Virus record (IMG/VR): IMGVR_UViG_3300020438_000008
Coordinates: 96,852-160,851 of that record
Reading direction: 5' to 3' (one strand)
DNA: 64,000 nt
DNA from: a virus
Positions 1 through 64,000 of the stretch are shown one piece after another. Within the stretch, counting starts at the first letter, position 1; each line of letters opens with the position of its first letter. A model generated the notes under the pieces. The model ran no database searches. It was not told the origin of the DNA and saw nothing but the letters and a program-made list of their open reading frames with translations. The position numbers were made by a program, and so were the translations under genes.

Positions 1-1
1 A

Positions 2-289
2 AACTATATGCGTTTCAATTTGGATCAATTATCTCGTGGTTTCTTATTCGAACAGAATGACAAAATCACACGTGATAACATGCGTGATGCAGTAGAACGT
101 TTCTGTGGTGAACTAGTAACTAACAGAGGTCTATTCGACTTCTTAGTTGTTTGTGACGAATCAAACAATACTCCGGCTCGTATCGATAGAAACGAGTTAT
201 GGGTAGACGTTGCAATTCAACCAGTGAAAGCAGTAGAGTTTATCTACATCCCACTACGTATCAGAAATACAGGCGAATCTCTAGCGTAA
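2..289 (+). CDS. gp18: Tail sheath protein, C-terminal end (partial)
   Basis: The reading frame is open to the left edge of the window, so only the last 95 or so residues are present. The segment FLFEQNDKITRDNMRDAVER followed by a VVCDESNNT stretch and an IYIPLRI ending matches the conserved C-terminal domain of phage contractile tail sheaths (T4 gp18), the part that packs against the tail tube. The next gene is the tail tube protein, as in T4. The Met in this fragment is internal, not the start. Confidence 0.9.
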   Translation, partial: NYMRFNLDQLSRGFLFEQNDKITRDNMRDAVERFCGELVTNRGLFDFLVVCDESNNTPARIDRNELWVDVAIQPVKAVEFIYIPLRIRNTGESLA

Positions 290-316
290 GCTGAGAAAAA
301 CCAATAAAAATCTTAG

Positions 317-345
317 AAACCCGGCAGTAATGTCGGGTTTTTATT
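317..345 (+). terminator. Rho-independent terminator after tail sheath gene
   Basis: Inverted repeat AAACCCG / CGGGTTT (317-323 with 334-340) with a 10-nt loop, followed by a short T run. It separates the sheath gene from the tube gene, which has its own late promoter. Confidence 0.8.
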
Positions 346-373
346 AACTACAACTTTAATTATATTCATAAAA

Positions 374-381
374 GATAAATA
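374..381 (+). promoter_or_regulatory. Late promoter element GATAAATA before tail tube gene
   Basis: GATAAATAC, one base from the T4 late consensus TATAAATA, about 45 nt upstream of the tail tube start, which has an AGGAG ribosome site. It lies just after a terminator, so the tube gene is probably transcribed strongly on its own. Confidence 0.75.
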
Positions 382-426
382 CTCTTATATAAAGTAAAGT
401 TTCGAAACTTTTTAGGAGACAAAAAC

Positions 427-1026
427 ATGGCAAGAACATTAAATACTTTTGGTGTACCTACAGACAGCGGCGATGGCGTAACTGGCTCAGGTATTCTACA
501 GCCTAAATTAAACTATCGTTTCCGTGTTCAAGTAGCAGGTTTCGGTGGAGTGGCTACAAACACTACCGAATTCACAAGACAAGTTATGAACGTAACTCGT
601 CCAAAGATTACACACGAATCAATTCCTGTAGATTCATATAACTCTCGTATGTATATGATGGGTAAACACACTTGGGAACCTATCACAATTACTCTACGTG
701 ATGATATTGCAAACAATTTAACTAAACTAGTAGGTAGACAAGTACAATCACAGTTGAACCACAGAAATCAAGCTGGTCCGGCGGCAGGTACTAACTACAA
801 GTTTTCTACATTAATTGAAATACTTGACGGTAACTCAGGCAATCCAAACGAACAATGGCAACTAGAAGGTTGTTTTGTTCAGAATGCAGATTATTCTCAG
901 TCAGATTACTCAGTTTCAGATCCTGTGACAATCGCACTAACACTACAGTACGATAACGCAGTATTCACTGATACTGAAATTATGCCTGACACAACATTCG
1001 TTAATAATTCAAGTATTCTTGGTTAA
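427..1026 (+). CDS. gp19: Tail tube protein
   Basis: A 199-residue protein of the T4 gp19 type, which stacks as hexamers to form the inner tail tube. Visible family features are the N-terminal FRVQVAGFGG strand, RQVMNVTRPKITHESIPVDS in the middle and the NADYSQSDY loop near the C-terminus followed by LTLQYDNA. Length is close to gp19 (163 residues in T4) with a small extension. It follows the sheath gene and a terminator, and is preceded by a GATAAATA late element and an AGGAG ribosome site, as expected for an abundant virion protein. Confidence 0.92.
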   Translation: MARTLNTFGVPTDSGDGVTGSGILQPKLNYRFRVQVAGFGGVATNTTEFTRQVMNVTRPKITHESIPVDSYNSRMYMMGKHTWEPITITLRDDIANNLTKLVGRQVQSQLNHRNQAGPAAGTNYKFSTLIEILDGNSGNPNEQWQLEGCFVQNADYSQSDYSVSDPVTIALTLQYDNAVFTDTEIMPDTTFVNNSSILG

Positions 1027-1042
1027 TCTGAGGTAGGCTATT

Positions 1043-2653
1043 ATGGCTACACAGAAACAAGGCGGCAACAATAAGCAAGGCAATATTGTAGTTCAGGATA
1101 GCAGTAATGCCAGAAAAAGATTTGGGTTCGACGGCGTCGGACCCATTACTACAGCTCCAAAATTTGGAGATATGTGGTATGTGGAATTCCACACAGTTGA
1201 ATCAGGCGCCTTAGGCCAATCACTTCCAAATAACAGATTCGTTAAAGCAGTAGGTGGGGTATCTATTGCCACTTCCACTGTACCAATCGATAGATATGGT
1301 AAACGAACATATATTCCTACACGTGTAGATTTTGGTGAAGTATCGATTAGTATGTATGATACTATTAATGGTGATACTTTTAACTTCATGAAAGATATCT
1401 ATAAAAGATTTTTTAATAACAGTGATATACCAACCGATACAGCAAATATAGAAAAAAGTATTGCTGATATAAATCAAGGTAGAAGGTTCCCAACATCTGG
1501 AAAATCATTTCATCAAAATTTTGAAAAAGTTGTAATATTTCACTTCTTTGGTAACTTAGACGGTGCACCAAGTCCAACTGACTTTACTGGTACTGTACAT
1601 GACCAAGTAGGCACAGGAAAAATTCAAAAAATTACACTAGTTAACCCTTTAGTTACATCTATTAATTTCTCACCGAGTGATTATGCCGATGCACAATTAA
1701 AGATGATTGACTTTAATCTGCAACCAGAAAATGTCACATTCGAAACAGTTACAGATGAGATAGCATTCCCTAAATGGATGACAGATGGTCAACCGTATAT
1801 ACTGGAGTCTTTAGTTAGTCAATCAAGTGTTCGTGACACAGAAGCAGGGACGAATGAATGGAATAATAGACTTAATGACCTATTAGCACAATTTAAGAAA
1901 GATCCAAGTGATGTTCTTAGTGCAGTAAACGAAGAACAAGAACTTCCTTTCTGGTCAAAGAATACTGATAGGTCTTCACTTGCTAACCAAACTGCGGAAA
2001 CACAAGCACTTATCAATCAACAAAAACTTGATGAGTTAACAAAACTTAATAATGCAGTAAAATTTTCTGGTTTACCTATGAATGAATTCAATGGCCAAGA
2101 CATTGACCCTGCTCAATTTTCAAATGTGTTAGATGCACAGAATGAAATTGCACAAGCAGAATTTGAAGAAGCAAAATCAAGACATCAGTTTGTAGAGGCT
2201 CTTCCAACAAATGAAAGATTTACTGATCCTTTTGTTCCAGAAACAAAATATCCTCAAATAGCAGATTTTGCCAACTTAGGTAACACATATGACGGCGGTA
2301 CAGGAAGATACGGTGGAAGTAACTTAGGAGGAGCGATTAAAAACGAATTAGTAAATGCTTTCTTCAATGGAAGAAGTATTAATTGGGGTAACATAAGAGA
2401 TTCAGCGGCTCAAGGCCTTTTAGGAAATTCGGGTATCGGTTCTATACAGAATTTAAGTAAAACGAAACAAAGTAAGTTCGGTATCTTAGGAGATTTAGTT
2501 AGAGACGGTATTAATAATTCAAATACAAGAAGTGGTGGACAAGCAAATCAGACTGTTACTGTCCCTTCAAATGGAACATCGGCAAATGCTACTTCACTTA
2601 ACAACGCACAATCTTCTATTAATGTGTTAAAGAATTTAACGAGGGGTTTATAA
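1043..2653 (+). CDS. Tail-tube-fold structural protein (gp19/gp54-like N-terminal domain)
   Basis: A 536-residue protein. Residues about 40-240 resemble the preceding tail tube protein: WYVEFHTVES, then VSIATSTVPIDRYGKRTYIP and LVTSINFSPSDY match the order of tube-fold elements in gp19. The remaining 300 residues are Asn/Gln/Ala-rich and look helical, without a recognised domain. T4 baseplate tube-initiator proteins gp48 and gp54 also carry a tube fold, so a role at the tail tube/baseplate junction is plausible, but this one is longer than either. The specific assignment is inference. Confidence 0.55.
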   Translation: MATQKQGGNNKQGNIVVQDSSNARKRFGFDGVGPITTAPKFGDMWYVEFHTVESGALGQSLPNNRFVKAVGGVSIATSTVPIDRYGKRTYIPTRVDFGEVSISMYDTINGDTFNFMKDIYKRFFNNSDIPTDTANIEKSIADINQGRRFPTSGKSFHQNFEKVVIFHFFGNLDGAPSPTDFTGTVHDQVGTGKIQKITLVNPLVTSINFSPSDYADAQLKMIDFNLQPENVTFETVTDEIAFPKWMTDGQPYILESLVSQSSVRDTEAGTNEWNNRLNDLLAQFKKDPSDVLSAVNEEQELPFWSKNTDRSSLANQTAETQALINQQKLDELTKLNNAVKFSGLPMNEFNGQDIDPAQFSNVLDAQNEIAQAEFEEAKSRHQFVEALPTNERFTDPFVPETKYPQIADFANLGNTYDGGTGRYGGSNLGGAIKNELVNAFFNGRSINWGNIRDSAAQGLLGNSGIGSIQNLSKTKQSKFGILGDLVRDGINNSNTRSGGQANQTVTVPSNGTSANATSLNNAQSSINVLKNLTRGL

Positions 2654-2654
2654 G

Positions 2655-2924
2655 ATGGCATTCGACATAGATGTATTAAAGGCAAAATTCCGAAAGAAAG
2701 GCTTCACAGAAGCCAAAGCAGATACGTTTGCTAGAGAAATAACAAACGTAGCAAGAAGTTACGGACTAAATCCATACCAACTAGTCGATGAAATTAAACC
2801 TAACTTTGACTTAAATGATTTAGGCGCATTTGTAATTAATAGTTCTTTGAGATTTGGTTATCAGACTGGTACAATAAAACCATCTAAACCTAACGCTATG
2901 GTCCAAAGAGCAATTATTAAATGA
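2655..2924 (+). CDS. Small conserved-looking protein of unknown function
   Basis: 89 residues, starting one base after the preceding stop and overlapping the next gene by 4 nt (ATGA), so it is translationally embedded in the late tail/head operon. The N-terminus (VLKAKFRKKGFTEAKADTFA) looks helical and basic; the C-terminus contains FVINSSLRFGYQTGT. No known domain is recognised. Position suggests a virion assembly role. Confidence 0.6.
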   Translation: MAFDIDVLKAKFRKKGFTEAKADTFAREITNVARSYGLNPYQLVDEIKPNFDLNDLGAFVINSSLRFGYQTGTIKPSKPNAMVQRAIIK

Positions 2925-3382
2925 GACAGAAATATCATCAAGGAAAATATACAATAAAAAACCCACAGAAGTACTCTGGGAGGGGTGAGCCTACTTTTAG
3001 AAGTAGTTGGGAACACACTTTCATGAATTTCTGTGATGATAATCCAAGTGTTGTAGCTTGGGCAAGTGAACCTTGTAAGATAACATATCAAAACCCTTTA
3101 AATGGCAAAGTTACTGGATACGTTCCTGACTTTATCATTGTTTATATGGATAAAAAGGGCAATAAGAATGCAGAGTTGGTTGAAATCAAACCTTCAACAC
3201 AATCTAACCCAGAATTAGCAAGAAGAAGAACAGACAAAGCGGCTGTTGTACAGAATTTTGCTAAATGGGATGCGGCAACCTCTTGGGCTAAGAAAAGAGG
3301 CATGCGTTTTCGTGTATTAAACGAAGGTGACATATATCAAAACACAAAAAAGCCTAAACCTGTCAAAAGAAAAAAGAAATAA
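2921..3382 (+). CDS. gp4: Head completion protein, TnsA-like nuclease fold
   Basis: 153 residues matching the T4 gp4 head-completion family, which finishes packaged heads before tail joining. The N-terminus NPQKYSGRGEPTFRSSWE is the family signature. A TnsA-type nuclease core can be read: Glu in SSWE, Asp in GYVPDF and the E-x-K of LVEIKP, so the catalytic residues are kept. The basic tail (KPKPVKRKKK) may contact DNA. It lies just upstream of the small terminase gene. Confidence 0.8.
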   Translation: MRQKYHQGKYTIKNPQKYSGRGEPTFRSSWEHTFMNFCDDNPSVVAWASEPCKITYQNPLNGKVTGYVPDFIIVYMDKKGNKNAELVEIKPSTQSNPELARRRTDKAAVVQNFAKWDAATSWAKKRGMRFRVLNEGDIYQNTKKPKPVKRKKK

Positions 3383-3393
3383 TTTTTAGCAAT

Positions 3394-3401
3394 GATAAAT
3401 A
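3394..3401 (+). promoter_or_regulatory. Late promoter element GATAAATA before small terminase
   Basis: GATAAATAC about 32 nt before the gp16-type gene, in a 50-nt intergenic space. Same motif and spacing range as other late genes here. Confidence 0.7.
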
Positions 3402-3432
3402 CTATTAACTACTGATATAATAGGAATAACAG

Positions 3433-3996
3433 ATGACTAAAAAATTAGAAGAAACGTTTAACATTACAGGCGCGGAAGAAGACAAGACATATGAGAATGA
3501 AGTTGAACGTGACACACCTTCTATAGAAGAATCTAACGAAATTACCAAAATCATCAATACTGAAATGAAAAATGCAGAGAAAATCGATGCATCACTTCCT
3601 ATGGTATCAGATTTAAATGAACATGACAGAGAAATGGACGATATTCATGGAAAAGCCATGCAAACATTTGAAGATTTACTGCAATTAGGTATGAATGTAG
3701 AAGTACATGCAGGTGCAAAGATATTAGAGACAGCAAATCAGCTATTAAAGACAGCTAAAGAAGCCAAAGACAGTAAAGTAGACAGAAAACTCAAAATGAT
3801 TAATCTACAGTTGCAAAAAGCGAAGCTAGACCATCAAAAAGATAGGGATACTAGCAAAGATGACAACGAATTAGAGTCAGAAGGCTCTCTAAACCTTGAT
3901 AGAAACGAATTATTGAAGCGAATTGCTAATGCACAAAAGGTTGCAGATGAAGTAACTGGTAAAAAACCAGAAAAAAATAACAAAAATGATAAATAA
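3433..3996 (+). CDS. gp16: Small terminase subunit
   Basis: 187 residues resembling T4 gp16, the oligomeric small terminase that recognises DNA and regulates the gp17 motor. The central region (DDIHGKAMQTFEDLLQLG, then AGAKILETANQLLKTAKEAK, then LKMINLQLQKAKLDHQK) is the predicted helical-hairpin oligomerisation core that is characteristic of gp16. N- and C-termini are acidic and low complexity. Unlike in T4, it is separated from gp17 by about 6 kb of structural and accessory genes. Confidence 0.75.
   Translation: MTKKLEETFNITGAEEDKTYENEVERDTPSIEESNEITKIINTEMKNAEKIDASLPMVSDLNEHDREMDDIHGKAMQTFEDLLQLGMNVEVHAGAKILETANQLLKTAKEAKDSKVDRKLKMINLQLQKAKLDHQKDRDTSKDDNELESEGSLNLDRNELLKRIANAQKVADEVTGKKPEKNNKNDK
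3988..3995 (+). promoter_or_regulatory. Late promoter element inside 3' end of gp16
   Basis: GATAAATAA overlaps the last codons and stop of the gp16 gene. It lies 23 nt before the ATG at 4019, which has a GGAG ribosome site, and supports that start over an in-frame ATG at 3986. Confidence 0.65.
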
Positions 3997-4018
3997 GAGT
4001 AGTACGTTGGAGAGCAAC

Positions 4019-4585
4019 ATGAAACAATTTAAAGAGTTTTTAACAGAATCAGAAAAAGAACATAAATTCACAATGCGTTTTTGCTGTGAATTAGATACTA
4101 ATGCAGAAGATAGAATTGAAAAGTTTTTAGGCAAATATGACCTTAGAACGATGTCAAAAACATCTACTACACCAGTATCAAAAAACCCAATGTTCTTTAA
4201 AGAGGTAGAAAATTCAGAAGTATCGAAGATTGATGTTGTTACAGGTTATCCTGTATCAGCCGATATCTTACGTCAACAACTTTCTGATTTGTTAGGTATG
4301 CATTTAACACACGTTGCAGTACATCCAGAAGGATGGGAACCAACAGAGGAAGAAGCAGAAGAAAACAAAGAAGCAAAACTTACTTCCGAAGAAGAATCAA
4401 AATCAGACGATGGTGCAAACTATGGTCGTACTTTCATAAGTGATTTTCTAAAGTCATTAACACCAAAAGAAACTGACACAGTAGAAAATGAACTAAGTCC
4501 GAAAGAAGTACGAGACCAAGCACCAGAACAAATGGATACAGAAGAAAAATCTAGTCCATCTGTTATCTCAGGAGATAAAAAATGA
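4019..4585 (+). CDS. Putative internal head protein with capsid-targeting leader
   Basis: 188 residues. The N-terminus MKQFKEFLTES closely resembles the T4 capsid-targeting sequence of internal proteins (MKTYQEFIAE), which ends in an (L/I)-x-E cleavage site for the prohead protease gp21; here LTE|S would be the cut. The middle part (FTMRFCCELDTNAEDRIEKF, later GYPVSADILRQQLSDLLGMH) may form a small alpha/beta domain, and the C-terminal 70 residues are acidic and low complexity. Start at 4019 is chosen because of GGAG 6 nt upstream and the late promoter. Packaging into the head is inference. Confidence 0.6.
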   Translation: MKQFKEFLTESEKEHKFTMRFCCELDTNAEDRIEKFLGKYDLRTMSKTSTTPVSKNPMFFKEVENSEVSKIDVVTGYPVSADILRQQLSDLLGMHLTHVAVHPEGWEPTEEEAEENKEAKLTSEEESKSDDGANYGRTFISDFLKSLTPKETDTVENELSPKEVRDQAPEQMDTEEKSSPSVISGDKK

Positions 4586-5382
4586 GCAAACATTATAATT
4601 TAACTGTTACTGATGATAACGGAAAGTCAGTTACTACATCGAACACAAGCACAGAACATCCAGAAGAAGTTCTACGTATGATGCAACTTGCAGGTATGCA
4701 ATCAGAACCACAATGTGGTATGGAAAGTGTTGAAGAAAACGAATATCAGGCTACACCGGCTAATGACAAGTTAGATTTAGACGATTACTCAAAGAAATCT
4801 CCAGAAAGCATTTCAAAACAACCTAAAAAGTTACAACCTTCAAGAGGCGATAACCCGTTAGAATATTCACTAGATGAAAATGAAATTTTTGAATCTTTAA
4901 TGAATGAATTTGAAACAGTTGACGAAGGTAAAGTTAATCCAGGTCTTCAAGCATACCTAGATAAGAAAAAAGGTAAAAAAGATGACAAAGATGACAAAGA
5001 TGACAAAGTAGAAGAAAAAGCAAAACCAGATTTTGCAGATATCGATAAAGACGGCAATAAAAAAGAAACAATGAAAAAAGCGGCTAAAGATAAAAAAGAA
5101 AAAGCTGACGAATCAATCAATGAAGCAAAATGTGATTGTGATTGTGGAAAAGACCCATGTGAAGAATGTGGCAAGTCTCATCATAAAGTAAAAGAAGAAA
5201 GCACAGAATTAGCTAGACTAAGAAAACTTGCAGGCAACGAAAAAGTAGATGAAGTACTTCCATTGGCGGCAATAGCTGTTGGTAAGGCTGTCGGCGGTGC
5301 GGCAAAGTTGGCAGGAAAAGCTATCAAGCATGGTGCTAAAGCAGTCGGCTCTATGGCGGCGGCTCATAATTCTAACAAATAA
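4582..5382 (+). CDS. Acidic/basic low-complexity head-associated protein with Ca-like loop and Cys cluster
   Basis: 266 residues overlapping the previous gene by 4 nt. Notable parts: a charged KKKGKKDDKDDKDDK tract near residue 130; ADIDKDGNKKE, an EF-hand-like D-x-D-x-D-G loop, near residue 152; a Cys/His-rich CDCDCGKDPCEECGKSHH near residue 185 that could bind metal; and a C-terminal Gly/Ala/Lys segment (VGKAVGGAAKLAGKAIKHG) resembling an amphipathic or membrane-active helix. No enzyme domain is seen. A scaffold or internal head role is suggested by position only. Confidence 0.6.
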   Translation: MSKHYNLTVTDDNGKSVTTSNTSTEHPEEVLRMMQLAGMQSEPQCGMESVEENEYQATPANDKLDLDDYSKKSPESISKQPKKLQPSRGDNPLEYSLDENEIFESLMNEFETVDEGKVNPGLQAYLDKKKGKKDDKDDKDDKVEEKAKPDFADIDKDGNKKETMKKAAKDKKEKADESINEAKCDCDCGKDPCEECGKSHHKVKEESTELARLRKLAGNEKVDEVLPLAAIAVGKAVGGAAKLAGKAIKHGAKAVGSMAAAHNSNK

Positions 5383-5401
5383 TCAATAATTTAAAGAATC
5401 C

Positions 5402-5409
5402 TCTAAATA
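5402..5409 (+). promoter_or_regulatory. Variant late promoter element TCTAAATA
   Basis: CTCTAAATAC differs from GATAAATAC at two positions; it is 47 nt before the next gene, in a 74-nt intergenic region. A GAGGAG ribosome site precedes that gene. Confidence 0.45.
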
Positions 5410-5456
5410 CAGTTACAACTTGATAATTCTATCAAGTGTGAAGAGGAGACACACTA

Positions 5457-5822
5457 ATGTATCATTCAGAAACTATGATCCAGATGATGGAAGACCTGCA
5501 ACGTCAGGCTTCTGAAATGGAAAAACATGTCAAAGACATGATGGAAGCAGAAGGTAGAGCATGTGGCATCGAACTTGATAAAAGAAAAAATGCACGTGAC
5601 CTAATGCACGAACTAATGGAACATCAATCACATCAGGAAAACCAAGCAGAAATGACATGGGCTTATGTACCTGCAGAAAATGTAGACTATGACACTCATT
5701 CAACTGATTGGGATAACTCAATGCATTCACCATGGGCAGGAGCAAATGGCGAAATGTTAACAGAGCAAGATTTGTGGCATGACGGTGGCGACATGGATGG
5801 CCACGAAGACCACCAAGAATAA
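5457..5822 (+). CDS. Met/His/acid-rich protein of unknown function
   Basis: 121 residues with unusual composition: many Met, His, Asp and Glu, including MIQMMEDLQRQ at the start, HELMEHQSHQENQ in the middle and GGDMDGHEDHQE at the end. The first 60 residues look like an amphipathic helix. His/Met richness could bind metal, but no known domain is seen. A strong ribosome site (GAGGAG) and a terminator directly after the gene suggest substantial late expression. Confidence 0.6.
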   Translation: MYHSETMIQMMEDLQRQASEMEKHVKDMMEAEGRACGIELDKRKNARDLMHELMEHQSHQENQAEMTWAYVPAENVDYDTHSTDWDNSMHSPWAGANGEMLTEQDLWHDGGDMDGHEDHQE

Positions 5823-5840
5823 AAAATTCATTAAAATTTA

Positions 5841-5869
5841 AAAGCAGTCTTTATTTAGACTGCTTTTTT
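5841..5869 (+). terminator. Strong rho-independent terminator
   Basis: Perfect 10-bp stem AAAGCAGTCT / AGACTGCTTT with a TTATTT loop and a T run, immediately followed by the next late promoter. Confidence 0.88.
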
Positions 5870-5877
5870 GATAAATA
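5870..5877 (+). promoter_or_regulatory. Late promoter element GATAAATA before fibre-like genes
   Basis: GATAAATATG begins at the last base of the preceding terminator T run and lies 43 nt before the ATG of the first fibre-like gene. Terminator and promoter are fused end to end. Confidence 0.72.
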
Positions 5878-5920
5878 TGATTAACAGAGATTAAAAAGAG
5901 TTATTCTAAGGGAGACTAAG

Positions 5921-6230
5921 ATGGCAAAATATCGTGGTTTAACCTGGCAAAATGCCGGAGCAGGACCAAAAGTAAGAGTAAGACGTTCTATCTGGCTGGC
6001 AGAATTAGGAGACTTCGGAGCAATTACAGACTCCGCAGATGACTTACCAACAAGAGGTGCTCTACACAGAGGTTCTAATGGTTCTACATCAGGTACACGT
6101 GGTTATGTAAACCTTTCAACAGTAAATGATTTAGCAGTGGTCGATACACAAGACCAAGGACTAATAACAGATACAGCTATATCAGCCGCTATCTGGAAAA
6201 CAAATTCAGAAAATACAAACGTGGTTGTCC
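5921..6230 (+). repeat. Direct repeat copy 1 (5' end of fibre gene A)
   Basis: About 310 bp clearly similar at base level to 7202-7508. Similarity stops near codon 103, marking the boundary between the anchor module and the variable distal region. Confidence 0.8.
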
Positions 6231-7189
6231 CAGCAACACAGGCAGATTTTGCAATTCAATCTTCTTCTAACTTTACAAGTTGGAATTTCGGAGACAGTGC
6301 AAATCCAGTAAACAGAAGTAATACTATGGGCGTTTACAGACTTGCTAAGACTATGCAAACTACCACTTCATCAGGTAATCAAGAACCAGGTGATAGTGGA
6401 TATGAAGTAGTTACATCGGCAACTGGTGGTTCAGGTGATACACCTATTATTGGTTGGCGTAGAATCAATAATCCTTCAACATCTTCATCTACAACTTATA
6501 GAGTTTACTCATATCAAGCAATGGGTATTAGCAGAAACAATGCAACAAACCAAGAGTCAGGTCAACAAGTAATACACGCCTGGGATATTGAAGTTCCGGC
6601 AAATGGTGCATTATTTGTAAGACCAGGACAAAATGCCCAAAGAGGTGTTTGGGGTGATCCAAATAATGGAGGTTCTCTGTCTTACGCAAATAGTTATACA
6701 GGCGGTACTGGTGGTGCAGGTCAGATAATGATTTATGATCCAAGCGTTTCAACAGGTACAACTATAGACGGTGTTGCAACAAATAGTATTCTTGCTATAA
6801 CTTCATCAGGAGCAGGAACATCAAGTAGTAATGGAACAACGACTTCAACAATTACTGCTTCAACTAGTTTTCAGACGTACTATTCAACTGATGGTACAAC
6901 AAATATTATTCAACAAGGTTCAATGTCGGGTTCAGCCCCGCCTGCATATATTGAGGCTTACGGTGGTTATCCAAATGGTTCAGGTAGCACAAGTTTACCT
7001 AGAAGCGATAATGGGTATACATCAACTTATGTGACACCCGTAAATGATTGGGATGGCAGTGAAATAGGTGTAAACTATGGTGCAGTAACTGGAACAAACT
7101 ATTATTTAGGTGGTAGAGCAAATAGTACAAATACTCCAGGACCAAAAGGCAAATTTGTATTTGTATCTGGAGCAGTTAAAGATTCATAA
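5921..7189 (+). CDS. Fibre-like structural protein A (shared N-terminal anchor)
   Basis: 422 residues. The first about 100 residues (MAKYRGLTWQNAGAGPKVRV, IWLAELGDFG, DDLPTRGALHRGS, YVNLSTVNDLAVVDTQD) are nearly the same as in the next gene. The rest is Ser/Thr/Gly/Asn-rich, typical of beta-rich phage fibre or receptor-binding proteins, and unrelated to the paralogue. A common virion-anchoring module carrying a swapped distal domain is the simplest reading. No chaperone domain or lectin motif is evident. A late promoter and terminator precede it. Confidence 0.6.
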   Translation: MAKYRGLTWQNAGAGPKVRVRRSIWLAELGDFGAITDSADDLPTRGALHRGSNGSTSGTRGYVNLSTVNDLAVVDTQDQGLITDTAISAAIWKTNSENTNVVVPATQADFAIQSSSNFTSWNFGDSANPVNRSNTMGVYRLAKTMQTTTSSGNQEPGDSGYEVVTSATGGSGDTPIIGWRRINNPSTSSSTTYRVYSYQAMGISRNNATNQESGQQVIHAWDIEVPANGALFVRPGQNAQRGVWGDPNNGGSLSYANSYTGGTGGAGQIMIYDPSVSTGTTIDGVATNSILAITSSGAGTSSSNGTTTSTITASTSFQTYYSTDGTTNIIQQGSMSGSAPPAYIEAYGGYPNGSGSTSLPRSDNGYTSTYVTPVNDWDGSEIGVNYGAVTGTNYYLGGRANSTNTPGPKGKFVFVSGAVKDS

Positions 7190-7201
7190 GGAGATATATA
7201 G

Positions 7202-7508
7202 ATGGCAAAATATCGTGGTATAACTTGGCAGAACTCAGGTGCTGGCCCAAAAGTAAGAGTAAGACGTTCTATCTGGTTAGCGGAACTAGAAGACTTCGGA
7301 GTAATAACAGATTCGGCAGATGACTTGCCAACAAGAGGTGCTCTACACAGAGGTTCTTTAGGAGCAACATCAGGTACACGTGGTTATGTTAACTTATCTA
7401 CAGTAAACGATTTAGCAGTGGTTGACACACAAGACCATGGACTAATAACAGATACGGCTGTAACAGCCGCATGGAAAACAAATCCAGAAAACACAAACGT
7501 TGTCACTC
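7202..7508 (+). repeat. Direct repeat copy 2 (5' end of fibre gene B)
   Basis: Second copy of the anchor-encoding repeat; see 5921-6230. It offers a stretch for recombination between the two genes. Confidence 0.8.
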
Positions 7509-8485
7509 CTTCAACACCTACTTATGCATTAACACATAATGCAGGAACAAGTGTAAACGAAGGCACAACAATAACATTTACATTTACTACAACACTTGTA
7601 GCAGATGGTACTCAATTCTTGACCTCAATTACTGGGCAACATACTACAGGTAGTAGTTTTGACTTCAACACTGATATCTCTGGTGGCGGTGTCACCGATG
7701 GAACACAAGACGGTTCCGCTCCTGGCTATCCAATTGGAACACAAATAATAACAGTTAATAATAATACTGCTACTTTTCAAATAACAATTAATGCAGATGA
7801 CATGGATGATGGTACCGGTATAGAAAGAATTAAAGGCAAGGTTCATAACACAGATTTAAACGGTCTAGCTTTCCCAGCCACAACGGTAGCCGAGACTGCA
7901 TACATTACAATTAACGACACATCAACGTCAACACCAGCACAAGCACGTACTCATTATCTACGTATTACAGGTGCTAGTTATAATACTAGTATAAATTCTT
8001 ACGTAAATGACCATGTTGACATGTCTAGTGACCACCCTGATTGGACTGCAAATGGTATGACTACAGACGTAACAATCGTTAAATTTGCACATGCCCCATC
8101 AGGTAGAATAATAGAATTAAGTGATACAATACCGTCTAATGTGTTTAATTTGACAACTAACAGTGCATATCATATTTGGGGATTAAATGATACTGCATAC
8201 ACGACTATTCATGCACCAACTGGATATCGTATATCAGGATTTACAAAAGATTCTCAGACAAGTTATACAAGATGGAACATTGATTATGACGGTTCTCAAT
8301 TCGGTGCAAGAGCAACAGTACTTGACCAATTGTTTGAAGGACAAGTAATTAATAATTATGAAAATACTACATGGCTTACTTTATATGATACTGATGGCTA
8401 TAAATATGAGTTTTCTCATCATAGAAGAAGTACAAATGGTTACTCTGACCAGTTCGAATATAACGGCACAACACAAGTATATTAA
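7202..8485 (+). CDS. Fibre-like structural protein B (shared anchor, Calx-beta/Ig-like insert)
   Basis: 427 residues, paralogue of the gene before it through the N-terminal 100 residues. After that come a beta-rich region (residues about 105-245; SVNEGTTITFTFTT ending in ETAYITINDTS) that resembles Calx-beta/Ig-like repeats, and a C-terminal domain rich in aromatic residues (YRISGFTKDSQTSY, GYKYEFSHHRRS). Such domains are common in surface-exposed tail proteins. It starts 12 nt after the previous stop with a GGAG site. A strong terminator follows. Confidence 0.6.
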   Translation: MAKYRGITWQNSGAGPKVRVRRSIWLAELEDFGVITDSADDLPTRGALHRGSLGATSGTRGYVNLSTVNDLAVVDTQDHGLITDTAVTAAWKTNPENTNVVTPSTPTYALTHNAGTSVNEGTTITFTFTTTLVADGTQFLTSITGQHTTGSSFDFNTDISGGGVTDGTQDGSAPGYPIGTQIITVNNNTATFQITINADDMDDGTGIERIKGKVHNTDLNGLAFPATTVAETAYITINDTSTSTPAQARTHYLRITGASYNTSINSYVNDHVDMSSDHPDWTANGMTTDVTIVKFAHAPSGRIIELSDTIPSNVFNLTTNSAYHIWGLNDTAYTTIHAPTGYRISGFTKDSQTSYTRWNIDYDGSQFGARATVLDQLFEGQVINNYENTTWLTLYDTDGYKYEFSHHRRSTNGYSDQFEYNGTTQVY

Positions 8486-8508
8486 TAATTTTCAACTTAT
8501 CTAAAATT

Positions 8509-8535
8509 AAAAGGGAGTTTAGGCTCCCTTTTTTT
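8509..8535 (+). terminator. Rho-independent terminator after fibre genes
   Basis: Stem AAAAGGGAG / CTCCCTTTT (9 bp), loop TTTAGG, followed by a T run. Confidence 0.88.
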
Positions 8536-8538
8536 ATG

Positions 8539-8546
8539 CATAAATA
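8539..8546 (+). promoter_or_regulatory. Late promoter element CATAAATA before amidinotransferase
   Basis: GCATAAATAG, four bases beyond the T run of the terminator and 31 nt before the ATG at 8578. It places the amidinotransferase, oxygenase and terminase genes in one late unit. Confidence 0.62.
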
Positions 8547-8577
8547 GTATTATATTAGAAGTTAATTAGGATAATAC

Positions 8578-9612
8578 ATGATATGGACAGAATGGGATAA
8601 ACTAACAGAGATTATTGTTGGTTCCACTTATGATACAAAGTCTTTAGAACAATTCGATGATACACAATTTGTTGATAGTATGTCAAAGATACTAGAAGAA
8701 ACAGAGCAAGATTTTCAAAAATTATCAGATATATTTAAATCAGCAGGTGTTAAAGTTCACAGACCAAATCCTCTACCTTTGAAATCTGAAAGTACAAGAC
8801 AATGGAAATCAGATTTTCCATATCCTGCTATATGTCCTCGTGACCATCATATAGTTTATGGAGATACTATTATCAATACTATAGGTGGTGACTGTAATAG
8901 ATATACTGAAAGTGATTACTTCTTAGATATAATGTTAGAAAAACATAAAGAAGGAAGAAACTATATTGCAATGCCTAGACCTTTATTACAATCTCAGTAT
9001 CAACATTATGAGACAATGGAACCTCAGATAATGTATCATGCCGCAAATATTATAAAATGCGGAGATACATTAATTCATTCAAGACCTTATAATGATTCTG
9101 AAGGCAGAGACTTTGGAGCAAGAGGCACAAGAACAGGATTAGATTGGGTAAAAAGAAATATAGGTTGTGAAACTAAATGGATAGAAGTACCTGAGTGTGG
9201 ACATGTCGATGGTATGTTAGCAATTATTAAACCAGGATTACTAATGACATGGAAAGAAGAATATATTCCCGAAGAATTAAAACATTGGGATAAGATTATT
9301 TTAACACCATGGGATTTACCTGAGTGGTTTCATGAAATGAGAATACAACACTTCTATAAAGATAAAGTAGAAAATTGGCTATCACATTGGATTGGATATG
9401 TAGACGAAACAGTATTTGATTTAAATGTAGTAAGTATTGACGAAAACACAGTAATTACAAATGGTCATGATAAAAGAATTGAAACTGAGTTAAAGAAATA
9501 TGGTGTAGAAATGATACCGTTTGATTTTAGACATAAATATTTCTGGGACAGTGGATTACATTGCGTAACACTTGACTTAAGCAGAAATGGAGAAAGAGAA
9601 AGCTATGTATAA
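8578..9612 (+). CDS. Amidinotransferase (arginine:glycine amidinotransferase-like)
   Basis: 344 residues of the GATM/StrB1 amidinotransferase fold, which moves the amidino group of arginine to an amine through a cysteine intermediate. Catalytic landmarks are present in order: CPRDHH (residues 87-91), GGDCNRYTE (103-111), His-Asp in CGHVDG (207-212) and the nucleophile in GLHCVTLD (Cys about 329). The acceptor substrate cannot be read. The ATG at 8578 has AGGA 6 nt upstream. It overlaps the following dioxygenase gene and is under a late promoter, so it acts during virion assembly, which is odd for a metabolic enzyme. Confidence 0.82.
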   Translation: MIWTEWDKLTEIIVGSTYDTKSLEQFDDTQFVDSMSKILEETEQDFQKLSDIFKSAGVKVHRPNPLPLKSESTRQWKSDFPYPAICPRDHHIVYGDTIINTIGGDCNRYTESDYFLDIMLEKHKEGRNYIAMPRPLLQSQYQHYETMEPQIMYHAANIIKCGDTLIHSRPYNDSEGRDFGARGTRTGLDWVKRNIGCETKWIEVPECGHVDGMLAIIKPGLLMTWKEEYIPEELKHWDKIILTPWDLPEWFHEMRIQHFYKDKVENWLSHWIGYVDETVFDLNVVSIDENTVITNGHDKRIETELKKYGVEMIPFDFRHKYFWDSGLHCVTLDLSRNGERESYV

Positions 9613-10378
9613 TGTTGTAATGAGAACACCTGAGTGTTTAGTAATTGATGACTTCTTACCAGAAGAAGCACAAGATAAAATTTTAAATCAAGTACAAGTC
9701 GATGAGTGGGAACAAACTCAAGGAGACGATAAGTTTTGGCATTATACAGATGGTGCAAATTATAAAAATCAAAAGCGTTGGCAAGGTAAATATCCTTATG
9801 GTGATAATTGTGATGTTTGGTTTGAACATTTTAATAAGTTTTTAAATGAGTATGAGCATATCGGTGACTATGTTGAAGGTGGAAAGTTTGAAGATTATGC
9901 AATGCGTTGTCATGCATATCCTGTAAACTCAAAAAACCCATGGCATAGTGATTTAGGTTTTACAACATATACGTATTATGTTCATAAAGATTGGCAAATA
10001 AATTGGGACTCTACATTATTAATTGTTCCTATGGGAAGTGTACCAGAATACTCTCAGTGGATAGAATTAATGGAAGGAACAAAACATTATGATAGTTATA
10101 AAGAATTACGAAGTCCAATGGAAATGTTTCAACAAAAAGAAAAGTTTCAATCATTAATAGATAAAGGTGTGGGTACATTTGTAAGTCCTAAACCAAATAG
10201 ATTAGTATTAATACAAAAGAATTCAGTACACGGTATTACACGTGTTGATCCAGATGCTGGTGATAATATAAGAGTTACACTCACAGGTGCAATCGGAGAA
10301 GTAGGTTGGCGTGATAGAGTTACAAGACTAGCAGATGCAGAAATTAAAGAAGACGGAAAAGTCGGAATAAAAAAGTAA
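9605..10378 (+). CDS. 2OG-Fe(II) oxygenase family protein
   Basis: 257 residues with a jelly-roll dioxygenase signature: iron ligands His-x-Asp in NPWHSDLG (near residue 110), distal His in NSVHGITR (near 213) and the 2-oxoglutarate Arg in IRVTLTG. Such enzymes hydroxylate proteins, nucleic acids or small molecules. The start at 9605 is preceded by GGAG/AGAG; an in-frame ATG at 9587 inside the upstream gene is an alternative. Coupled to the amidinotransferase before it (8-nt overlap) and the large terminase after it, whose ATG abuts its stop. Confidence 0.75.
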   Translation: MYNVVMRTPECLVIDDFLPEEAQDKILNQVQVDEWEQTQGDDKFWHYTDGANYKNQKRWQGKYPYGDNCDVWFEHFNKFLNEYEHIGDYVEGGKFEDYAMRCHAYPVNSKNPWHSDLGFTTYTYYVHKDWQINWDSTLLIVPMGSVPEYSQWIELMEGTKHYDSYKELRSPMEMFQQKEKFQSLIDKGVGTFVSPKPNRLVLIQKNSVHGITRVDPDAGDNIRVTLTGAIGEVGWRDRVTRLADAEIKEDGKVGIKK

Positions 10379-11938
10379 ATGGCAGATTTAACTAAAAAAG
10401 CATATCAAAAAACAAAGTTCAGTAATGCACAACTATTAGAATTTAGTAAGTGTGCAAATGATCCTTTTTATTTTTTAAACAATTATTTTAAAATACAACA
10501 CCCTACTAAAGGTAGTATGACATATGATGCTTATAAATTTCAAAAAGGATTACTGAATTCTTATCATAACTATAGATTTTCTATTTCTATGCTAGGTAGA
10601 CAGATGGGTAAATCTACTACTGCGGCAGGTTATCTATTATGGTATGCTATGTTTATGCCAGACCAAACTATTCTAATTGCGGCTCACAAGTATTCAGGTG
10701 CTCAAGAAATTATGCATAGAATTAGACATGCGTATGAATTATGCCCTGACCACATTAGAGCAGGTGTTACAAGTTATAATAAAGGTAGTTTAGAATTCGA
10801 TAATGGTTCACGTATCATAGCACAAGCAACTACAGAAAACACAGGTCGTGGTCTTTCAATTTCTTTACTATACTGTGATGAGTTTGCATTCGTTAGACCT
10901 AATATTGCAAAAGAGTTTTGGACTTCAATATCTCCTACTCTAGCAACAGGTGGTAAAGCAATTATTACTTCAACACCAAACTTAGATGATGACCAATTTG
11001 CTCTCATATGGAGTGGTGCTAATAAAAATATAGATGAACACGGTAATGAAAAAGAGACAGGTATCAATGGCTTTAAACCATTTAAAGCTATTTGGGACGA
11101 ACATCCTGATAGGGATGAAATCTGGTCTAAAGAAGAAAGAACACGTGTTGGTGAAGAAAGATTTTTGCGTGAACATGAATGTCAATTTATTGCGTTTGAT
11201 GAAACACTTGTAGATAGTATCAAACTTTCTCATTTAGAAGGCAAAGAGCCTCTTATGAAAACTGGGCAAGTAAGATGGTATGAAAAAATTAATAAAAATT
11301 CTACTTACGTTGTTGGTCTTGATCCTGCTATGGGTACTGGAGGAGATTATTCAGCAATCGAAGTTTGGTCTTTGCCAGAATTAGTACAAGTAGCAGAATG
11401 GCAAAGTAATCGTACAGATGTAAGAGGTCAAGTAAAAACAATGCATGATATCCTAACTATCTTAAATGATGAAATGAATGAATTAGGAAATCGAAGACCA
11501 GAGATATATTGGTCTGTAGAGAATAACTCACTTGGAGAAGCCGCTCTTATTGTTATTGATGAAATGGACGAAGATAAATTTCCAGGTGAATTCTTACATG
11601 AACCAAAGAAAAAAGGTATTCAAAAAGCGATAAGAAAAGGATTTACTACATCTTATAAAACAAAGATAACTGCATGTATGAAATTAAAATCTTGGATTGA
11701 GAGTGATAAAATGGTACCACTCAGTAAGAATTTAATTAGAGAATTTAAGACATTTATTGCAAAAGGTAAAAGTTTCGAAGCAAAATCAGGCGAAACAGAC
11801 GATTTAGTAAGTGCTACATTGCTTTGTATCAGACAAATTCAAGTAATATCACGATTCGATGAAGAATTTATGGAGACATTAGGAGAATCACTTGATAGTG
11901 AAGACGATTTTAATGACCCTCTTCCTGTACTATTTTGA
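10379..11938 (+). CDS. gp17: Large terminase subunit
   Basis: 519 residues of T4 gp17 type, the ATPase-nuclease motor that packages DNA. Walker A is GRQMGKST (residues 73-80), Walker B LLYCDE (163-168) and a coupling motif TSTPN (about 198-201). The RNase H-like nuclease domain retains Asp315 (VVGLDPAMG), Glu381 (VENNSLG) and Asp474/475 (ETDDLVSA). The ATG directly follows the previous stop, implying translational coupling to the oxygenase gene. Confidence 0.96.
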   Translation: MADLTKKAYQKTKFSNAQLLEFSKCANDPFYFLNNYFKIQHPTKGSMTYDAYKFQKGLLNSYHNYRFSISMLGRQMGKSTTAAGYLLWYAMFMPDQTILIAAHKYSGAQEIMHRIRHAYELCPDHIRAGVTSYNKGSLEFDNGSRIIAQATTENTGRGLSISLLYCDEFAFVRPNIAKEFWTSISPTLATGGKAIITSTPNLDDDQFALIWSGANKNIDEHGNEKETGINGFKPFKAIWDEHPDRDEIWSKEERTRVGEERFLREHECQFIAFDETLVDSIKLSHLEGKEPLMKTGQVRWYEKINKNSTYVVGLDPAMGTGGDYSAIEVWSLPELVQVAEWQSNRTDVRGQVKTMHDILTILNDEMNELGNRRPEIYWSVENNSLGEAALIVIDEMDEDKFPGEFLHEPKKKGIQKAIRKGFTTSYKTKITACMKLKSWIESDKMVPLSKNLIREFKTFIAKGKSFEAKSGETDDLVSATLLCIRQIQVISRFDEEFMETLGESLDSEDDFNDPLPVLF

Positions 11939-11944
11939 TAAATA
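11937..11944 (+). promoter_or_regulatory. Late promoter element overlapping gp17 stop
   Basis: GATAAATAC overlaps the gp17 stop codon and is 21 nt before the next ATG, which has an AAGGA ribosome site. Confidence 0.7.
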
Positions 11945-11965
11945 CATCTATAAGGAATCAATAAT

Positions 11966-13411
11966 ATGGCTGTAAATTATTCAACTATCGCAGAAAAAAT
12001 AATGAGAATTATTCAAGGGAATGGTATTCCTTTGAAAATGTTTAATTCTGATAATGGTAAAAGTGTTGCTAATCCAGAGGAAGCAAGATTTTTTTACATT
12101 GACGAACCAAACATGATGGTGTCTATTGATGAGGGAACTAATGAAGTTAAACTTCATTTTGGTGAAGGCGTTGATATTGATAAACCAAAAGCAGAAAAAT
12201 TAATGAATAGTTTAAGACAGTTATCACGTGAGTACATGTTAGATTTTGACATGCGTTCATTTGGTAAACATATTGAACCTAAAAACTATGCTTATAAATT
12301 AGAAAATGATAAGGAGCAGACTATGAGTGACGTAATGAAAGAAGGCTTATCGCCTTTAGAAGGCTCATCACGTACCAGTCGCCAAACACTAGAAAATGTA
12401 AGACTAATCGTCAAACACCGTGCTCCAGTAAACGAGGAATCACGTGGATCACGTTCTCGTAATATTTCAGCAATCTTTGTTGAAAATGCTGAAGGTGAAC
12501 GTTTCAAATATCCATATAAACATTTGAACGGCGCAAGAGCAATGGCGAGACATGTATCACATGGTGGTGTACCTAGCGACATGGTGGGCGAAGCGATTGT
12601 GGAACTTTCAACAAACTTAGCAAAACTAAAAGAGTTTATGAATGTTGTTAACAAGCAATCACTAATCAACGAAAACAATCGTTCAGTTGTACTAAATGTA
12701 AAACGTAGAATGGAATCAATCAAAGAATCTATCAAACGTGTACAAGGTGCAAAAGGATATACAAACTTTGTTGAAAAATTAGCAACAACAGAAGCAAAAG
12801 AAAATGCTGAAATCACAGAAGATACAGTAAACAAATATGTTTCTAAATTTACAAAAACAACTTTTGAAGAATCTTTAAGGGATGTTCTTCCGCTTATACA
12901 TCGTGTAAACGAAGAAGAAATGGAAGATAATCGTGCAGACCAAATCTCACGTGTTAGAGAAATCATTGTAGCAAAAGACAAGAAAACAGGTCAAAAGAAA
13001 AATAAAATTACTTTTCCTAAAGACCCTAATGCTGAATACAACTTTGATAAAATCAAAAAACAATATGCTGAACCTCGTAGTCCACAAGAAGCTGAGGAAC
13101 AGAAGAAACTTATGTTAGCTTTATCAATCGATGATTTAGCAGATAGAGTCGATGTTGATACTACAGATGATAACAAACGTAAAAATAAAGGTCACGATAG
13201 AGCGGCTGAATTGTCAATGTTCTTAATGGATATGGCAAATGCGATTCGTTCAGGTCAAGGTCTTACAAAAGAAAAGATTCAAATGACTGGATACTTAAGA
13301 AAATTAGCGGCACAGAGTAACGAAGCAGTAGAAACTGTGGGTAAACCTGTGAATGAACAATTCGATTCAATGCTTTCAGAAGCATTCGCTAAGTTCGAAA
13401 TACCAGCATAA
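11966..13411 (+). CDS. Conserved virion-type protein of unknown function
   Basis: 481 residues, no enzyme motif recognised. The first 110 residues are predicted alpha/beta (MNSLRQLSREYMLDFDMRSF), followed by a region with IVKHRAPVNEESRGSRSRNI and NAEGERFKYPYKHLNGARAM, and a long Lys/Glu-rich helical C-terminal half. Proteins like this sit beside gp17 in marine T4-like phages and are usually listed as structural. It has a late promoter and a terminator after it, consistent with that. Confidence 0.65.
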   Translation: MAVNYSTIAEKIMRIIQGNGIPLKMFNSDNGKSVANPEEARFFYIDEPNMMVSIDEGTNEVKLHFGEGVDIDKPKAEKLMNSLRQLSREYMLDFDMRSFGKHIEPKNYAYKLENDKEQTMSDVMKEGLSPLEGSSRTSRQTLENVRLIVKHRAPVNEESRGSRSRNISAIFVENAEGERFKYPYKHLNGARAMARHVSHGGVPSDMVGEAIVELSTNLAKLKEFMNVVNKQSLINENNRSVVLNVKRRMESIKESIKRVQGAKGYTNFVEKLATTEAKENAEITEDTVNKYVSKFTKTTFEESLRDVLPLIHRVNEEEMEDNRADQISRVREIIVAKDKKTGQKKNKITFPKDPNAEYNFDKIKKQYAEPRSPQEAEEQKKLMLALSIDDLADRVDVDTTDDNKRKNKGHDRAAELSMFLMDMANAIRSGQGLTKEKIQMTGYLRKLAAQSNEAVETVGKPVNEQFDSMLSEAFAKFEIPA

Positions 13412-13434
13412 CGTACCAAAAAACCAATAAAATC

Positions 13435-13462
13435 AGGGATCCTTAGTGGGTCCCTTTTTTTT
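13435..13462 (+). terminator. Terminator between late block and gp32
   Basis: Stem AGGGATCC / GGGTCCCT (one G-T pair) with loop TTAGT and eight T residues. It closes the late block before a host-type promoter. Confidence 0.87.
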
Positions 13463-13496
13463 GTGGAAAAAATTACAAAAAATACGTATTTAACGC

Positions 13497-13525
13497 TTGA
13501 CTTTGACTCCAAAGATAAGTATAAT
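13497..13525 (+). promoter_or_regulatory. Host sigma70-type promoter before gp32
   Basis: TTGACT (13497-13502), 17-bp spacer, TATAAT (13520-13525). A near-consensus promoter that switches from late to early/middle expression at this point. Confidence 0.88.
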
Positions 13526-13608
13526 TGTAAGCATGTTTAAAAGTAAACTGTTTACATTTAGGCTAATACAAACAAAAACTAATACAGGCTAATATAGGAG
13601 AATACAAT

Positions 13609-14625
13609 ATGGCTACACTAGCAGAAATCCGTGCAAAACTTCTTGCACAAGATTCAAAATCGGCAGACAATGCCAACGCAAATAGAGGCACAGACGCCAT
13701 CTATCCTTTCTGGAACATGGACACTGATTCAACATCAGTAATTCGTTTTCTTCCAGACTCAGATAACTCAAATACTTTTTTCTGGCGTGAGCGACAAATC
13801 ATCAAGATGCCTTTTCCAGGTGTCAAAGGGGGTGACGTGTCAAAACCAGTAACAGTTCAAGTTCCATGTATCGAAATGTGGGGTGATACTTGTCCAGTAC
13901 ACGCAGAAATTCGTCCTTGGTTCAAAGATCCAGCAATGGAAGACATTGGACGTAAGTATTGGAAGAAACGTTCATACATCTTTCAAGGATTTGTAGTAAC
14001 GGATCCGATGAATGAAGAAACTCCAGAGAATCCAATTCGTAGATTCGTAATTGGGCCACAGATTTTCAAACTATTGAAATCGGCTCTTATGGATCCAGAT
14101 ATGGAAAATCTTCCAACTGACTATGATGCAGGTACAGACTTCCGTCTTACTAAAACTCAAAAAGGTCAGTATGCAGACTACTCAACTTCAAATTGGGCAC
14201 GTAAAGAACGTTCTCTAAATGAGGAAGAACGTCAGGCGATTGAAACTCATGGTCTTTATGACTTAAATGATTTCATGCCAAAGCGTCCTAATGAGGAAGA
14301 GCAACGTATCATTATGGAAATGTTTGAAGCATCAGTTGATGGGCATCTTTATGACCCAGAAAAATGGGGTTCTTTCTATAAACCATATGGATTGGATGTT
14401 GGTAATTCTAAGCCAGCTAATGCACAAACAACTGCACCAGCAGTTGAAGAAGCAAAGGCTCCGGTAGCACAAAATTCAACTCCAGCTGAAACACCGGCTC
14501 CTGCTCCAAAGGCAGTAGCAACTCCTCAACCAGCAATGGCAGAGGCGAGTGCACCAGCAAGTGGTGGTCAGGGAACTGACGCCGCTGATATCCTGAAAAT
14601 GATTAGAAGTCGTAAGGCTGACTAA
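13609..14625 (+). CDS. gp32: Single-stranded DNA-binding protein
   Basis: 338 residues of T4 gp32 type, the ssDNA-binding protein that coats replication and recombination intermediates. Features: an N-terminal basic LAEIRAKLLAQ cooperative segment, the OB-fold core (IRFLPDSDNSNTFFWRER), a zinc site read as Cys87, Cys95 and His98 (VPCIEMWGDTCPVH), and an Ala/Pro-rich linker leading to a C-terminal tail. A strong promoter and a GGAG site give it its own unit upstream of uvsX. Confidence 0.93.
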   Translation: MATLAEIRAKLLAQDSKSADNANANRGTDAIYPFWNMDTDSTSVIRFLPDSDNSNTFFWRERQIIKMPFPGVKGGDVSKPVTVQVPCIEMWGDTCPVHAEIRPWFKDPAMEDIGRKYWKKRSYIFQGFVVTDPMNEETPENPIRRFVIGPQIFKLLKSALMDPDMENLPTDYDAGTDFRLTKTQKGQYADYSTSNWARKERSLNEEERQAIETHGLYDLNDFMPKRPNEEEQRIIMEMFEASVDGHLYDPEKWGSFYKPYGLDVGNSKPANAQTTAPAVEEAKAPVAQNSTPAETPAPAPKAVATPQPAMAEASAPASGGQGTDAADILKMIRSRKAD

Positions 14626-14637
14626 TTGTTAACAAAC

Positions 14638-14659
14638 GAGGGAGGCTTAGGTCTCCCTC
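14638..14659 (+). other. Intergenic hairpin between gp32 and uvsX
   Basis: Perfect 7-bp stem GAGGGAG / CTCCCTC with an 8-nt loop, without a T run. It lies 23 nt before the uvsX start. It could moderate read-through or stabilise the gp32 mRNA 3' end. Confidence 0.6.
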
Positions 14660-14681
14660 ATAATATCAAACGGAGAAGAAT

Positions 14682-15773
14682 ATGGCAAGAGCATTTGACG
14701 TAAGTAAATTCAGAAAAAGTATTACAAAAGCGGTACCAGGCGTAAGTGCTGGTTTTCGTGATCCTGATACTTGGATTTCAACAGGTAACTACTGTCTAAA
14801 CAAGTTAATCAGTGGAGACTTTTATAAAGGTATTCCATTAGGAAAAGTAACAGTACTAGCAGGTGAAAGTGGTGCAGGTAAATCATATATCGCCGCAGGT
14901 AATGTTGTTAAAAACGCACAAGACCAAGGTATCTTTGTAGTTCTTATCGATAGTGAAAATGCACTAGATGAGAAATGGCTACATGCATTGCAAGTAGACA
15001 CAAGTGAAGATAAATTATTAAAACTAAACGTAGCAATGATTGACGATGTTGCTAAAATTATTAATGACTTTATGAAAGATTATAAGGCAGAATATGCCGA
15101 TAAAGACGAAGAAGAACGTCCTAAAGTGTTATTTGTTATTGATAGTTTAGGAATGATGTTAACACCAACAGATGTTGACCAGTTTCAAAAAGGTGATATG
15201 AAAGGTGACATGGGTCGTAAACCTAAAGCACTTGCATCATTAGTACGTAACTCAGTTAATATGTTTGGTGATTATAATGTTGGTCTAGTAGCAACAAATC
15301 ATACATATGCATCACAAGATATGTTTGACCCTGATGATAAGATTTCAGGTGGTCAAGGTTTCATTTATGCTTCAAGTATTGTTGTAGCAATGAAGAAACT
15401 AAAACTAAAAGTAGATGCAGATGGTAACAAAACATCACAAGTACATGGCATTAGAGCGGCATGTAAAGTGATGAAAACAAGATATGCAAAACCATTTGAA
15501 GGTGTACAGGTAGAAATTCCTTATGAAACAGGAATGAGTCCTTATAGTGGTTTAGTAGATTTCTTTGAAGCAAAAGGAATCTTAGTTAAGTCAGGCAATA
15601 AGTTGGCTTACACAACTAAGTCAGGTGAGATTATGTCAGAATTCAGAAAGAATTGGACAAATGAAAAACTTGAAGTAGTAATGAATGAATGGAATGATAG
15701 GAATTTTGATGATGAATCACATGAACTTGAAGTTCCAGAAGATAATAACTTAGAAGTAAATGAGGAAGCATAA
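14682..15773 (+). CDS. uvsX: UvsX recombinase (RecA-like)
   Basis: 363 residues of the T4 UvsX/RecA family, the strand-exchange ATPase of phage recombination. Walker A is GESGAGKS (residues 61-68), a Walker B strand VLFVIDSLG is near residue 150, and LVATNHTYA near 205. The acidic C-terminus is typical. It overlaps the next gene by one base (TAATG) and belongs with gp32 and UvsY, which lie on either side. Confidence 0.94.
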   Translation: MARAFDVSKFRKSITKAVPGVSAGFRDPDTWISTGNYCLNKLISGDFYKGIPLGKVTVLAGESGAGKSYIAAGNVVKNAQDQGIFVVLIDSENALDEKWLHALQVDTSEDKLLKLNVAMIDDVAKIINDFMKDYKAEYADKDEEERPKVLFVIDSLGMMLTPTDVDQFQKGDMKGDMGRKPKALASLVRNSVNMFGDYNVGLVATNHTYASQDMFDPDDKISGGQGFIYASSIVVAMKKLKLKVDADGNKTSQVHGIRAACKVMKTRYAKPFEGVQVEIPYETGMSPYSGLVDFFEAKGILVKSGNKLAYTTKSGEIMSEFRKNWTNEKLEVVMNEWNDRNFDDESHELEVPEDNNLEVNEEA

Positions 15774-16219
15774 TGGCTAAATATTTTTCGACCAAGTGCT
15801 ATGGGCATAACATTGGACTAAGTGCAGTGTTTAGACAGCCTAACGCACACTCACATTGTAAATTGCTACACGGATATAGTTTATCTTTTAAATTCACATT
15901 TGGTTGTGATGAATTAGATGAACGTAATTGGGTAGTTGATTTCGGTGGACTTAAACCTCTGAAAGCATGGCTTGAAGATACGTTTGACCACAAAGTTGTA
16001 ATTGATGTAAATGATCCTAAGAAGAATGATTTACTATTGTTAGAGAAACAAGGTCTCGCAAGTATTGTACAACTAGATGGTGTGGGGGTCGAAAAATTCT
16101 CAGAACACGCATGGCGTTTCGCTGATAAACTTGTCAGAGATATGTCAGACAATCGTTGTTACTGTGTGAAAGCCGAATGTGCGGAACATGGTGCTAATTC
16201 AGCCATCTTTGAGGCTTAG
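15773..16219 (+). CDS. queD: 6-pyruvoyl-tetrahydropterin synthase / QueD-like protein
   Basis: 148 residues of the PTPS/QueD fold, which makes pterin precursors of queuosine/7-deazaguanine. Recognisable are the N-terminal YFSTKCYGHN, the cysteine-containing HCKLLHGYSLSF (Cys29, His33) and the C-terminal KAECAEHGANSAIFEA. The usual zinc HGH triplet is HGY here. It is coupled to uvsX by a one-base overlap. No other queuosine or deazaguanine gene is in the window, so the pathway endpoint is unknown. Confidence 0.75.
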   Translation: MAKYFSTKCYGHNIGLSAVFRQPNAHSHCKLLHGYSLSFKFTFGCDELDERNWVVDFGGLKPLKAWLEDTFDHKVVIDVNDPKKNDLLLLEKQGLASIVQLDGVGVEKFSEHAWRFADKLVRDMSDNRCYCVKAECAEHGANSAIFEA

Positions 16220-16224
16220 GTCTA

Positions 16225-16449
16225 ATGGCGGCAGTTGAATTAGAAACAGTATTTGAGTTATGGGACAAAGTTAAAGGCTTTATTCCGGCGAAAGACAAAT
16301 TAGAAGCGGCAGAAACATTTATTAAAGTATGTGATGATAGTGGTATCGAACAACATGAGATAGATGAATTTGCAGATGGTGACAAAATACTTGAGACGGC
16401 GGTAGACAGGTATTTTGATGAATGGGAAGACGAAGAGGAAGATTGGTAA
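16225..16449 (+). CDS. Small acidic conserved phage protein
   Basis: 74 residues, helical and acidic: FELWDKVKGFIPAKDKLEAA then IEQHEIDEFADG and a Glu/Trp-rich end. It is sandwiched between queD-like and uvsY and overlaps uvsY by one base, a position where marine T4-like phages carry a protein of this type. Function is not known. Confidence 0.65.
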   Translation: MAAVELETVFELWDKVKGFIPAKDKLEAAETFIKVCDDSGIEQHEIDEFADGDKILETAVDRYFDEWEDEEEDW

Positions 16450-16919
16450 TGGAAAATTGGTATAATAAGGTAGTTAAGGATTGGAGTAAAATTCCAGAAG
16501 CCGTTGACTATTTTACCAATGAAGTCGCAGAAGCAAGAAAAGAAGTTAAAATATATGGTAATGTAGAAAAGAATGCTACACATTTGCCGTCATATGTAGA
16601 ATTGCGTTTTGCACAGTTACAAGAACTAGAGGCTATCCTAGAACACTTAAATATACAACTTAGAAAGAAACGTAGTGAGTATCTAAGAAAATACTTAGAA
16701 AACTACAATAAAGCACTTAGTTCACGTGATGCAGAAAAGTATGCAGATGGTGAAACTGAGGTTGTAGCAATAAGCGAATTAATCAATCAAGTTGCATATA
16801 CACGCAATCAATATTTGGGGATAACTAAAGGTTTTGAAATTAAACACTTTCAACTAACTAATATTATCAAATTACGAGTAGCAGGAATGGAAGATGCAGA
16901 AATAAACAACAGACATTAA
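16449..16919 (+). CDS. uvsY: UvsY recombination mediator
   Basis: 156 residues from the ATG at 16449 (TAATG overlap with the previous gene). UvsY loads UvsX on gp32-coated ssDNA. The helical protein ends with GITKGFEIKHFQLTNII, which corresponds to the T4 UvsY C-terminus (RGFAIKHIQDM). Slightly longer than T4 UvsY (137). Its place next to uvsX and gp32 supports the call. Confidence 0.8.
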   Translation: MENWYNKVVKDWSKIPEAVDYFTNEVAEARKEVKIYGNVEKNATHLPSYVELRFAQLQELEAILEHLNIQLRKKRSEYLRKYLENYNKALSSRDAEKYADGETEVVAISELINQVAYTRNQYLGITKGFEIKHFQLTNIIKLRVAGMEDAEINNRH

Positions 16920-16965
16920 TGAACAGTGGGAATGTGTAAATACATTACCAGCAAGAGAGACAGAT

Positions 16966-19278
16966 ATGAGCGAAATACAAGTAATTAAAAGAGACGGCAC
17001 TCCAGAGCCGCTAGACCTGGAAAAAATGCACAAAGTTGTGATGTTTGCATGTGAAGACATTGCGGCGGTTAGTGCAAGTGAAGTAGAATTAAAATCACAT
17101 ATTCAATTTTATGATGGCATAAAAAGTGAAGAAGTACAAGAGACTTTAATTAAAGCGGCCGCAGACTTAATTTCAGAAGAAACACCAAATTATCAATGGG
17201 TTGCAGGCAATCTAGTGAATTATCATTTGAGAAAAATGGTATATAACAGTTTCGACCCATGGCATATTAGAGATATTATCAAACTTAATACTAAAAATGG
17301 TTTTTATGATCCGGCATTACTTAGGGATTACTCAAAAAAAGAATGGGATGAAATTAATAGTTTTATCAAACATGATAGAGATTTTAATATTGCATATGTT
17401 GGTATGGAACAATTTCGTGGAAAATATTTAGTACAAAATCGTGTAACTGGTAAGCATTTTGAAACGCCACAAGTTGCATATGTTTTAATTGCCGCTTCAT
17501 TATTTGGTAATTATCCTAAGGAAACAAGATTGAAATATGTCAAAGAGTACTATGATGCTATTAGTAGTTTTGATATATCTCTACCTACACCTGTCATGGC
17601 TGGCGTAAGAACACCACAAAGACAGTTTTCATCCTGTGTTTTGATTGAGACAGACGACTCACTTGATTCTATAAATGCTACCTCAAGTTCAGTAGTTAAG
17701 TATGTTTCTCAAAAAGCAGGAATTGGTATTGGTGCAGGTAGCATACGTGCTATCAATTCACCGATACGTAATGGTGATGCAAGTCATACAGGTGTTATTC
17801 CTTTTTATAAACTATTTCAAGCAAGTGTAAAATCATGTTCACAAGGTGGTGTACGTGGTGGAGCGGCTACTTTGTATTATCCTATTTGGCATTACGAAGT
17901 AGAAGACTTACTTGTTTTAAAAAATAACAAAGGCACAGACGATAACAGAGTACGTCATATGGATTATGGTGTGCAATTTAATAAACTAATGTATGAACGT
18001 CTAATGACAGGTGGAAACGTTTCATTATTTTCACCTAGTGATGTTCCTGGTTTATACGAAGCATTCTTCAATGACCAAGATAAGTTTAGAGAACTATACG
18101 AAAAAGCAGAACGTAATACAAGATTACGTAAAAAATCTATTCCTGCAACTGAGTTATTTTCTTCATTTATGAATGAAAGAAAGAATACAGGTCGTATCTA
18201 TTTGATGAACGTTGACCATGCAAATGACCATAGTTCATTTGTAACAGAGAAAGCACCAATCAAACAATCTAACTTATGTTGTGAAATTAATTTACCTACT
18301 AAACCTTTGAAACATATGCATGATGAAGAAGGTGAGATTGCTCTTTGTACTCTTAGTGCTATTAATTGGGGTACTATTAGAACACCAGAAGAATTTGCTA
18401 AGCCTTGTGAATTAGCAGTACGTGGATTAGATGCTCTATTAGATTATCAGAGATATCCTGTACTTGCGGCTGAAATTTCAACTAACAATAGAAGACCTCT
18501 TGGTGTTGGTATTATTAACTTTGCATATTGGTTAGCTAAGAATGATACAAACTATTCAAATCCAGATTTAAAACTAATAGATGAATGGGCAGAGGCTTGG
18601 TCATATTATCTTATTAAATCATCAAATATCTTAGCACAAGAAAAAGGTGCATGTCCATTATCTAACGAGACAAAGTATGGTAACGGACTTTTACCAATAG
18701 ATACATATAAACCTGAGGTTGATGAATTAGTTAAAAGAAAATATACCCAAGATTGGACTTCACTAAGAAAAGATTTAAAAGAACATGGTATTCGTAATTC
18801 TACATTAATGGCTCTTATGCCAGCAGAGACATCTGCACAAATATCGAATTCAACTAATGGTATTGAACCACCAAGAAGTATGGTCAGTATCAAGCAATCA
18901 AAACATGGCGTTTTAAAGCAAGTTGTACCCGGTATTCACAAGTTAAAGAATAAATATGAGTTACTATGGGAACAAGAATCTCCTGAAGGATATCTAAAAA
19001 TTATGGCAGTATTACAGAAATATATCGACCAAGGTATATCTGTCAATACAAGCTATAATCCAATATTCTTTGAAGATGAAAAGATTCCTATGAGTATTAT
19101 GTTGCAACATCTTATTATGTTTTACAAATATGGTGGAAAGCAACTTTACTATTTTAACACATTCGATGGACAAGGTGAAATCGATGTGAGCAAAGACATT
19201 CCAGAAGAATTAAAATCAAGGGATGAATTTGATAGTGATTTAGAATATGAAGAATATTGTGATAGTTGTGCTATCTAA
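16966..19278 (+). CDS. nrdA: Class Ia ribonucleotide reductase, large subunit
   Basis: 770 residues. An N-terminal ATP-cone (IQVIKRDGTPEPLDLEKMHK) is followed by the catalytic barrel. Active-site cysteines: RQFSSCVLIE (about residue 223) and NLCCEINLPT (about 436-445), and a C-terminal redox pair in EYCDSCAI. It supplies deoxynucleotides for phage replication with NrdB. One short gene separates it from nrdB. Confidence 0.96.
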   Translation: MSEIQVIKRDGTPEPLDLEKMHKVVMFACEDIAAVSASEVELKSHIQFYDGIKSEEVQETLIKAAADLISEETPNYQWVAGNLVNYHLRKMVYNSFDPWHIRDIIKLNTKNGFYDPALLRDYSKKEWDEINSFIKHDRDFNIAYVGMEQFRGKYLVQNRVTGKHFETPQVAYVLIAASLFGNYPKETRLKYVKEYYDAISSFDISLPTPVMAGVRTPQRQFSSCVLIETDDSLDSINATSSSVVKYVSQKAGIGIGAGSIRAINSPIRNGDASHTGVIPFYKLFQASVKSCSQGGVRGGAATLYYPIWHYEVEDLLVLKNNKGTDDNRVRHMDYGVQFNKLMYERLMTGGNVSLFSPSDVPGLYEAFFNDQDKFRELYEKAERNTRLRKKSIPATELFSSFMNERKNTGRIYLMNVDHANDHSSFVTEKAPIKQSNLCCEINLPTKPLKHMHDEEGEIALCTLSAINWGTIRTPEEFAKPCELAVRGLDALLDYQRYPVLAAEISTNNRRPLGVGIINFAYWLAKNDTNYSNPDLKLIDEWAEAWSYYLIKSSNILAQEKGACPLSNETKYGNGLLPIDTYKPEVDELVKRKYTQDWTSLRKDLKEHGIRNSTLMALMPAETSAQISNSTNGIEPPRSMVSIKQSKHGVLKQVVPGIHKLKNKYELLWEQESPEGYLKIMAVLQKYIDQGISVNTSYNPIFFEDEKIPMSIMLQHLIMFYKYGGKQLYYFNTFDGQGEIDVSKDIPEELKSRDEFDSDLEYEEYCDSCAI

Positions 19279-19850
19279 TGAGAGATATAAACTCTGTATT
19301 AGCTAAGGGAACTATCGCAGAATATTATTCATTTTTTAAGAGTGACGAGGAAAAAGTGGGATGGGTCTGTGTCAGACCAGATTATAATCCTGCAATACCT
19401 AATTTTGTGTGGTCTAAAACATGTAGACAACATAAACACGACCAGAACATATGTAATATGTTTATGGATAGTAAGGAAGACTTTAGATACGTTGACCTTA
19501 AAATTAAAGGAGATAGGGAACACAAAGACTATGATGAATTTTTAGATAAACTAATTGAACGTATGAATAAAAATGCAATGCTTATTCATATATCTAGTTG
19601 GATTAGTGGTAAAGATACATCTACAACCTTAAGTAGTAATGGATTATTTGAGTACGTTTTAAATAGAATATGTGATGAAGTAAACAATCACTTTATTTTA
19701 GAAATAACAGACAAAATGTCAAATATAGACGAACCATCGGCTTTAGATTTTATTACAAAAAGGGTAAATACAATAGATAATTGTGTAACTGCATCTTATC
19801 AAAGAGAATTAATAAACGAAGATTTAATTGATTATGTTAGAATCAAATGA
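19278..19850 (+). CDS. Unknown protein between nrdA and nrdB
   Basis: 190 residues from the ATG overlapping the nrdA stop (TAATG). It contains VGWVCVRPDYNPAIPNFVW near the start, several Cys/His residues (KTCRQHKHDQNIC) and a helical C-terminus. No glutaredoxin CxxC is seen, so it is not the usual T4 NrdC. Overlap with both neighbours suggests it is co-translated with the reductase. Function unknown. Confidence 0.65.
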   Translation: MRDINSVLAKGTIAEYYSFFKSDEEKVGWVCVRPDYNPAIPNFVWSKTCRQHKHDQNICNMFMDSKEDFRYVDLKIKGDREHKDYDEFLDKLIERMNKNAMLIHISSWISGKDTSTTLSSNGLFEYVLNRICDEVNNHFILEITDKMSNIDEPSALDFITKRVNTIDNCVTASYQRELINEDLIDYVRIK

Positions 19851-19891
19851 CAAAGAAACAGAATAAGAAAGATAAGAAAGAGAGAAATAAA

Positions 19892-21022
19892 ATGTCAGTA
19901 TTCAATTCCGACAATAGGGCAGACCATACGAAAGCCTTAGCATTTTTAGACCCATCGGGTGGGGTAGCAATTCAACGTTATGATATGCTAAAGTATAAAC
20001 AGTTTGATAAGTTAACAGACAAACAGTTAGGTTTCTTTTGGAGACCAGAAGAAGTGGACGTTCTTAAGGATGCGAATGACTTTAAAAATTTAACAGCCCA
20101 CGAACAACATATTTTTACAAGTAATCTAAAGAGACAAATTCTTTTAGATTCTGTACAAGGTCGTGCACCAGTCGAGGCATTCTGTCCGATTGTATCTATT
20201 CCAGAACTAGAAGCATGGATTCAAACTTGGACATTTTCAGAAACAATTCACTCACGTTCTTACACACATATTATTAGAAATGTGTATTCTGACCCATCAA
20301 AAATCTTTGATGAAATGATGGACATCAATGAGATTATGGATTGTGCAGATGATATTTCTAAAAACTATGATGAATTAATTGAAATGACAGGTTACTATAA
20401 TTTACTAGGTGAAGGCACTCATACAGTAAATGGTAAAAAAGTAGCAATCAGTAAATACGAAATTAAAAAATCTCTATACAAAACTCTTATGAGTGTAAAC
20501 ATTTTAGAAGGTGTTCGTTTCTATGTTTCATTTGCTTGTAGTTGGGCGTTTGCTGAACTAAAAAGAATGGAAGGCAATGCAAAGATTATTAAACTTATTG
20601 CACGTGACGAAAACTTACACTTAGCAAGTACACAAACTCTACTAAAACTTCTACCAAAAGACGATCCAGATTACATAAAGATTGCAAAAGAAACAGAAGA
20701 AGAATGTATTAAGATGTTTGTAGATGCAGTAGAACAAGAAAAACAATGGGCTGAGTATCTATTTAAAGATGGTTCGATGATTGGTCTAAACGCAAAACTA
20801 CTTGAAGATTATATTGAGTGGATTTGTTGTAAACGTATGACCGCAGTTGGACTAAAATGCCCATACAAAACATCACAAGCTAACCCATTACCGTGGACAC
20901 AAAAATGGATTGCTGGTGCTGATGTACAAGTTGCACCTCAAGAGACAGAGATTTCATCTTATGTTATTGGTGGTGTAAAACAAGACGTTGATAAAGAGAC
21001 ATTTGGCGGAATGACTCTATGA
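19892..21022 (+). CDS. nrdB: Class Ia ribonucleotide reductase, small subunit
   Basis: 376 residues from the ATG at 19892, preceded by AGAGAG and aligned with the T4 NrdB N-terminus (MSTVFN; here MSVFNS). An in-frame ATG at 19847 would add a lysine-rich 15-residue tail and overlaps the preceding gene. Di-iron ligand motifs are visible: TWTFSETIHSRSYTHI (Glu, His) and ARDENLHLAST (Glu, His). Generates the tyrosyl radical for NrdA. Confidence 0.95.
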   Translation: MSVFNSDNRADHTKALAFLDPSGGVAIQRYDMLKYKQFDKLTDKQLGFFWRPEEVDVLKDANDFKNLTAHEQHIFTSNLKRQILLDSVQGRAPVEAFCPIVSIPELEAWIQTWTFSETIHSRSYTHIIRNVYSDPSKIFDEMMDINEIMDCADDISKNYDELIEMTGYYNLLGEGTHTVNGKKVAISKYEIKKSLYKTLMSVNILEGVRFYVSFACSWAFAELKRMEGNAKIIKLIARDENLHLASTQTLLKLLPKDDPDYIKIAKETEEECIKMFVDAVEQEKQWAEYLFKDGSMIGLNAKLLEDYIEWICCKRMTAVGLKCPYKTSQANPLPWTQKWIAGADVQVAPQETEISSYVIGGVKQDVDKETFGGMTL

Positions 21023-21273
21023 TTGACACAAATGCAATAGGTGATATTGTATACGATGTAGAAGACCATGTAGCGATAACACCGAAAACTGATGCTCATT
21101 ATTGCTTAATACCAAAGGTTGTAGAACAAAACGTTATCTTAAAACTACAAAAGATAATGATGGATATCGGCAATCATAATGTTGAAAACGATAACTGTCA
21201 GAGTTATGAAGTGACAATGAGATTTATAAACAATCACCCTGTAGTGGAAATGTTTATTAACAAAGAGGACTAA
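21019..21273 (+). CDS. Small protein of unknown function downstream of nrdB
   Basis: 84 residues overlapping nrdB by 4 nt (ATGA) and ending directly before the methyltransferase start. Contains IVYDVEDHVAI and NCQSYEVTMRFINNHPVVEM. No known domain seen. Confidence 0.6.
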   Translation: MIDTNAIGDIVYDVEDHVAITPKTDAHYCLIPKVVEQNVILKLQKIMMDIGNHNVENDNCQSYEVTMRFINNHPVVEMFINKED

Positions 21274-21912
21274 ATGACTGAATTCACAGAAGAATGGATT
21301 AGACTTAATAATTTCAAATTTGCTATGTCTAATGAAGTAGCAAGATTACCAGAAACTGAACTAGATAGAAAACTAATAGATAGACAATTACCACCATTTG
21401 TACAGGCTTCATATCCAGATAAGAAAGATATCAATATACTTGATATTGGCTGTAACGAAGGCTATGCTATGGAAAAATTTTCCGAGTTGGGATATACCAA
21501 CGTTCAGGGAATTACTATTGAAAAAGAAGAATGGGATAAATGTAAAGCAAAAGACTTAAAAGTGCATCTTATGGATTATAACTTTAATCAAGTAATGAAC
21601 AACTATTTTCATATTGTATGGATGCGACAATCATTACAGTTTTCTCACATGCCTTTTTATACTATGTTAGAACTCAATAGAATGATGAAAATCAATGGTT
21701 GGGCTTACATAGAAGTACCACATTCAGCGAATCAACACAAATATTATGCTACATTGCATCCGGATAATTATAGATTGTTTATGATTCGTGCAGGTTTTGA
21801 AGTAGTACAATACGACTCATATGAACTATCTTCTGGTGATGAAAAAGAAAATCATGTCTTTTTTGCGTTAAATAAAAGAAGAAACGTAACTTTACCTGAC
21901 GCCACTGCTTAA
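21274..21912 (+). CDS. Class I SAM-dependent methyltransferase
   Basis: 212 residues. SAM-binding motif I NILDIGCNEGYAMEKF is near residue 46, then VQGITIEKEEWDKC and IVWMRQSLQFSHMP (motif IV/post region) in the order of Rossmann methyltransferases. A C-terminal IRAGFEVVQYDSYEL fits the family. The substrate is not readable; closest in style to small-molecule or sugar methyltransferases. Its stop lies in a hairpin that may end the nrd operon. Confidence 0.75.
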   Translation: MTEFTEEWIRLNNFKFAMSNEVARLPETELDRKLIDRQLPPFVQASYPDKKDINILDIGCNEGYAMEKFSELGYTNVQGITIEKEEWDKCKAKDLKVHLMDYNFNQVMNNYFHIVWMRQSLQFSHMPFYTMLELNRMMKINGWAYIEVPHSANQHKYYATLHPDNYRLFMIRAGFEVVQYDSYELSSGDEKENHVFFALNKRRNVTLPDATA

Positions 21913-21940
21913 AAAGTCCAATATTTCTGCGGCTTTTTAA
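21909..21940 (+). terminator. Possible terminator after methyltransferase
   Basis: Inverted repeat TTAAAAAG / CTTTTTAA with a long loop, followed by A/T-rich DNA. A host-type promoter lies 15 nt beyond. AT-rich stem, so uncertain. Confidence 0.4.
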
Positions 21941-21954
21941 TATATATTTTTTCC

Positions 21955-21983
21955 TTGACATACTATGCAACTTATGATATTCT
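21955..21983 (+). promoter_or_regulatory. Host sigma70-type promoter
   Basis: TTGACA (21955-21960), 17-bp spacer, TATTCT (21978-21983), upstream of the HTH gene at 22008. Confidence 0.68.
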
Positions 21984-22007
21984 ATATCCTAAGAAAAGGA
22001 GGTACTT

Positions 22008-22325
22008 ATGTTTAATTGGTTAAACGGTACAAGTACAAAAAAATCTTTTTCTAAATTAGAAAAAGGAGAAACGATGAAAACATCAAAACAAGACAGAATA
22101 ATCAATGCACTAAAAGACGGAGAGGCATTGACGGAAGCAACTATCAAAAATAGATATGGTGTTGCTAATCCGAGAGCAACTATCAGTGCTTTGAGAATGA
22201 AAGGTTACGCCGTATATGCTAACAAAAGCAAACACGGTAAAACTGTGTACAGACTCGGCGCTCCACTAAGAAGGGTTGTAGCCGCTGGTTACAGAGCCCT
22301 AGCAGACGAAAAAGTGTTTGGGTAA
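22008..22325 (+). CDS. HTH-domain DNA-binding protein with two good start sites
   Basis: 105 residues. From residue 23 on (KTSKQDRIINALKDGEALTE, then NPRATISALRMKGYAV) it forms a short winged-helix/HTH domain common in marine T4-like phages, probably a transcriptional regulator. The start at 22008 has AGGAGG 5 nt upstream; a second in-frame ATG at 22074 has its own GGAG 6 nt upstream, so a short form lacking 22 residues could also be made. Preceded by a sigma70-type promoter. Confidence 0.75.
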   Translation: MFNWLNGTSTKKSFSKLEKGETMKTSKQDRIINALKDGEALTEATIKNRYGVANPRATISALRMKGYAVYANKSKHGKTVYRLGAPLRRVVAAGYRALADEKVFG

Positions 22326-22336
22326 AACATAACATA

Positions 22337-22483
22337 ATGCCCTGGCCTGATGAAGAAGCACCAGATTGGCCCGATTGTCACATTTGTGGTCAATCACTTG
22401 ATGAGTGTGAATGCATCTGGCCAGGGCAAAACAATCAACCAAAGATGATTTATGACGAGAAAAATCAAAGTGAAATTCACTGA
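22337..22483 (+). CDS. 48-residue Cys-rich micro-protein
   Basis: Encodes a Trp/Pro/Cys-rich peptide starting MPWPDEEAPDWPDCHICGQS and continuing with an ECEC pair, a plausible single zinc-ribbon knuckle (C-x2-C ... C-x-C). No good Shine-Dalgarno is seen. It overlaps the next gene by 32 nt in another frame. Called on composition and position; could be spurious. Confidence 0.45.
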   Translation: MPWPDEEAPDWPDCHICGQSLDECECIWPGQNNQPKMIYDEKNQSEIH

Positions 22484-22643
22484 TGATAAAGAATTTACAG
22501 AAGAAAAAGAAGGTTTAGGACTTAAAAAACTATTCAAATCAATTAAGGCGCCCGATGGCCTTACTCATTTAAGAGTAGAATATACTAACAGAAAAGGCAC
22601 AAAAATCGATAGATGGGCGAAAATACCGAAAAATAAAGACTAA
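22452..22643 (+). CDS. Small basic protein of unknown function
   Basis: 63 residues rich in Lys (KIKVKFTDDKEFTEEKEGLG, RKGTKIDRWAKIPKNKD). It has no recognised domain. It ends 15 nt before a promoter for the next gene and belongs to the cluster of short early genes between the nrd genes and uvsW. Confidence 0.5.
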   Translation: MTRKIKVKFTDDKEFTEEKEGLGLKKLFKSIKAPDGLTHLRVEYTNRKGTKIDRWAKIPKNKD

Positions 22644-22657
22644 AAATGGCGAAAAAC

Positions 22658-22685
22658 TTGACATTATAGTGATTCGTGTTATTAT
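22658..22685 (+). promoter_or_regulatory. Host-type promoter, copy 1 of a duplicated promoter
   Basis: TTGACA (22658-22663), 16-bp spacer, TATTAT (22680-22685). The 44 bp from AAAACTTGACA onward match the promoter at 24174 at 39 of 44 positions. Confidence 0.75.
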
Positions 22686-22718
22686 ATATACATAATCAAA
22701 AGAGAGGGACTAAACATT

Positions 22719-23141
22719 ATGGCTTATATATCAACTAACGAAGTTAAAGAAGTAAGAAAAGCATTAAAAGAAAAGTTCGGTAAGAATATTAAATTCTCAG
22801 TAACACGTGACCATTATACAGGTATTCGTGTTGCAATTATGGAAGGTGTAATGGACTTCTATAATGATGGAGACATGGATCACACTGATAAGTATTCAGG
22901 TCGGGTTCATAAGTTTGATGGATACTCTCAAATCAATCATTATCACACACATTTTTATGGCAAGTTTGCATCGTTGTTTGACGATATAAAAGAAATTTGT
23001 CATACTGCTCCTGCTAAAGCTGAAGGCGGTAGAGCATACTACGATAACTCAGATGCCATGATTGACTACTTTGATACTGCATTTTATGTAAGCATCAATG
23101 TTGGTAAATGGGACAAACCTTATATTCAAAAGGCGGCATAA
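22719..23141 (+). CDS. LPD29-type domain protein
   Basis: 140 residues. ISTNEVKEVRKALKEKFGKN followed by KFSVTRDHYTGIRVAIMEG matches the LPD29 domain (large polyvalent protein-associated domain 29) found in phage and mobile-element proteins, often with nucleic-acid-related partners. The second half contains a His/Tyr-rich NHYHTHFYGKF. Its own promoter precedes it. Biochemical role unknown. Confidence 0.65.
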   Translation: MAYISTNEVKEVRKALKEKFGKNIKFSVTRDHYTGIRVAIMEGVMDFYNDGDMDHTDKYSGRVHKFDGYSQINHYHTHFYGKFASLFDDIKEICHTAPAKAEGGRAYYDNSDAMIDYFDTAFYVSINVGKWDKPYIQKAA

Positions 23142-23146
23142 TTTCA

Positions 23147-23287
23147 ATGTACATAGTAAAGGTGAAAGAGACTGGTGAAGTTGTAGCATATTGTTCCGAC
23201 TGGAAAGATGCTCTATCATATTTTGCTAGTGGTAAAATCGATAAAGTAACATATGTTATCGAACAAGAAGTGGAAAAGAAGAAATGA
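23147..23287 (+). CDS. 46-residue small protein
   Basis: ATG at 23147, peptide beginning MYIVKVKETGEVVAYCSDWK and ending in a Lys-rich tail. It fills the gap between two genes and its stop overlaps the next start (ATGA), a typical operon junction here. Predicted small alpha/beta fold; function unknown. Confidence 0.6.
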   Translation: MYIVKVKETGEVVAYCSDWKDALSYFASGKIDKVTYVIEQEVEKKK

Positions 23288-23541
23288 ATTTGAAGAACCA
23301 AACTTTAGAAGAGGCTGTCTCTAAAAATATTCCGGTATATTTGGTATACAAGGAAGACACTAAAGAGATTTTAGAATGGTGGCCTTTCGGTGAGGGACTA
23401 GCAAGTTCCAGTGCAAGTATGCGTAACAATATGCATGGACCTGATAGTCATAATTATGCAAGTTGGAAAGATTACGTAGTGATACGTGATAATCACAACA
23501 AGCATCTTAAACAATTGGAAGAAATAGAACGGAGATTATGA
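23284..23541 (+). CDS. Small protein of unknown function
   Basis: 85 residues, overlapping both neighbours by a few bases. Contains IPVYLVYKEDTKEILEWWPF and a charged C-terminal helix (NKHLKQLEEIERRL). No known domain recognised. Confidence 0.58.
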   Translation: MNLKNQTLEEAVSKNIPVYLVYKEDTKEILEWWPFGEGLASSSASMRNNMHGPDSHNYASWKDYVVIRDNHNKHLKQLEEIERRL

Positions 23542-24185
23542 TGCCTGCATGTAAAGGAGATACGTATTCGGTTCCACGCCCGTTTTGTTTAACAGAGGGT
23601 TGTGATAATTTGGCACACAATACTGCATCAGCGGCTAAGCCAGTCTGGCGTAAATATTGTGGTAAGTGTCATACGATACGTAGAAAGAATTTTCAAAATT
23701 TATCAGCTAATTTATCTAAAAGTCAATATCCTACTTGTTGTATAAAAAACTGTAGGAAAAAAGTAACACTATTAGGAACAGACCATCATGGTAATTTAAA
23801 GTTTTCTCAATACTGCGAAAAACACGGAGGAGTCCCATTTCATTTAACGTGGAGAAAACCTGCATGTGATAATATAAATGGTAAAGGAATGTTATCAGAT
23901 AGAAGTCCTATTGGGTTTAATTGTACAACTTATATACATTACGACCCGCCCCTTCCTAAGGGAACAAAGTGGTTAGTAGATTATGGCTTCCCACAACCAA
24001 TGTTACAAGTTGACCATATAGACGGCCATCCATATAATGAACCATTAGATGGGTCTAATTTTCAGACTTTATGTGCTTGTTGTCATAACTATAAAACTTG
24101 GAAATCTGGTGATGGACAAACCGCAGGTAGAAAAACCGCACAAAAATCAACAAATAATAATGTTGTCCAAAACTTGACAATATAG
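23541..24185 (+). CDS. HNH endonuclease
   Basis: 214 residues from the second of two adjacent ATGs (GGAG 6 nt upstream; the ATG at 23538 is an alternative). The HNH core is QVDHIDGHPYNEPLDGSNFQ followed by LCACCHNYKTW, with the DHIDG metal site and CxxC zinc knuckle. The N-terminal half carries further Cys/His pairs (FCLTEGC, YCGKCH, CCIKNC), suggesting one or two extra zinc fingers. Resembles free-standing homing-type endonucleases. The gene end runs into the promoter of the next gene. Confidence 0.8.
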   Translation: MPACKGDTYSVPRPFCLTEGCDNLAHNTASAAKPVWRKYCGKCHTIRRKNFQNLSANLSKSQYPTCCIKNCRKKVTLLGTDHHGNLKFSQYCEKHGGVPFHLTWRKPACDNINGKGMLSDRSPIGFNCTTYIHYDPPLPKGTKWLVDYGFPQPMLQVDHIDGHPYNEPLDGSNFQTLCACCHNYKTWKSGDGQTAGRKTAQKSTNNNVVQNLTI

Positions 24186-24201
24186 CGAATCGTGTTATAG
24201 T
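24174..24201 (+). promoter_or_regulatory. Host-type promoter, copy 2 of a duplicated promoter
   Basis: TTGACA (24174-24179), 16-bp spacer, TATAGT (24196-24201). Near-copy of the promoter at 22658; its 5' part lies in the end of the HNH gene. Confidence 0.77.
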
Positions 24202-24240
24202 ATATACATAATGAAAATTAACACACAAAGGAGTGAACAT

Positions 24241-25248
24241 ATGAGTGAGAACATAGTAGCACAAATTGAAAAAGGCACATACAGAAATCAATCTGTAGAA
24301 GGTGCGTTTCCCGTAGTGCAGGAACTTAAACAAGCTAAAGACGGTAGTTGGTTTATTACTGTTAATGCTGAGGACACTAAGTTTAAAAGTTCTAAAATTA
24401 GAGTTAAAGTTAACCCAGAAAATGTAAAAGTTTCTGAAGGTACTGTTGAATCAATCAACGAGTCTGATGATGATGCAATGAATAGGATTGCAGAAAGGTT
24501 TGCAATTCTTGATGAAATGACCGAGGCAACAATCGATGGTGTTGTTAGAGGTATGGTAGTTTCAGGCCCTCCAGGTGTTGGTAAAACATATGGTGTTGAG
24601 CAAGTACTTGAGAAAGATTCAATCTTTGATATGATGGCTGATAAGCCTCTTAGACATACTTTTGTAAAAGGTACAATGTCTGCGATTGGTCTTTACTCTA
24701 CACTTTACAAATACTCTGATCCAAAGAGTATCGTAGTACTAGACGATTGTGATAGTATTCTTTTTAATGAGGATGCACTAAACATTCTTAAGGCCGCTCT
24801 TGATAGTGGTAAGAAGAGGAAGATTTCTTGGAACTCTGACTCGCATTTCTTAAGAAGGGAAGGTGTTCCTGATACTTTCGAATTCAAAGGTTCAGTTATC
24901 TTTATCACTAACTTGAAATTTGATAAAGTTAAAGGTAACAAAATCAAAGACCACTTGGAAGCAATTCTTTCAAGGTGTCACTATCTTGATTTGACTATGG
25001 ACACTGCAAGAGATAAGATTTTGAGAATCAAACAGATTGCTAGAGACGGTGGTTTATTTGATACTAAAGGTCTTACTAAGGATCAAGAAGTTGAGATTAT
25101 CGATTTCATGGTTGAGAATCAAAAGAAACTGAGAGAAGTTTCTTTGAGAATGGCTCAGAAAATTGCAGACCTTAGAAATATGTCTAAGTCAGGAGATAGA
25201 TGGAAGAGTTTAGCCGAGTCAACTTGTATGAAGAGGTCAGCGGCTTAA
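24241..25248 (+). CDS. AAA ATPase
   Basis: 335 residues from the ATG at 24241 (GGAG 7 nt upstream; an upstream in-frame ATG at 24211 lies directly after the promoter and has no ribosome site). Walker A is GPPGVGKT (residues about 108-115), Walker B VVLDDCD (about 164-170), and a sensor-like VIFITNL follows. Single-domain AAA ATPases of this type occur next to uvsW in marine T4-like phages. Partner and substrate unknown. A strong terminator follows. Confidence 0.8.
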   Translation: MSENIVAQIEKGTYRNQSVEGAFPVVQELKQAKDGSWFITVNAEDTKFKSSKIRVKVNPENVKVSEGTVESINESDDDAMNRIAERFAILDEMTEATIDGVVRGMVVSGPPGVGKTYGVEQVLEKDSIFDMMADKPLRHTFVKGTMSAIGLYSTLYKYSDPKSIVVLDDCDSILFNEDALNILKAALDSGKKRKISWNSDSHFLRREGVPDTFEFKGSVIFITNLKFDKVKGNKIKDHLEAILSRCHYLDLTMDTARDKILRIKQIARDGGLFDTKGLTKDQEVEIIDFMVENQKKLREVSLRMAQKIADLRNMSKSGDRWKSLAESTCMKRSAA

Positions 25249-25281
25249 CAGTTAACTAAGAGCCATCTTAGTTAAAACCGG

Positions 25282-25325
25282 GACGGTATTAGGTTTCTCT
25301 CACTCGCCTAATACCGTCTTTTTTT
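25282..25325 (+). terminator. Very strong rho-independent terminator
   Basis: Perfect 12-bp stem GACGGTATTAGG / CCTAATACCGTC, 13-nt loop, then seven T residues. Longest stem found in the window. Confidence 0.93.
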
Positions 25326-25335
25326 ATATCTACTA

Positions 25336-25364
25336 TTGCATTTTCTTTCGAAACATGCTATAAT
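25336..25364 (+). promoter_or_regulatory. Host sigma70-type promoter close to DUF59 start
   Basis: TTGCAT (25336-25341), 17-bp spacer, TATAAT (25359-25364). The ATG at 25374 lies 9 nt beyond, so the leader would be at most a few bases and holds no ribosome site. Confidence 0.75.
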
Positions 25365-25373
25365 TTAAACATC

Positions 25374-25715
25374 ATGAATATAGAAGAAACAAAACAAAAG
25401 ATTATAGAGAATCTTAAAGGCGTTCACGACCCTGAAATGGATTGTGATGTTTATAATCTTGGATTAATTTACGAAGTAAACGTTGGAGAAATGCCTGATA
25501 CTAAAAAGTATTGTAATATATTAATGTCTCTAACCAGTGCTTTTTGTCCTGCCGCGGACATGATAGTAAATGATGTAAAAGGAGCGGCGTTAACAGTAGA
25601 GGATGTAATAGATTGTCAAGTAGAAGTAACGTTTAACCCTGCTTGGACTCCTGACAGATTAACGGAAGACGGTCATGCATATCTAAACTATATGTATTCA
25701 GATTATATGGATTAA
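25374..25715 (+). CDS. DUF59/MIP18-family protein (PaaD/SufT-like)
   Basis: 113 residues. KGVHDPEMDCDVYNLGLIYE is the MIP18 signature (DPE..+.NLGL), followed by SLTSAFCPAADMIVNDVK (the conserved T-x-x-x-C-P) and VEVTFNPAW (the +V+xxxxPxW motif). Cellular relatives help assemble or insert Fe-S clusters. The phage version may maintain Fe-S enzymes during infection. Placed directly before uvsW with a near-leaderless promoter. Confidence 0.85.
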   Translation: MNIEETKQKIIENLKGVHDPEMDCDVYNLGLIYEVNVGEMPDTKKYCNILMSLTSAFCPAADMIVNDVKGAALTVEDVIDCQVEVTFNPAWTPDRLTEDGHAYLNYMYSDYMD

Positions 25716-25718
25716 TAA

Positions 25719-27164
25719 ATGAAAGAATGTATCATCAAAATTAAGGACGAAGTAAACATTAAGTTGGAAGGTTTGGATCCTGGTACACGTAGAAAGTGTT
25801 CTAATAAACTCAAATTCTTTTTACCACATGCTTATCATATGCCAGCTTATAAACTTGGTCGTTGGGATGGTACAGTTAGATTCTGTGATGTTGGTGGTCG
25901 TACATTTTTAAATTTACTTGATGATATCTTGCCTGTAATTATGGAAGAAGGATATGAAGTAAAGATTGATGATGACCGCCAGTTACACAACCTAGAGTTT
26001 ACTCAAGTTAAGGAAGATTATTGGGGTGATGCAGTATGGCCAGCTGGACACATACAAGAGGGCCAAAACATACGTTTAAGAGACTATCAGGTAGATATAG
26101 TCAATAAGTTCATAGAACACCCTCAATGCTTACAAGAGGTCGCCACAGGCGCAGGAAAGACGATAATAACTGCTACTTTATCTAGTCTAGTAGAACAATA
26201 TGGACGTAGTATAGTTATTGTGCCAAATAAAGATTTAGTTAGGCAGACATTTGAAGATTATGAAAACTGTGGATTAGATGTAGGTGTATATTTTGGTGAT
26301 AAAAAAGATATCGGTAAAACACATACAATCTGTACTTGGCAAAGTTTGAATTCATTATTAAAAAGAAGTAAAGCCGGAGAGGCTAATATACAAGATTTTA
26401 TTGAAGACGTAATCTGTGTTATGGTTGATGAGGTTCATCAGGCAAAGGCAGATGTATTGAAAGATTTACTTACAGGTGTTTTTGCTAATATGCCAATTCG
26501 TTGGGGACTAACGGGAACGATACCAAAGAGTGATTGGGAATCAGCTTCATTAAGAAGTTCTTTAGGAGAAGTTATTCATAAACTTGCGGCTAAAGAATTA
26601 CAAGACCAAGGAGTACTTGCTAAATGTCATGTCAATATTGTACAGACGGCAGAAACGGCAGAATATGGGGATTATCAGAGTGAACTAAAGTTTTTATTAG
26701 AAGATAAAAAACGTATGCAGTATGTGTCAAATATGATTAGAGATATAGCTAAATCAGGTAACACATTGGTTCTAACTGGTAGAATTAGTAACGGAAATAT
26801 GTTACAGGAACTATTAGACGGTTCTGAATTCGTTCAGGGATCAATGAAAGTAGTTGATAGAAAAGATGCATACGATGAAATAAATCAAGCAACTAACTCA
26901 ATAACTATTGCGACTTACGGTGTCGCCGCAGTGGGAATTAATATTCCAAGAATATTTAATCTGGTTTTGCTTGAGCCAGGCAAAAGTTTTGTAAGAGTAA
27001 TACAATCAATAGGACGAGGTGTACGTATTGCAAAAGATAAAGATTTTGTTAATGTTTGGGATGTAACTAGCAGATGTAAATTTAGTAGACGCCATTTAAC
27101 AGAACGTAAAAAATATTATAAGGATGCTCAGTATCCTTTTACAATAGATAAGGTAAATTACTAA
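25719..27164 (+). CDS. uvsW: UvsW RNA-DNA/DNA helicase
   Basis: 481 residues of T4 UvsW, an SF2 helicase that unwinds R-loops and branched DNA and controls origin use. Motif Q/I: RLRDYQVDIVNKF and ATGAGKT (about residues 143-150); motif II DEVH (about 237); motif III LTGT; motif VI IQSIGRGVR. The N-terminal about 80 residues form the UvsW-specific domain (LKFFLPHAYHMPAYKLGRWDG). Overlaps the next gene by one base. Confidence 0.94.
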   Translation: MKECIIKIKDEVNIKLEGLDPGTRRKCSNKLKFFLPHAYHMPAYKLGRWDGTVRFCDVGGRTFLNLLDDILPVIMEEGYEVKIDDDRQLHNLEFTQVKEDYWGDAVWPAGHIQEGQNIRLRDYQVDIVNKFIEHPQCLQEVATGAGKTIITATLSSLVEQYGRSIVIVPNKDLVRQTFEDYENCGLDVGVYFGDKKDIGKTHTICTWQSLNSLLKRSKAGEANIQDFIEDVICVMVDEVHQAKADVLKDLLTGVFANMPIRWGLTGTIPKSDWESASLRSSLGEVIHKLAAKELQDQGVLAKCHVNIVQTAETAEYGDYQSELKFLLEDKKRMQYVSNMIRDIAKSGNTLVLTGRISNGNMLQELLDGSEFVQGSMKVVDRKDAYDEINQATNSITIATYGVAAVGINIPRIFNLVLLEPGKSFVRVIQSIGRGVRIAKDKDFVNVWDVTSRCKFSRRHLTERKKYYKDAQYPFTIDKVNY

Positions 27165-27667
27165 TGAAAATTTTAACACCAGAAAACATATGTTATGAAA
27201 TGAATTCTCTTCCAGAAAACGAGATTGAAGACATAAGATATTGTGTAATGGATGTAACGGATAAGAATGAACCAGATTTCTTTTTTATACCGTTAGTATT
27301 CATTGAAACATTTAACGCACCTAGTATTAACTTAAGTATAGGTCCTTGGACAATAGAAATGCCAATCGATTGGAATATTCTTATTGGGGATCCAGATATG
27401 GGACAACTAGAATTTATTCCATTAACAAGTATTAATGAAAGACCTTTTCAAACTATCTTGACAAATCCTCTCGCAGGCTTTACAATGGGATGGGAAGACA
27501 TAAAAGTAAACAATGTATTTGCAGATGTAAAATGGTTTTTTCCAAAACTCAAATATGGTCATATATTAGTTATACCATTAGAGCATGGACCAAAACCAAA
27601 GTGTGCATATTTTGTAAAAGACTTGAATAGAATACCAGACGTATTAAACAGTTATGACTTTTTTTAA
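27164..27667 (+). CDS. Conserved phage protein of unknown function after uvsW
   Basis: 167 residues, one-base overlap with uvsW. It contains PFQTILTNPLAGFTMGWEDI and the distinctive EMPIDWNILIGDPDMGQLE, and ends with FFPKLKYGHILVIPLEHG. Looks like a compact beta-rich domain without recognised catalytic residues. Such a gene commonly follows uvsW in marine T4-like phages; function not known. Confidence 0.65.
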   Translation: MKILTPENICYEMNSLPENEIEDIRYCVMDVTDKNEPDFFFIPLVFIETFNAPSINLSIGPWTIEMPIDWNILIGDPDMGQLEFIPLTSINERPFQTILTNPLAGFTMGWEDIKVNNVFADVKWFFPKLKYGHILVIPLEHGPKPKCAYFVKDLNRIPDVLNSYDFF

Positions 27668-27677
27668 GGAGTAAACA

Positions 27678-28160
27678 ATGGCAGAAAAAATACCATTAAA
27701 AGAAATTCTCGGTGCAATGGATCGCCGTGATTTTAATTGGTATTCGAATCTTGATGATGAGAAAAAGAAACAATTTTCAAGTTGGTTATTTCTCAGATAT
27801 GCAAGTAGTGCCAAAGGTAAAGATAAAGATGAAGTTCTGTTGAATACAAACGAATTTGTAAACAAGTATTATAAAGATTTATATAAGCATGAAGACTTGA
27901 TGTGGAAGTTATTTTGCTTAACATCTACAGGAAAAAATCAATTCCATGAGTATATAAAACCGCCAAACTCACGTATCAAGACAGATACAATATCTCAGTT
28001 TATATCACAAACATATCCTCACATGAAAGGTGATGAAATTGAATTGTTTAGACAGTTGAATTCTGATGATGATATAAAACAAATGGCAAGAGATACTGGA
28101 ATGACTGATAAAGAGTTTGATGAAATTTTTGGTAAAACGAAAAAAAGGAAAAAGAAATGA
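27678..28160 (+). CDS. Possible clamp-loader small subunit (gp62-like)
   Basis: 160 residues. The pattern GAMDRRDFNWYSNLDDEKKK, followed by NTNEFVNKYYKDLYKHEDLM and KNQFHEYIKPP, resembles proteins I associate with the T4-like clamp-loader A subunit (gp62) in marine phages, but the match is from memory and not close to T4 gp62. gp44 and gp45 are not in the window, which weakens the inference. The C-terminus is highly basic. Confidence 0.38.
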   Translation: MAEKIPLKEILGAMDRRDFNWYSNLDDEKKKQFSSWLFLRYASSAKGKDKDEVLLNTNEFVNKYYKDLYKHEDLMWKLFCLTSTGKNQFHEYIKPPNSRIKTDTISQFISQTYPHMKGDEIELFRQLNSDDDIKQMARDTGMTDKEFDEIFGKTKKRKKK

Positions 28161-28387
28161 CAAATGACGAACTAGTAACAACAATTAAAATACTCGTAAG
28201 TGAAATCGAGGTACAAAAATTAAGAATTCAACCACATGACACTGGTCACATACATACTACTATCGGCGTATTAGAGGATAGAGTAGAAGAACTTTTAAAT
28301 GAAGTTAAGACAGGTGTTAATATGTTTTCTTCATCTACCTATGTAGGTGTAGAAAATGGAAAATACGTAGGCGTTAAAGATGTTTAG
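28157..28387 (+). CDS. Small protein of unknown function upstream of tRNA
   Basis: 76 residues, overlapping its predecessor by 4 nt. The first 50 residues (ELVTTIKILVSEIEVQKLRI, LEDRVEELLNEV) look like a short coiled-coil. It ends 14 nt before a tRNA gene. Confidence 0.55.
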   Translation: MTNDELVTTIKILVSEIEVQKLRIQPHDTGHIHTTIGVLEDRVEELLNEVKTGVNMFSSSTYVGVENGKYVGVKDV

Positions 28388-28401
28388 TGGTTGAGATAAA
28401 C

Positions 28402-28478
28402 GGACCCGTAGTTCAGCTGGATAGAACGCCTGTCTACGAAACAGGAGGTCAGAGGTTCGAATCCTCTCGGGTCCGCCA
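28402..28478 (+). tRNA. tRNA-Arg (anticodon ACG)
   Basis: A complete cloverleaf can be folded: acceptor GGACCCG / CGGGTCC, D-arm GTTCAGCTGGATAGAAC, anticodon stem CCTGT / ACAGG with loop CTACGAA (anticodon ACG at 28436-28438), T-arm AGAGGTTCGAATCCTCT, and G-CCA encoded. An A34 is normally modified to inosine and reads CGU, CGC and CGA. It lies between two protein genes in the same orientation. Confidence 0.95.
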
Positions 28479-28491
28479 GAAAGAGAAGTCT

Positions 28492-29163
28492 ATGTTTGAA
28501 TGTAAATTTTGTGGAAAAAGTTTTAAGAGAGAAAAGACTCTTATTGCCCATATGTGCGAACAGAAAAGAAGATTTACAAACAAAGATTCAAAATATGTAA
28601 GATTAGGATTTCTTGCATATAATCGTTTTTATGAAATATCTCAAAGAGGCACAAAACAAAGAACATACGAAGACTTTTCTAAAAGCAATTATTATACTGC
28701 ATTTACAAAGTTTGGTAAATATATTATAGAAGTAAATGCTATAGACCCAGAAAAGTTTATAGATTTTGTTATAACAAGCGGCGTAAAGCTGGATAAATGG
28801 TGTTCTGATACTGTTTATGAAACTTATATCAGAGAACTAAATAAAAAAGAGACAGCCGAACGTGCAGTTGAAAGAGGCATCTTATTGATGCAACAATGGG
28901 GAATGGAAAATGATAGACCGTTTAATGTATTCTTTAGGGAGATTAGTAAGCCACGTGCTATACACTGGATCAAATCCGGACGCATTAGCCCTTGGATTAT
29001 TTTTAATTCTATGTCTGGTACTGAACTTTTAAATAGTTTCAATGACCATGAGTTAAATTTGATTAATGAATATCTTGAGCCTACTTTCTGGACAAGAAAG
29101 TTTGAGGTCAGAAAAGACGATGTTATTTTTGTAAAAGAGATTCTAGAGAAAGCAGGTATTTAA
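28492..29163 (+). CDS. C2HC zinc-finger protein of unknown function
   Basis: 223 residues from the ATG 14 nt after the tRNA; a longer in-frame reading would run through the tRNA and is rejected. The N-terminus FECKFCGKSFKREKTLIAH then MC is a C-x2-C...H-x-C zinc finger. The remainder is helical with PRAIHWIKSGRISPWIIFN. Proteins with this finger occur in several marine T4-like phages near replication genes. DNA or RNA binding is likely but unproven. Confidence 0.7.
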   Translation: MFECKFCGKSFKREKTLIAHMCEQKRRFTNKDSKYVRLGFLAYNRFYEISQRGTKQRTYEDFSKSNYYTAFTKFGKYIIEVNAIDPEKFIDFVITSGVKLDKWCSDTVYETYIRELNKKETAERAVERGILLMQQWGMENDRPFNVFFREISKPRAIHWIKSGRISPWIIFNSMSGTELLNSFNDHELNLINEYLEPTFWTRKFEVRKDDVIFVKEILEKAGI

Positions 29164-29164
29164 A

Positions 29165-29338
29165 ATGAGTGAAGACATTACAAAAAGAATTGAACAAGTA
29201 GAAAAAAAGGTAGATAAATTACAAAAAAGTTTAGATGAACTAAATGCAAAGCTAAGTAAACATATAGAGTTCATTGACAACACATACGAAGGATTAAGAA
29301 ATCCTATCGATGCGGCTAAAAGATTTTTACGGAGATAA
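29165..29338 (+). CDS. 57-residue coiled-coil protein
   Basis: ATG at 29165, directly after the zinc-finger gene. The sequence (RIEQVEKKVDKLQKSLDEL and onward) has clear heptads over about 30 residues, followed by NPIDAAKRFLRR. Its stop is one base before the next ATG. Small coiled-coil adaptor; function unknown. Confidence 0.65.
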   Translation: MSEDITKRIEQVEKKVDKLQKSLDELNAKLSKHIEFIDNTYEGLRNPIDAAKRFLRR

Positions 29339-29339
29339 T

Positions 29340-29543
29340 ATGGCAACTAAAAAGGTAACAAAAGCGACTTCAAGGATAGTAGAAATACAGGAAGATCCTG
29401 ATACAAAGGAATGTTATTTTGTTCTACCACAAGACGTTATTAGAAGTCTAGGTTGGAGTGACGATGATGAGTTGGAATGGATTGAAAATCCTGACAAAAG
29501 TTGGTCTCTTAAAAAAGTTAAAGAGGACAAAAATGACAAGTAA
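29340..29543 (+). CDS. AbrB/SpoVT-like swapped-hairpin protein
   Basis: 67 residues from the ATG at 29340 (GGAG 5 nt upstream). YFVLPQDVIRSLGWSDDDEL followed by EWIENPDKSWSLKK fits the swapped-hairpin DNA-binding fold of AbrB/MazE antitoxins, as often seen in T4-like phages. Likely a small transcription regulator. Overlaps the next gene by 11 nt. Confidence 0.6.
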   Translation: MATKKVTKATSRIVEIQEDPDTKECYFVLPQDVIRSLGWSDDDELEWIENPDKSWSLKKVKEDKNDK

Positions 29544-30054
29544 AGAAAAATATATCTATGAAAGCCCAGATGGAGGAAAAACTGTGACTAGAAGAAAGTT
29601 TGGAGAAACTGAAAAAGAATTATTAGAAGAATATAACGAAATACAAACTTGGAAAAAAGAAGAAGACAACCACTTAACATTAGATATGGGTGATAGTTTA
29701 GATTTAGATGTTTCTAACTCAACTACTATAACAACTACTATGCATGACACATTGTCTGTGGCAGGTGATTACACATATACAACATCGCCTTCTACTTTGA
29801 CATTAGGTGGAAGTGGATATCAGTTTGAAGATGTAGAACCAGATTTACATGTGACAGTCAATGGCGAAGAAAGAAAAATGAGCGAAGTAATTGAACAAGT
29901 AGATAGCATTTCAAAAAGATTAAAAGTTTTAGAAAAGCCTGATGAAAAAACTTTAGAAAAATATAAAGTACTTGCAGATATATATGAACAATATAAAATT
30001 GCAGATGCATTTCTAAATTCTCCTGGACCGGAGGACGATGATGAAAACCATTGA
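29533..30054 (+). CDS. Conserved phage protein of unknown function
   Basis: 173 residues from the ATG at 29533 (GAGG upstream). It begins with EKYIYESPDGGKTVTRRKFG, a motif seen in unannotated marine phage proteins, has a Thr/Ser/Asp-rich central part (TTITTTMHDTLSVAGDYTYT) and a helical C-terminus. Function not recognised. Confidence 0.55.
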   Translation: MTSKEKYIYESPDGGKTVTRRKFGETEKELLEEYNEIQTWKKEEDNHLTLDMGDSLDLDVSNSTTITTTMHDTLSVAGDYTYTTSPSTLTLGGSGYQFEDVEPDLHVTVNGEERKMSEVIEQVDSISKRLKVLEKPDEKTLEKYKVLADIYEQYKIADAFLNSPGPEDDDENH

Positions 30055-30541
30055 TTATGATTGGATTAAAGTAGATAAAGCTATTCAACATATAGCAATG
30101 CAAATGTATCAAAGTGAATGGAGACCGGATTATATTGTTGGTATAACTAGAGGTGGATTAATACCAGCAGTTATGTTATCTCATATGACTAATATTCCAA
30201 TGCATACACTTTCAATACAACTTGGTACAGAAGGACTTGAAGAAAATACAGAAAGTAATTGTTGGATGGCAGAAGATGCCTTTGGTTACAAAGATAAACA
30301 AAAAAATATATTAGTTATTGATGATATTAATCGTGGCGGTGATGCTCTTGCATGGCTTATGAATGATTGGAAAGAAGGTTGCTTACCCAATGATACATTA
30401 ACTTGGGAAAGTGTTTGGCACAATAATGTTAAGTTTGCTTCACTTATTATGGATCCAAATTCTATTGTTGATACTGATTACTACTATGAAGAATTATATT
30501 CAGAAGACGAAAATTGGGTAACATTTCCGTGGGAAAAATAG
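30041..30541 (+). CDS. Phosphoribosyltransferase
   Basis: 166 residues. The PRPP-binding motif VIDDINRGGDA (about residues 91-101) and an early GITRGGLIPAVMLSH loop identify a type I PRTase, most like hypoxanthine/xanthine salvage enzymes. GGAGG lies 6 nt before the second of two adjacent ATGs. With the PRPP synthetase gene at 39.6 kb it suggests phage-directed nucleotide salvage. Base specificity is not readable. Confidence 0.85.
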   Translation: MKTIDYDWIKVDKAIQHIAMQMYQSEWRPDYIVGITRGGLIPAVMLSHMTNIPMHTLSIQLGTEGLEENTESNCWMAEDAFGYKDKQKNILVIDDINRGGDALAWLMNDWKEGCLPNDTLTWESVWHNNVKFASLIMDPNSIVDTDYYYEELYSEDENWVTFPWEK

Positions 30542-31308
30542 ACGTATTACCACAAAAAACTTACTTGCTAGAATACTTTGCTGGAACATATGGAGACTAT
30601 ATATCAGGTCTTATATCATATTCAGTAAAAGGGTTTTATGATGATTATGAGTTAAAAGACCAATGGAGATATTGGTCTGTTGATTATGCTTTAGTAAAAA
30701 GAAATAGATATTCGCTAAGTTTAAGAGGTGGTGGATATGAGTTTGTAGAAAAGTATAATGAGTTTATGCTTTCACGTATGATAGAAGATTTTCGCCCTCA
30801 CTTTGACGAAATGAAACCAACTAAAGTCTTATTCAATACACACCCAAGACTTGTACAGAACAGACAACCAAATAGCAAAGAACATTATAGAACACTTGTA
30901 AATGATTTTACTAAAACAAACACACTGTTTTTGGCAGTGCCTTTAGAGTTTGAATCTATATTCAAAGTTGCATGTAATGAGTATTATACAAGTAAGATGC
31001 ATACAGAAAATAATATGGAAAATTTTTTAGAATTATTTAAACTACATGCAGACAAACAAGCACTTGCTCTAAAAATAATACCCGATGAAAAACGTTTCAT
31101 GCTACATGATGTAGATGATATTTCACCAAAAGATATAGTACAGTTTGGCGATGTTGATAGAGAACGTTTTCTTTATTACCAAGATATGTATAACATGGAA
31201 AAGATGGAGTTACTAAATTGGCATACTCAACGTCTTTTAAAAAAGACAGAATATAGTAATCCAGAAATAATTAAAGAAATGAAAGACTATGTTAAATCGT
31301 TAATGTAG
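30514..31308 (+). CDS. Unknown protein with FAGTYGDYIS motif
   Basis: 264 residues, overlapping the PRTase by 28 nt; a GTG at 30529 is an alternative start. The N-terminal LLEYFAGTYGDYISGLISYS looks like the N-terminal strand-loop-helix of the 62480 and 63459 proteins (PPGAGKNFISLY; LPGAASNFISYM), and VLFNTHPRLV follows. Sulfotransferase-like or nucleotide-binding folds are possible, but no P-loop is complete. Its 3' end overlaps the convergent minus-strand gene by 22 nt. Confidence 0.55.
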   Translation: MGNISVGKIDVLPQKTYLLEYFAGTYGDYISGLISYSVKGFYDDYELKDQWRYWSVDYALVKRNRYSLSLRGGGYEFVEKYNEFMLSRMIEDFRPHFDEMKPTKVLFNTHPRLVQNRQPNSKEHYRTLVNDFTKTNTLFLAVPLEFESIFKVACNEYYTSKMHTENNMENFLELFKLHADKQALALKIIPDEKRFMLHDVDDISPKDIVQFGDVDRERFLYYQDMYNMEKMELLNWHTQRLLKKTEYSNPEIIKEMKDYVKSLM

Positions 31309-32309
31309 TTAGAAAGTAATTTTCTATCTACGTAAGGTCTTATATTGTGTGTTTGAAAATCTGAAATCTTATAGTCTATTTCTTGTACATTTAAATTATC
31401 AAACTTAAACTGCTTAACATAATCAGCAAATCCAACATACTCAGTATCATACTTACCATATAGATAGTCTACTTTGATATTAGGATATGCATCTAAGTAT
31501 CTGTATGGGTCTAATATCTTATTATCAATATTTAACTTTTTAAATCCCCAACATTTTACCATATGCATAATTGCAACATTAATCATATCTAGCTTTTGTT
31601 CTTCAAGGTGTGATGGTCTATTAAACCATTTGAAATAAGATTTAATCCAAGGAGAATGTTCCCAAGAATATGTTGCTTGACCGGCTGTAGTTAATACGTT
31701 TGTTACTATATCACTTAGATGATATGCGACACTTAATGCACTACCGGCATGTTTAGAGTCTGCGTATATTATTACGTGCTTGTATTTTTTCTTAACATAT
31801 TCTCTTATCTGATTACACATCTTTTCTTGTGTATCGTTCTTTTTACTTACACCTAATACCATTGCACTAGGATATAAAGACTCAGGATATCGTAATGGGT
31901 CTTCATTTACAATCAACAAGTCAGTATCTAAGTTTACAATTTTCTCACTTACGTTTGTTAGTGGACTTGTCAATCTACCTTCATGTCCTGCATAACTTGT
32001 AAAGTGAATTATTAGTTTATCAAAATCTTTGTCAGTTTTCTTCCAACACATAGTATAATCTTCACTGACATTTTCAAACTTATCAGTATCATATTGATAT
32101 ACCATGTCGGAATGAATATCCCAACTACCTGTTCTTGCTTTTTGGGTGTAAGTATCTACTACATCTTTTTTATAAATCTTAGTGTAGATATCGCTACTTT
32201 TTATATTACGTAACTCTATATATTTTTCATATACTAGTTTTTCGTGTAAAAAGTATAAATCAAGTTCATCGTTTAGGTCTATATCTAAATCGAGTAGTTT
32301 AATTTTCAT
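31287..32309 (-). CDS. Putative alpha/beta-hydrolase-like protein of the ACP cassette
   Basis: 340 residues, last gene of a three-gene minus-strand cassette. DLLIVNEDPLRYPESLYPS and then KHVIIYADSKHAGSALSVAY read like the strand-nucleophile-elbow-helix region of a hydrolase or thioesterase, but the G-x-S-x-G is not canonical (A-D-S-K-H). Aspartates and histidines follow (WEHSPW, PSHLEEQ). Start overlaps the ACP stop. A role in releasing or transferring an acyl chain from ACP is inference from context. Confidence 0.45.
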   Translation of the reverse strand: MKIKLLDLDIDLNDELDLYFLHEKLVYEKYIELRNIKSSDIYTKIYKKDVVDTYTQKARTGSWDIHSDMVYQYDTDKFENVSEDYTMCWKKTDKDFDKLIIHFTSYAGHEGRLTSPLTNVSEKIVNLDTDLLIVNEDPLRYPESLYPSAMVLGVSKKNDTQEKMCNQIREYVKKKYKHVIIYADSKHAGSALSVAYHLSDIVTNVLTTAGQATYSWEHSPWIKSYFKWFNRPSHLEEQKLDMINVAIMHMVKCWGFKKLNIDNKILDPYRYLDAYPNIKVDYLYGKYDTEYVGFADYVKQFKFDNLNVQEIDYKISDFQTHNIRPYVDRKLLSNYINDLT

Positions 32310-32545
32310 TAATCATACTCCGCTAGATACTCCACTAAATCTTTAACGTTTTTAATTTCGTCTAGTCTTTGGTTGTCTAATTCGATATCTAACTCGTCTT
32401 CTAGTGTAACTAGAATTTCAATACTATCTAACGAATCAACGCCAATGTCTTTAAATGGTTGACCTGATTCGATAAACTCATCAGTTAGTTCAACCTCTGC
32501 CCTGTCAAGTGTAATTTCTTTTAGTGCCTTTAGTGTTCTGCTCAT
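32309..32545 (-). CDS. Acyl carrier protein
   Basis: 78 residues from the ATG at 32545; upstream in-frame ATGs lie in the preceding gene. IGVDSLDSIEILVTLEDELD contains the DSL motif whose Ser receives 4'-phosphopantetheine, and the acidic helix II is typical. Length matches stand-alone ACPs. It is coupled to the radical SAM gene and the hydrolase-like gene on both sides, so it probably carries a substrate for this cassette and does not feed general fatty acid synthesis. Confidence 0.88.
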   Translation of the reverse strand: MSRTLKALKEITLDRAEVELTDEFIESGQPFKDIGVDSLDSIEILVTLEDELDIELDNQRLDEIKNVKDLVEYLAEYD

Positions 32546-32546
32546 T

Positions 32547-33485
32547 TTAATAGCCGCCTTCATTCTCTTTTGTGTGTTCGTAAAATGGTGCAAGTTTGAA
32601 GTCTTGTGTAATACGTCCTCTTCTTTTGCTACCTGGGTCTGGAATACCACCTTCATTGTCAGTATCCCAATTAGTAATTTTTACCCATCTTCCTCTATTT
32701 AGAAGTTTATTTCCTTCCTTCAGTGGGAATAAAATAGTGTTCTTTTCGCTAAACTTATTGTAGTAAGGTACACCGTGAAAGCTCCAAATATAGTCCTCAG
32801 AGACATTAAATTGGTCTGCACATAGTTTTACTAGCCCTTCTAATTTAATGTTACCGTCTTTGTCTTTCTGATATCTACCTAATTGTCCAACGTTTTTAAT
32901 TCTCATCATTACGTTGTTTATCTTTTCTTTCTCTATAAGTTCTTTTAATCTTGCTGGTGCTTCATAATTAATCTCTGGAATAATAATAGTACCAGTATTC
33001 AAATTCATTTTTCTATCTACGATATTACGAAGTGCTTTTAGTTTTTTAGTTGCACAACGTAGTTCATCGATTTGTTCATACCAATCATCGTTATCTACTC
33101 CATTCAAACTTAAAGTTACACTACGTAATCCTGCTTCAATTAAAGTATTTAAATATTTTGGACGTGATAATCTTAATCCATTTGTTACTAAAGTACAACT
33201 ATGCTTTCTACCATTGGTACGTCCATGCTCATATACTGCACGAATAAAATTTGCACAGTTAGGAGACATTGTAGGTTCTGCACCGATAATACGTACAAAT
33301 GCTCGACCACCAAGCCTATCCATGAAATCCTTAAATCTATCTAAGTCCATATCAGGTGGTTCTCTGCTAGGTATATAACAGTTCTTACAAGTCATGTTGC
33401 ATTTATGCGTGATATCTGCACATATATCTACAAACGTATTTTCTTCTGGTTCTGTAATCTCATAATTAAAGAGTTTATGAAGCAT
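32547..33485 (-). CDS. Radical SAM enzyme
   Basis: 312 residues from the ATG at 33485 (AAGG site). The [4Fe-4S] motif is CNMTCKNCY (C-x3-C-x2-C), near residue 30, followed by IIGAEPTMSP (the GGEP-like motif) and LVTNGLRL. Layout resembles MoaA/PqqE-type radical SAM proteins; no SPASM cysteine cluster is seen at the C-terminus. First gene of the cassette, under a late promoter on the minus strand. Confidence 0.85.
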   Translation of the reverse strand: MLHKLFNYEITEPEENTFVDICADITHKCNMTCKNCYIPSREPPDMDLDRFKDFMDRLGGRAFVRIIGAEPTMSPNCANFIRAVYEHGRTNGRKHSCTLVTNGLRLSRPKYLNTLIEAGLRSVTLSLNGVDNDDWYEQIDELRCATKKLKALRNIVDRKMNLNTGTIIIPEINYEAPARLKELIEKEKINNVMMRIKNVGQLGRYQKDKDGNIKLEGLVKLCADQFNVSEDYIWSFHGVPYYNKFSEKNTILFPLKEGNKLLNRGRWVKITNWDTDNEGGIPDPGSKRRGRITQDFKLAPFYEHTKENEGGY

Positions 33486-33522
33486 ATAGTTTTGTACCTT
33501 AATAAATATGTTTATGTACATC

Positions 33523-33530
33523 TATTTATC
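33523..33530 (-). promoter_or_regulatory. Late promoter element on the minus strand
   Basis: Reverse complement is GATAAATAG, the same element used by late genes on the plus strand. It lies 38 nt before the radical SAM ATG and inside the space shared with a divergent gene. Confidence 0.75.
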
Positions 33531-33548
33531 GTCCCGGGAAATGCGCCA

Positions 33549-34157
33549 ATGTTAAAGCATTTATACAAATTCGATTATCGAATTGACAAGGACCAACTCA
33601 GAAAAGAACACAAGTTGATGCAAGAAAGTAATGATACTTCTTTGCATAATGTTAATACCGATTTATTAGAAAAAGTTAATGCAGGCAGAGAAACTGGTGA
33701 AGATATTTTCCCTACATATCATGATTTAAAAGATAAAGAGCAATGGGATAATATGGATACTTTGAAAATAAGAGCATTCAATGAATATCAATATCAAGAT
33801 GATTGTCCAGAAATGAAAAGATTAACTAATGATTTTGCTAAGATATTAGATAGTAAAGACATAACACCGTTCTTTGTATTACAAGAGCAAAACTCAGACT
33901 TTCCAATGCATATTGATATGGGGTTTCAATGTGCAATAAACTTAATTATAGATGGTGGAGATACACCAATTATGTTCAGAGAAGACGATGGATCTATACA
34001 TAAATACAACTACGATAACGCATTACTTAACATCTGTAACGTCTTTCACGGTGTACCTAAACAACAAGATATGAAAAGAATGTTACTTAAATTTAGAATA
34101 AAAGATGTATCGTATAATAATGCATGTAAGCGAATGATGGAGTACTTTAGTGAATAA
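33549..34157 (+). CDS. 2OG-Fe(II) oxygenase-like protein A (tandem paralogue)
   Basis: 202 residues from the ATG at 33549. The C-terminal half reads as a dioxygenase jelly roll: His-x-Asp in FPMHIDMGFQCAINL, TPIMFRED, distal His in NVFHGVP and Arg in RMLLKFRI. The next gene has the same arrangement. Divergent from the radical SAM cassette with only 63 nt between the starts. Substrate unknown; the N-terminal 90 residues are unlike the paralogue. Confidence 0.6.
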   Translation: MLKHLYKFDYRIDKDQLRKEHKLMQESNDTSLHNVNTDLLEKVNAGRETGEDIFPTYHDLKDKEQWDNMDTLKIRAFNEYQYQDDCPEMKRLTNDFAKILDSKDITPFFVLQEQNSDFPMHIDMGFQCAINLIIDGGDTPIMFREDDGSIHKYNYDNALLNICNVFHGVPKQQDMKRMLLKFRIKDVSYNNACKRMMEYFSE

Positions 34158-34713
34158 TTCTATACATAATATAGATTTTGATATTGACAAAGATAAGCTA
34201 ATAGAAGAAAGCAATCATTGTCAGTTTGTACCAATCAATCGTGTTACATTAAAACGTGTTCAGTTAGGTAGCTATGATGCAAAAGGTAGAAAGTTTTCTG
34301 ATTATCTTAACAAGGAAGATAAAGATTGGTGGATGCGACAAGATACTTGGCAATCAAGTATGAATGCTGATGCTGATATGTTAACTAAGATGCCAGAGAC
34401 TACTAGAATACTTTCTATATTTAAAGAGAGATTAGACACTAATGATATTGAGGCTAACTTTTTTACGCAAAAAGTAGGCACTAATGTTAAGATGCATGTT
34501 GATGTTGGTACATCTTGTGCTATAAACTTTATACTCAGAGGAGAAGAAACTCCGATAGTATTTGAAGAAGATGGTACATTTTATTATAAAGATGCATTAA
34601 TAAATGTTAGTAAGAAACATATGGTACCAGAACAAACATCTACAGATAGAATGCTTTTTAAATTAAGAATTTTAAATATGCCATTTGAAGAAGTAAGAGA
34701 AAAACTGATATGA
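34150..34713 (+). CDS. 2OG-Fe(II) oxygenase-like protein B (tandem paralogue)
   Basis: 187 residues, GTG start with GGAG 8 nt upstream, overlapping the previous gene by 8 nt. VKMHVDVGTSCAINFIL, TPIVFEED and RMLFKLRILN match the preceding protein position by position, so a gene duplication is clear. The distal His is in KKHMVPEQ, a weaker match. Iron-binding seems kept (H-x-D). Confidence 0.6.
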   Translation: MNNSIHNIDFDIDKDKLIEESNHCQFVPINRVTLKRVQLGSYDAKGRKFSDYLNKEDKDWWMRQDTWQSSMNADADMLTKMPETTRILSIFKERLDTNDIEANFFTQKVGTNVKMHVDVGTSCAINFILRGEETPIVFEEDGTFYYKDALINVSKKHMVPEQTSTDRMLFKLRILNMPFEEVREKLI

Positions 34714-35342
34714 ACAAAAGCCAAATATTTATATTATTACATCATGTATCGTTAGCAGTAGGCATTGCGATGTATGGGTTTCAATGGCCATGGGCTATCG
34801 TAGTATTTTTGTTTGGAATGTTTTGGGCTTGGGTAGTAGGACATAATATTATTCATTATTATTTTGCTCATGGCAAATACGAGGACAATCTTAAAAGTTA
34901 TTTTTATACTTTACTGTCATTAACGTCTGGATTAGGATCACCAATATCATTCAGTGCTTCACACAGACAACATCATAGATTTACAGACACAGAAAAAGAT
35001 CCACACTCGCCACATCATATAGGATGGAAACGTGTATACTTTTTAGATTGGGAACCACAAAATATCAATCCTAGACTTCTTGCTGATTTTGCCAGAAGTA
35101 AATTTCAAAAATGGGTTCACAAACATTGGTATTATTTGCATATTGCAATCGTATTAGTGATTGCTCTTATAGATTTAAGATTGCTATTCTTTGCGTTATC
35201 TCCAGGAGTTCTGTATAGTTTTCACAGTGCCAGTTTGACAAATACATTGTCTCATATTGGCGGAGTGCATAGAAATGTACAGTTGCTAAAACCCCTTGCA
35301 TGGTGGGGGTGGAACCATGCTGACCATCACGATTATAAGTAA
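34710..35342 (+). CDS. Fatty acid desaturase family membrane protein
   Basis: 210 residues with hydrophobic segments near residues 5-45 and 145-170. Histidine boxes of membrane di-iron desaturases are visible: GHNIIHYYFAH, HRQHHRFTDTEKDPHSPHH and the final WNHADHHDYK. The chain stops right after the third box, shorter than stearoyl-type desaturases, so it may be truncated or a minimal form. Located beside ACP and oxygenase genes; it may act on acyl chains in the membrane. Confidence 0.75.
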   Translation: MNKSQIFILLHHVSLAVGIAMYGFQWPWAIVVFLFGMFWAWVVGHNIIHYYFAHGKYEDNLKSYFYTLLSLTSGLGSPISFSASHRQHHRFTDTEKDPHSPHHIGWKRVYFLDWEPQNINPRLLADFARSKFQKWVHKHWYYLHIAIVLVIALIDLRLLFFALSPGVLYSFHSASLTNTLSHIGGVHRNVQLLKPLAWWGWNHADHHDYK

Positions 35343-35365
35343 GTATTTTTTATGAGGGAGAAAAT

Positions 35366-35650
35366 ATGTTATTTGAAACTATCAAAGCCGTTCAGTTAGC
35401 TTTGTGCGTTATTATGGGAATAGATGATTGTCCAAACACTAAAATTGTGGAAATGGAAAATGAATGGACACCTGCGTACTATTACTATACTAGTGGAGAA
35501 GGTCATATTCATTATGATGATAATCAAATAATTCACGTAGGTATTATTATACACGAATTAGCACATCATTTAGAAAAGACACAAGACAAAGATTTCAAAA
35601 CAGTCTGTATTAAATATGGTGGTACCAACTGTCATATACATGACAAATAA
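35366..35650 (+). CDS. Mini zinc metallopeptidase-like protein
   Basis: 94 residues with HVGIIIHELAHHLEK, an H-E-x-x-H metallopeptidase helix, near residue 60. The N-terminus (MLFETIKAVQLALCVIMG) is hydrophobic and could be a membrane or export signal. A C-terminal GGTNCHIH might supply a third ligand. Well below usual protease size. Confidence 0.55.
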   Translation: MLFETIKAVQLALCVIMGIDDCPNTKIVEMENEWTPAYYYYTSGEGHIHYDDNQIIHVGIIIHELAHHLEKTQDKDFKTVCIKYGGTNCHIHDK

Positions 35651-35657
35651 TTAGCTA

Positions 35658-35686
35658 TTGACTATTAGTCTAAAATAATATATAAT
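35658..35686 (+). promoter_or_regulatory. Host sigma70-type promoter
   Basis: TTGACT (35658-35663), 17-bp spacer, TATAAT (35681-35686); next gene has GGAG before its ATG at 35712. Confidence 0.85.
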
Positions 35687-35711
35687 TACACAACATATTG
35701 GAGAAAAGCCT

Positions 35712-36044
35712 ATGGCTAAAAATGGTGAACTAATTAATACGCCTGAACTAATGCGACATGCCAATGTCAAAAGTCGTTTAGATAGGCTTAGAGCATTGCA
35801 AGGCAAAGCAAAAGATTTAAGACAATTTCATAGTGACTTTGAAAACTATGAGTTTTTAAAATGGACTTGCTTATCCCATGATGATATTAATTACGAAAAG
35901 TTATTGGTATCAGGTGCTGGATATGTAGTTCAATTAGTAGATTGGTGTAATAGTCATTGTGAAGATTATTATGTTGCTTATCAAGGGAAACTGTATTTTA
36001 AAAGTGAAACTGATGCCGCATACTTTACAATGGTCTGGAAATAG
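35712..36044 (+). CDS. Small protein of unknown function
   Basis: 110 residues beginning MAKNGELINTPELMRHANVK with a basic helix (RLDRLRALQGKAKDLRQF) and a C-terminal YYVAYQGKLYFKSETDAAYF. First gene behind a strong host-type promoter and followed by the polymerase-like gene. No domain recognised. Confidence 0.6.
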   Translation: MAKNGELINTPELMRHANVKSRLDRLRALQGKAKDLRQFHSDFENYEFLKWTCLSHDDINYEKLLVSGAGYVVQLVDWCNSHCEDYYVAYQGKLYFKSETDAAYFTMVWK

Positions 36045-36058
36045 TGTATACTAAAATT

Positions 36059-36649
36059 ATGAATAAAGTAGAAACAGATATTGATATTGATGTAATTGAC
36101 CGTGACACAGTCCTTACACATTTTCGACACATAACAGCCAGTATCAAAAAAGGCGATAACTGGACAAAGCATAATAGTGGTGTATATCTACAGCCTATTC
36201 CATATGATCCAATATCTGGTTTATCTGCTATCGAATATAAAGAAGCAGAAGAACGTGGATACTTTAAACTAGATTTTCTTAATAACAGTTTATATGAAGG
36301 TGTCCGTGATGAAAAACACCTTGATGCATTGATTGATAAAGAACCTTTATGGGATTTATTACAACACGAAGATATTGTAAAAAATCTTGCACACGTACAT
36401 AATCATATAGATGTTTTGAAAGTAATGAAACCTCAAAGTGTAATGGAACTGGCAGAAGTTCTAGCGGTCATTAGACCTGCAAAAAGGCACTTGCTTAATG
36501 AAAGTAAGTCTAAGATTTCTGAATTAGTTTGGCAAAAGCCAGAAGATGGTACTTACTATTTTAAAAAAGCACATGCTATTGCATATGCAGTAAGTATTGT
36601 GGTTCAGCTTAATCTATTTTGCGAACAAGTTGAACAGAACGCCTCTTAA
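36059..36649 (+). CDS. Miniature DNA polymerase III alpha (DnaE)-like protein
   Basis: 196 residues from the ATG at 36059 (a GTG at 36044 is an alternative). Several stretches line up in order with the C-family polymerase palm: TDIDIDVIDRD (compare PDFDVDF), HNSGVYLQP (compare HAGGVVIAP), RGYFKLDFL (compare VKFDFLGL), MKPQSVMELAEVLAVIRPAK (compare the LxPxxFEDLIALVALxRPGP helix) and AHAIAYAV (compare SHAAAYAL). Acidic residues matching the catalytic triad are present (DxDxD and Asp72). Everything between is deleted, giving roughly a sixth of DnaE length. Function may no longer be polymerisation. Confidence 0.55.
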   Translation: MNKVETDIDIDVIDRDTVLTHFRHITASIKKGDNWTKHNSGVYLQPIPYDPISGLSAIEYKEAEERGYFKLDFLNNSLYEGVRDEKHLDALIDKEPLWDLLQHEDIVKNLAHVHNHIDVLKVMKPQSVMELAEVLAVIRPAKRHLLNESKSKISELVWQKPEDGTYYFKKAHAIAYAVSIVVQLNLFCEQVEQNAS

Positions 36650-36998
36650 TACGTTTCTGTATAATATTTGATAGACTAGTCTCTGGTCCCCATGTTACCT
36701 CAACATCTTTTGAATTCATATTCAATATCCAATTCTTATACTTGCCAATCTGTGAGCCTAAAAATAAATTAATCGGCATAAGCCTATTAGACTCCCACCA
36801 CCATTGTTCTCCTAATTCTACGAACTTCTTTCTTAATTCAGGTGTTGGTATTGCCTCAAAGTTGTACATCGAAGTGATTACTTGGTCTGAATTTATAATT
36901 ATACCTAGATGCTCAGTAAATTCTTTTTTATTTCCGTATCTAACATATGAGAAGAACGGATAATTCTCTTGCATCCATTGTTGTTTTTCTTTGTCCAT
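36609..36998 (-). CDS. Conserved phage protein on the minus strand
   Basis: 129 residues, convergent with and overlapping the previous gene by 41 nt. It contains WMQENYPFFSYVRYGNKKEF, FVELGEQWWWESNRLMPINL and a basic end (NIIQKRIKRRSVQLVRK). Composition is protein-like, and similar sequences occur in marine T4-like phages to my knowledge. The start ATG is 5 nt after a GCTAAATA element (37004-37011) and has no close ribosome site. Confidence 0.65.
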   Translation of the reverse strand: MDKEKQQWMQENYPFFSYVRYGNKKEFTEHLGIIINSDQVITSMYNFEAIPTPELRKKFVELGEQWWWESNRLMPINLFLGSQIGKYKNWILNMNSKDVEVTWGPETSLSNIIQKRIKRRSVQLVRKID

Positions 36999-37003
36999 CG
37001 TTA

Positions 37004-37011
37004 TATTTAGC
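37004..37011 (-). promoter_or_regulatory. Possible late-type promoter element, minus strand
   Basis: Reverse complement is GCTAAATA, a variant of GATAAATA, ending 5 nt before the ATG of the minus-strand gene. Confidence 0.35.
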
Positions 37012-37035
37012 TAACCTAGAAAATGGTCTCTGGGA

Positions 37036-37043
37036 GATAAATA
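37036..37043 (+). promoter_or_regulatory. Late promoter element abutting a start codon
   Basis: GATAAATA followed by exactly 5 nt and ATG (37049). If transcription begins about 5-6 nt after the element as in T4, the message would be leaderless. Confidence 0.65.
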
Positions 37044-37048
37044 CATAT

Positions 37049-37846
37049 ATGAATTTAAACATGTATCAATATGAAAAAACTATTGAGATTACTTGTGCAG
37101 ATGGTGACAACACAAGTAACATGACAACTTACCTGAGGAATATGCCAATGTATGACGGACAACACAAACTTCATAAGGGTATTGATAATACTCTTAGATT
37201 TAATTTACGAGATACCGATAGAAAACCTATCGACTTGACTAACAAAACTATTATATGGAAAATGTACGATAGAGAAACGAGAGAGAACGTACTATTCAAA
37301 TACCTTACCGTCACCAACGCAACCAAAGGTATGGCACAATTAACTATATTTACAACAGATACGATAATGCTACCTCAGGGCTTTTATCAATTTGCTATGT
37401 ATACTGTAGAAAATGGTGTAGAACAAATCATATACACTGACACATACGATAATGCTAAAGGCGTAATCGAAGTCATAGACGATGTATATCCAGAGTTTGT
37501 AGATTCACAGGAAAGTTCAACATTTTTTAACGATGGCTCTTACTTTATGTCAACTGCTTTCGATGGATCTTCATCAACATCTAAGTCAAAATCAATTCAT
37601 ACTGTAGCTTTATACTTTGACAATTTCTCTGGAACTGTTAATTTACAAGGCGATTTAAGTGAACAACCAAGTTCACAACACTCAGATTGGTTCAATATCA
37701 ATCCAAAACTATTCTCAAATCCAGATATCACAGTTAATAATGAGACTGGTGTACAAGCATTTGTGCTTGAAGCAAACGTAAATTGGATAAGAGTTAGATA
37801 CACTGCGACTAACGGTTCTATTAAAAAAGTTCTACTAAGAAACTAA
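37049..37846 (+). CDS. Structural protein with baseplate-type (BppU-like) N-terminal domain
   Basis: 265 residues. The LRFNLRDTDRKPIDLTNKTI part, then KMYDRETRENVLF and GFYQFAMYTVENG, resembles the BppU-like N-terminal domain of baseplate or fibre adaptor proteins. The remainder is Ser/Asn/Thr-rich with beta character. Start at 37049 is very close to the late element; an ATG at 37061 is the alternative. Probably a tail or baseplate component. Confidence 0.6.
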   Translation: MNLNMYQYEKTIEITCADGDNTSNMTTYLRNMPMYDGQHKLHKGIDNTLRFNLRDTDRKPIDLTNKTIIWKMYDRETRENVLFKYLTVTNATKGMAQLTIFTTDTIMLPQGFYQFAMYTVENGVEQIIYTDTYDNAKGVIEVIDDVYPEFVDSQESSTFFNDGSYFMSTAFDGSSSTSKSKSIHTVALYFDNFSGTVNLQGDLSEQPSSQHSDWFNINPKLFSNPDITVNNETGVQAFVLEANVNWIRVRYTATNGSIKKVLLRN

Positions 37847-37854
37847 TATAGCAC

Positions 37855-37883
37855 TTGACTTTCTGGTCCTAGTTTGCTATTAT
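37855..37883 (+). promoter_or_regulatory. Host sigma70-type promoter giving leaderless gp61 mRNA
   Basis: TTGACT (37855-37860), 17-bp spacer, TATTAT (37878-37883). The gp61 ATG begins 6 nt after the -10 box, i.e. at the expected +1. No ribosome site is available. Confidence 0.85.
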
Positions 37884-37889
37884 ACTAGT

Positions 37890-38891
37890 ATGGACCTTCA
37901 ACAAGTAATATTCACACATATCCCTGGAAAGAACAGACAATCTAGTGGTGGCTGGACTAGTTTCAACTGCCCATGTTGTATCGAGGAAGGCGAGCCTCGT
38001 TTGGATACTAGAATGCGTGGGGGTGTTCGTAGCGACGGTGATTCCATATCATACCACTGTTTTAACTGTGGGTTCACTGCAAGCCATCGTCACGGAAGAA
38101 TACTTAACAAGAAATTTTTAAAACTCATGCGAAATATGAATATTTCTGAAAGCGAGATTAAGCGTTTACAGTTAGAAGCAATCCGTCAGAAAGAGTTGTC
38201 TGAAGGTCCATACCTATTTACATCTAAAACACAAGTGACACGTGTTCCAAGTTTTCCTGATGTCGAACTACCTGAAGGTTCGGAAGATTTGGAAGTTTTA
38301 CTAGCAAAAGATAGTCCTCCAGAAGGAGCCATCTATGCAGTTAAATATTTGATTGATAGAGGAGTATATGATAATATAGAGGATTGTTATTGGTCTCCAG
38401 ATAAGTTTTTTAAAAATAGAATTATATTTCCATTTTATCAAGGAGATAGAATAGTAGGATATACTGCTAGAGATATAACTGGAAAGTCCTCGTCTAAATA
38501 CATGACGAAAGCACCGAGAAAATTTTTACATAACGTAGACAAGGTAAAATCTAATAATAAATACTTAATCGTATGTGAAGGTATAATCGATGCTCTTGCA
38601 TTGGATTGTATTGCGATTACAAGTAACGAGGCTTCACAAGACCAAATTGATTATATAAATCAGTTTAAAGGAGAGGTTATTGTTTGTCCCGACAGAGACA
38701 AAGCTGGAGAGAAGTTAATCAAACAAGCCCAAGAAAATGGTTGGAGTGTATCTTTCCCTATGTGGGAGGACGACATTAAAGATGCCGCAGATGCAATTCA
38801 ACGATATGGTAAACTATATACCTTACAAAGTATTATAGATGCACGTATAAGTAACAACACTAAAATAAGTGTGAAAATGAGAATAGGATAA
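37890..38891 (+). CDS. gp61: DNA primase
   Basis: 333 residues of T4 gp61, which primes lagging-strand synthesis with the gp41 helicase. N-terminal zinc ribbon: FNCPCC (Cys27, 29, 30) and HCFNC (Cys57, 60). TOPRIM domain: IVCEGIIDALAL (about residues 228-238) and CPDRDKAG (about 266). The gene has no Shine-Dalgarno; its ATG coincides with the predicted transcription start. Confidence 0.93.
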   Translation: MDLQQVIFTHIPGKNRQSSGGWTSFNCPCCIEEGEPRLDTRMRGGVRSDGDSISYHCFNCGFTASHRHGRILNKKFLKLMRNMNISESEIKRLQLEAIRQKELSEGPYLFTSKTQVTRVPSFPDVELPEGSEDLEVLLAKDSPPEGAIYAVKYLIDRGVYDNIEDCYWSPDKFFKNRIIFPFYQGDRIVGYTARDITGKSSSKYMTKAPRKFLHNVDKVKSNNKYLIVCEGIIDALALDCIAITSNEASQDQIDYINQFKGEVIVCPDRDKAGEKLIKQAQENGWSVSFPMWEDDIKDAADAIQRYGKLYTLQSIIDARISNNTKISVKMRIG

Positions 38892-38894
38892 ACT

Positions 38895-39536
38895 ATGAAA
38901 AAAGTAAAGAGTACAATTATACCACAACCCAAAGAACAACCGGCACCACCCCCACCCCCTCCGATGCCAACTCCGCCAGTACCACCAAAGCAGGCAGGTG
39001 AGTTCTTAAGAGAGAATGGTGTATTGTTCATGGACAAAGAGTTCAACCAAGACAACTGTATGCCTCTTGTAAGAATGATTTTAGAATACAATCTGATGCC
39101 AAAAGATAAAGCACCAGATATTATTCACTTATATATTAATTCACCAGGTGGTTTGGTAGACAGTTGTATGCATCTAATTGATACAATCAAACAATCACGT
39201 ATTCCAGTATATACATATGGAATGGGTTCTATTGCAAGTTGTGGAGTTATGTTGATGATGAGTGGTGTAAAAGGTCATCGTTATGTCACACAAAATACCG
39301 CAGTAATGTCACATGAATTCTCAGGTGGTCAAAAAGGTCAATATCATGATATGTTAGATAGTAAAAAACATATGGATTGGACTAACGAAAAGTTATTAGA
39401 ACATTATATCAAGTGTACAGGTAAAACAAAAACTTACATTCGTAAACATCTATTAGCACCCAAGACAGACCATTGGCTTACTCCAGAAGAAGCAGTTAAG
39501 CATGGTATCGCAGACGAATTAATTACAACTTATTAA
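38895..39536 (+). CDS. clpP: ClpP-like protease
   Basis: 213 residues of ClpP fold. A full catalytic triad can be read: Ser115 in GSIASCGV, His140 in VMSHEFSGG, Asp192 in KTDHWLTPEE. The hydrophobic INSPGGLVDS matches the family. The N-terminus is unusual: a proline-rich arm (PAPPPPPPMPTPPVPP, residues 16-31) not found in host ClpP. It could degrade host or phage proteins, or be used in assembly; no ClpX/ClpA partner is in the window. 3 nt after the gp61 stop. Confidence 0.85.
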   Translation: MKKVKSTIIPQPKEQPAPPPPPPMPTPPVPPKQAGEFLRENGVLFMDKEFNQDNCMPLVRMILEYNLMPKDKAPDIIHLYINSPGGLVDSCMHLIDTIKQSRIPVYTYGMGSIASCGVMLMMSGVKGHRYVTQNTAVMSHEFSGGQKGQYHDMLDSKKHMDWTNEKLLEHYIKCTGKTKTYIRKHLLAPKTDHWLTPEEAVKHGIADELITTY

Positions 39537-39546
39537 CAGTTTTCTA

Positions 39547-39575
39547 TTGACTCTTTCAACTAAATCTGTTATTCT
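39547..39575 (+). promoter_or_regulatory. Host sigma70-type promoter before prs
   Basis: TTGACT (39547-39552), 17-bp spacer, TATTCT (39570-39575); AAAGGTGG precedes the start. Confidence 0.8.
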
Positions 39576-39608
39576 AACAGTAATAATTTTGTAACAAAGG
39601 TGGGTTCT

Positions 39609-40553
39609 ATGAAGATTATCGCAGGCAACAGTAATGTTGAACTGGCTGAGAAGGTAGCTGAACATTGTTTTACAGATATTGTTCCAGCAGAAATAAAAAC
39701 ATTTGCAGATGGTGAATGCTCAGTAGAGTTTCATGAAAATATCAGAGGTGAAGACGTTTTCATTATTCAAAGCACAAGCACTCCTGTAAATGATAACTTA
39801 ATGGAATTATTGATTATGATTGATGCGGCAAAACGTAGTAGTGCTAGTCGTATCACTGCGGTAATTCCTTATTTTGGTTATGCAAGACAAGATAGAAAGA
39901 GTGCATCACGTACTCCTATAACTGCAAAGTTAGTTGCGAATCTGCTTACAAAAGCAGGTGCTGATAGAATTTTAACAATGGACTTACATGCTGGTCAAAT
40001 TCAAGGATTCTTTGATATTCCTGTTGATGATTTAACGAGTAGGTTAGTCTTTGCAAAAGATATTCAAAGAACTATTAAAGTAACAGAAGAACCAATTGTA
40101 TTTGTTTCACCAGATGCTGGTGGTACAGTAAGAGCAAGAAAGTTTGCTGATATGTATCATGCCAATTATGCAATCGTTGACAAACGAAGACCAGAAGCAG
40201 GCAAGGCAGAAGTTATGAATTTGATTGGTGAAGTAAAAGGCAAACATGCAATTCTTGTAGATGATATTGTTGATAGTGGTGGTACTCTTTGTAATGCGGC
40301 TGAGGCAATTTTAAATGCAGGTGCATTAAGTGTTAGAGCATATATCACTCATGGAGTGCTAAGTAACAAAGCATGTGAAAGAGTTGAAAAAAGTAAATTA
40401 GATGAACTTGTTATTACTGATAGTATCAATCATAAACTTTCGTGGAAAAAGACACGTTCAGTAAGTGTTTGTGGATTATTAGGAGAAGCAATCAGACGAG
40501 TTAATAATGAAGAAAGTGTAAGTAGTTTATTTAAGGTTAAGATACATTCATGA
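39609..40553 (+). CDS. prs: Ribose-phosphate pyrophosphokinase (PRPP synthetase)
   Basis: 314 residues, full length for bacterial Prs. ATP/PRPP signatures are visible: [39 protein letters not shown], the PRPP loop [10 protein letters not shown]. It makes PRPP for nucleotide synthesis. The phage also encodes a phosphoribosyltransferase and NrdAB, so a nucleotide supply module is plausible. ATG at 39609 preferred over GTG at 39600. The stop overlaps the next ATG (ATGA). Confidence 0.95.
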
Positions 40554-40978
40554 AAATTAAATTAGATATTACTAAGATTAATAGTAGGTTGCATTGGACA
40601 ACACTTTATAGTGAAAAATTATTATTAGCAGTAATTGGATTACTAACTATGTTTGCGGCTGGTTCAGATATTTTTCACATGTTAAAGAACATGCAAGTAG
40701 AACTAGGCGACTTGTTTTTACTTTTTATCTATGCAGAGATTGTAGGAATGGTAGGAGCATTCTATATTAGTAATAGAATACCTGTTACTCTACCTATTAT
40801 CATTGCTATGACGGCACTTTGTAGATTAATTGTTCTACATAGTAAAGAAGCAGATCCTTGGATGCTTGTTGCAGAAGCAGGTGCTATTGCAGTATTGGCA
40901 GGCGCGGCATACTTAATGAGTGCAAAAGAAAAATTAAGTTTAGAGAAAAAAGAAATAAGAGAAAACAAAAATGTATAA
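40550..40978 (+). CDS. psiE: PsiE-family membrane protein
   Basis: 142 residues with four hydrophobic segments (about residues 24-40, 52-75, 78-97, 105-123). The charged [20 protein letters not shown] and [18 protein letters not shown] stretches match the phosphate-starvation-inducible PsiE family. Function of PsiE is poorly known. Position directly after prs in the same transcript is suggestive of a phosphate/PRPP link, but this is inference. Confidence 0.75.
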
Positions 40979-41486
40979 AGTTACCGCATATTTTAAAAAT
41001 CGTACATATACAGAAACTTTTAAAAACTTATATGATGCGATAGAAGCCAAGGATAATGCAGATGCATATTATCCAATAAGAGTAACATTAGAAGGAGTAT
41101 TTTCTATGAAAGAATGGGTATATGATTGTTGGAATAGTGTAATGGATGATAAAAGAAATCCTCTAAGTAACATTCCAGATTTTAGTACACGACATATGAT
41201 TATGCAAATATTAGCATGGATGTGGTGTATAACTTTTTCGTTTATTGTAGGCAGTTTATGGATAGGTATAATTAGCATGATGGCACATGTAGTATTACTA
41301 GGAGCCATTGCCGTAACAGTAGCGACATTTGAAACTGCAAAACGTAACCCTATAAAATTAATGAATTTTGCTAATGGGTATACGTCATATGGACGTGGCA
41401 GAAACTATACTATCTACAGAGATAAAGATGGTAACGCACATAAAGTAGAGTTACCAGAAGGAGACCCGGGCGGCGAACACGAATAA
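40971..41486 (+). CDS. Membrane protein of unknown function
   Basis: 171 residues with two transmembrane segments (about 79-99 and 102-122; QILAWMWCITFSFIVGSLWI). N-terminal part [20 protein letters not shown] looks cytoplasmic. Overlaps the PsiE gene by 8 nt. The C-terminus is acidic. No domain recognised. Confidence 0.6.
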   Translation: MYKVTAYFKNRTYTETFKNLYDAIEAKDNADAYYPIRVTLEGVFSMKEWVYDCWNSVMDDKRNPLSNIPDFSTRHMIMQILAWMWCITFSFIVGSLWIGIISMMAHVVLLGAIAVTVATFETAKRNPIKLMNFANGYTSYGRGRNYTIYRDKDGNAHKVELPEGDPGGEHE

Positions 41487-41491
41487 AGAAG

Positions 41492-41520
41492 TTGACATTC
41501 AACGTTGGATTGAGTAGAAT
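41492..41520 (+). promoter_or_regulatory. Host sigma70-type promoter giving leaderless gp41 mRNA
   Basis: TTGACA (41492-41497), 17-bp spacer, TAGAAT (41515-41520), then 6 nt and the gp41 ATG at 41527. Confidence 0.83.
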
Positions 41521-41526
41521 AGAAGT

Positions 41527-42930
41527 ATGGCAGAAGAAGTAAAAGATTATAGTTTAGATTTGCAGAAATTGTTTGTTCAGTTTATGATAACTGATCCTGA
41601 ACTTTATTCAAGAGTCAGAGCGATAGTCGAACCTAAGTATTTTGATAGAAATATCAGAAAAGTAGTCGAAGTATTAGTTAATCATAGTGAAGAATATGCT
41701 ACGATTCCAACTACTGAAATTATCAAAGCACAAACAGGACAAGAGATAGAAAAATTAGATAACATCAATCAACACGTAGATTGGTTTATCGATGAGTTTG
41801 AAACTTTTTGTAGACACAAAGCAATCGAAAAAGCAATCATTGATAGTGCAGACTTGCTTGAAACAGGTAAGTATGGAGAAGTAGAACTTAGAATTAAAGA
41901 AGCAGTACAAACTGGACTTGCACGTTCATTAGGTACAGATTACTTTGCAGATCCTAGAGCAAGACTTGAAAAACTAAAAGACAATAACGGACAAATCACA
42001 ACTGGTTGGAAATCATTAGATGATAAACTTTATGGTGGTATCAATCGTGGTGAGATTTCTATTTTCTGTGGTGGATCAGGTGCAGGTAAATCTTTGTTCA
42101 TGCAAAATATGAGTTTGAATTGGGCAGAAGCAGGAATGAATTGTGTATACTTTACACTTGAACTTTCAGAAGAACTATCAAGTATGCGTATGGATGCAAT
42201 GCTTACTGATAGAAGTACAAAAAGAATTTTTAAAGAATTAGATGATGTAGAATTACAAGTTAAAACTAAAGGTAAGAAGTCTGGCATGTTACGTGTTAAG
42301 TATCTTCCTTCTGGTTCTTCAATTAATGACTTGCGTTCTTACATTAAAGAACTACAGATACAAACTGGCAAACGTGTAGATTGTATGTGTGTAGATTACT
42401 TAGATTTGTTAATGCCAGCAACAAAGAAAGTGTCAGCAAGTGATTTGTTTATTAAAGACAAATATGTAACAGAAGAAATTCGTAACTTTGCAATGGAAAC
42501 TGAAACTGTTTTGGTAACTGCATCACAGTTAAATAGAAGTGCAGTTGAAGAAATCGAATTTGACCATTCACATATCGCAGGTGGTATCTCTAAAATTCAA
42601 ACTGCGGATAATGTTATTGGTATCTTTACAAGTCAAGCAATGAGAGAACGTGGTCAATATCAATTACAGTTATTGAAAACACGTTCAAGTAGTGGTGTAG
42701 GTAGCAAAATTAATCTAGTATTTGACAGAGATAGTCTTAAGATTTCAGATGATACAGAAGGGTTAGCTGATGCTCAAAATACATCAAATACGATGAATGT
42801 AGTCGATACATTACGTCAAAAAACCGTAGTAAAAGCACCAGAAACTAACGAAGAAGAAAAGACTGATGTTGCAATGAACCTGAGAGCAATGTTAAAGACC
42901 AAGACACGCACTCCTTTTGATGAAAACTGA
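41527..42930 (+). CDS. gp41: Replicative DNA helicase
   Basis: 467 residues of T4 gp41 (DnaB/RecA fold). An N-terminal helical domain is followed by ITTGWKSLDDKLYGGINRGE, Walker A GGSGAGKS (about residues 182-189), Walker B VDCMCVDYLDL and the VLVTASQLNRSA sensor region. Works with gp61 at the fork. No ribosome site; the ATG sits at the predicted transcription start. Confidence 0.95.
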   Translation: MAEEVKDYSLDLQKLFVQFMITDPELYSRVRAIVEPKYFDRNIRKVVEVLVNHSEEYATIPTTEIIKAQTGQEIEKLDNINQHVDWFIDEFETFCRHKAIEKAIIDSADLLETGKYGEVELRIKEAVQTGLARSLGTDYFADPRARLEKLKDNNGQITTGWKSLDDKLYGGINRGEISIFCGGSGAGKSLFMQNMSLNWAEAGMNCVYFTLELSEELSSMRMDAMLTDRSTKRIFKELDDVELQVKTKGKKSGMLRVKYLPSGSSINDLRSYIKELQIQTGKRVDCMCVDYLDLLMPATKKVSASDLFIKDKYVTEEIRNFAMETETVLVTASQLNRSAVEEIEFDHSHIAGGISKIQTADNVIGIFTSQAMRERGQYQLQLLKTRSSSGVGSKINLVFDRDSLKISDDTEGLADAQNTSNTMNVVDTLRQKTVVKAPETNEEEKTDVAMNLRAMLKTKTRTPFDEN

Positions 42931-42936
42931 TAAATA
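42929..42936 (+). promoter_or_regulatory. Late promoter element at the gp41 stop
   Basis: GATAAATAC overlaps the gp41 stop codon and lies 22 nt before the next ATG. It restarts late expression for the following structural block. Confidence 0.7.
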
Positions 42937-42957
42937 CAGTTAGAACGGAGAAATATC

Positions 42958-43206
42958 ATGGATAAACCTCGTAAAAGTCTATTTGAAGAACTAAATTCTA
43001 TCTCATATGATAGAGATAATAAACGTTTAGTAGAGCAAAAAGGCGAACATATCATAACGGGAGCGATAAATCTTATAGAATTTATCAATCGTGAGTTTGA
43101 TGATGAGACTGCAAATGACTTAACTAAGAGATTAGTTAATAGTATTAGGTCTCAAGATCCGAGAAAGTTTAAACGTGGTATAAAAAGTGTCAAGGCTAAA
43201 ACATAA
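42958..43206 (+). CDS. Small conserved phage protein, late block
   Basis: 82 residues, helical and charged: KSLFEELNSISYDRDNKRLV, INREFDDETANDLTKRLVNS and a basic end. GGAG ribosome site. One-base overlap with the next gene. Probably part of the virion assembly unit; no domain recognised. Confidence 0.6.
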   Translation: MDKPRKSLFEELNSISYDRDNKRLVEQKGEHIITGAINLIEFINREFDDETANDLTKRLVNSIRSQDPRKFKRGIKSVKAKT

Positions 43207-43427
43207 TGACTTTAGAGCAACAGTTAAATAGATTAAAAGTACTATCAGGTATATATAAACCATATCTACCAGAAGAAACTCAACAAGAGAACATATCTTA
43301 TACTGGTACAGAGAAATCTAAACTCCAAAAGAAGCATAATATACAGCCAGGCACAGATGAATGGTTTAAGTTATGGTTTGCTAAGCCTCATTTAACTGGC
43401 GAGAGACCTTTTGGGGATAAACAATGA
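43206..43427 (+). CDS. Small protein of unknown function, late block
   Basis: 73 residues beginning MTLEQQLNRLKVLSGIYKPY and ending with WFAKPHLTGERPFGDKQ. Overlaps neighbours by one and four bases, which suggests translation coupling with the large next gene. Function unknown. Confidence 0.55.
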   Translation: MTLEQQLNRLKVLSGIYKPYLPEETQQENISYTGTEKSKLQKKHNIQPGTDEWFKLWFAKPHLTGERPFGDKQ

Positions 43428-44773
43428 AAGTAAGAGATATATTAGGCAAAGGCAGAGAGCGTAGATTTAGAGGACCACGTAAACCTCGTTTTAAACAAGT
43501 AGGTTTTCATAAAAAATTAAAAGGTCTATTAGATGCTGAATTAAAAGAAGAAGATAAGAATACACACCTAGACCATGCAGAAGAATTAGTATTCATAAAT
43601 GGATCAGAAGGTATAAAACGTGTTGTAGATACGTTCACTAAATTATTAAATACACTTGATGGACAAGGTGGCGGTGATGCAATCACTACTAAGTGGGACG
43701 GATCACCAGCAGTATTTTGTGGAACAGATCCAGCAGACGGACAATTCTTTGTAGGCACAAAAGGCGTGTTTGCTAAAACACCAAAACTTAATAAATCTTC
43801 ACAAGATATTGAACAAAATCACGGTGATACTGTAAAGAACGGCGAACCAGTGAGCAAAGAAGGTCTACGTAATAAACTTAATGCTTCATTAGAACATTTG
43901 AAAGACTTAGGTATTGATGGTGTCTTACAAGGTGACTTATTGTTTACTAAGGGTGATTTAAAACAAACAAACATAGAGGGCAAAGCCCATATAGCATTCA
44001 AACCAAATACAATTACGTATGTTGTACCAACAGACAGTCAGATAGCGAAAGAAATGATGGCGGCTGAGATTGGTATTGTGTTTCATACAAGTTATTCAGG
44101 AGATAGTTTAGCAGATATGAAAGCATCATTTGGTTATGATGCAAGTAATCTTAAATCTACTCCAAATGTTTGGTTTACAGATGCACGTATTAAAGATGTA
44201 TCAGGACAAGTAAACTTAAAGAAAGAAAATGTTGCAAGAATAAGACTAGCAATTAAAGAATTAGCAACACTGAAAGTTGATGCAAAGACTTTTAAAGCAA
44301 TCAATCAAAAGATTGGTCAGATAGAATTAGTTGATGCTATTAAGGCACATGCAAATAAACCAATACGTACAGGACAAGCATTAGAACAAGATGCAGATGT
44401 CTTTGTTAAAGGATTTTTAGAAGGTTTACAAGCAAAATTAGATAAAGAAATTAGCAATTTAGCTACAGGACCTGAAGGAAAAGCAGGTCAGGCTAGATTA
44501 CAAGCAAAAGATGATATAGCAAATATCATAAATACATATGAGAAACAGATTGCAGATATGTATCGTGCTTATCTAAAAGTTGAAGCAGTTAAAATGATGT
44601 TTCAACAAAAGATGAAGAACATAAAAGCAATAGACAGTTTCATTGAACAACCAGATGGTTCATTTAAAGTAACAGACCCAGAAGGATTTGTTATTGTTGA
44701 CCATGTAGGTAAAGCAATGAAGATTGTTGACAGATTAGAATTTAGTGCGGCAAACTTTGCACCAAGGGATTAG
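43424..44773 (+). CDS. Virion-type protein with nucleotidyltransferase-like KxDG motif
   Basis: 449 residues, of a kind that is widespread in marine T4-like phages and usually listed as structural (DUF6267-like). The region AITTKWDGSPAVFCG carries a K-x-D-G resembling motif I of ATP-dependent ligases and capping enzymes, followed by FFVGTKGVFA, GIDGVLQGDLLF and GKAHIAFKPNTITYVVP, in a plausible motif III/IV/V order. A basic N-terminal arm (GKGRERRFRGPRKPRF) precedes it. Whether it is an active enzyme is unknown. Confidence 0.6.
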   Translation: MKVRDILGKGRERRFRGPRKPRFKQVGFHKKLKGLLDAELKEEDKNTHLDHAEELVFINGSEGIKRVVDTFTKLLNTLDGQGGGDAITTKWDGSPAVFCGTDPADGQFFVGTKGVFAKTPKLNKSSQDIEQNHGDTVKNGEPVSKEGLRNKLNASLEHLKDLGIDGVLQGDLLFTKGDLKQTNIEGKAHIAFKPNTITYVVPTDSQIAKEMMAAEIGIVFHTSYSGDSLADMKASFGYDASNLKSTPNVWFTDARIKDVSGQVNLKKENVARIRLAIKELATLKVDAKTFKAINQKIGQIELVDAIKAHANKPIRTGQALEQDADVFVKGFLEGLQAKLDKEISNLATGPEGKAGQARLQAKDDIANIINTYEKQIADMYRAYLKVEAVKMMFQQKMKNIKAIDSFIEQPDGSFKVTDPEGFVIVDHVGKAMKIVDRLEFSAANFAPRD

Positions 44774-44777
44774 TTAG

Positions 44778-44975
44778 ATGTTAAGTAAGAAATGCAAATT
44801 GCACCTAGAGGAAGTAGGCGAAACACGTTGGCAACATTTTAAACATGCAATGTGGGTTTCGTGGCAACTAGAAAAGGCCGCATATGCGTGTATGATACAT
44901 GCGTTTGCACCAAGATGGTTTACATCCTATGCAAGTGATAGATGCAATCAAGTATTGCAATCGAGGACAAAATGA
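44778..44975 (+). CDS. DUF6356-type small membrane-associated protein
   Basis: 65 residues. HFKHAMWVSWQLEKAAYACM followed by IHAFAPRWFTSYAS is the DUF6356 pattern: a short hydrophobic helix flanked by aromatic residues. Function unknown; late operon. Confidence 0.6.
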   Translation: MLSKKCKLHLEEVGETRWQHFKHAMWVSWQLEKAAYACMIHAFAPRWFTSYASDRCNQVLQSRTK

Positions 44976-45748
44976 TGGAACAATATAAAGGCAAATTACA
45001 GTTAGTTAACACATTTACAGAAAGTAGATTGTTTAGAACAAAACAAAATCAAAATAAAACAAATGTAGATGATGCGGCTGAGTTATCATTTGCTTACATG
45101 ATGATTTTAAATATGTTTAATAAAGACTATGAGTTTGCTCCATTGGCGTCTGATTATGCAAGTAGAACAGTAGCATATCGTAACTTTGATTATTTCAGAA
45201 CAAGTGGTACAGACTTGTATGTAATGATTAATAGATTGATTGGCAAAGAAGTCAACGATGATGATCCAAGAGATAAGATTGCATTAAGTCGTATTAATTT
45301 AAAAAGACAAGAAGCTATAAGATATCTAAGTCATATAGCGGCAAACAAGTCTGAATCAGGATTTGAACAAAGAATGCTACTAAGATTTCAAAGAGATTTA
45401 AACATACAAGATGGAATGCTTAAATCAATGAGAAGATTAATAGGTGACTGGGATAATTTAAGTCAGAATCAAAGAGCCCTAGTTACTACTAGAATGATGC
45501 AATATTTACGTAGAAAAGCAATGCGTAGTGAGTTGATGCCAGCGTTAGCTAAGTTCCAAAAGCGTGGAAACTACATAGTTAATGACAAAAAAGACACTAA
45601 AAAGAAGATTTGGGACAGCCCAATCACTAAAGCAGGTGTGGCAATTGGTGCAATTTACGGTGCAGGTAAGCTAGGAAAAGAGTTAGGTAAGACTTCTTAT
45701 CAAACTGGACGTAATTTAGGCGGAAAATTCCAGTCTCGTGGCAAGTAA
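44972..45748 (+). CDS. Late structural-block protein of unknown function
   Basis: 258 residues from the ATG at 44972 (GAGG upstream; overlaps previous stop). Mostly helical, with FAYMMILNMFNKDYEFAPLA and LVTTRMMQYLRRKAMRSELM; the end is Gly/Lys-rich (GAIYGAGKLGKELGKTSYQT). Its place after the KxDG protein is conserved in marine T4-like phages to my knowledge. No domain recognised. Confidence 0.6.
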   Translation: MMEQYKGKLQLVNTFTESRLFRTKQNQNKTNVDDAAELSFAYMMILNMFNKDYEFAPLASDYASRTVAYRNFDYFRTSGTDLYVMINRLIGKEVNDDDPRDKIALSRINLKRQEAIRYLSHIAANKSESGFEQRMLLRFQRDLNIQDGMLKSMRRLIGDWDNLSQNQRALVTTRMMQYLRRKAMRSELMPALAKFQKRGNYIVNDKKDTKKKIWDSPITKAGVAIGAIYGAGKLGKELGKTSYQTGRNLGGKFQSRGK

Positions 45749-45771
45749 ACGCCCACTTTTTTGCAAAAAAA

Positions 45772-45779
45772 GATAAATA
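45772..45779 (+). promoter_or_regulatory. Late promoter element
   Basis: GATAAATAA, 61 nt before the first of two paralogous small structural-type genes. Sits next to a short AT dyad (CTTTTTTGCAAAAAAG). Confidence 0.68.
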
Positions 45780-45839
45780 AAAGCATAGAGCAATACAATT
45801 TTATAATGCTCGAGGAAATATCTATTTAGGAGAACTAAA

Positions 45840-46103
45840 ATGGCAAAAGTACATGAAACATATTCAGCAGGTCAATTCCTTACTGGTAACTTAAATCACT
45901 TCACAGTGACAAAGACTGGTATGGCGGCGTCTGACATGAAAGCAGTAATCGAAGGTGCAGGAACACGTGCTACAGTAGTACTAGTTGGTGCTATCGATGG
46001 TAACGATGTAAGAATCGCAGTAGAAAACAACGGCGCATGGGATGCCGCTGGTTTAGACGCGGCTCTAGGTGCTGATTTCTCAGTAGCCGACTTCGCATAC
46101 TAA
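45840..46103 (+). CDS. Small abundant structural-type protein A
   Basis: 87 residues: MAKVHETYSAGQFLTGNLNH, then RATVVLVGAIDGNDVRIAVE and an Ala/Asp-rich end. Shares the SAG-x2-L-x-GN-x-N pattern with the protein at 46244. It has a late promoter, a GGAG ribosome site, its own terminator and relatively high-quality codons, so a high-copy decoration or tail component is likely. No fold recognised. Confidence 0.62.
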   Translation: MAKVHETYSAGQFLTGNLNHFTVTKTGMAASDMKAVIEGAGTRATVVLVGAIDGNDVRIAVENNGAWDAAGLDAALGADFSVADFAY

Positions 46104-46115
46104 TTTTTACCCCCC

Positions 46116-46131
46116 TGGACTTAACAGTCCA
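46116..46131 (+). other. Short hairpin upstream of terminator
   Basis: Perfect 6-bp stem TGGACT / AGTCCA with TAAC loop, between a stop codon and the terminator. No T run; may protect the mRNA 3' end. Confidence 0.5.
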
Positions 46132-46153
46132 ACCCACACTTTGCGTGTATTTA

Positions 46154-46182
46154 AAAAGACCCTTTAACGAGGGTCTTTTTTT
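46154..46182 (+). terminator. Strong rho-independent terminator
   Basis: Stem AAAAGACCCT / AGGGTCTTTT (10 bp), loop TTAACG, T run. Isolates gene A from its paralogue. Confidence 0.92.
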
Positions 46183-46205
46183 ACCTCTAACTTACCAACC
46201 ACTTT

Positions 46206-46213
46206 GATAAATA
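46206..46213 (+). promoter_or_regulatory. Late promoter element
   Basis: GATAAATAC, 30 nt before the ATG at 46244 and a GGAG ribosome site. Directly follows the terminator region. Confidence 0.75.
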
Positions 46214-46243
46214 CATATATAATTAAATATTGGAGAAAACAAT

Positions 46244-46636
46244 ATGGCAAAGATACATGGTGCCGCTAGTGCAGGCGAAACTTTAGGCGGTAATATAAAT
46301 TTTTATACATTATATGTTAGTGGTTTAGATATAACTGCAACAGGTAGTGTAGCAGACCAGACACAACAAAACCTTGATGATGTTGTTAACCTAATTTCAT
46401 TGGTTGCACAGCCAATCATAATGAATAATCCAATCGCAGTTACACTTAATGGTCTAGCACCGTCGTTAACAGGCGCAGGATTTTTATTTAAGTTTGCAGT
46501 AGAGCATGGTAGAGTATTTGAAAGAAACGGAGATACAACTTCTGTTCTTAAAGAACTATTTGAAAACGTAACTATCGATGGTGTTACGTTAGTAGAAGGT
46601 TCGAATATCGAATACGTAATGTCAGATATACTTTAA
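46244..46636 (+). CDS. Small structural-type protein B (paralogue N-terminus)
   Basis: 130 residues. MAKIHGAASAGETLGGNINF matches the start of the protein at 45840, then the sequences diverge; a segment of helical and hydrophobic character follows (DDVVNLISLVAQPIIM, GAGFLFKFAVEHGRV). Late promoter of its own. Likely virion component; function unknown. Confidence 0.6.
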   Translation: MAKIHGAASAGETLGGNINFYTLYVSGLDITATGSVADQTQQNLDDVVNLISLVAQPIIMNNPIAVTLNGLAPSLTGAGFLFKFAVEHGRVFERNGDTTSVLKELFENVTIDGVTLVEGSNIEYVMSDIL

Positions 46637-46651
46637 TTCTAGGAGTTCACT

Positions 46652-47320
46652 TTGGATTGGAATCAGTTAATAGAATCCAGAGTACAAACCACTACTTGGG
46701 ATTTAGAAAAAGAAGTTTCAAAAGATACAGTTGAATCTATTATGGATGAAGTCCATAAACGTTCAGCTTCCAAACAAAATCTAGTAAGATACGAAATTCA
46801 AATATTCGATTGGTCAGATACAGAGTTTAGAAATCATTTCAATGAACTTTGTATCAGAGAACCATATAAGACACCGGTAGAATACAATACTCAAGTCTTA
46901 GCACCTTGGTTAATTATATTAAAACGCAGAGACGGAATACATTGGAATAGAGCAGGAGACCAACCAGGATATCCTGATTTAGATTATTCGACACAACTTT
47001 ATAATAGATTTGTACCAAGTGCTATGGAAACTGGTATAGCATCAGCTAACATAATATTATCTGCTAAAGCAAAAGGTATAGATACAGGCTATTGTCAGTG
47101 CTTTAATTGGGAATATGAACATGCAAATGTAATACTAGATAAACTAGGAGTAGATGATGCAAAGGATGTTTATGTATCTCTAGGACTAGGACATGGTTCT
47201 TCTCTAAAAAGAACACTTAATTTACATACAAATCAATGGTATAATACTTTTGCACATGTTGGTAATATGTGGGAAAGAGAACCTAAGCCAAATAAAGAAG
47301 ATTACATTAAATTCGCATAA
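46652..47320 (+). CDS. Nitroreductase-like flavoprotein
   Basis: 222 residues with a TTG start, supported by AGGAG 6 nt upstream. WDLEKEVSKDTVESIMDEVH, a RSASKQNLVRYEI stretch (the FMN-binding RxSxR-like site), and GIASANIILSAKAKGIDTGY match nitroreductase-family topology. It is followed by NWEYEHANVILDKLGV. The usual catalytic detail is not clear, so it may be a remodelled member. Late gene behind the small structural protein. Confidence 0.5.
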   Translation: MDWNQLIESRVQTTTWDLEKEVSKDTVESIMDEVHKRSASKQNLVRYEIQIFDWSDTEFRNHFNELCIREPYKTPVEYNTQVLAPWLIILKRRDGIHWNRAGDQPGYPDLDYSTQLYNRFVPSAMETGIASANIILSAKAKGIDTGYCQCFNWEYEHANVILDKLGVDDAKDVYVSLGLGHGSSLKRTLNLHTNQWYNTFAHVGNMWEREPKPNKEDYIKFA

Positions 47321-47339
47321 AAAATTTTTGAATTAAAAT

Positions 47340-47347
47340 GATAAATA
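47340..47347 (+). promoter_or_regulatory. Late promoter element
   Basis: GATAAATAC, 41 nt before the ATG at 47389, which has a GGAG ribosome site. Confidence 0.72.
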
Positions 47348-47388
47348 CAAACAATGGGATTATAGTTCCCTAGTTTGGAGTTATTATT

Positions 47389-47646
47389 ATGGCAGGAATT
47401 GATAGCAAATTAGCACAGTTAGAGACAGAGAGTTTAGAAACTCATGTGGCTGTTGCTCATGAACGATTTAAAAACCTTGATACAAGCATTGCTAGACTAG
47501 AAAGTGTAGTCGAAAAGAATGCCTCTGAAACTAAGGAAGGTCTTTCAGAACTTAAAAAAATTATTATCTGGGCAAGTTCTACATTATTTGCCACTATGTT
47601 ATTAGCCTTATTGACAACTGTTTTTGGTACATCGGTAGGTTTATAA
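47389..47646 (+). CDS. Coiled-coil plus C-terminal membrane segment protein (XhlA/holin-like)
   Basis: 85 residues. The first 60 are coiled-coil (ERFKNLDTSIARLESVVEKN), ending in one transmembrane helix (IIIWASSTLFATMLLALLTT). This layout is that of XhlA-type proteins, which help holins, and of some phage membrane adaptors. Lysis function is a guess; no endolysin is seen nearby. One-base overlap with the next gene. Confidence 0.55.
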   Translation: MAGIDSKLAQLETESLETHVAVAHERFKNLDTSIARLESVVEKNASETKEGLSELKKIIIWASSTLFATMLLALLTTVFGTSVGL

Positions 47647-47924
47647 TGCAGGTATTTGAAGTACTCCAGCCAGTAGAAGAAGCCAAGCTAGTTTATGCCA
47701 GAAAGGGCAGACAGATTGTACGTAAGTACAGATGTTCATCTGGCAGACTAAAGGGTAAAACTGTTTCAAACCCAACTGCTTGTTTTAAGCCAGTTGATAT
47801 TAAAAAGAGATTTACTCTTGCAAGAACTAAAGCAAAGCTGGGATCAAGACTAAAAAGAAAATCAGCTATGACAAGAAGAATGAACCCGGCAAGTAGACGT
47901 TTAAAAACGTTGAACAAAAGGTAA
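47646..47924 (+). CDS. Highly basic protein, possible DNA-associated head protein
   Basis: 92 residues with about 30% Lys/Arg (RKGRQIVRKYRCSSGRLKGK, RLKRKSAMTRRMNP). Two cysteines lie in YRCSSG and ACFKP. Similar basic proteins occur in marine T4-like late regions. Nucleic-acid binding is likely from charge; packaging in the head is inference. Confidence 0.6.
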   Translation: MQVFEVLQPVEEAKLVYARKGRQIVRKYRCSSGRLKGKTVSNPTACFKPVDIKKRFTLARTKAKLGSRLKRKSAMTRRMNPASRRLKTLNKR

Positions 47925-47936
47925 AGAGAGGATATT

Positions 47937-48818
47937 ATGGATTTAAAAAATAAAATCAAAGAGTCTATGAGAACAGAAAGTATAAATGATAAGATTGCCG
48001 ACATTGCAGATTTAGTTGGTGAGAAAGAAGAAGTTGTACGTGAAAGATTAAAGACTTTAGATTTCAGACAATACATTGAACTTATTAAAGCAGTTAGAGA
48101 TACACAAATGGAAACTGCTAGAGACATTTTAGGTCTTGGTATGGGTGAATCAAAGTATTATTATGATGGAAAAGTATCCCTAATATCTCCAGAAGAATTC
48201 AAAAAAATTCATAAAGATTTTAAAAATGACACACCAGGTGAAGAACGTATGGTTATTTTAGATCCTGAGTCAGGTGCAACTATTTCAGTACCAGTTAAAT
48301 TTATGAATGAAGAAACAGAAGAAGTAAACGAAGACGAAAAACAAATCGCGGCAGATATTAAAGATTATGTTGACGACCACAAAAAACATTTTGATGCATA
48401 TCCAATGGATGTAGAAGTTGATGATAGAGTTTACGACTATGATGAGTACTGGAAAATATTAGATAAGTATTATCCAGTGAATGAATATAATCAAGGTGGA
48501 ACAATGTCTCCGGGCGAAATGAGAGGTGCTCAAGCACAACAATCAGCGGCGGCTCAACAACAAGGACAAGATACGTCTCCACAAAATAAAACTAAAAAAG
48601 CACAAGCAATGCAGAGATTAGGTAAAAAGAATTTAGGTGGTGCTACTGCACAACAGGCGGCAGATGCATTAGACAAAGCAGGACAAGGTAAAACACTTAC
48701 ACCAATTCAACGTAAAGCAATGGCCCAACAAGCGGCATCAGTTGACCAATTAGCGGCAGATCCAAAAACTGCAACACAGTTTAGAAATTTATTAAATAAA
48801 CTAAATCAAGGGAAATAG
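47937..48818 (+). CDS. Late-block protein with Gln/Ala-rich C-terminal region
   Basis: 293 residues. N-terminal helical part (IADIADLVGEKEEVVRERLK; ARDILGLGMG), an acidic middle (VDDHKKHFDAYPMDVEVDDR) and a C-terminal low-complexity Gln/Ala segment (AQQSAAAQQQGQD). GAGAGGA ribosome site. No known domain. Probably a scaffold or internal protein. Confidence 0.6.
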   Translation: MDLKNKIKESMRTESINDKIADIADLVGEKEEVVRERLKTLDFRQYIELIKAVRDTQMETARDILGLGMGESKYYYDGKVSLISPEEFKKIHKDFKNDTPGEERMVILDPESGATISVPVKFMNEETEEVNEDEKQIAADIKDYVDDHKKHFDAYPMDVEVDDRVYDYDEYWKILDKYYPVNEYNQGGTMSPGEMRGAQAQQSAAAQQQGQDTSPQNKTKKAQAMQRLGKKNLGGATAQQAADALDKAGQGKTLTPIQRKAMAQQAASVDQLAADPKTATQFRNLLNKLNQGK

Positions 48819-48822
48819 TTTT

Positions 48823-49017
48823 ATGAGATTGCAAGAAGTTTTAGGCGGAATTTATGTAATGATTACTGAGGAAGAAAGTGATTTATTTCTTAAGTACTTT
48901 TCAGAAAATCAATACGTACATGAATCTCAATTATCTGAAAGAGAACAGGTAGTTGCAGAAAGACTATCACACAAAGGTGTTCTTGTACCTTCACTCAGAG
49001 GGTATAGGACTGTATAA
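48823..49017 (+). CDS. Small protein of unknown function
   Basis: 64 residues, beginning MRLQEVLGGIYVMITEEESD and containing LSEREQVVAERLSHKGVLVP, which looks like a compact winged-helix or three-helix domain. Late operon member. Confidence 0.55.
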   Translation: MRLQEVLGGIYVMITEEESDLFLKYFSENQYVHESQLSEREQVVAERLSHKGVLVPSLRGYRTV

Positions 49018-49028
49018 CGGAGGACAAA

Positions 49029-49670
49029 ATGACTGGACCAAGTAGAGCGGATGTAGGTGCAATGGCAAATCTTCTTAAAGCATTAAATGGCGATAAGAGT
49101 GGATTAAAAGCACAGACAGAAGCACAACAATCTCAGGGTGGGAACGAGATAGTGGATGTAAGTCCTGGTGTAAAAACTGCGGACATCAAAGCAATGGAAA
49201 ATATTATGAGAAATTTCCAGAGTGCTACATCTAATGTTGCACAGAAAGTTGCAACAACAATTAATGAGTCGAAAAAAACCGAAAAAGGAGTACAGGTAGG
49301 TTTATATTCTGTAGAAAAAACTCCTGAAACATCATTTAATATTGTAGACAGTAGAACAAATGATACTCTATTTGAAGATTTAAGAGCATATGAGACAGCA
49401 TATGTGATTGTACATCATTTAAATGAAGGTAAAAAGATTAATTCACAAGAGATAACTAAGGTTATTTCAACAAATGCAGTATTCGAAAAATTCTATTTCG
49501 ATGCTTTACAGCATAAAAATACTTATAAACAAGCAAAAAAGCGTGGTGATTTAGGCAAGATGGACATTGCAGAAGCTAGATTTAGCAGAGCAAAAGCAGA
49601 AGCCTGGAACGCAAAAAAGCAAGTAAATGAGATATATGAGGCTGTGTCTAATCAAAAACCACTAATTTAA
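49029..49670 (+). CDS. Late-block protein of unknown function
   Basis: 213 residues, SD GGAGG. Conspicuous: VGAMANLLKALNGD, KTADIKAMENIMRNFQSATS, and a C-terminal Lys/Ala helical part (RFSRAKAEAWNAKKQVNEIY). Predicted mostly helical; no enzyme motif. Likely a virion or scaffold component. Confidence 0.58.
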   Translation: MTGPSRADVGAMANLLKALNGDKSGLKAQTEAQQSQGGNEIVDVSPGVKTADIKAMENIMRNFQSATSNVAQKVATTINESKKTEKGVQVGLYSVEKTPETSFNIVDSRTNDTLFEDLRAYETAYVIVHHLNEGKKINSQEITKVISTNAVFEKFYFDALQHKNTYKQAKKRGDLGKMDIAEARFSRAKAEAWNAKKQVNEIYEAVSNQKPLI

Positions 49671-49678
49671 TTTAAAAA

Positions 49679-49686
49679 GATAAATA
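49679..49686 (+). promoter_or_regulatory. Late promoter element
   Basis: GATAAATAC, 38 nt before the ATG at 49725; starts the next late transcript. Confidence 0.72.
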
Positions 49687-49724
49687 CATAATATAAACAC
49701 ATATTATGTAATGGGGCAATTACC

Positions 49725-50561
49725 ATGAGAAGTACAAACTTTTTTAAAACAGATACTATAATAGTATCGTCAAAATTAAATGACTATCTAAAGTCTAACT
49801 TCAATTATTCAGTTGAAGGTGACTTAGAATCATTAAGCGAGGCTAAAGATAAGCTGGAAGCTAAGAAACGTGAAATGCGTTCAGACTATCAAAATCGTGA
49901 GTATGTAGAGACTATGATGATGCTAGAAACAGTAAAATCATTGTTAAAAGCACACAAAGAGCAAACACTAGACGAAGGTGGAAAACACAAGTATGTCAGT
50001 GATGCTCAACGTAAAGCAGTTCACGCCAAGAAGGCCGAAGAAAACACTAAAACAAAGGAACCAAAAATGGAAAACACAGATAAAAAATCTGCCGAGGTTT
50101 CTAATGAAAATTTAGAAGAAAGTCTTTTAGACCAGTTGAACAAACTACTAGAAGGTGATGCGGCTGAGGCTGAAATTACAATGGCGGCACGTGGTATCGT
50201 AGATGAACTACAAGACGTTATCGAAAAATTAGGCAAAATTCAAAACGACCAGATAGGACCACTATCTGATGAAATGGCTTACACACATGGACCAGACCAA
50301 GCAGAGACATTTAAATCTTCTGTTGATTCAGCGATTGCTAGTTTACTAGACTCGGCTCGTTCAGCAAAAGATTCAGTAAACAGTGCGGCTCTAGTTCTTT
50401 CAGGTGAAGCACCGGCAAGCGATATGGCACCAACTGATACAGAACTTGGTGGCGATATGCAGGCAGATATGGAAGATGATATCACAGCCGATATTGCAGG
50501 TGGCGATGAGTCAGCATCAGGTGAAGTTGATGAACCTCTTGGCCGTGCGAAAAGAGACTAA
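49725..50561 (+). CDS. Late structural-type protein with acidic C-terminus
   Basis: 278 residues, very charged and helical: EAKDKLEAKKREMRSDYQNR near the start, VDELQDVIEKLGKIQNDQIG in the middle, and an acidic tail (MQADMEDDITADIAGGDESA). The middle motif is familiar from marine T4-like phages as an unassigned head or core protein. A prohead scaffold role is plausible. Confidence 0.58.
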   Translation: MRSTNFFKTDTIIVSSKLNDYLKSNFNYSVEGDLESLSEAKDKLEAKKREMRSDYQNREYVETMMMLETVKSLLKAHKEQTLDEGGKHKYVSDAQRKAVHAKKAEENTKTKEPKMENTDKKSAEVSNENLEESLLDQLNKLLEGDAAEAEITMAARGIVDELQDVIEKLGKIQNDQIGPLSDEMAYTHGPDQAETFKSSVDSAIASLLDSARSAKDSVNSAALVLSGEAPASDMAPTDTELGGDMQADMEDDITADIAGGDESASGEVDEPLGRAKRD

Positions 50562-50563
50562 GA

Positions 50564-50887
50564 ATGAAAATTTCGAGTCTGTTAAGCGAAGATGCTAATT
50601 ATAATGCACAGATGCGTAACGATGTAAATGCGTATCTAGTGAGATTAAAAGCAAATGATATTGGTACTGTTGGTACTGATATGATGGTTGACGAATTGAC
50701 TCAAATGGGGTACAGTGTTACTCCCGAAAGTTTAGTAGATATGTTAGCTAACAGTAAGTATGTTAGCAAAGTAACAGTTGACACTATTGATTTAGCTGGA
50801 GCCCCATCCGGCAAAACTGATGGTGAAAAGGATAGTGAGAAAGTTAAAAAACTTGCTATCAAAACAGCGAATAAGAGGATAAAATAA
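50564..50887 (+). CDS. Small late protein with leader-like N-terminus
   Basis: 107 residues. Its start MKISSLLSED has an L-x-E at residues 7-9, as in capsid-targeting/gp21 cleavage leaders, though less convincing than at 4019. The rest includes TDMMVDELTQMGYSVTPESL and a basic end. Starts 2 nt after the previous stop. Confidence 0.55.
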   Translation: MKISSLLSEDANYNAQMRNDVNAYLVRLKANDIGTVGTDMMVDELTQMGYSVTPESLVDMLANSKYVSKVTVDTIDLAGAPSGKTDGEKDSEKVKKLAIKTANKRIK

Positions 50888-51330
50888 TGGGCTTAATTGT
50901 AAAAGGCGAACATAAAATTATTTCTAAAAAAGAAATGGCAAATAAGGTCGCTCAGGATATCGAAAATAACGCTAAAGACGGTATGGAAAAAATGACCGAT
51001 TCTCAAAAAGAAATTCGTAAAGAAATCGCCAGTGCTAAAAGACACCGTGAATTCATGCAAAGAGTAGCTACGAAAAAAGCAGTTTCAGTTAGAGAAGAAC
51101 GTGAAATAGCTGAGAAAGAAGTTATCGAAACACCTGAGATTATTGTTGAAGCAAGAGCAGAAAAAGAAGAAGTAATGGCTTCTAAATCTGTATCACTTGG
51201 ACAAAGACCAGATTTCAATTCAATGACTAAAAAAGAAATTGATATGTGGGCTGATGAAAATCTAGGTTTAGCACTAGACCGTAGAAAAACTAAAGCAGAT
51301 TTAATTAAACAAATCAACGAAAATCTATAA
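50887..51330 (+). CDS. Late protein with C-terminal HeH/SAP-like domain
   Basis: 147 residues, one-base overlap with the gene before. The C-terminal SMTKKEIDMWADENLGLALD then RRKTKADLIKQINENL is a helix-extended-helix (HeH/SAP/Rho-N-like) fold that often binds nucleic acid. The remainder is charged coiled-coil. May bind DNA or RNA during head assembly. Confidence 0.6.
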   Translation: MGLIVKGEHKIISKKEMANKVAQDIENNAKDGMEKMTDSQKEIRKEIASAKRHREFMQRVATKKAVSVREEREIAEKEVIETPEIIVEARAEKEEVMASKSVSLGQRPDFNSMTKKEIDMWADENLGLALDRRKTKADLIKQINENL

Positions 51331-51337
51331 GTTTCTC

Positions 51338-51366
51338 TTGCATTGTTTAAGTTTTTATAGTATACT
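51338..51366 (+). promoter_or_regulatory. Host sigma70-type promoter giving leaderless nuclease mRNA
   Basis: TTGCAT (51338-51343), 17-bp spacer, TATACT (51361-51366), then 6 nt and the ATG at 51373. No ribosome site. Confidence 0.78.
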
Positions 51367-51372
51367 ATAAGT

Positions 51373-52062
51373 ATGCTAAATGAAAAATTTAAATATCAAT
51401 CGCTTGAGCGTGTCAATATTGATGGTTCCCGCCATTATCAGACACCCGGAGGCAAACCATTGCCAAGTGTAACTACAGTACTAGATGCACTTAAAGACAA
51501 AACAGCATTACATGAATGGCGTAAAAGAGTAGGCGATGATGAAGCAAATCGCATTATGAAACTTGCTACAGGCATAGGCACACAAGTTCACTTACATATC
51601 GAAAAATTTATACTTGAAGAAGATAGACCAAATGGATCTAATCTTATTCATCAAATGGCAAAAGAATTATCAAACATTGTTATTGAAAAAGGACTCTCAA
51701 ATGTAGATGAAGTTTGGGGTACAGAAGTTCCTCTGTATTATCCCGGATTATATGCAGGCACCACAGATTGTGTTGGTGTATGGAAAGGTAAACCTGCAAT
51801 CATCGACTTTAAGACTTCTCGTAAACCAAAGAAACGTGAATGGATTGATGATTACTTTTTACAAGGTGCCGCATATTCGGCCGCACACAATGAAATACAT
51901 GGAACAGATATTAAAACTATTGTAATTATGATGATTGGTTGGGACGAAGAAGCAGACAATAAAGGCAATTATCAAGAATTTGTCGTAGAAGAACCTGAAT
52001 TTAATAAGTATTCACTGCAATGGGCGAACAAGGTTCAAGAGTATTTTGATAAATACATGTAG
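51373..52062 (+). CDS. PD-(D/E)XK nuclease (Cas4/RecB/MGME1-type)
   Basis: 229 residues. PSVTTVLDAL starts the domain, AGTTDCVGVWKGKPAIIDFK supplies the Asp and D-x-K catalytic residues (about residues 127-146), and QGAAYSAAH is the QxxxY motif of RecB-family nucleases. A conserved HLHIEKF (metal) is present near residue 75. Probably processes DNA ends in recombination or repair. The gene lies within a late structural block but has its own host-type promoter and no Shine-Dalgarno. Confidence 0.85.
   Translation: MLNEKFKYQSLERVNIDGSRHYQTPGGKPLPSVTTVLDALKDKTALHEWRKRVGDDEANRIMKLATGIGTQVHLHIEKFILEEDRPNGSNLIHQMAKELSNIVIEKGLSNVDEVWGTEVPLYYPGLYAGTTDCVGVWKGKPAIIDFKTSRKPKKREWIDDYFLQGAAYSAAHNEIHGTDIKTIVIMMIGWDEEADNKGNYQEFVVEEPEFNKYSLQWANKVQEYFDKYM
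52048..52055 (+). promoter_or_regulatory. Late promoter element inside nuclease gene end
   Basis: GATAAATAC overlaps the last codons (F-D-K-Y-M) of the nuclease gene, 24 nt before the following ATG with an AGGAG site. Confidence 0.65.
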
Positions 52063-52079
52063 TAACTAGGAGTTTTTAG

Positions 52080-53942
52080 ATGGCTACAACAAATGTTAAA
52101 ATCTTATTAAGACGCGGATTCAGAAATGAAATTGGCAACGATACCCTTGAAACTGGCGAAATGGGTTTTGCTACTGATACTAATCAATTATACATTGGTA
52201 TAGATAAAGCAATAAACGAAGTACGTTTTGATCCATTTGCAAACGCACAATCAGTTATTCAATCTTGGTTAGACAGTGCAGATAATCCAGAACCTGGATT
52301 AAAAGTTGATGAAGACCTAGTTATTCGTCAAGTAACAGATGTTGATGCATTACTTGATGCAATGAATTTCTTTGTACAGACAATTACATTTGATACGATA
52401 TCAACAACATTTACACCCGGTCATACTTTAAATCAAAAATATAATAAAGAATTAACAGATCCTGCTCAATATGTAATTTATGAAACAGGTGAAATTCTTT
52501 CTACAACTGTTACAGCCACTACTACTGAGGTTACAGTAAAAATAAGTGAATCAGGACGATTTGATGAAGTTGGTCAATTTTATACACCAGGCGGATTCAG
52601 AGGAGTAGCTGATGTAACAAAAACTCTTACGGCAGATATCAACGATGCAAGTGATCCACTAATCACTCCTGTTAGTTCAGTAGAGATAAGTGATCCAGCT
52701 TTATTACCAGATGATTATTATATTCCTGAAACTATAGATGTTAATAATGGGGTAGATGCAGAATATCAGTTAACTAGAGCAAATGCAGATTATACATATG
52801 TATACGATAGTACTAATAAAAAGTATACTATTACTTTTGCTACACCTATTGCAGATGGTAAAGTTCAACAAGAACAAATTGGTTCAACAAGTACACTAAC
52901 AGGTGATGGAACAGAAACACAATTTAATTTGTTAACTTATCCAGACCCAGCACCATCAAGTGTTGTAGTTAAAGACAGTGGCGGAAATGTATTGGCAACT
53001 CCAGCAGATTATGAAATCTATGACCAAAATCATGCAAACTATAATGGTGTCGTAGAAGAAATAAAATTTACTACTGCTCCAGCAATTGGTACAGTTACTA
53101 TTGAATATAATGAAAACGTTGACGTAGATGAAAACGCAAGAGTTGACACACTAAAAGTTAATTTTTCTGATAACGGTGCATTTATATATGAAACAGTTGA
53201 CACTGCCGATGTAGTAACAGATTTATCATCATTGGTTACAGTTGCTCCACATATCACAGGTGGTTCTGATTTTCGTGTAAACAGATATGCAGGTGCAAGA
53301 CGTAATGTAGAAGTAGTAACAGAAAACTCATTTAATCAAATGTTTGCAGACCAACATTTAGAGGCTTTAGATGCCTCAACAGGTCTACGTTCAAGTTTAT
53401 TCAACAAAGAATTAAAGCAAAGACAACACGGTCCTGATAAGTTAGAGACTGGTTTAGAATATAAGATATTAGTTGTTGGTACAAATACTGATGCCCAAGC
53501 AAATTGGAATACAGTAGCAGGAACAACTGGCGTAACATATGCAGTAGGTGATACTTTCACTGCTACTAGTCAAGTAGCGGCAGAAACAAACCAAGGTTCT
53601 GCAATTACAAATCAAGGTACATTTTTAAAATACCCTAAAAACGATTGTACATCATTTTTTATTGATTACTCGCTAAAACAAGCAGATGCAACTAATACAT
53701 ATGTAAGAGTTGGACAGATAAAAGCAATTAATGGTGTGCCTCAAGGTATCAATCAAGTAAAATTAAGTGATGATAACACAGAAATTTGGCAAGACGATGG
53801 TGACAATATTGCGGAAGCTGATGAATTTTCAAACATAACTTTCACTGCTACTATAGTTGGTGATGATGTCATATTTAAATTTACACAAGATTACGACTTT
53901 GAGACAAATATAAGTTTTACGGTTAAAAGATGGACAATGTAA
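52080..53942 (+). CDS. Large structural protein with Mtd-N-type N-terminal motif
   Basis: 620 residues. Near the start, LRRGFRNEIGNDTLETGEMG followed by FATDTNQLYIG is the Mtd_N-like signature used by many tail fibre and receptor-binding proteins. The remaining part is beta-rich, repetitive in Thr/Asp/Val, with segments such as IGTVTIEYNENVDVDENARV and FKFTQDYDFETN. Probably a tail or baseplate-attached fibre or adaptor. Late promoter and AGGAG site. Confidence 0.68.
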   Translation: MATTNVKILLRRGFRNEIGNDTLETGEMGFATDTNQLYIGIDKAINEVRFDPFANAQSVIQSWLDSADNPEPGLKVDEDLVIRQVTDVDALLDAMNFFVQTITFDTISTTFTPGHTLNQKYNKELTDPAQYVIYETGEILSTTVTATTTEVTVKISESGRFDEVGQFYTPGGFRGVADVTKTLTADINDASDPLITPVSSVEISDPALLPDDYYIPETIDVNNGVDAEYQLTRANADYTYVYDSTNKKYTITFATPIADGKVQQEQIGSTSTLTGDGTETQFNLLTYPDPAPSSVVVKDSGGNVLATPADYEIYDQNHANYNGVVEEIKFTTAPAIGTVTIEYNENVDVDENARVDTLKVNFSDNGAFIYETVDTADVVTDLSSLVTVAPHITGGSDFRVNRYAGARRNVEVVTENSFNQMFADQHLEALDASTGLRSSLFNKELKQRQHGPDKLETGLEYKILVVGTNTDAQANWNTVAGTTGVTYAVGDTFTATSQVAAETNQGSAITNQGTFLKYPKNDCTSFFIDYSLKQADATNTYVRVGQIKAINGVPQGINQVKLSDDNTEIWQDDGDNIAEADEFSNITFTATIVGDDVIFKFTQDYDFETNISFTVKRWTM

Positions 53943-53943
53943 T

Positions 53944-54384
53944 ATGCAAGATAAAGCTACTTTGCTTTATGAGTGGCGACAGATTAGACTAAAACTACAA
54001 GAAAACTTCACACAAAAGCAACTACAAGATACTATGGATTGGTTCAATAAATTGAATCCAGCAGTCCATGGATTCAATTATGATGATATGTATACTTGGC
54101 CAGATATTTGGGAATATATCAATGAAGGTTGGTATACACTCAGTGGTAATGGTCTGGCATGTTACTTTACTTTAGATTTTGCATATCCGAGTAAAGATGT
54201 TGAGTTATGGTTAATACATGACATGTTCTATGGTGATATGTATTTGGTTGCATATGTAGATGGATATGTGTTAAACAGGTCAGATGGGAAAGTATGTAAG
54301 TATGAAGAACACAAAAAAGACTTGCATATTATGGAAAAATTTGATAGAATGAAGATTATTTCGACACTTAAGGATCGGAAATAA
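53944..54384 (+). CDS. Conserved phage protein of unknown function, late block
   Basis: 146 residues. Aromatic-rich: DTMDWFNKLNPAVHGFNYDD, MYTWPDIWEYINEGWYTLSG and LACYFTLDFAYPSKDVELWL. A compact alpha/beta fold is likely. No motif is recognised. It starts one base after the preceding stop and precedes another late promoter. Confidence 0.58.
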   Translation: MQDKATLLYEWRQIRLKLQENFTQKQLQDTMDWFNKLNPAVHGFNYDDMYTWPDIWEYINEGWYTLSGNGLACYFTLDFAYPSKDVELWLIHDMFYGDMYLVAYVDGYVLNRSDGKVCKYEEHKKDLHIMEKFDRMKIISTLKDRK

Positions 54385-54403
54385 ATACATACATAATTAA
54401 CTA

Positions 54404-54411
54404 GATAAATA
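54404..54411 (+). promoter_or_regulatory. Late promoter element
   Basis: GATAAATAC, 11 nt before the ATG at 54423, so the leader would be very short; a second ATAAATAC lies at 54381. Starts the PAAR unit. Confidence 0.65.
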
Positions 54412-54422
54412 CGAGAAAGCAA

Positions 54423-54728
54423 ATGTTAAAACAAAAAAGATACGATAAAGATGATATTGTCACACTAGTAATGGTAGGTGGACAAGAATTATTAGGGAAG
54501 TTTGTTAGTGAAAGTGGAGAATATTTTATTCTAAAAAAACCATTAACACTGGTATATGGAAAGCAAATTTCATTTCAGCCATTTACTGTAACAGGTGATA
54601 GTGAAAATGAAGTAGTTCTATATTCTGATAAGATAGTTTCAGTTTTACAAACAAACAAAGAAACAACAAAGGCTTATCAATCTGCAACAAGTGGATTAGT
54701 AACGCCAGATAAAGGATTAATTACGTAA
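54423..54728 (+). CDS. Small Sm/SH3-like beta-barrel protein
   Basis: 101 residues: IVTLVMVGGQELLGKFVSES, then EYFILKKPLTLVYGK, a pattern of short strands as in Lsm-like proteins. Related small proteins occur in marine T4-like tail regions. One-base overlap with the PAAR gene. Function unknown; possibly tail assembly. Confidence 0.5.
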   Translation: MLKQKRYDKDDIVTLVMVGGQELLGKFVSESGEYFILKKPLTLVYGKQISFQPFTVTGDSENEVVLYSDKIVSVLQTNKETTKAYQSATSGLVTPDKGLIT

Positions 54729-55018
54729 TGCCGGGAGCCGCAAGAACAACAGATAGCACAACTGCACACTCACCCTGTAGTCCAGGTAAATGTGATATGG
54801 GTTCTGATAATGTTATTATCAATGGACTGAATGCATTTAGAGTTACGGACAAAGATACACCACACGGTTATATTTTATGTGTACCTCACGTTACTCCACT
54901 ATCTGCAGGATCACCAAATGTAATTGTCAATGGTAAACCATTAGGCAGAATTGGTGATGCGTTTAGTTGCGGTATTAAGGTAGCATCAGGCTCAGGCAAT
55001 GTTATCGTAAATGGTTAG
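54728..55018 (+). CDS. PAAR-type spike tip protein
   Basis: 96 residues of PAAR type: MPGAARTTDSTTAHSPCSPG, repeated DNVIINGLNAFRVTD / PNVIVNGKPLGRIGD / GNVIVNG units, with Cys and His residues for a metal site (HSPCSPGKC, CVPHVTPL, FSCG). Such proteins cap the gp5-type spike in contractile tails. Short spacer to the next hub-like protein. Confidence 0.78.
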   Translation: MPGAARTTDSTTAHSPCSPGKCDMGSDNVIINGLNAFRVTDKDTPHGYILCVPHVTPLSAGSPNVIVNGKPLGRIGDAFSCGIKVASGSGNVIVNG

Positions 55019-55027
55019 GAGTTGAGG

Positions 55028-56767
55028 ATGGCCAGTGAAGCAGAAATCGAAAGACTATATCAGGAATTTGTAAATAGAGGCGGAGGTCAATTTACATTCT
55101 CTAATATAAACACTACACCTGCACAATATTATAGTGCAACATCTTCTACATCGTTAACACCAGGACAACAAGCGGCCTTATTAGCAAAGCAAGAACAGTT
55201 TAATAGACAATCTGCATTATCAACTATTGCCAGTGAGTTAGCTGGAAACAATTTTTCTAATCCTTATATAGCAAGAGCAGATAACAGTACAGGTATAATA
55301 AACAATTTTACAAGTATTGGATTAAATCCAACATTAACAAATATAACTGCATTAGCAGGTGCATTCGGTTCGTTTTCTGCTATTGAACAAACTGCTATTT
55401 TTGCCGGCATATTAGAAATGACTGGTGTAGATATGGGTAGTTTTATTAAAGTACTAGGAATAGGTGCATTAGGTCTTGCGTTATTCAGTTCTTTAAAAAA
55501 TCATACATCAGGTCAGATGGCTGATTTACCAAAAACATTATCAGATGCAAGTGCATTAGCAGGAATGAATTCACAGTTTGGTGAACAAAGAGATAGTTGT
55601 TCATTTTTTAATGAAATACTAGGAGTTCTAAGTGGTGCATTCGATGGTACAATGGATTTTATCGATAGTGCTTTTGAAAAGATAAGTGGATTTTTACAAC
55701 AATCTGGATTAGGCGGAATTATAGACCAAATTACAAATGCAATTAGTGGTGCAGGAGGAATTATAGGTGATGTTATTAATGCAGTAGGTAATATTATAAA
55801 TGGTGCAACATCTTTACTCAGCAATGCATTAGGACAAATAGGAAGTTTAATAGGTAAAGTAACAAATGCAATAGCAGACGTAGTAAATCAAATAGCAAAA
55901 GAGGCAGAAAAACTTTTAAATTTAGCAACAGAATTAGCAAGTAAGGCATTAGCTTTAGCAATGGCGGCCGCGGCATTAGACCCATGTCAAATGGCAGTTA
56001 TTCTTAATACAGGAAGTAGTGAAATGAAAGGTGCAGTTAATAAATTAACTCAACCTATGGATACACTTTCTACTGTACCAACTACTATTGATGGTAGAGC
56101 CGATGCAGGTACAGTTATAAAAACTATGGATCAAGCAAAGAGAGAGGCTTCACAAGCACCTGGTGTACCACAATCTCCATTTACTGATACTGCTAAACAA
56201 CATCAACCATTAGATGCATACTTGCATAATTTATTTAATGAAGTTACAGGTATCTTTGGTGATACATTCGATACTATAAAGAATGCAGTTGGTGGAGCAG
56301 TAGTATCTACTGCATCTAACACAGGTTCTTTAGGATCCTCATCAACTTCAACTCCAGCTAAAACGACAACAACTATTTCAAGTGATGCTTGGAGACAATG
56401 GCAAGGAACTTTTTCAAATACATTATTAGGATTAAAAAGAGATATCAAACATCTTAAGATGTTTATACAACAAGCAATTAATACTAAAACTTTTTCTACA
56501 GAAGAATTAAAGAAACAAGCAATCATATTATCAGAAGTGTTAGCAGAAAACGAAACTGCGGTATCTGCCGAATTAAAAAGTGCAAACAATCAGCTAGTAT
56601 ATGAATCAGAAGGAAACAAGTTTAGAATTGATACTAAAGAAAAAGAAAAAATTGAACTTTTAAATTCTAAAGTTGCACCTCATACACAAAGATTAATCAA
56701 TCGTGTACAAAGAGCATATTCTGATTCAGTTGTACAGTGGAATTCTATAGACCAAAACGTTAGATAA
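55028..56767 (+). CDS. Long hydrophobic-helix tail/baseplate hub protein
   Basis: 579 residues from the ATG at 55028 (AGGAG and GAGG upstream). Residues about 200-330 form repeated amphipathic glycine-rich helices (GIIDQITNAISGAGGIIGDV, LLSNALGQIGSLIGKVTNAI), a pattern seen in tape-measure and hub-associated proteins. The C-terminal 150 residues are charged and helical. Next to PAAR, suggesting a baseplate hub role. Function not certain; length is similar to T4 gp29. Confidence 0.6.
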   Translation: MASEAEIERLYQEFVNRGGGQFTFSNINTTPAQYYSATSSTSLTPGQQAALLAKQEQFNRQSALSTIASELAGNNFSNPYIARADNSTGIINNFTSIGLNPTLTNITALAGAFGSFSAIEQTAIFAGILEMTGVDMGSFIKVLGIGALGLALFSSLKNHTSGQMADLPKTLSDASALAGMNSQFGEQRDSCSFFNEILGVLSGAFDGTMDFIDSAFEKISGFLQQSGLGGIIDQITNAISGAGGIIGDVINAVGNIINGATSLLSNALGQIGSLIGKVTNAIADVVNQIAKEAEKLLNLATELASKALALAMAAAALDPCQMAVILNTGSSEMKGAVNKLTQPMDTLSTVPTTIDGRADAGTVIKTMDQAKREASQAPGVPQSPFTDTAKQHQPLDAYLHNLFNEVTGIFGDTFDTIKNAVGGAVVSTASNTGSLGSSSTSTPAKTTTTISSDAWRQWQGTFSNTLLGLKRDIKHLKMFIQQAINTKTFSTEELKKQAIILSEVLAENETAVSAELKSANNQLVYESEGNKFRIDTKEKEKIELLNSKVAPHTQRLINRVQRAYSDSVVQWNSIDQNVR

Positions 56768-56782
56768 AGGATTTAAAACCAT

Positions 56783-57382
56783 ATGAACAGAGTTTGGTTA
56801 TTTGGTGAAACATCTGATTTTTCTAAGACTTTATTAAGAGCAATACGAGAGAAAACATCAGATGTTCAAACATTTGGTAGAAGAAATATATCATATGATG
56901 AAGATTTAAGGACACAGATTAGTTTAAATGAAAATCTTCCAGATAAAGTAATCATAAATGTAAATTTAGGTTTTACTTGGGGTAAAACAAAGGCACTAAA
57001 ATGGGTAGATCCTTTACAAGTTATATATTTTATTTCAGAGTTACTTAAGGCTTTTCACGAATCAAATAAAGATATAACAGTTGTATATATTACAAGTTCA
57101 ATAACAATGGGTGTATGCCCTGAACAATATTTTCTAAAACATAAAGATTATGTTTCTATCAGGCATGTACAACAAACTATGTGGTCTGCATATACATCAG
57201 ACAAACTTAAAGTATTAGCAGTTAGCCCTTCTAATGTGAATACTGATAATATGGAAAAGTATGCTGAAAGAATAGTAGGGTTTCTTTATAATCCTCCTTC
57301 TGTCAGAAAACCAATAATAGATTTAAACCAACATAAAAGTATTAGAGATGAATGGTTTGAATTGTACAAACTTGATAAATAG
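56783..57382 (+). CDS. Rossmann-like protein of unknown function
   Basis: 199 residues. Starts VWLFGETSDFSKTLLRAIRE, followed by DKVIINVNLGFTWGKTKALK and VVYITSSITMG, which resemble a degraded SDR-type fold (strand, SS, then Y). The NAD glycine-rich loop is altered, so enzyme activity is doubtful. Its end overlaps the late element for the next gene. Confidence 0.5.
   Translation: MNRVWLFGETSDFSKTLLRAIREKTSDVQTFGRRNISYDEDLRTQISLNENLPDKVIINVNLGFTWGKTKALKWVDPLQVIYFISELLKAFHESNKDITVVYITSSITMGVCPEQYFLKHKDYVSIRHVQQTMWSAYTSDKLKVLAVSPSNVNTDNMEKYAERIVGFLYNPPSVRKPIIDLNQHKSIRDEWFELYKLDK
57374..57381 (+). promoter_or_regulatory. Late promoter element abutting a start codon
   Basis: GATAAATA, then exactly 5 nt, then ATG (57387). 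The element also contains the stop codon of the preceding gene. Same layout as at 37036. Confidence 0.65.
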
Positions 57383-57386
57383 ATAT

Positions 57387-58076
57387 ATGCGTGTAGAAGA
57401 AATTATAAAATCAGTTGAAGAAGGGATAAATGACCCTCATATATTTAAAGCAGTATTCATGGCTGGCGGCCCTGGCTCCGGTAAGTCTTTTGTTGCTAAA
57501 AAGTTTCTTTCAGGAACAGGCTTAAAGATGGTCAATTCAGATGAAATATTTGAACACCTAATGAAGAAAAATGATTTACCACTAGAACCAGACACTATTG
57601 TTTCACCACAAGGTAGAGAACAAAGAGATAGAGCAAAGATACTAACTAAGTTGCGTAAAGATACTTATATCGACGGACGTTTAGGTTTAGTTATTGATGG
57701 TACTGGTAAAGATGTAATGAAGATTGGTAAGATTAAAGAAAAATTAGCACAAATCGGCTACGATAACATGATGCTATTTGTTAATACAAGTGAAGAAGTA
57801 GCACAAGACCGTAATACTCAACGTACAAGAAGTATTCCAACAGAACTAGTAACAAAGATGTGGAAACAAGTACAAGATAACATTATGAAATTTCAACAAA
57901 TGTTTAGTGCAGGTCGTTTCTTTGTTGTTGATAATTCTGGTGGACTAGAAGATCCAGAAAGAGCAGAAAACTTTACAAAAGTCAATAAGCAAATTGATAA
58001 GTTTCTTGTTCAACCACCAACTAAGCGAGAAGCTAAGAAGTGGATCGAAGACCAAAAAGCAAAACGTTCAAGTTAG
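57387..58076 (+). CDS. Zeta-toxin-like P-loop kinase
   Basis: 229 residues from the ATG at 57387. Walker A GGPGSGKS (residues about 27-34), then VNSDEIFEHLM, VIDGTGKD and RTRSIPTELV, in the order of zeta-toxin/AAA small kinases. Likely phosphorylates a nucleotide-like or peptide substrate; T4-like marine phages often carry this gene in the structural block. No antitoxin is recognised. Confidence 0.72.
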   Translation: MRVEEIIKSVEEGINDPHIFKAVFMAGGPGSGKSFVAKKFLSGTGLKMVNSDEIFEHLMKKNDLPLEPDTIVSPQGREQRDRAKILTKLRKDTYIDGRLGLVIDGTGKDVMKIGKIKEKLAQIGYDNMMLFVNTSEEVAQDRNTQRTRSIPTELVTKMWKQVQDNIMKFQQMFSAGRFFVVDNSGGLEDPERAENFTKVNKQIDKFLVQPPTKREAKKWIEDQKAKRSS

Positions 58077-58079
58077 CAC

Positions 58080-58108
58080 TTGACATTCCCCACTAAATAT
58101 AGTAACAT
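58080..58108 (+). promoter_or_regulatory. Possible host-type promoter before glycosyltransferase
   Basis: TTGACA (58080-58085) with TAACAT (58103-58108) at 17 bp; a stronger TATAAT (58108-58113) lies at a 22-bp spacing. AAAGGTGAAG before the ATG. Confidence 0.55.
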
Positions 58109-58131
58109 ATAATAAACTATAAAGGTGAAGA

Positions 58132-58989
58132 ATGGACAATAGTGTAATAGAAAAATTTCAAAACTATCGTAAAGATATTGACATGGATTTTATACAAAAA
58201 ACTCATGTTCATTATTGCACACCTTGTTACGGTGGACAAGTAACAGAACCTTTCTTTCGTAGTTGGAGTCGGGCACATATGATGTTTACAAAATATCAAA
58301 TACCCTATTCAGTTACAACAAGTGCAAACGAATCTCTCATTTCAAGAGCAAGATGCCATATGGTGGCTTACTTTATGGCTAATCCAAAAGCAACACATAT
58401 GATGTTTATCGATGCAGATGTTAATTTTGATGCATTAGATATATTACATATGTTACAACATGATAAAGATATCATTGTAGGTGCATATCCAAAGAAAGAT
58501 TTAGATTGGAGAGGAATAGAACGTAAAGTTTTAGGAGGTCGTGCAGATACATTAGAACAACTGCAACGAGCAGGTGCCAACTATGCATTAAACTTTGATT
58601 GGGAAATACTAGAAGATAACACACGTAGAATAAAAAACAAAGATGGTTTAGTGAAATTACGTGATGCGGCTACTGGATTTATGTTAATTAAACGAGAAGT
58701 AATTGAAAAGATGATTGCTTCATACCCAGAGTTGTATTTTGAAAATGATTTAAACTTAGATGAAGAATTCGCTAAGTGGACTTATCTATTTTTTGATTGT
58801 ATGCATGAACAAGATACTAAAAGATATTTGTCAGAAGATTATGCATTTTGTCGTAGATGGCAAGCATTAGGTGGGGAAGTTTGGTTAGACCCACTAATCA
58901 ATTTAGACCACGTAGGTCATTTTACTTTTTCTGGAAATGTTGGTAAGATATTCCAACACGATGCTTCAATAGAAGATGATATAGAATAA
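58132..58989 (+). CDS. Glycosyltransferase, GT-A type
   Basis: 285 residues. TTSANESLISRARCHMVAYF and MMFIDADVNFDALDILHMLQ give the nucleotide-sugar binding DxD motif; GAYPKKDLDWRGIER and a SEDYAFCRRWQALGGEVWLD acceptor region follow. Resembles ANP1/MNN9-like or family-2-like enzymes. It may glycosylate virion proteins, DNA or the cell envelope; not decided by sequence. Terminator follows. Confidence 0.8.
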   Translation: MDNSVIEKFQNYRKDIDMDFIQKTHVHYCTPCYGGQVTEPFFRSWSRAHMMFTKYQIPYSVTTSANESLISRARCHMVAYFMANPKATHMMFIDADVNFDALDILHMLQHDKDIIVGAYPKKDLDWRGIERKVLGGRADTLEQLQRAGANYALNFDWEILEDNTRRIKNKDGLVKLRDAATGFMLIKREVIEKMIASYPELYFENDLNLDEEFAKWTYLFFDCMHEQDTKRYLSEDYAFCRRWQALGGEVWLDPLINLDHVGHFTFSGNVGKIFQHDASIEDDIE

Positions 58990-59009
58990 AGGGGACCTAA
59001 GCCCCCTTT
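58988..59009 (+). terminator. Hairpin after glycosyltransferase
   Basis: Stem AAAGGGG / CCCCTTT around ACCTAAGC, beginning at the stop codon; A/T-rich but no long T run on the plus strand. It can serve both directions because the minus-strand micro-gene cluster ends nearby. Confidence 0.6.
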
Positions 59010-59014
59010 AAAAT

Positions 59015-59062
59015 TTACTCACCGTTAATAAAATCTAGTTCTTCATCTGTATAAGGCCACAT
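59015..59062 (-). CDS. 15-residue micro-protein
   Basis: ATG at 59062 with GAGG 9 nt upstream, encoding MWPYTDEELDFINGE. Last member of the minus-strand cluster and next to a hairpin terminator. Very short; called because of the ribosome site and position. Confidence 0.35.
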   Translation of the reverse strand: MWPYTDEELDFINGE

Positions 59063-59186
59063 AGCTTTTTTCCTCTTGTTTGTTTCGTTTAGATTTTTTA
59101 TCTAATATTCCTCTACCAGAATCATCAGATAAGAATATCGTTGATACTAATAGAGAAACAATAACTGTTCTAATGAACTTAGGCAA
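59043..59186 (-). CDS. 47-residue peptide with hydrophobic N-terminus (uncertain start)
   Basis: Open frame from a TTG at 59186, encoding KFIRTVIVSLLVSTIFLSDD and a Lys-rich end. The hydrophobic N-terminus looks like a signal or membrane segment. An AGGAGG lies directly against the TTG, too close for an optimal site, so the true start may differ or the peptide may not be made. Confidence 0.3.
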   Translation of the reverse strand: MPKFIRTVIVSLLVSTIFLSDDSGRGILDKKSKRNKQEEKSYVALYR

Positions 59187-59301
59187 CCTCCTGGTCACAC
59201 ATCAAGCGTTTTGCTTGTTGATGATAACCTTGTCTTGCCAATTCGCTTGCCGCTCTCATACGACCAATATGTTCAAACCATACTACTAATCTCTTAAACA
59301 T
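59179..59301 (-). CDS. 40-residue small protein
   Basis: ATG at 59301 overlaps the stop of the DUF3563-like gene by one base (TAATG). Sequence MFKRLVVWFEHIGRMRAASE then LARQGYHQQAKRLMCDQ is amphipathic helical and compact, reminiscent of tiny proteins in marine phages. Function unknown. Confidence 0.55.
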   Translation of the reverse strand: MFKRLVVWFEHIGRMRAASELARQGYHQQAKRLMCDQEVA

Positions 59302-59453
59302 TACACCCACCCTTTTAAATTCTTATTCATTAAAACTCTTTGTCTACGTTCTAAGTCTTGCAAATCATGTGAGTTAGCAAGATAATCATACTCTTGTTGT
59401 GCCTGTGTTCTAGGTCTTATTGCATTCCATACTTTCTTTATCAACTTAATCAT
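59301..59453 (-). CDS. DUF3563-like small protein
   Basis: 50 residues, MIKLIKKVWNAIRPRTQAQQ followed by EYDYLANSHDLQDLERRQRV. The Y-L-A-x-S-x-D-L-x-D-L-E-R-R core matches DUF3563, short proteins found in proteobacteria and phages. Overlaps the preceding and following genes by one base each, so the cluster is translationally coupled. Confidence 0.65.
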   Translation of the reverse strand: MIKLIKKVWNAIRPRTQAQQEYDYLANSHDLQDLERRQRVLMNKNLKGWV

Positions 59454-59653
59454 TAATTTTTACCTTTCGTTGGAAACATCTTTCCATTGATATATGTAGT
59501 CTTTGGTCCAATACCTGTTTGGATCATTGTTTGATAGGCATATTCCCAATCGTTCTTGTACTCTGTTTTGGCCCATGTTTCAAATTCTCTTTCTCTACGC
59601 CCAGGTTTAGCCGAAAAGACATTGATAAGGCCGCTGAAAAAATTCAACGTCAT
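59453..59653 (-). CDS. 66-residue small protein, first of minus-strand cluster
   Basis: ATG at 59653 with GGAG 8 nt upstream. NFFSGLINVFSAKPGRRERE is basic and hydrophobic, then FETWAKTEYKNDWEYAYQTM is helical and aromatic-rich. Similar small proteins occur in marine T4-like phages. Function unknown. Confidence 0.6.
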   Translation of the reverse strand: MTLNFFSGLINVFSAKPGRREREFETWAKTEYKNDWEYAYQTMIQTGIGPKTTYINGKMFPTKGKN

Positions 59654-59776
59654 TTTACGTTCTCCGTATTAAATAAATTTTTGTTATGCTTGAGGACAGC
59701 AATACCCTGAGTCTTTTCTCAGTGTCACAGGTCTTTCCCAGTCGCCAATACAAAAAAGGACTTTTTGTATCACTTT
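59654..59776 (-). other. Structured leader of minus-strand cluster
   Basis: About 120 nt between the promoter palindrome and the first small gene. It contains two hairpins: ATACAAAAA / TTTTTGTAT (59748-59770) and CTGAG / CTCAG (59707-59722). No protein gene is supported. Could be a regulatory leader. Confidence 0.45.
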
Positions 59777-59790
59777 TATTTATATAAATA
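59777..59790. promoter_or_regulatory. Palindromic, bidirectional late promoter
   Basis: TATTTATATAAATA is a perfect 14-bp palindrome giving the T4 late consensus TATAAATA on both strands. Minus-strand reading would drive the small-gene cluster (59653 to 59015); plus-strand reading points to the 59.8 kb region. Confidence 0.65.
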
Positions 59791-59820
59791 TAACAGAAAA
59801 AACAAAGGAAATACAGTGTT

Positions 59821-59847
59821 TTTTCGACATTCCCGCTATGTCGAAAA
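59821..59847. repeat. Perfect inverted repeat, possible operator or RNA hairpin
   Basis: TTTTCGACAT / ATGTCGAAAA with TCCCGCT loop. There is no T run on either strand, so it is not a terminator. It lies between the palindromic late promoter and the host promoter of yggX. Confidence 0.6.
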
Positions 59848-59898
59848 TGCAACGCTAGTTCATAGTTGACATAACTAAACAACATATGCAAATAGCTA

Positions 59899-59927
59899 TT
59901 GATTTTCTATAGTAAATATGTTATTAT
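59899..59927 (+). promoter_or_regulatory. Host sigma70-type promoter before yggX
   Basis: TTGATT (59899-59904), 17-bp spacer, TATTAT (59922-59927). GGAG ribosome site before the start. Confidence 0.72.
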
Positions 59928-59955
59928 AGTTATGTAATATTACAAAGGAGACATG

Positions 59956-60240
59956 ATGCCTAAAGTTTTTTGTGCAAAATATAATGAAGAACTACCCGGA
60001 TTAGAAAAGGCACCCTTCCCTGGAGAAGCAGGTAAGAGAGTGCTTGATACTGTTTCAGAAAAAGCATGGAATGAATGGTTAAACTTTCAAACTATTCTTA
60101 TTAATGAAAATAGATTAAATCTAATGGACGAAGGTGCTAGAAAGTTTCTATCAGAAAATAGAGATAAGTTCTTATATGAACCTGGTGAACTTGCAATGCC
60201 TGAGCAATATAGAGATCCGAATGTTCCTGATTTGAGATAG
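59956..60240 (+). CDS. yggX: YggX-like Fe(II)-trafficking protein
   Basis: 94 residues. VFCAKYNEELPGLEKAPFPG, then EKAWNEWLNFQTILINENRL and NLMDEGARKFLSENRDKFLY match the YggX family, which in bacteria protects Fe-S clusters from oxidative damage. The single conserved cysteine is in VFCAKY. GGAG lies 5 nt before the ATG at 59956 (another ATG at 59953). I am not aware of this gene in well-known T4-like phages. Confidence 0.85.
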   Translation: MPKVFCAKYNEELPGLEKAPFPGEAGKRVLDTVSEKAWNEWLNFQTILINENRLNLMDEGARKFLSENRDKFLYEPGELAMPEQYRDPNVPDLR

Positions 60241-60255
60241 AAAGAGATAGTAAAA

Positions 60256-60861
60256 ATGGAAATAAGATGTGTAGACCCAGAATATCCCGTATGGGAGTTG
60301 ACTAAACTTGAACTACCTGATTTAGACGTTAATGCATTAAGAGGTGACGAAAGTAAAAGTGCGTTACCGATTAATAAGAAACGTGAACCAATGATGTTGA
60401 ATTGGAGTAATCAAAATCATTTTAATTTTAAGGAATGTTGGATTCAACGTAAAGCAATCTTACAAGATTATATAAAGGGACGAGCATACGAAGAATGTGA
60501 TGAAATAATGCCTATGTGGCCTAATAAGTTTGAAACGTTTGATTGGGGAACTGGAGAAGGTTCTGTACAAATAATACATGATAGAACAGGATTTCAAATG
60601 GGACCTCATATTGATAATCGTATGGTAATAGGAGTAATGATTGTAAATCTACAAGATAACCCAGAAGGATCTGGTACAAATTTTCATGTAGATAGGGATA
60701 CACCAGAGCATTGGTATAGTGGTCCTACAAGAAGAAACACAGGAATATTTTTTCTTAACAATTGGAATACATGGCATAGTATTCAAAACAATGGGCATGA
60801 CAGACTTATCTGCTATGATATTATGCATTTAGGTGAAATGTTCAGATTTGGAAACGGATAA
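60256..60861 (+). CDS. 2OG-Fe(II) oxygenase-like protein
   Basis: 201 residues. MGPHIDNRMVIGVMIVNLQD provides His-x-Asp, NNWNTWHSIQNNG the distal His and HDRLICYDI the Arg. A third oxygenase group in this window, distinct in sequence from those at 9605 and 33549. Follows yggX at 15 nt with an AGAG-type ribosome site; iron handling may be a shared theme. Confidence 0.7.
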   Translation: MEIRCVDPEYPVWELTKLELPDLDVNALRGDESKSALPINKKREPMMLNWSNQNHFNFKECWIQRKAILQDYIKGRAYEECDEIMPMWPNKFETFDWGTGEGSVQIIHDRTGFQMGPHIDNRMVIGVMIVNLQDNPEGSGTNFHVDRDTPEHWYSGPTRRNTGIFFLNNWNTWHSIQNNGHDRLICYDIMHLGEMFRFGNG

Positions 60862-60863
60862 CA

Positions 60864-61265
60864 TTGAAGAAATTAGTTTGGAAAATACACTTAACAGCCT
60901 CAGATGTCAATGCTGGCGGGACAGTTAGTGGTGGCAGATTGTTTGATATGGCAGACGTTTCTGCTTATACAATGATTAATGAAACGTTTACTAGTATGAG
61001 ACCAGAGTTATCAGTTGTAACAAATGGTGCAAATGTAAAATTTATTGCACCTGCATTTGCTTATGGTTTTATAGAATCATATGCAGAGATAGTTGAAGTT
61101 ACTCCTGCAAAGATAAATGTACTTATTACTATGAATTATAGACAAAATAAAGGCTTAGATTGGTATAAATGTTTTGAGGGTATATTCAGTTTTACTTGTT
61201 TAAATGCTGATACTCGTAAAGTTTATAAAATGACGAAAGAGGATATGAATGAAATTCAAGGCTAA
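60864..61265 (+). CDS. Hotdog-fold acyl-CoA thioesterase-like protein
   Basis: 133 residues, TTG start 2 nt after the preceding stop with a GGA site. ASDVNAGGTVSGGRLFDMAD matches the N-terminus of 4HBT/YciA hotdog thioesterases (Asp-x-Asn/G-x-GG), then NVKFIAPAFAYGFIESYAEI the central strands. Possible partner of the ACP, or acts on CoA thioesters. Overlaps the epimerase gene by 17 nt. Confidence 0.65.
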   Translation: MKKLVWKIHLTASDVNAGGTVSGGRLFDMADVSAYTMINETFTSMRPELSVVTNGANVKFIAPAFAYGFIESYAEIVEVTPAKINVLITMNYRQNKGLDWYKCFEGIFSFTCLNADTRKVYKMTKEDMNEIQG

Positions 61266-62169
61266 AGTATTAGTAACAGGTGGTGCAGGTTATATAGGCA
61301 CAGAATTAGTTAAGCAATTACTGGATAAAGGATACGATGTAACAATATTAGATAAAAAAGAAAAGCCTGAATTAGATAGTAGAGTAAAATATATTCAAGG
61401 AGATTTGCAGAGTGCCGCACGTTGCGTAATGGCATGTGCTGGTCAAGAATTTGTTATTCATCTAGGAGCAAAGCCTCGCATACCAGAAAGTTTTATTAAT
61501 CCAGATGAGTACTTTGATAATAATGTTACTGGTACTAAAAATATACTAACAGCCGCAAGTGCAGTTGGTGTAAGAAAGTTTGTATTTGCTAGTAGTAGTT
61601 CTATTTACGGTAATAATCAGACTCCACATAAACCTTATCATAAGCCTGATCCACTAAATTATTATGCAATGACAAAAATATTTGGTGAACATTTGTGTAA
61701 ACAATATAAGAATATGTTTGGATTGACATATAACATATTGCGTTTCTTTACAGTATATTCAGAAAATCAACCAAACTCTAATACTGGTGGACTGATGATA
61801 GGAAAGTTTGGAAGACTTGCAAAAGAGAATAACCCATTGACAATACACGGCGACGGAGAATATAAAAGAGATTATATACATGTTTCTGATGTAGCAAAAG
61901 CATGTATTTCTAGTATTGAGTCAAAAGTAAGAAATGAGATATTTAATGTAGGAACAGGAACTAATATTTCAGTTAATAAAGTAGTAGATATTATAAGAGA
62001 GTTTAAAGATGTTACTGTAGTACATGAAGAAAATCCAAGAGGTTATGCACAAGAAACATTAGCAGATATAAGCAAAGCAAAGAAGTTATTAGGGTGGGAA
62101 CCTAAAATCAATCAAGTAGAAGGAATAAGAAAAACATATAAGGAGATATTTAATGAACAAACAGATTGA
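61249..62169 (+). CDS. NAD-dependent sugar epimerase/dehydratase (GalE-like)
   Basis: 306 residues. Glycine motif TGGAGYIG (residues about 10-17), catalytic Ser/Thr in FASSSSIYG (about 113-121) and Tyr-x3-Lys in YAMTK (about 137-141). Extended SDR of the UDP-glucose 4-epimerase type. It may provide nucleotide sugars for the glycosyltransferase at 58.1 kb. Overlaps the next gene by 17 nt. Confidence 0.88.
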   Translation: MKFKAKVLVTGGAGYIGTELVKQLLDKGYDVTILDKKEKPELDSRVKYIQGDLQSAARCVMACAGQEFVIHLGAKPRIPESFINPDEYFDNNVTGTKNILTAASAVGVRKFVFASSSSIYGNNQTPHKPYHKPDPLNYYAMTKIFGEHLCKQYKNMFGLTYNILRFFTVYSENQPNSNTGGLMIGKFGRLAKENNPLTIHGDGEYKRDYIHVSDVAKACISSIESKVRNEIFNVGTGTNISVNKVVDIIREFKDVTVVHEENPRGYAQETLADISKAKKLLGWEPKINQVEGIRKTYKEIFNEQTD

Positions 62170-62476
62170 ACCTATTAGAGAAAAATTAGACGAAAAAATT
62201 AAACAACTTAACTCTAGTAGAGTATTCAAAAAGGTTACACCTAAATATGATTTATCTTGGTATGTAAAATGGGTTGCTTCTATAATGATATTGATTGCGA
62301 CTTGTGCCAGAGCAACTGGAACTATACCGCAAGTTGATTTATGGTTTGGTTTGTTTGGGACACTAGGTTGGTTTTGGGTAGGTATGTTGTGGCATGACAG
62401 AGCATTAATAATGCTTAATGGAGTGCTTGTAACCCTAATTTTCATGGGTCTATTAAAGTTTTATTTTGGAGTTTAA
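62153..62476 (+). CDS. Small three-helix membrane protein
   Basis: 107 residues with hydrophobic segments about 35-52, 60-76 and 84-103 (VKWVASIMILIATCARATG, WFGLFGTLGWFWVGMLW). The sequence resembles DUF6552-type proteins of marine phages. Follows the epimerase with a 17-nt overlap. Function unknown. Confidence 0.65.
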   Translation: MNKQIEPIREKLDEKIKQLNSSRVFKKVTPKYDLSWYVKWVASIMILIATCARATGTIPQVDLWFGLFGTLGWFWVGMLWHDRALIMLNGVLVTLIFMGLLKFYFGV

Positions 62477-62479
62477 ATT

Positions 62480-63475
62480 ATGCACAGACAAGCATACATA
62501 CCACCCGGAGCAGGTAAAAATTTCATATCATTATATGTTTTATGGGAAGGTGACCGTTCTAAGATTTTAAAGTATCAGGAACAAGTAAATGAGTTTCAAG
62601 TACTAGGTCAACACTCTACTCTTTGGGATTATACACAATTAAGAAACCCAACTGTTGAAGGTGCTATAAAAGAATTTGAAGCTAAGAATCCAAAAGTAGT
62701 AAATTTGTTGAAACCGTTCAGAAGCAGGGTAAAAAAAGAATGGTTTCTTGAAACTGCTGAAAAATTTGGTGCATCACCTCAGGGTTTACATGTACTTGAA
62801 AGAGATTGGTATTGGCTACCTATAATGGATTTCTCAATATTTTATGTATTATTTTTTGGTAAAAACAAAGAGTTAGATTATGTTATAAATCAACTTTGCG
62901 ATTATCCTTGGTCATCACATAACGTAGCTAAAAAAGAATTAACATCTATAATACATTATTCACCAAATGATACTCTTGGTATGTCTCAAGTAAAAAATGA
63001 AATTAAAACATTACGTATATCATTTAAGGATAGTGAAGAATATATATCAGACTTGCTTTATGCAAAACATTCCATTCCTACTCAACATGAAAGAAATAAT
63101 GCTGATACAGTAGCAGAAGAACGTTTCTATATAAAAGATACATCAACAACTGTAGTAGACGAAGTAATATCATATAGAAAGATATTTATGGAACAAAACA
63201 AGGCAGAATTAGAAAGGCTATTTGGATTTTTTGGGAAAGAAGAATATTTTGATAAGAATACAGAAACGATTATACAAGATTTTCAAGAATATCATAAGAC
63301 AAATAAAACTATGGTTAGAAATTTTGATTTCTCAAATGTACCTGGATATGAAAAATCTTTTTTTAAAGGCTGGAAAGATAAACACGCCTCTGTAGAACAT
63401 GTCGCTAACCTTGAAAAACATGATAAAGAATTTGGAACAAACTGGAAAGCAGAACACGATGCCTCAAAAATTTAA
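62480..63475 (+). CDS. Large protein with PPGAGKNFIS motif
   Basis: 331 residues. The N-terminal YIPPGAGKNFISLYVLWEGD resembles the start of the next protein (LPGAASNFISYMALYGE), with the loop PGAGKN similar to but not a canonical P-loop. The remainder is charged and contains WYWLPIMDFSIFYVLFFGKN and IYPxx-like blocks. Family unknown; sulfotransferase-like fold is possible but unproven. Overlaps the next gene by 17 nt. Confidence 0.55.
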   Translation: MHRQAYIPPGAGKNFISLYVLWEGDRSKILKYQEQVNEFQVLGQHSTLWDYTQLRNPTVEGAIKEFEAKNPKVVNLLKPFRSRVKKEWFLETAEKFGASPQGLHVLERDWYWLPIMDFSIFYVLFFGKNKELDYVINQLCDYPWSSHNVAKKELTSIIHYSPNDTLGMSQVKNEIKTLRISFKDSEEYISDLLYAKHSIPTQHERNNADTVAEERFYIKDTSTTVVDEVISYRKIFMEQNKAELERLFGFFGKEEYFDKNTETIIQDFQEYHKTNKTMVRNFDFSNVPGYEKSFFKGWKDKHASVEHVANLEKHDKEFGTNWKAEHDASKI

Positions 63476-64000
63476 AGAGTTATATGCTTTGCCAGGTGCG
63501 GCAAGTAATTTTATTTCATACATGGCATTATATGGAGAACCCACAGACCTTGGTATAGTAGGACAGAAACACAACGTATCAAATGAATATGATATATGGA
63601 GAGAGAAATCAAAATTCGTATTTACTGAGAACTTACAAAGATTAACTGTAAAGCGGATGCATCTTGAAGGAAAAAAGCATTGTTGGCATTGTGGGTTTCC
63701 AAATAATACTACATACAAGTATGGCAATTCTTTGGGTATGTGGTTACAGGATAAGTTGAGACATGAATATCCTAAGCAATGGGGAAAATGTCAGGCTTTC
63801 TTAGCAGGCAAAAAACCATGGTTTGAAGACTTTGTAGAAAAATACAAAGATGAACCTAACCACAGTGATAGAGTAGATTTTCTCAAGTATCATTGGGATC
63901 TTATAGGAATTTATGATGTTACAATGTACATAACATCATTTTTAGGATACGAAGATGAAATGGATAAGTGGATTGCTAAATGTATAAATTTACGATATGC
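63459..64000 (+). CDS. PGAxxNFIS-family protein, partial at window end
   Basis: At least 180 residues, open to the right edge. MPQKFKELYALPGAASNFIS aligns with the preceding protein. A CWHCGF Cys-pair is near residue 76. The frame overlaps the previous stop by 17 nt. Same unknown family. Confidence 0.6.
   Translation, partial: MPQKFKELYALPGAASNFISYMALYGEPTDLGIVGQKHNVSNEYDIWREKSKFVFTENLQRLTVKRMHLEGKKHCWHCGFPNNTTYKYGNSLGMWLQDKLRHEYPKQWGKCQAFLAGKKPWFEDFVEKYKDEPNHSDRVDFLKYHWDLIGIYDVTMYITSFLGYEDEMDKWIAKCINLRY

Follow-up and report, generated by a model that had tools for sequence, protein, structure and literature searches.

A lineage of giant, mostly uncultured phages encodes the iron-trafficking protein YggX and is, as far as our searches reach, the first phage lineage found to do so; its copies constitute a viral branch, apparently not described before, of an established protein family. 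The gene was studied in a 64,000-nucleotide stretch of DNA (the window) corresponding to bases 96852-160851 of a virus record 160,851 bases long (Table 1). We regard the phage yggX as a host-derived auxiliary gene whose product would be a working YggX, protecting iron and Fe-S centres and supporting the iron enzymes of the phage, an interpretation to which we give about an even chance of being right. On that interpretation it would resemble phage auxiliary metabolic genes for Fe-S and iron as a class, which are likewise host-derived, specify small metabolic proteins and are retained under selection.

Table 1. Features of the window discussed in the text (positions are those of the window).
Feature	Position	Strand	Basis or remark
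NrdB, class Ia ribonucleotide reductase small subunit (di-iron)	19847..21022	+	confirmed by search
DUF59 / FeS_assembly_P protein	25374..25715	+	PF01883, 5e-12
Radical SAM protein	32547..33521	-	profile
2OG-oxygenase-like protein	33405..34157	+	HxD...H...R motif only
2OG-oxygenase-like protein, 33% identical to 33405..34157 protein	34150..34713	+	motif only; predicted fold pLDDT 56, too poor
Fatty acid desaturase-like protein	34710..35342	+	di-iron histidine boxes by inspection
Lineage backbone gene, phrog_1574	58132..58989	+	glycosyltransferase-like by inspection only
Small protein, 50 aa, divergent gene	59301..59453	-	conserved in relatives
Small protein, 66 aa, divergent gene	59453..59653	-	conserved in relatives
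Sigma-70-like promoter TTGATT-17-TATTAT, TG before -10	59899..59927	+	conservation upstream of yggX in relatives
Ribosome binding site AAAGGAG	59942..59948 (approximate)	+	sequence
yggX (PF04362), 95 aa, Cys-7 conserved	59953..60240	+	profile, equivalog, alignment
Predicted Fe(II)/2-oxoglutarate oxygenase, 201 aa, H118-x-D120, H174, R183	60256..60861	+	motif and predicted fold; variable neighbour
Hotdog-fold thioesterase-like protein	60864..61265	+	weak PF03061, E 0.0018, below curated cut-off; in 29 of 39 loci
NAD-dependent nucleotide-sugar epimerase/dehydratase	61249..62169	+	constant downstream partner of yggX
DUF6552 protein	62153..62476	+	profile match

The window is phage DNA because it encodes a terminase, a virion protein, a single-strand binding protein, a UvsX-like recombinase and a class Ia ribonucleotide reductase, together with a tail tube match. 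Its terminase is 56% identical to that of the Pseudomonas jumbo phage PA5oct, which is the closest deposited terminase, and the contigs that carry near relatives of the window reach 342 kb. The PA5oct-like jumbo phages (Arenbergviridae) share this terminase likeness, but PA5oct, unlike the YggX phages, has neither YggX nor a radical SAM domain in the same searches. That yggX belongs to the viral genome, and not to contaminating bacterial DNA, is seen from about 40 contigs that share its order of genes. Scattered reading frames between positions 2921 and 55015 of the window fall into the Clp protease, PTPS (QueD-like), acyl carrier, nitroreductase, TnsA-like nuclease and PAAR families.

The original prediction of a strong, full-length likeness to YggX is borne out. 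Residues 1-89 of the 95 match all 88 positions of the PF04362 Iron_traffic model (E 1.4e-31; 108.5 bits against a cut-off of 27), and the NCBIfam equivalog PRK05408 scores 106.2 bits against a cut-off of 74. The reading frame is intact, with an ATG start and a ribosome binding site. Solved structures related to the phage protein by alignment are those of Pseudomonas PA5148 (1t07), 2mzy and E. coli YggX (1yhd, 1xs8). Cys-7 is invariant across the aligned phage and bacterial sequences, and the core residues W39, W42, Q46, INE 50-52, R63 and L66 are kept. PMC11078426, and the JBC 2003 study cited there, describe Cys-7 as critical in YggX, and the same paper and its citations give the roles of the cellular protein as general protection against oxidative stress and iron transport. 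YggX binds Fe(II) weakly (Kd about 1e-5 to 1e-6 M) and has been proposed to donate iron (PMC3989283). The full-length match, Cys-7 and the core residues are thus held in common with cellular YggX, whereas the C-terminal tail is distinct in the group of phages that resemble the window. The activity of the phage protein could have drifted, since its identity to the bacterial copies that were fetched does not exceed 58%. The genetic setting differs too: in many Gammaproteobacteria yggX adjoins mutY, but the phage gene has no mutY neighbour and instead heads a phage operon in front of an epimerase gene. Neither mutY nor a SoxRS-regulated operon, both typical of yggX without defining it, is present, and the phage gene begins an unrelated operon.

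The YggX proteins of the lineage form a single clade among the gammaproteobacterial copies in two trees (support 100/99), and in the second tree this clade groups with sequences from Moraxella, Reinekea/Thalassolituus and SAR86 at a fork with support of 98/89; with about 91 columns in the alignments, the deeper placement is weak. Between phages, dN/dS is mostly 0.02-0.24, at synonymous sites that are often near saturation, and the gene is retained even where the proteins have diverged to about 51% identity. These low ratios indicate purifying selection and therefore a protein that has been kept working. YggX also occurs in short viral contigs with other gene contexts (L302:2233-2505, L303:2419-2691 and L304:4001-4264), which are possibly separate captures; an independent origin for L302/L303 and L304 was considered and set aside, for they stand apart in the tree but an AU test does not reject a single clade (p 0.18). 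A Moraxella-type YggX in a record titled Streptomyces cinereus (L051, BMPS01000012.1) lies in surroundings of 44% GC and is probably contamination.

The gene is common in bacteria, being present in 171 of 185 sampled Gammaproteobacteria genomes, so a gammaproteobacterial host would probably own one. Among deposited phages the outcome was otherwise. A tblastn search of 50,697 phage records matched the same three records with the window-type and the second-group YggX as queries, and in those that were read YggX was never found in a phage context. One of them, 'Acinetobacter phage MD-2021a' (L060, CAKLQH020000023.1), has argH, hemC, thiC and tolC around yggX, as in a bacterial chromosome, and is probably a mislabelled bin; a second MD-2021a contig has its YggX match at the same place, one of the two contigs having been read. 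The third is a Salmonella chromosome with the order mutY-yggX-mltC. No paper on a phage yggX was found in the open-access literature by title or abstract. The proposal of a phage-encoded YggX is thus correct in substance, and the gene appears new with respect to deposited phages: a homology search places it in the YggX family, a gene common in the Gammaproteobacteria but not in phages that have been deposited.

In the window, yggX is the first gene of an operon. A gap of 15 bp separates it from the oxygenase gene and 2 bp separate the latter from the thioesterase-like gene, which is overlapped by the epimerase gene, itself overlapped by the DUF6552 gene. The promoter-like layout upstream of yggX is found again in most relatives, and a 34-base pattern built from the aligned relatives has one match in the window and none in shuffled sequences. 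The promoter assignment is based on this conservation, since a plain consensus scan of the window gave 24 sites compared with 22.6 in shuffles, which is no excess. Two divergent small genes lie on the other side of this promoter. The leader of the divergent small gene next to it contains two conserved hairpins (window 59654-59740, minus strand) that are seen also in L163, L166, L170 and other loci, with paired changes among 11 sequences (U-A to C-G in four, G-C to A-U in four). The hairpins have no Rfam match, nor does anything between positions 56700 and 62600. The string AGGGTATTGCTnnCCTnAAGCA is present in this leader and nowhere else in the window. Between the divergent genes and yggX, at 59777-59790, is TATTTATATAAATA, with TATAAATA on both strands. 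We take TATAAATA to be the T4 late-promoter core; the window holds only 4 copies of it against about 10 expected.

In IMG/VR a profile scan picked out 44 contigs that encode a YggX relative, and 40 of these are from the present lineage. One of the 40 ends just past yggX, and the remaining 39 (some of them near-duplicates) have enough downstream DNA for gene order to be counted. The epimerase gene is downstream of yggX in all 39, the thioesterase-like gene in 29 and the oxygenase gene in 12. Upstream, a YeaH-SpoVR pair (SpoVR by PF04293) occurs in 21 of the 39. A second group within the lineage has this pair directly before yggX (L039, L042, L043; SpoVR loci L184-L207), with peptide deformylase-like genes shortly 3' of yggX and a ferredoxin-like gene in L043. 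The backbone gene at 58132 was used as a probe for further relatives and brought to light nine contigs that share this backbone (L163, L165-L170, L172 and L173) in which the epimerase gene has no preceding yggX. YggX is therefore an accessory gene with a constant position, at which it has been either acquired or deleted. In the YggX-lacking loci a promoter-like TTGCTA-17-TATAAT leads straight into the epimerase gene (six scored; intergenic DNA read in L163, L166 and L170). Whole-record searches of four YggX-lacking records, which are fragments, found no YggX elsewhere in them.

The original prediction had set YggX beside an Fe(II) oxygenase, and part of this stands. The two genes do adjoin in the window and the observation is not a matter of chance, since both recur in relatives. 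At E 0.01 Pfam gives no match for the oxygenase (PF13640 appears only below its cut-off), but the HxD pair (H118, D120), the distal H174 and the 2OG-binding R183 are invariant in eight homologues. Its AlphaFold2 model (pLDDT 86) retrieves PHD2, PolD, PasI and other Fe/2OG enzymes in Foldseek (probability 1.00, E 7e-7, TM about 0.5-0.6), and the protein is thus predicted to have the double-stranded beta-helix fold of the Fe(II)/2OG oxygenases. The pairing itself is not conserved, with an oxygenase in 12 of 39 loci compared with the epimerase in 39 of 39, and on this distribution the oxygenase was rejected as a dedicated partner of YggX.

The wider suggestion that the phage is heavily invested in iron chemistry holds in part. 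NrdB, the DUF59 protein and the radical SAM enzyme are all present in the window as had been proposed, and a desaturase-like protein can be added to them; the 'at least four' 2OG oxygenase-like proteins reduce to one by fold and two by motif only. The stronger support comes from outside the window, in the 7-20 radical SAM domains (PF04055) of related records, counts that include some matches below the curated cut-off. The window's own record has 7, a 342,607-base relative 17, a 187 kb relative 8, and two second-group records, seemingly of the same phage, 19 and 20. Lineage records of 246-343 kb have 17-20 such domains and three shorter ones 0-2. Radical SAM islands lie at G001:C1:94000-108000 (L314), G006:C1:18000-32500 (L315), G006:C1:322500-342181 (L316) and G000:C1:16000-35000 (L313). 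The sampled clusters have CxxxCxxC motifs and are set among epimerase-, aminotransferase- and methyltransferase-like genes that resemble, by inspection, those of sugar or surface biosynthesis. Campylobacter phages CP220 and CPt10 are similarly rich, with 11 and 12 radical SAM proteins (PMC2853527), although the YggX phages reach 17-20 domains per record; our recount of CP220 with the radical SAM profile gave 11, the published number. YggX was not found in CP220 or in G202, a 322 kb record with 19 radical SAM domains. A higher count in YggX phages (7-20, in longer records) than in YggX-lacking relatives (0-1) was considered but is not claimed as an excess, because the latter are fragments that by gene position miss the main cluster region and because CP220 and G202 are also rich without YggX. 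A functional link between YggX and the iron enzymes is only suggestive. NrdB does not need YggX, since it is kept in three of the four YggX-lacking relatives searched over the whole record, and DUF59 is found only in records that resemble the window.

Our preferred interpretation, in which the phage protein serves the iron enzymes of the phage, is supported by the presence of NrdB and of 17-20 radical SAM domains in the same lineage. A narrower form of it, that YggX maintains viral Fe-S proteins by keeping the many oxygen-sensitive radical SAM enzymes of what appear to be sugar- or surface-modification islands working in air, seems to us rather unlikely. Somewhat more credible, if still doubtful, is that an increased dose of YggX shields host enzymes and DNA during a long infection, independently of any phage iron enzyme. 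General oxidative protection is the role reported for YggX (PMC11078426), and in 21 of 39 loci the gene follows YeaH- and SpoVR-like genes whose products are also homologues of host proteins. Most Gammaproteobacteria own a yggX, so a second copy may have a mere dose effect. Such care of the host gives no reason for the occurrence of YggX in a lineage so rich in iron-dependent enzymes, although that link is only suggestive.

The constancy of the epimerase gene downstream of yggX could indicate that YggX belongs functionally with the epimerase/thioesterase module (surface-sugar modification being one example) and has a role other than iron handling. We consider this improbable: nine relatives keep the epimerase without YggX, and the invariant family residues, Cys-7 included, favour the ancestral role. 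It is more improbable again that YggX serves specifically to supply iron to the oxygenase encoded next to it. The genes are neighbours on the same strand, 15 bp apart, and the oxygenase fold is supported, but 27 of the 39 YggX loci are without an oxygenase, and in the same phages the oxygenase proteins are just 52-57% identical when YggX is 93-94% identical, a far faster divergence. We give equally little credence to a yggX that was taken from a host and is kept by hitchhiking in the operon as a neutral passenger. Its accessory distribution and its absence from relatives would suit a passenger; the strong purifying selection, measured at synonymous sites that are often near saturation, and the retention of the gene down to about 51% identity do not, and the dN/dS values already disfavour this reading.

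If the phage yggX is a working host-derived gene, we infer that it would head its operon and be transcribed, probably early, from the sigma-70-like promoter. Its product would do what has been reported for the cellular protein: handle loosely bound Fe(II), limit the damage done to Fe-S clusters by oxygen and superoxide, and lower Fenton damage. The iron supply of the infected cell might in this way be kept fit for the class Ia ribonucleotide reductase, the radical SAM enzymes, the 2OG oxygenases and the desaturase, and the host may perhaps be served as well. The presence and absence of yggX before the same epimerase gene provide natural pairs in which to ask what benefit YggX confers. The lineage offers a testable case for viruses that manage the labile iron and the Fe-S integrity of their hosts, beyond merely taking iron from them.
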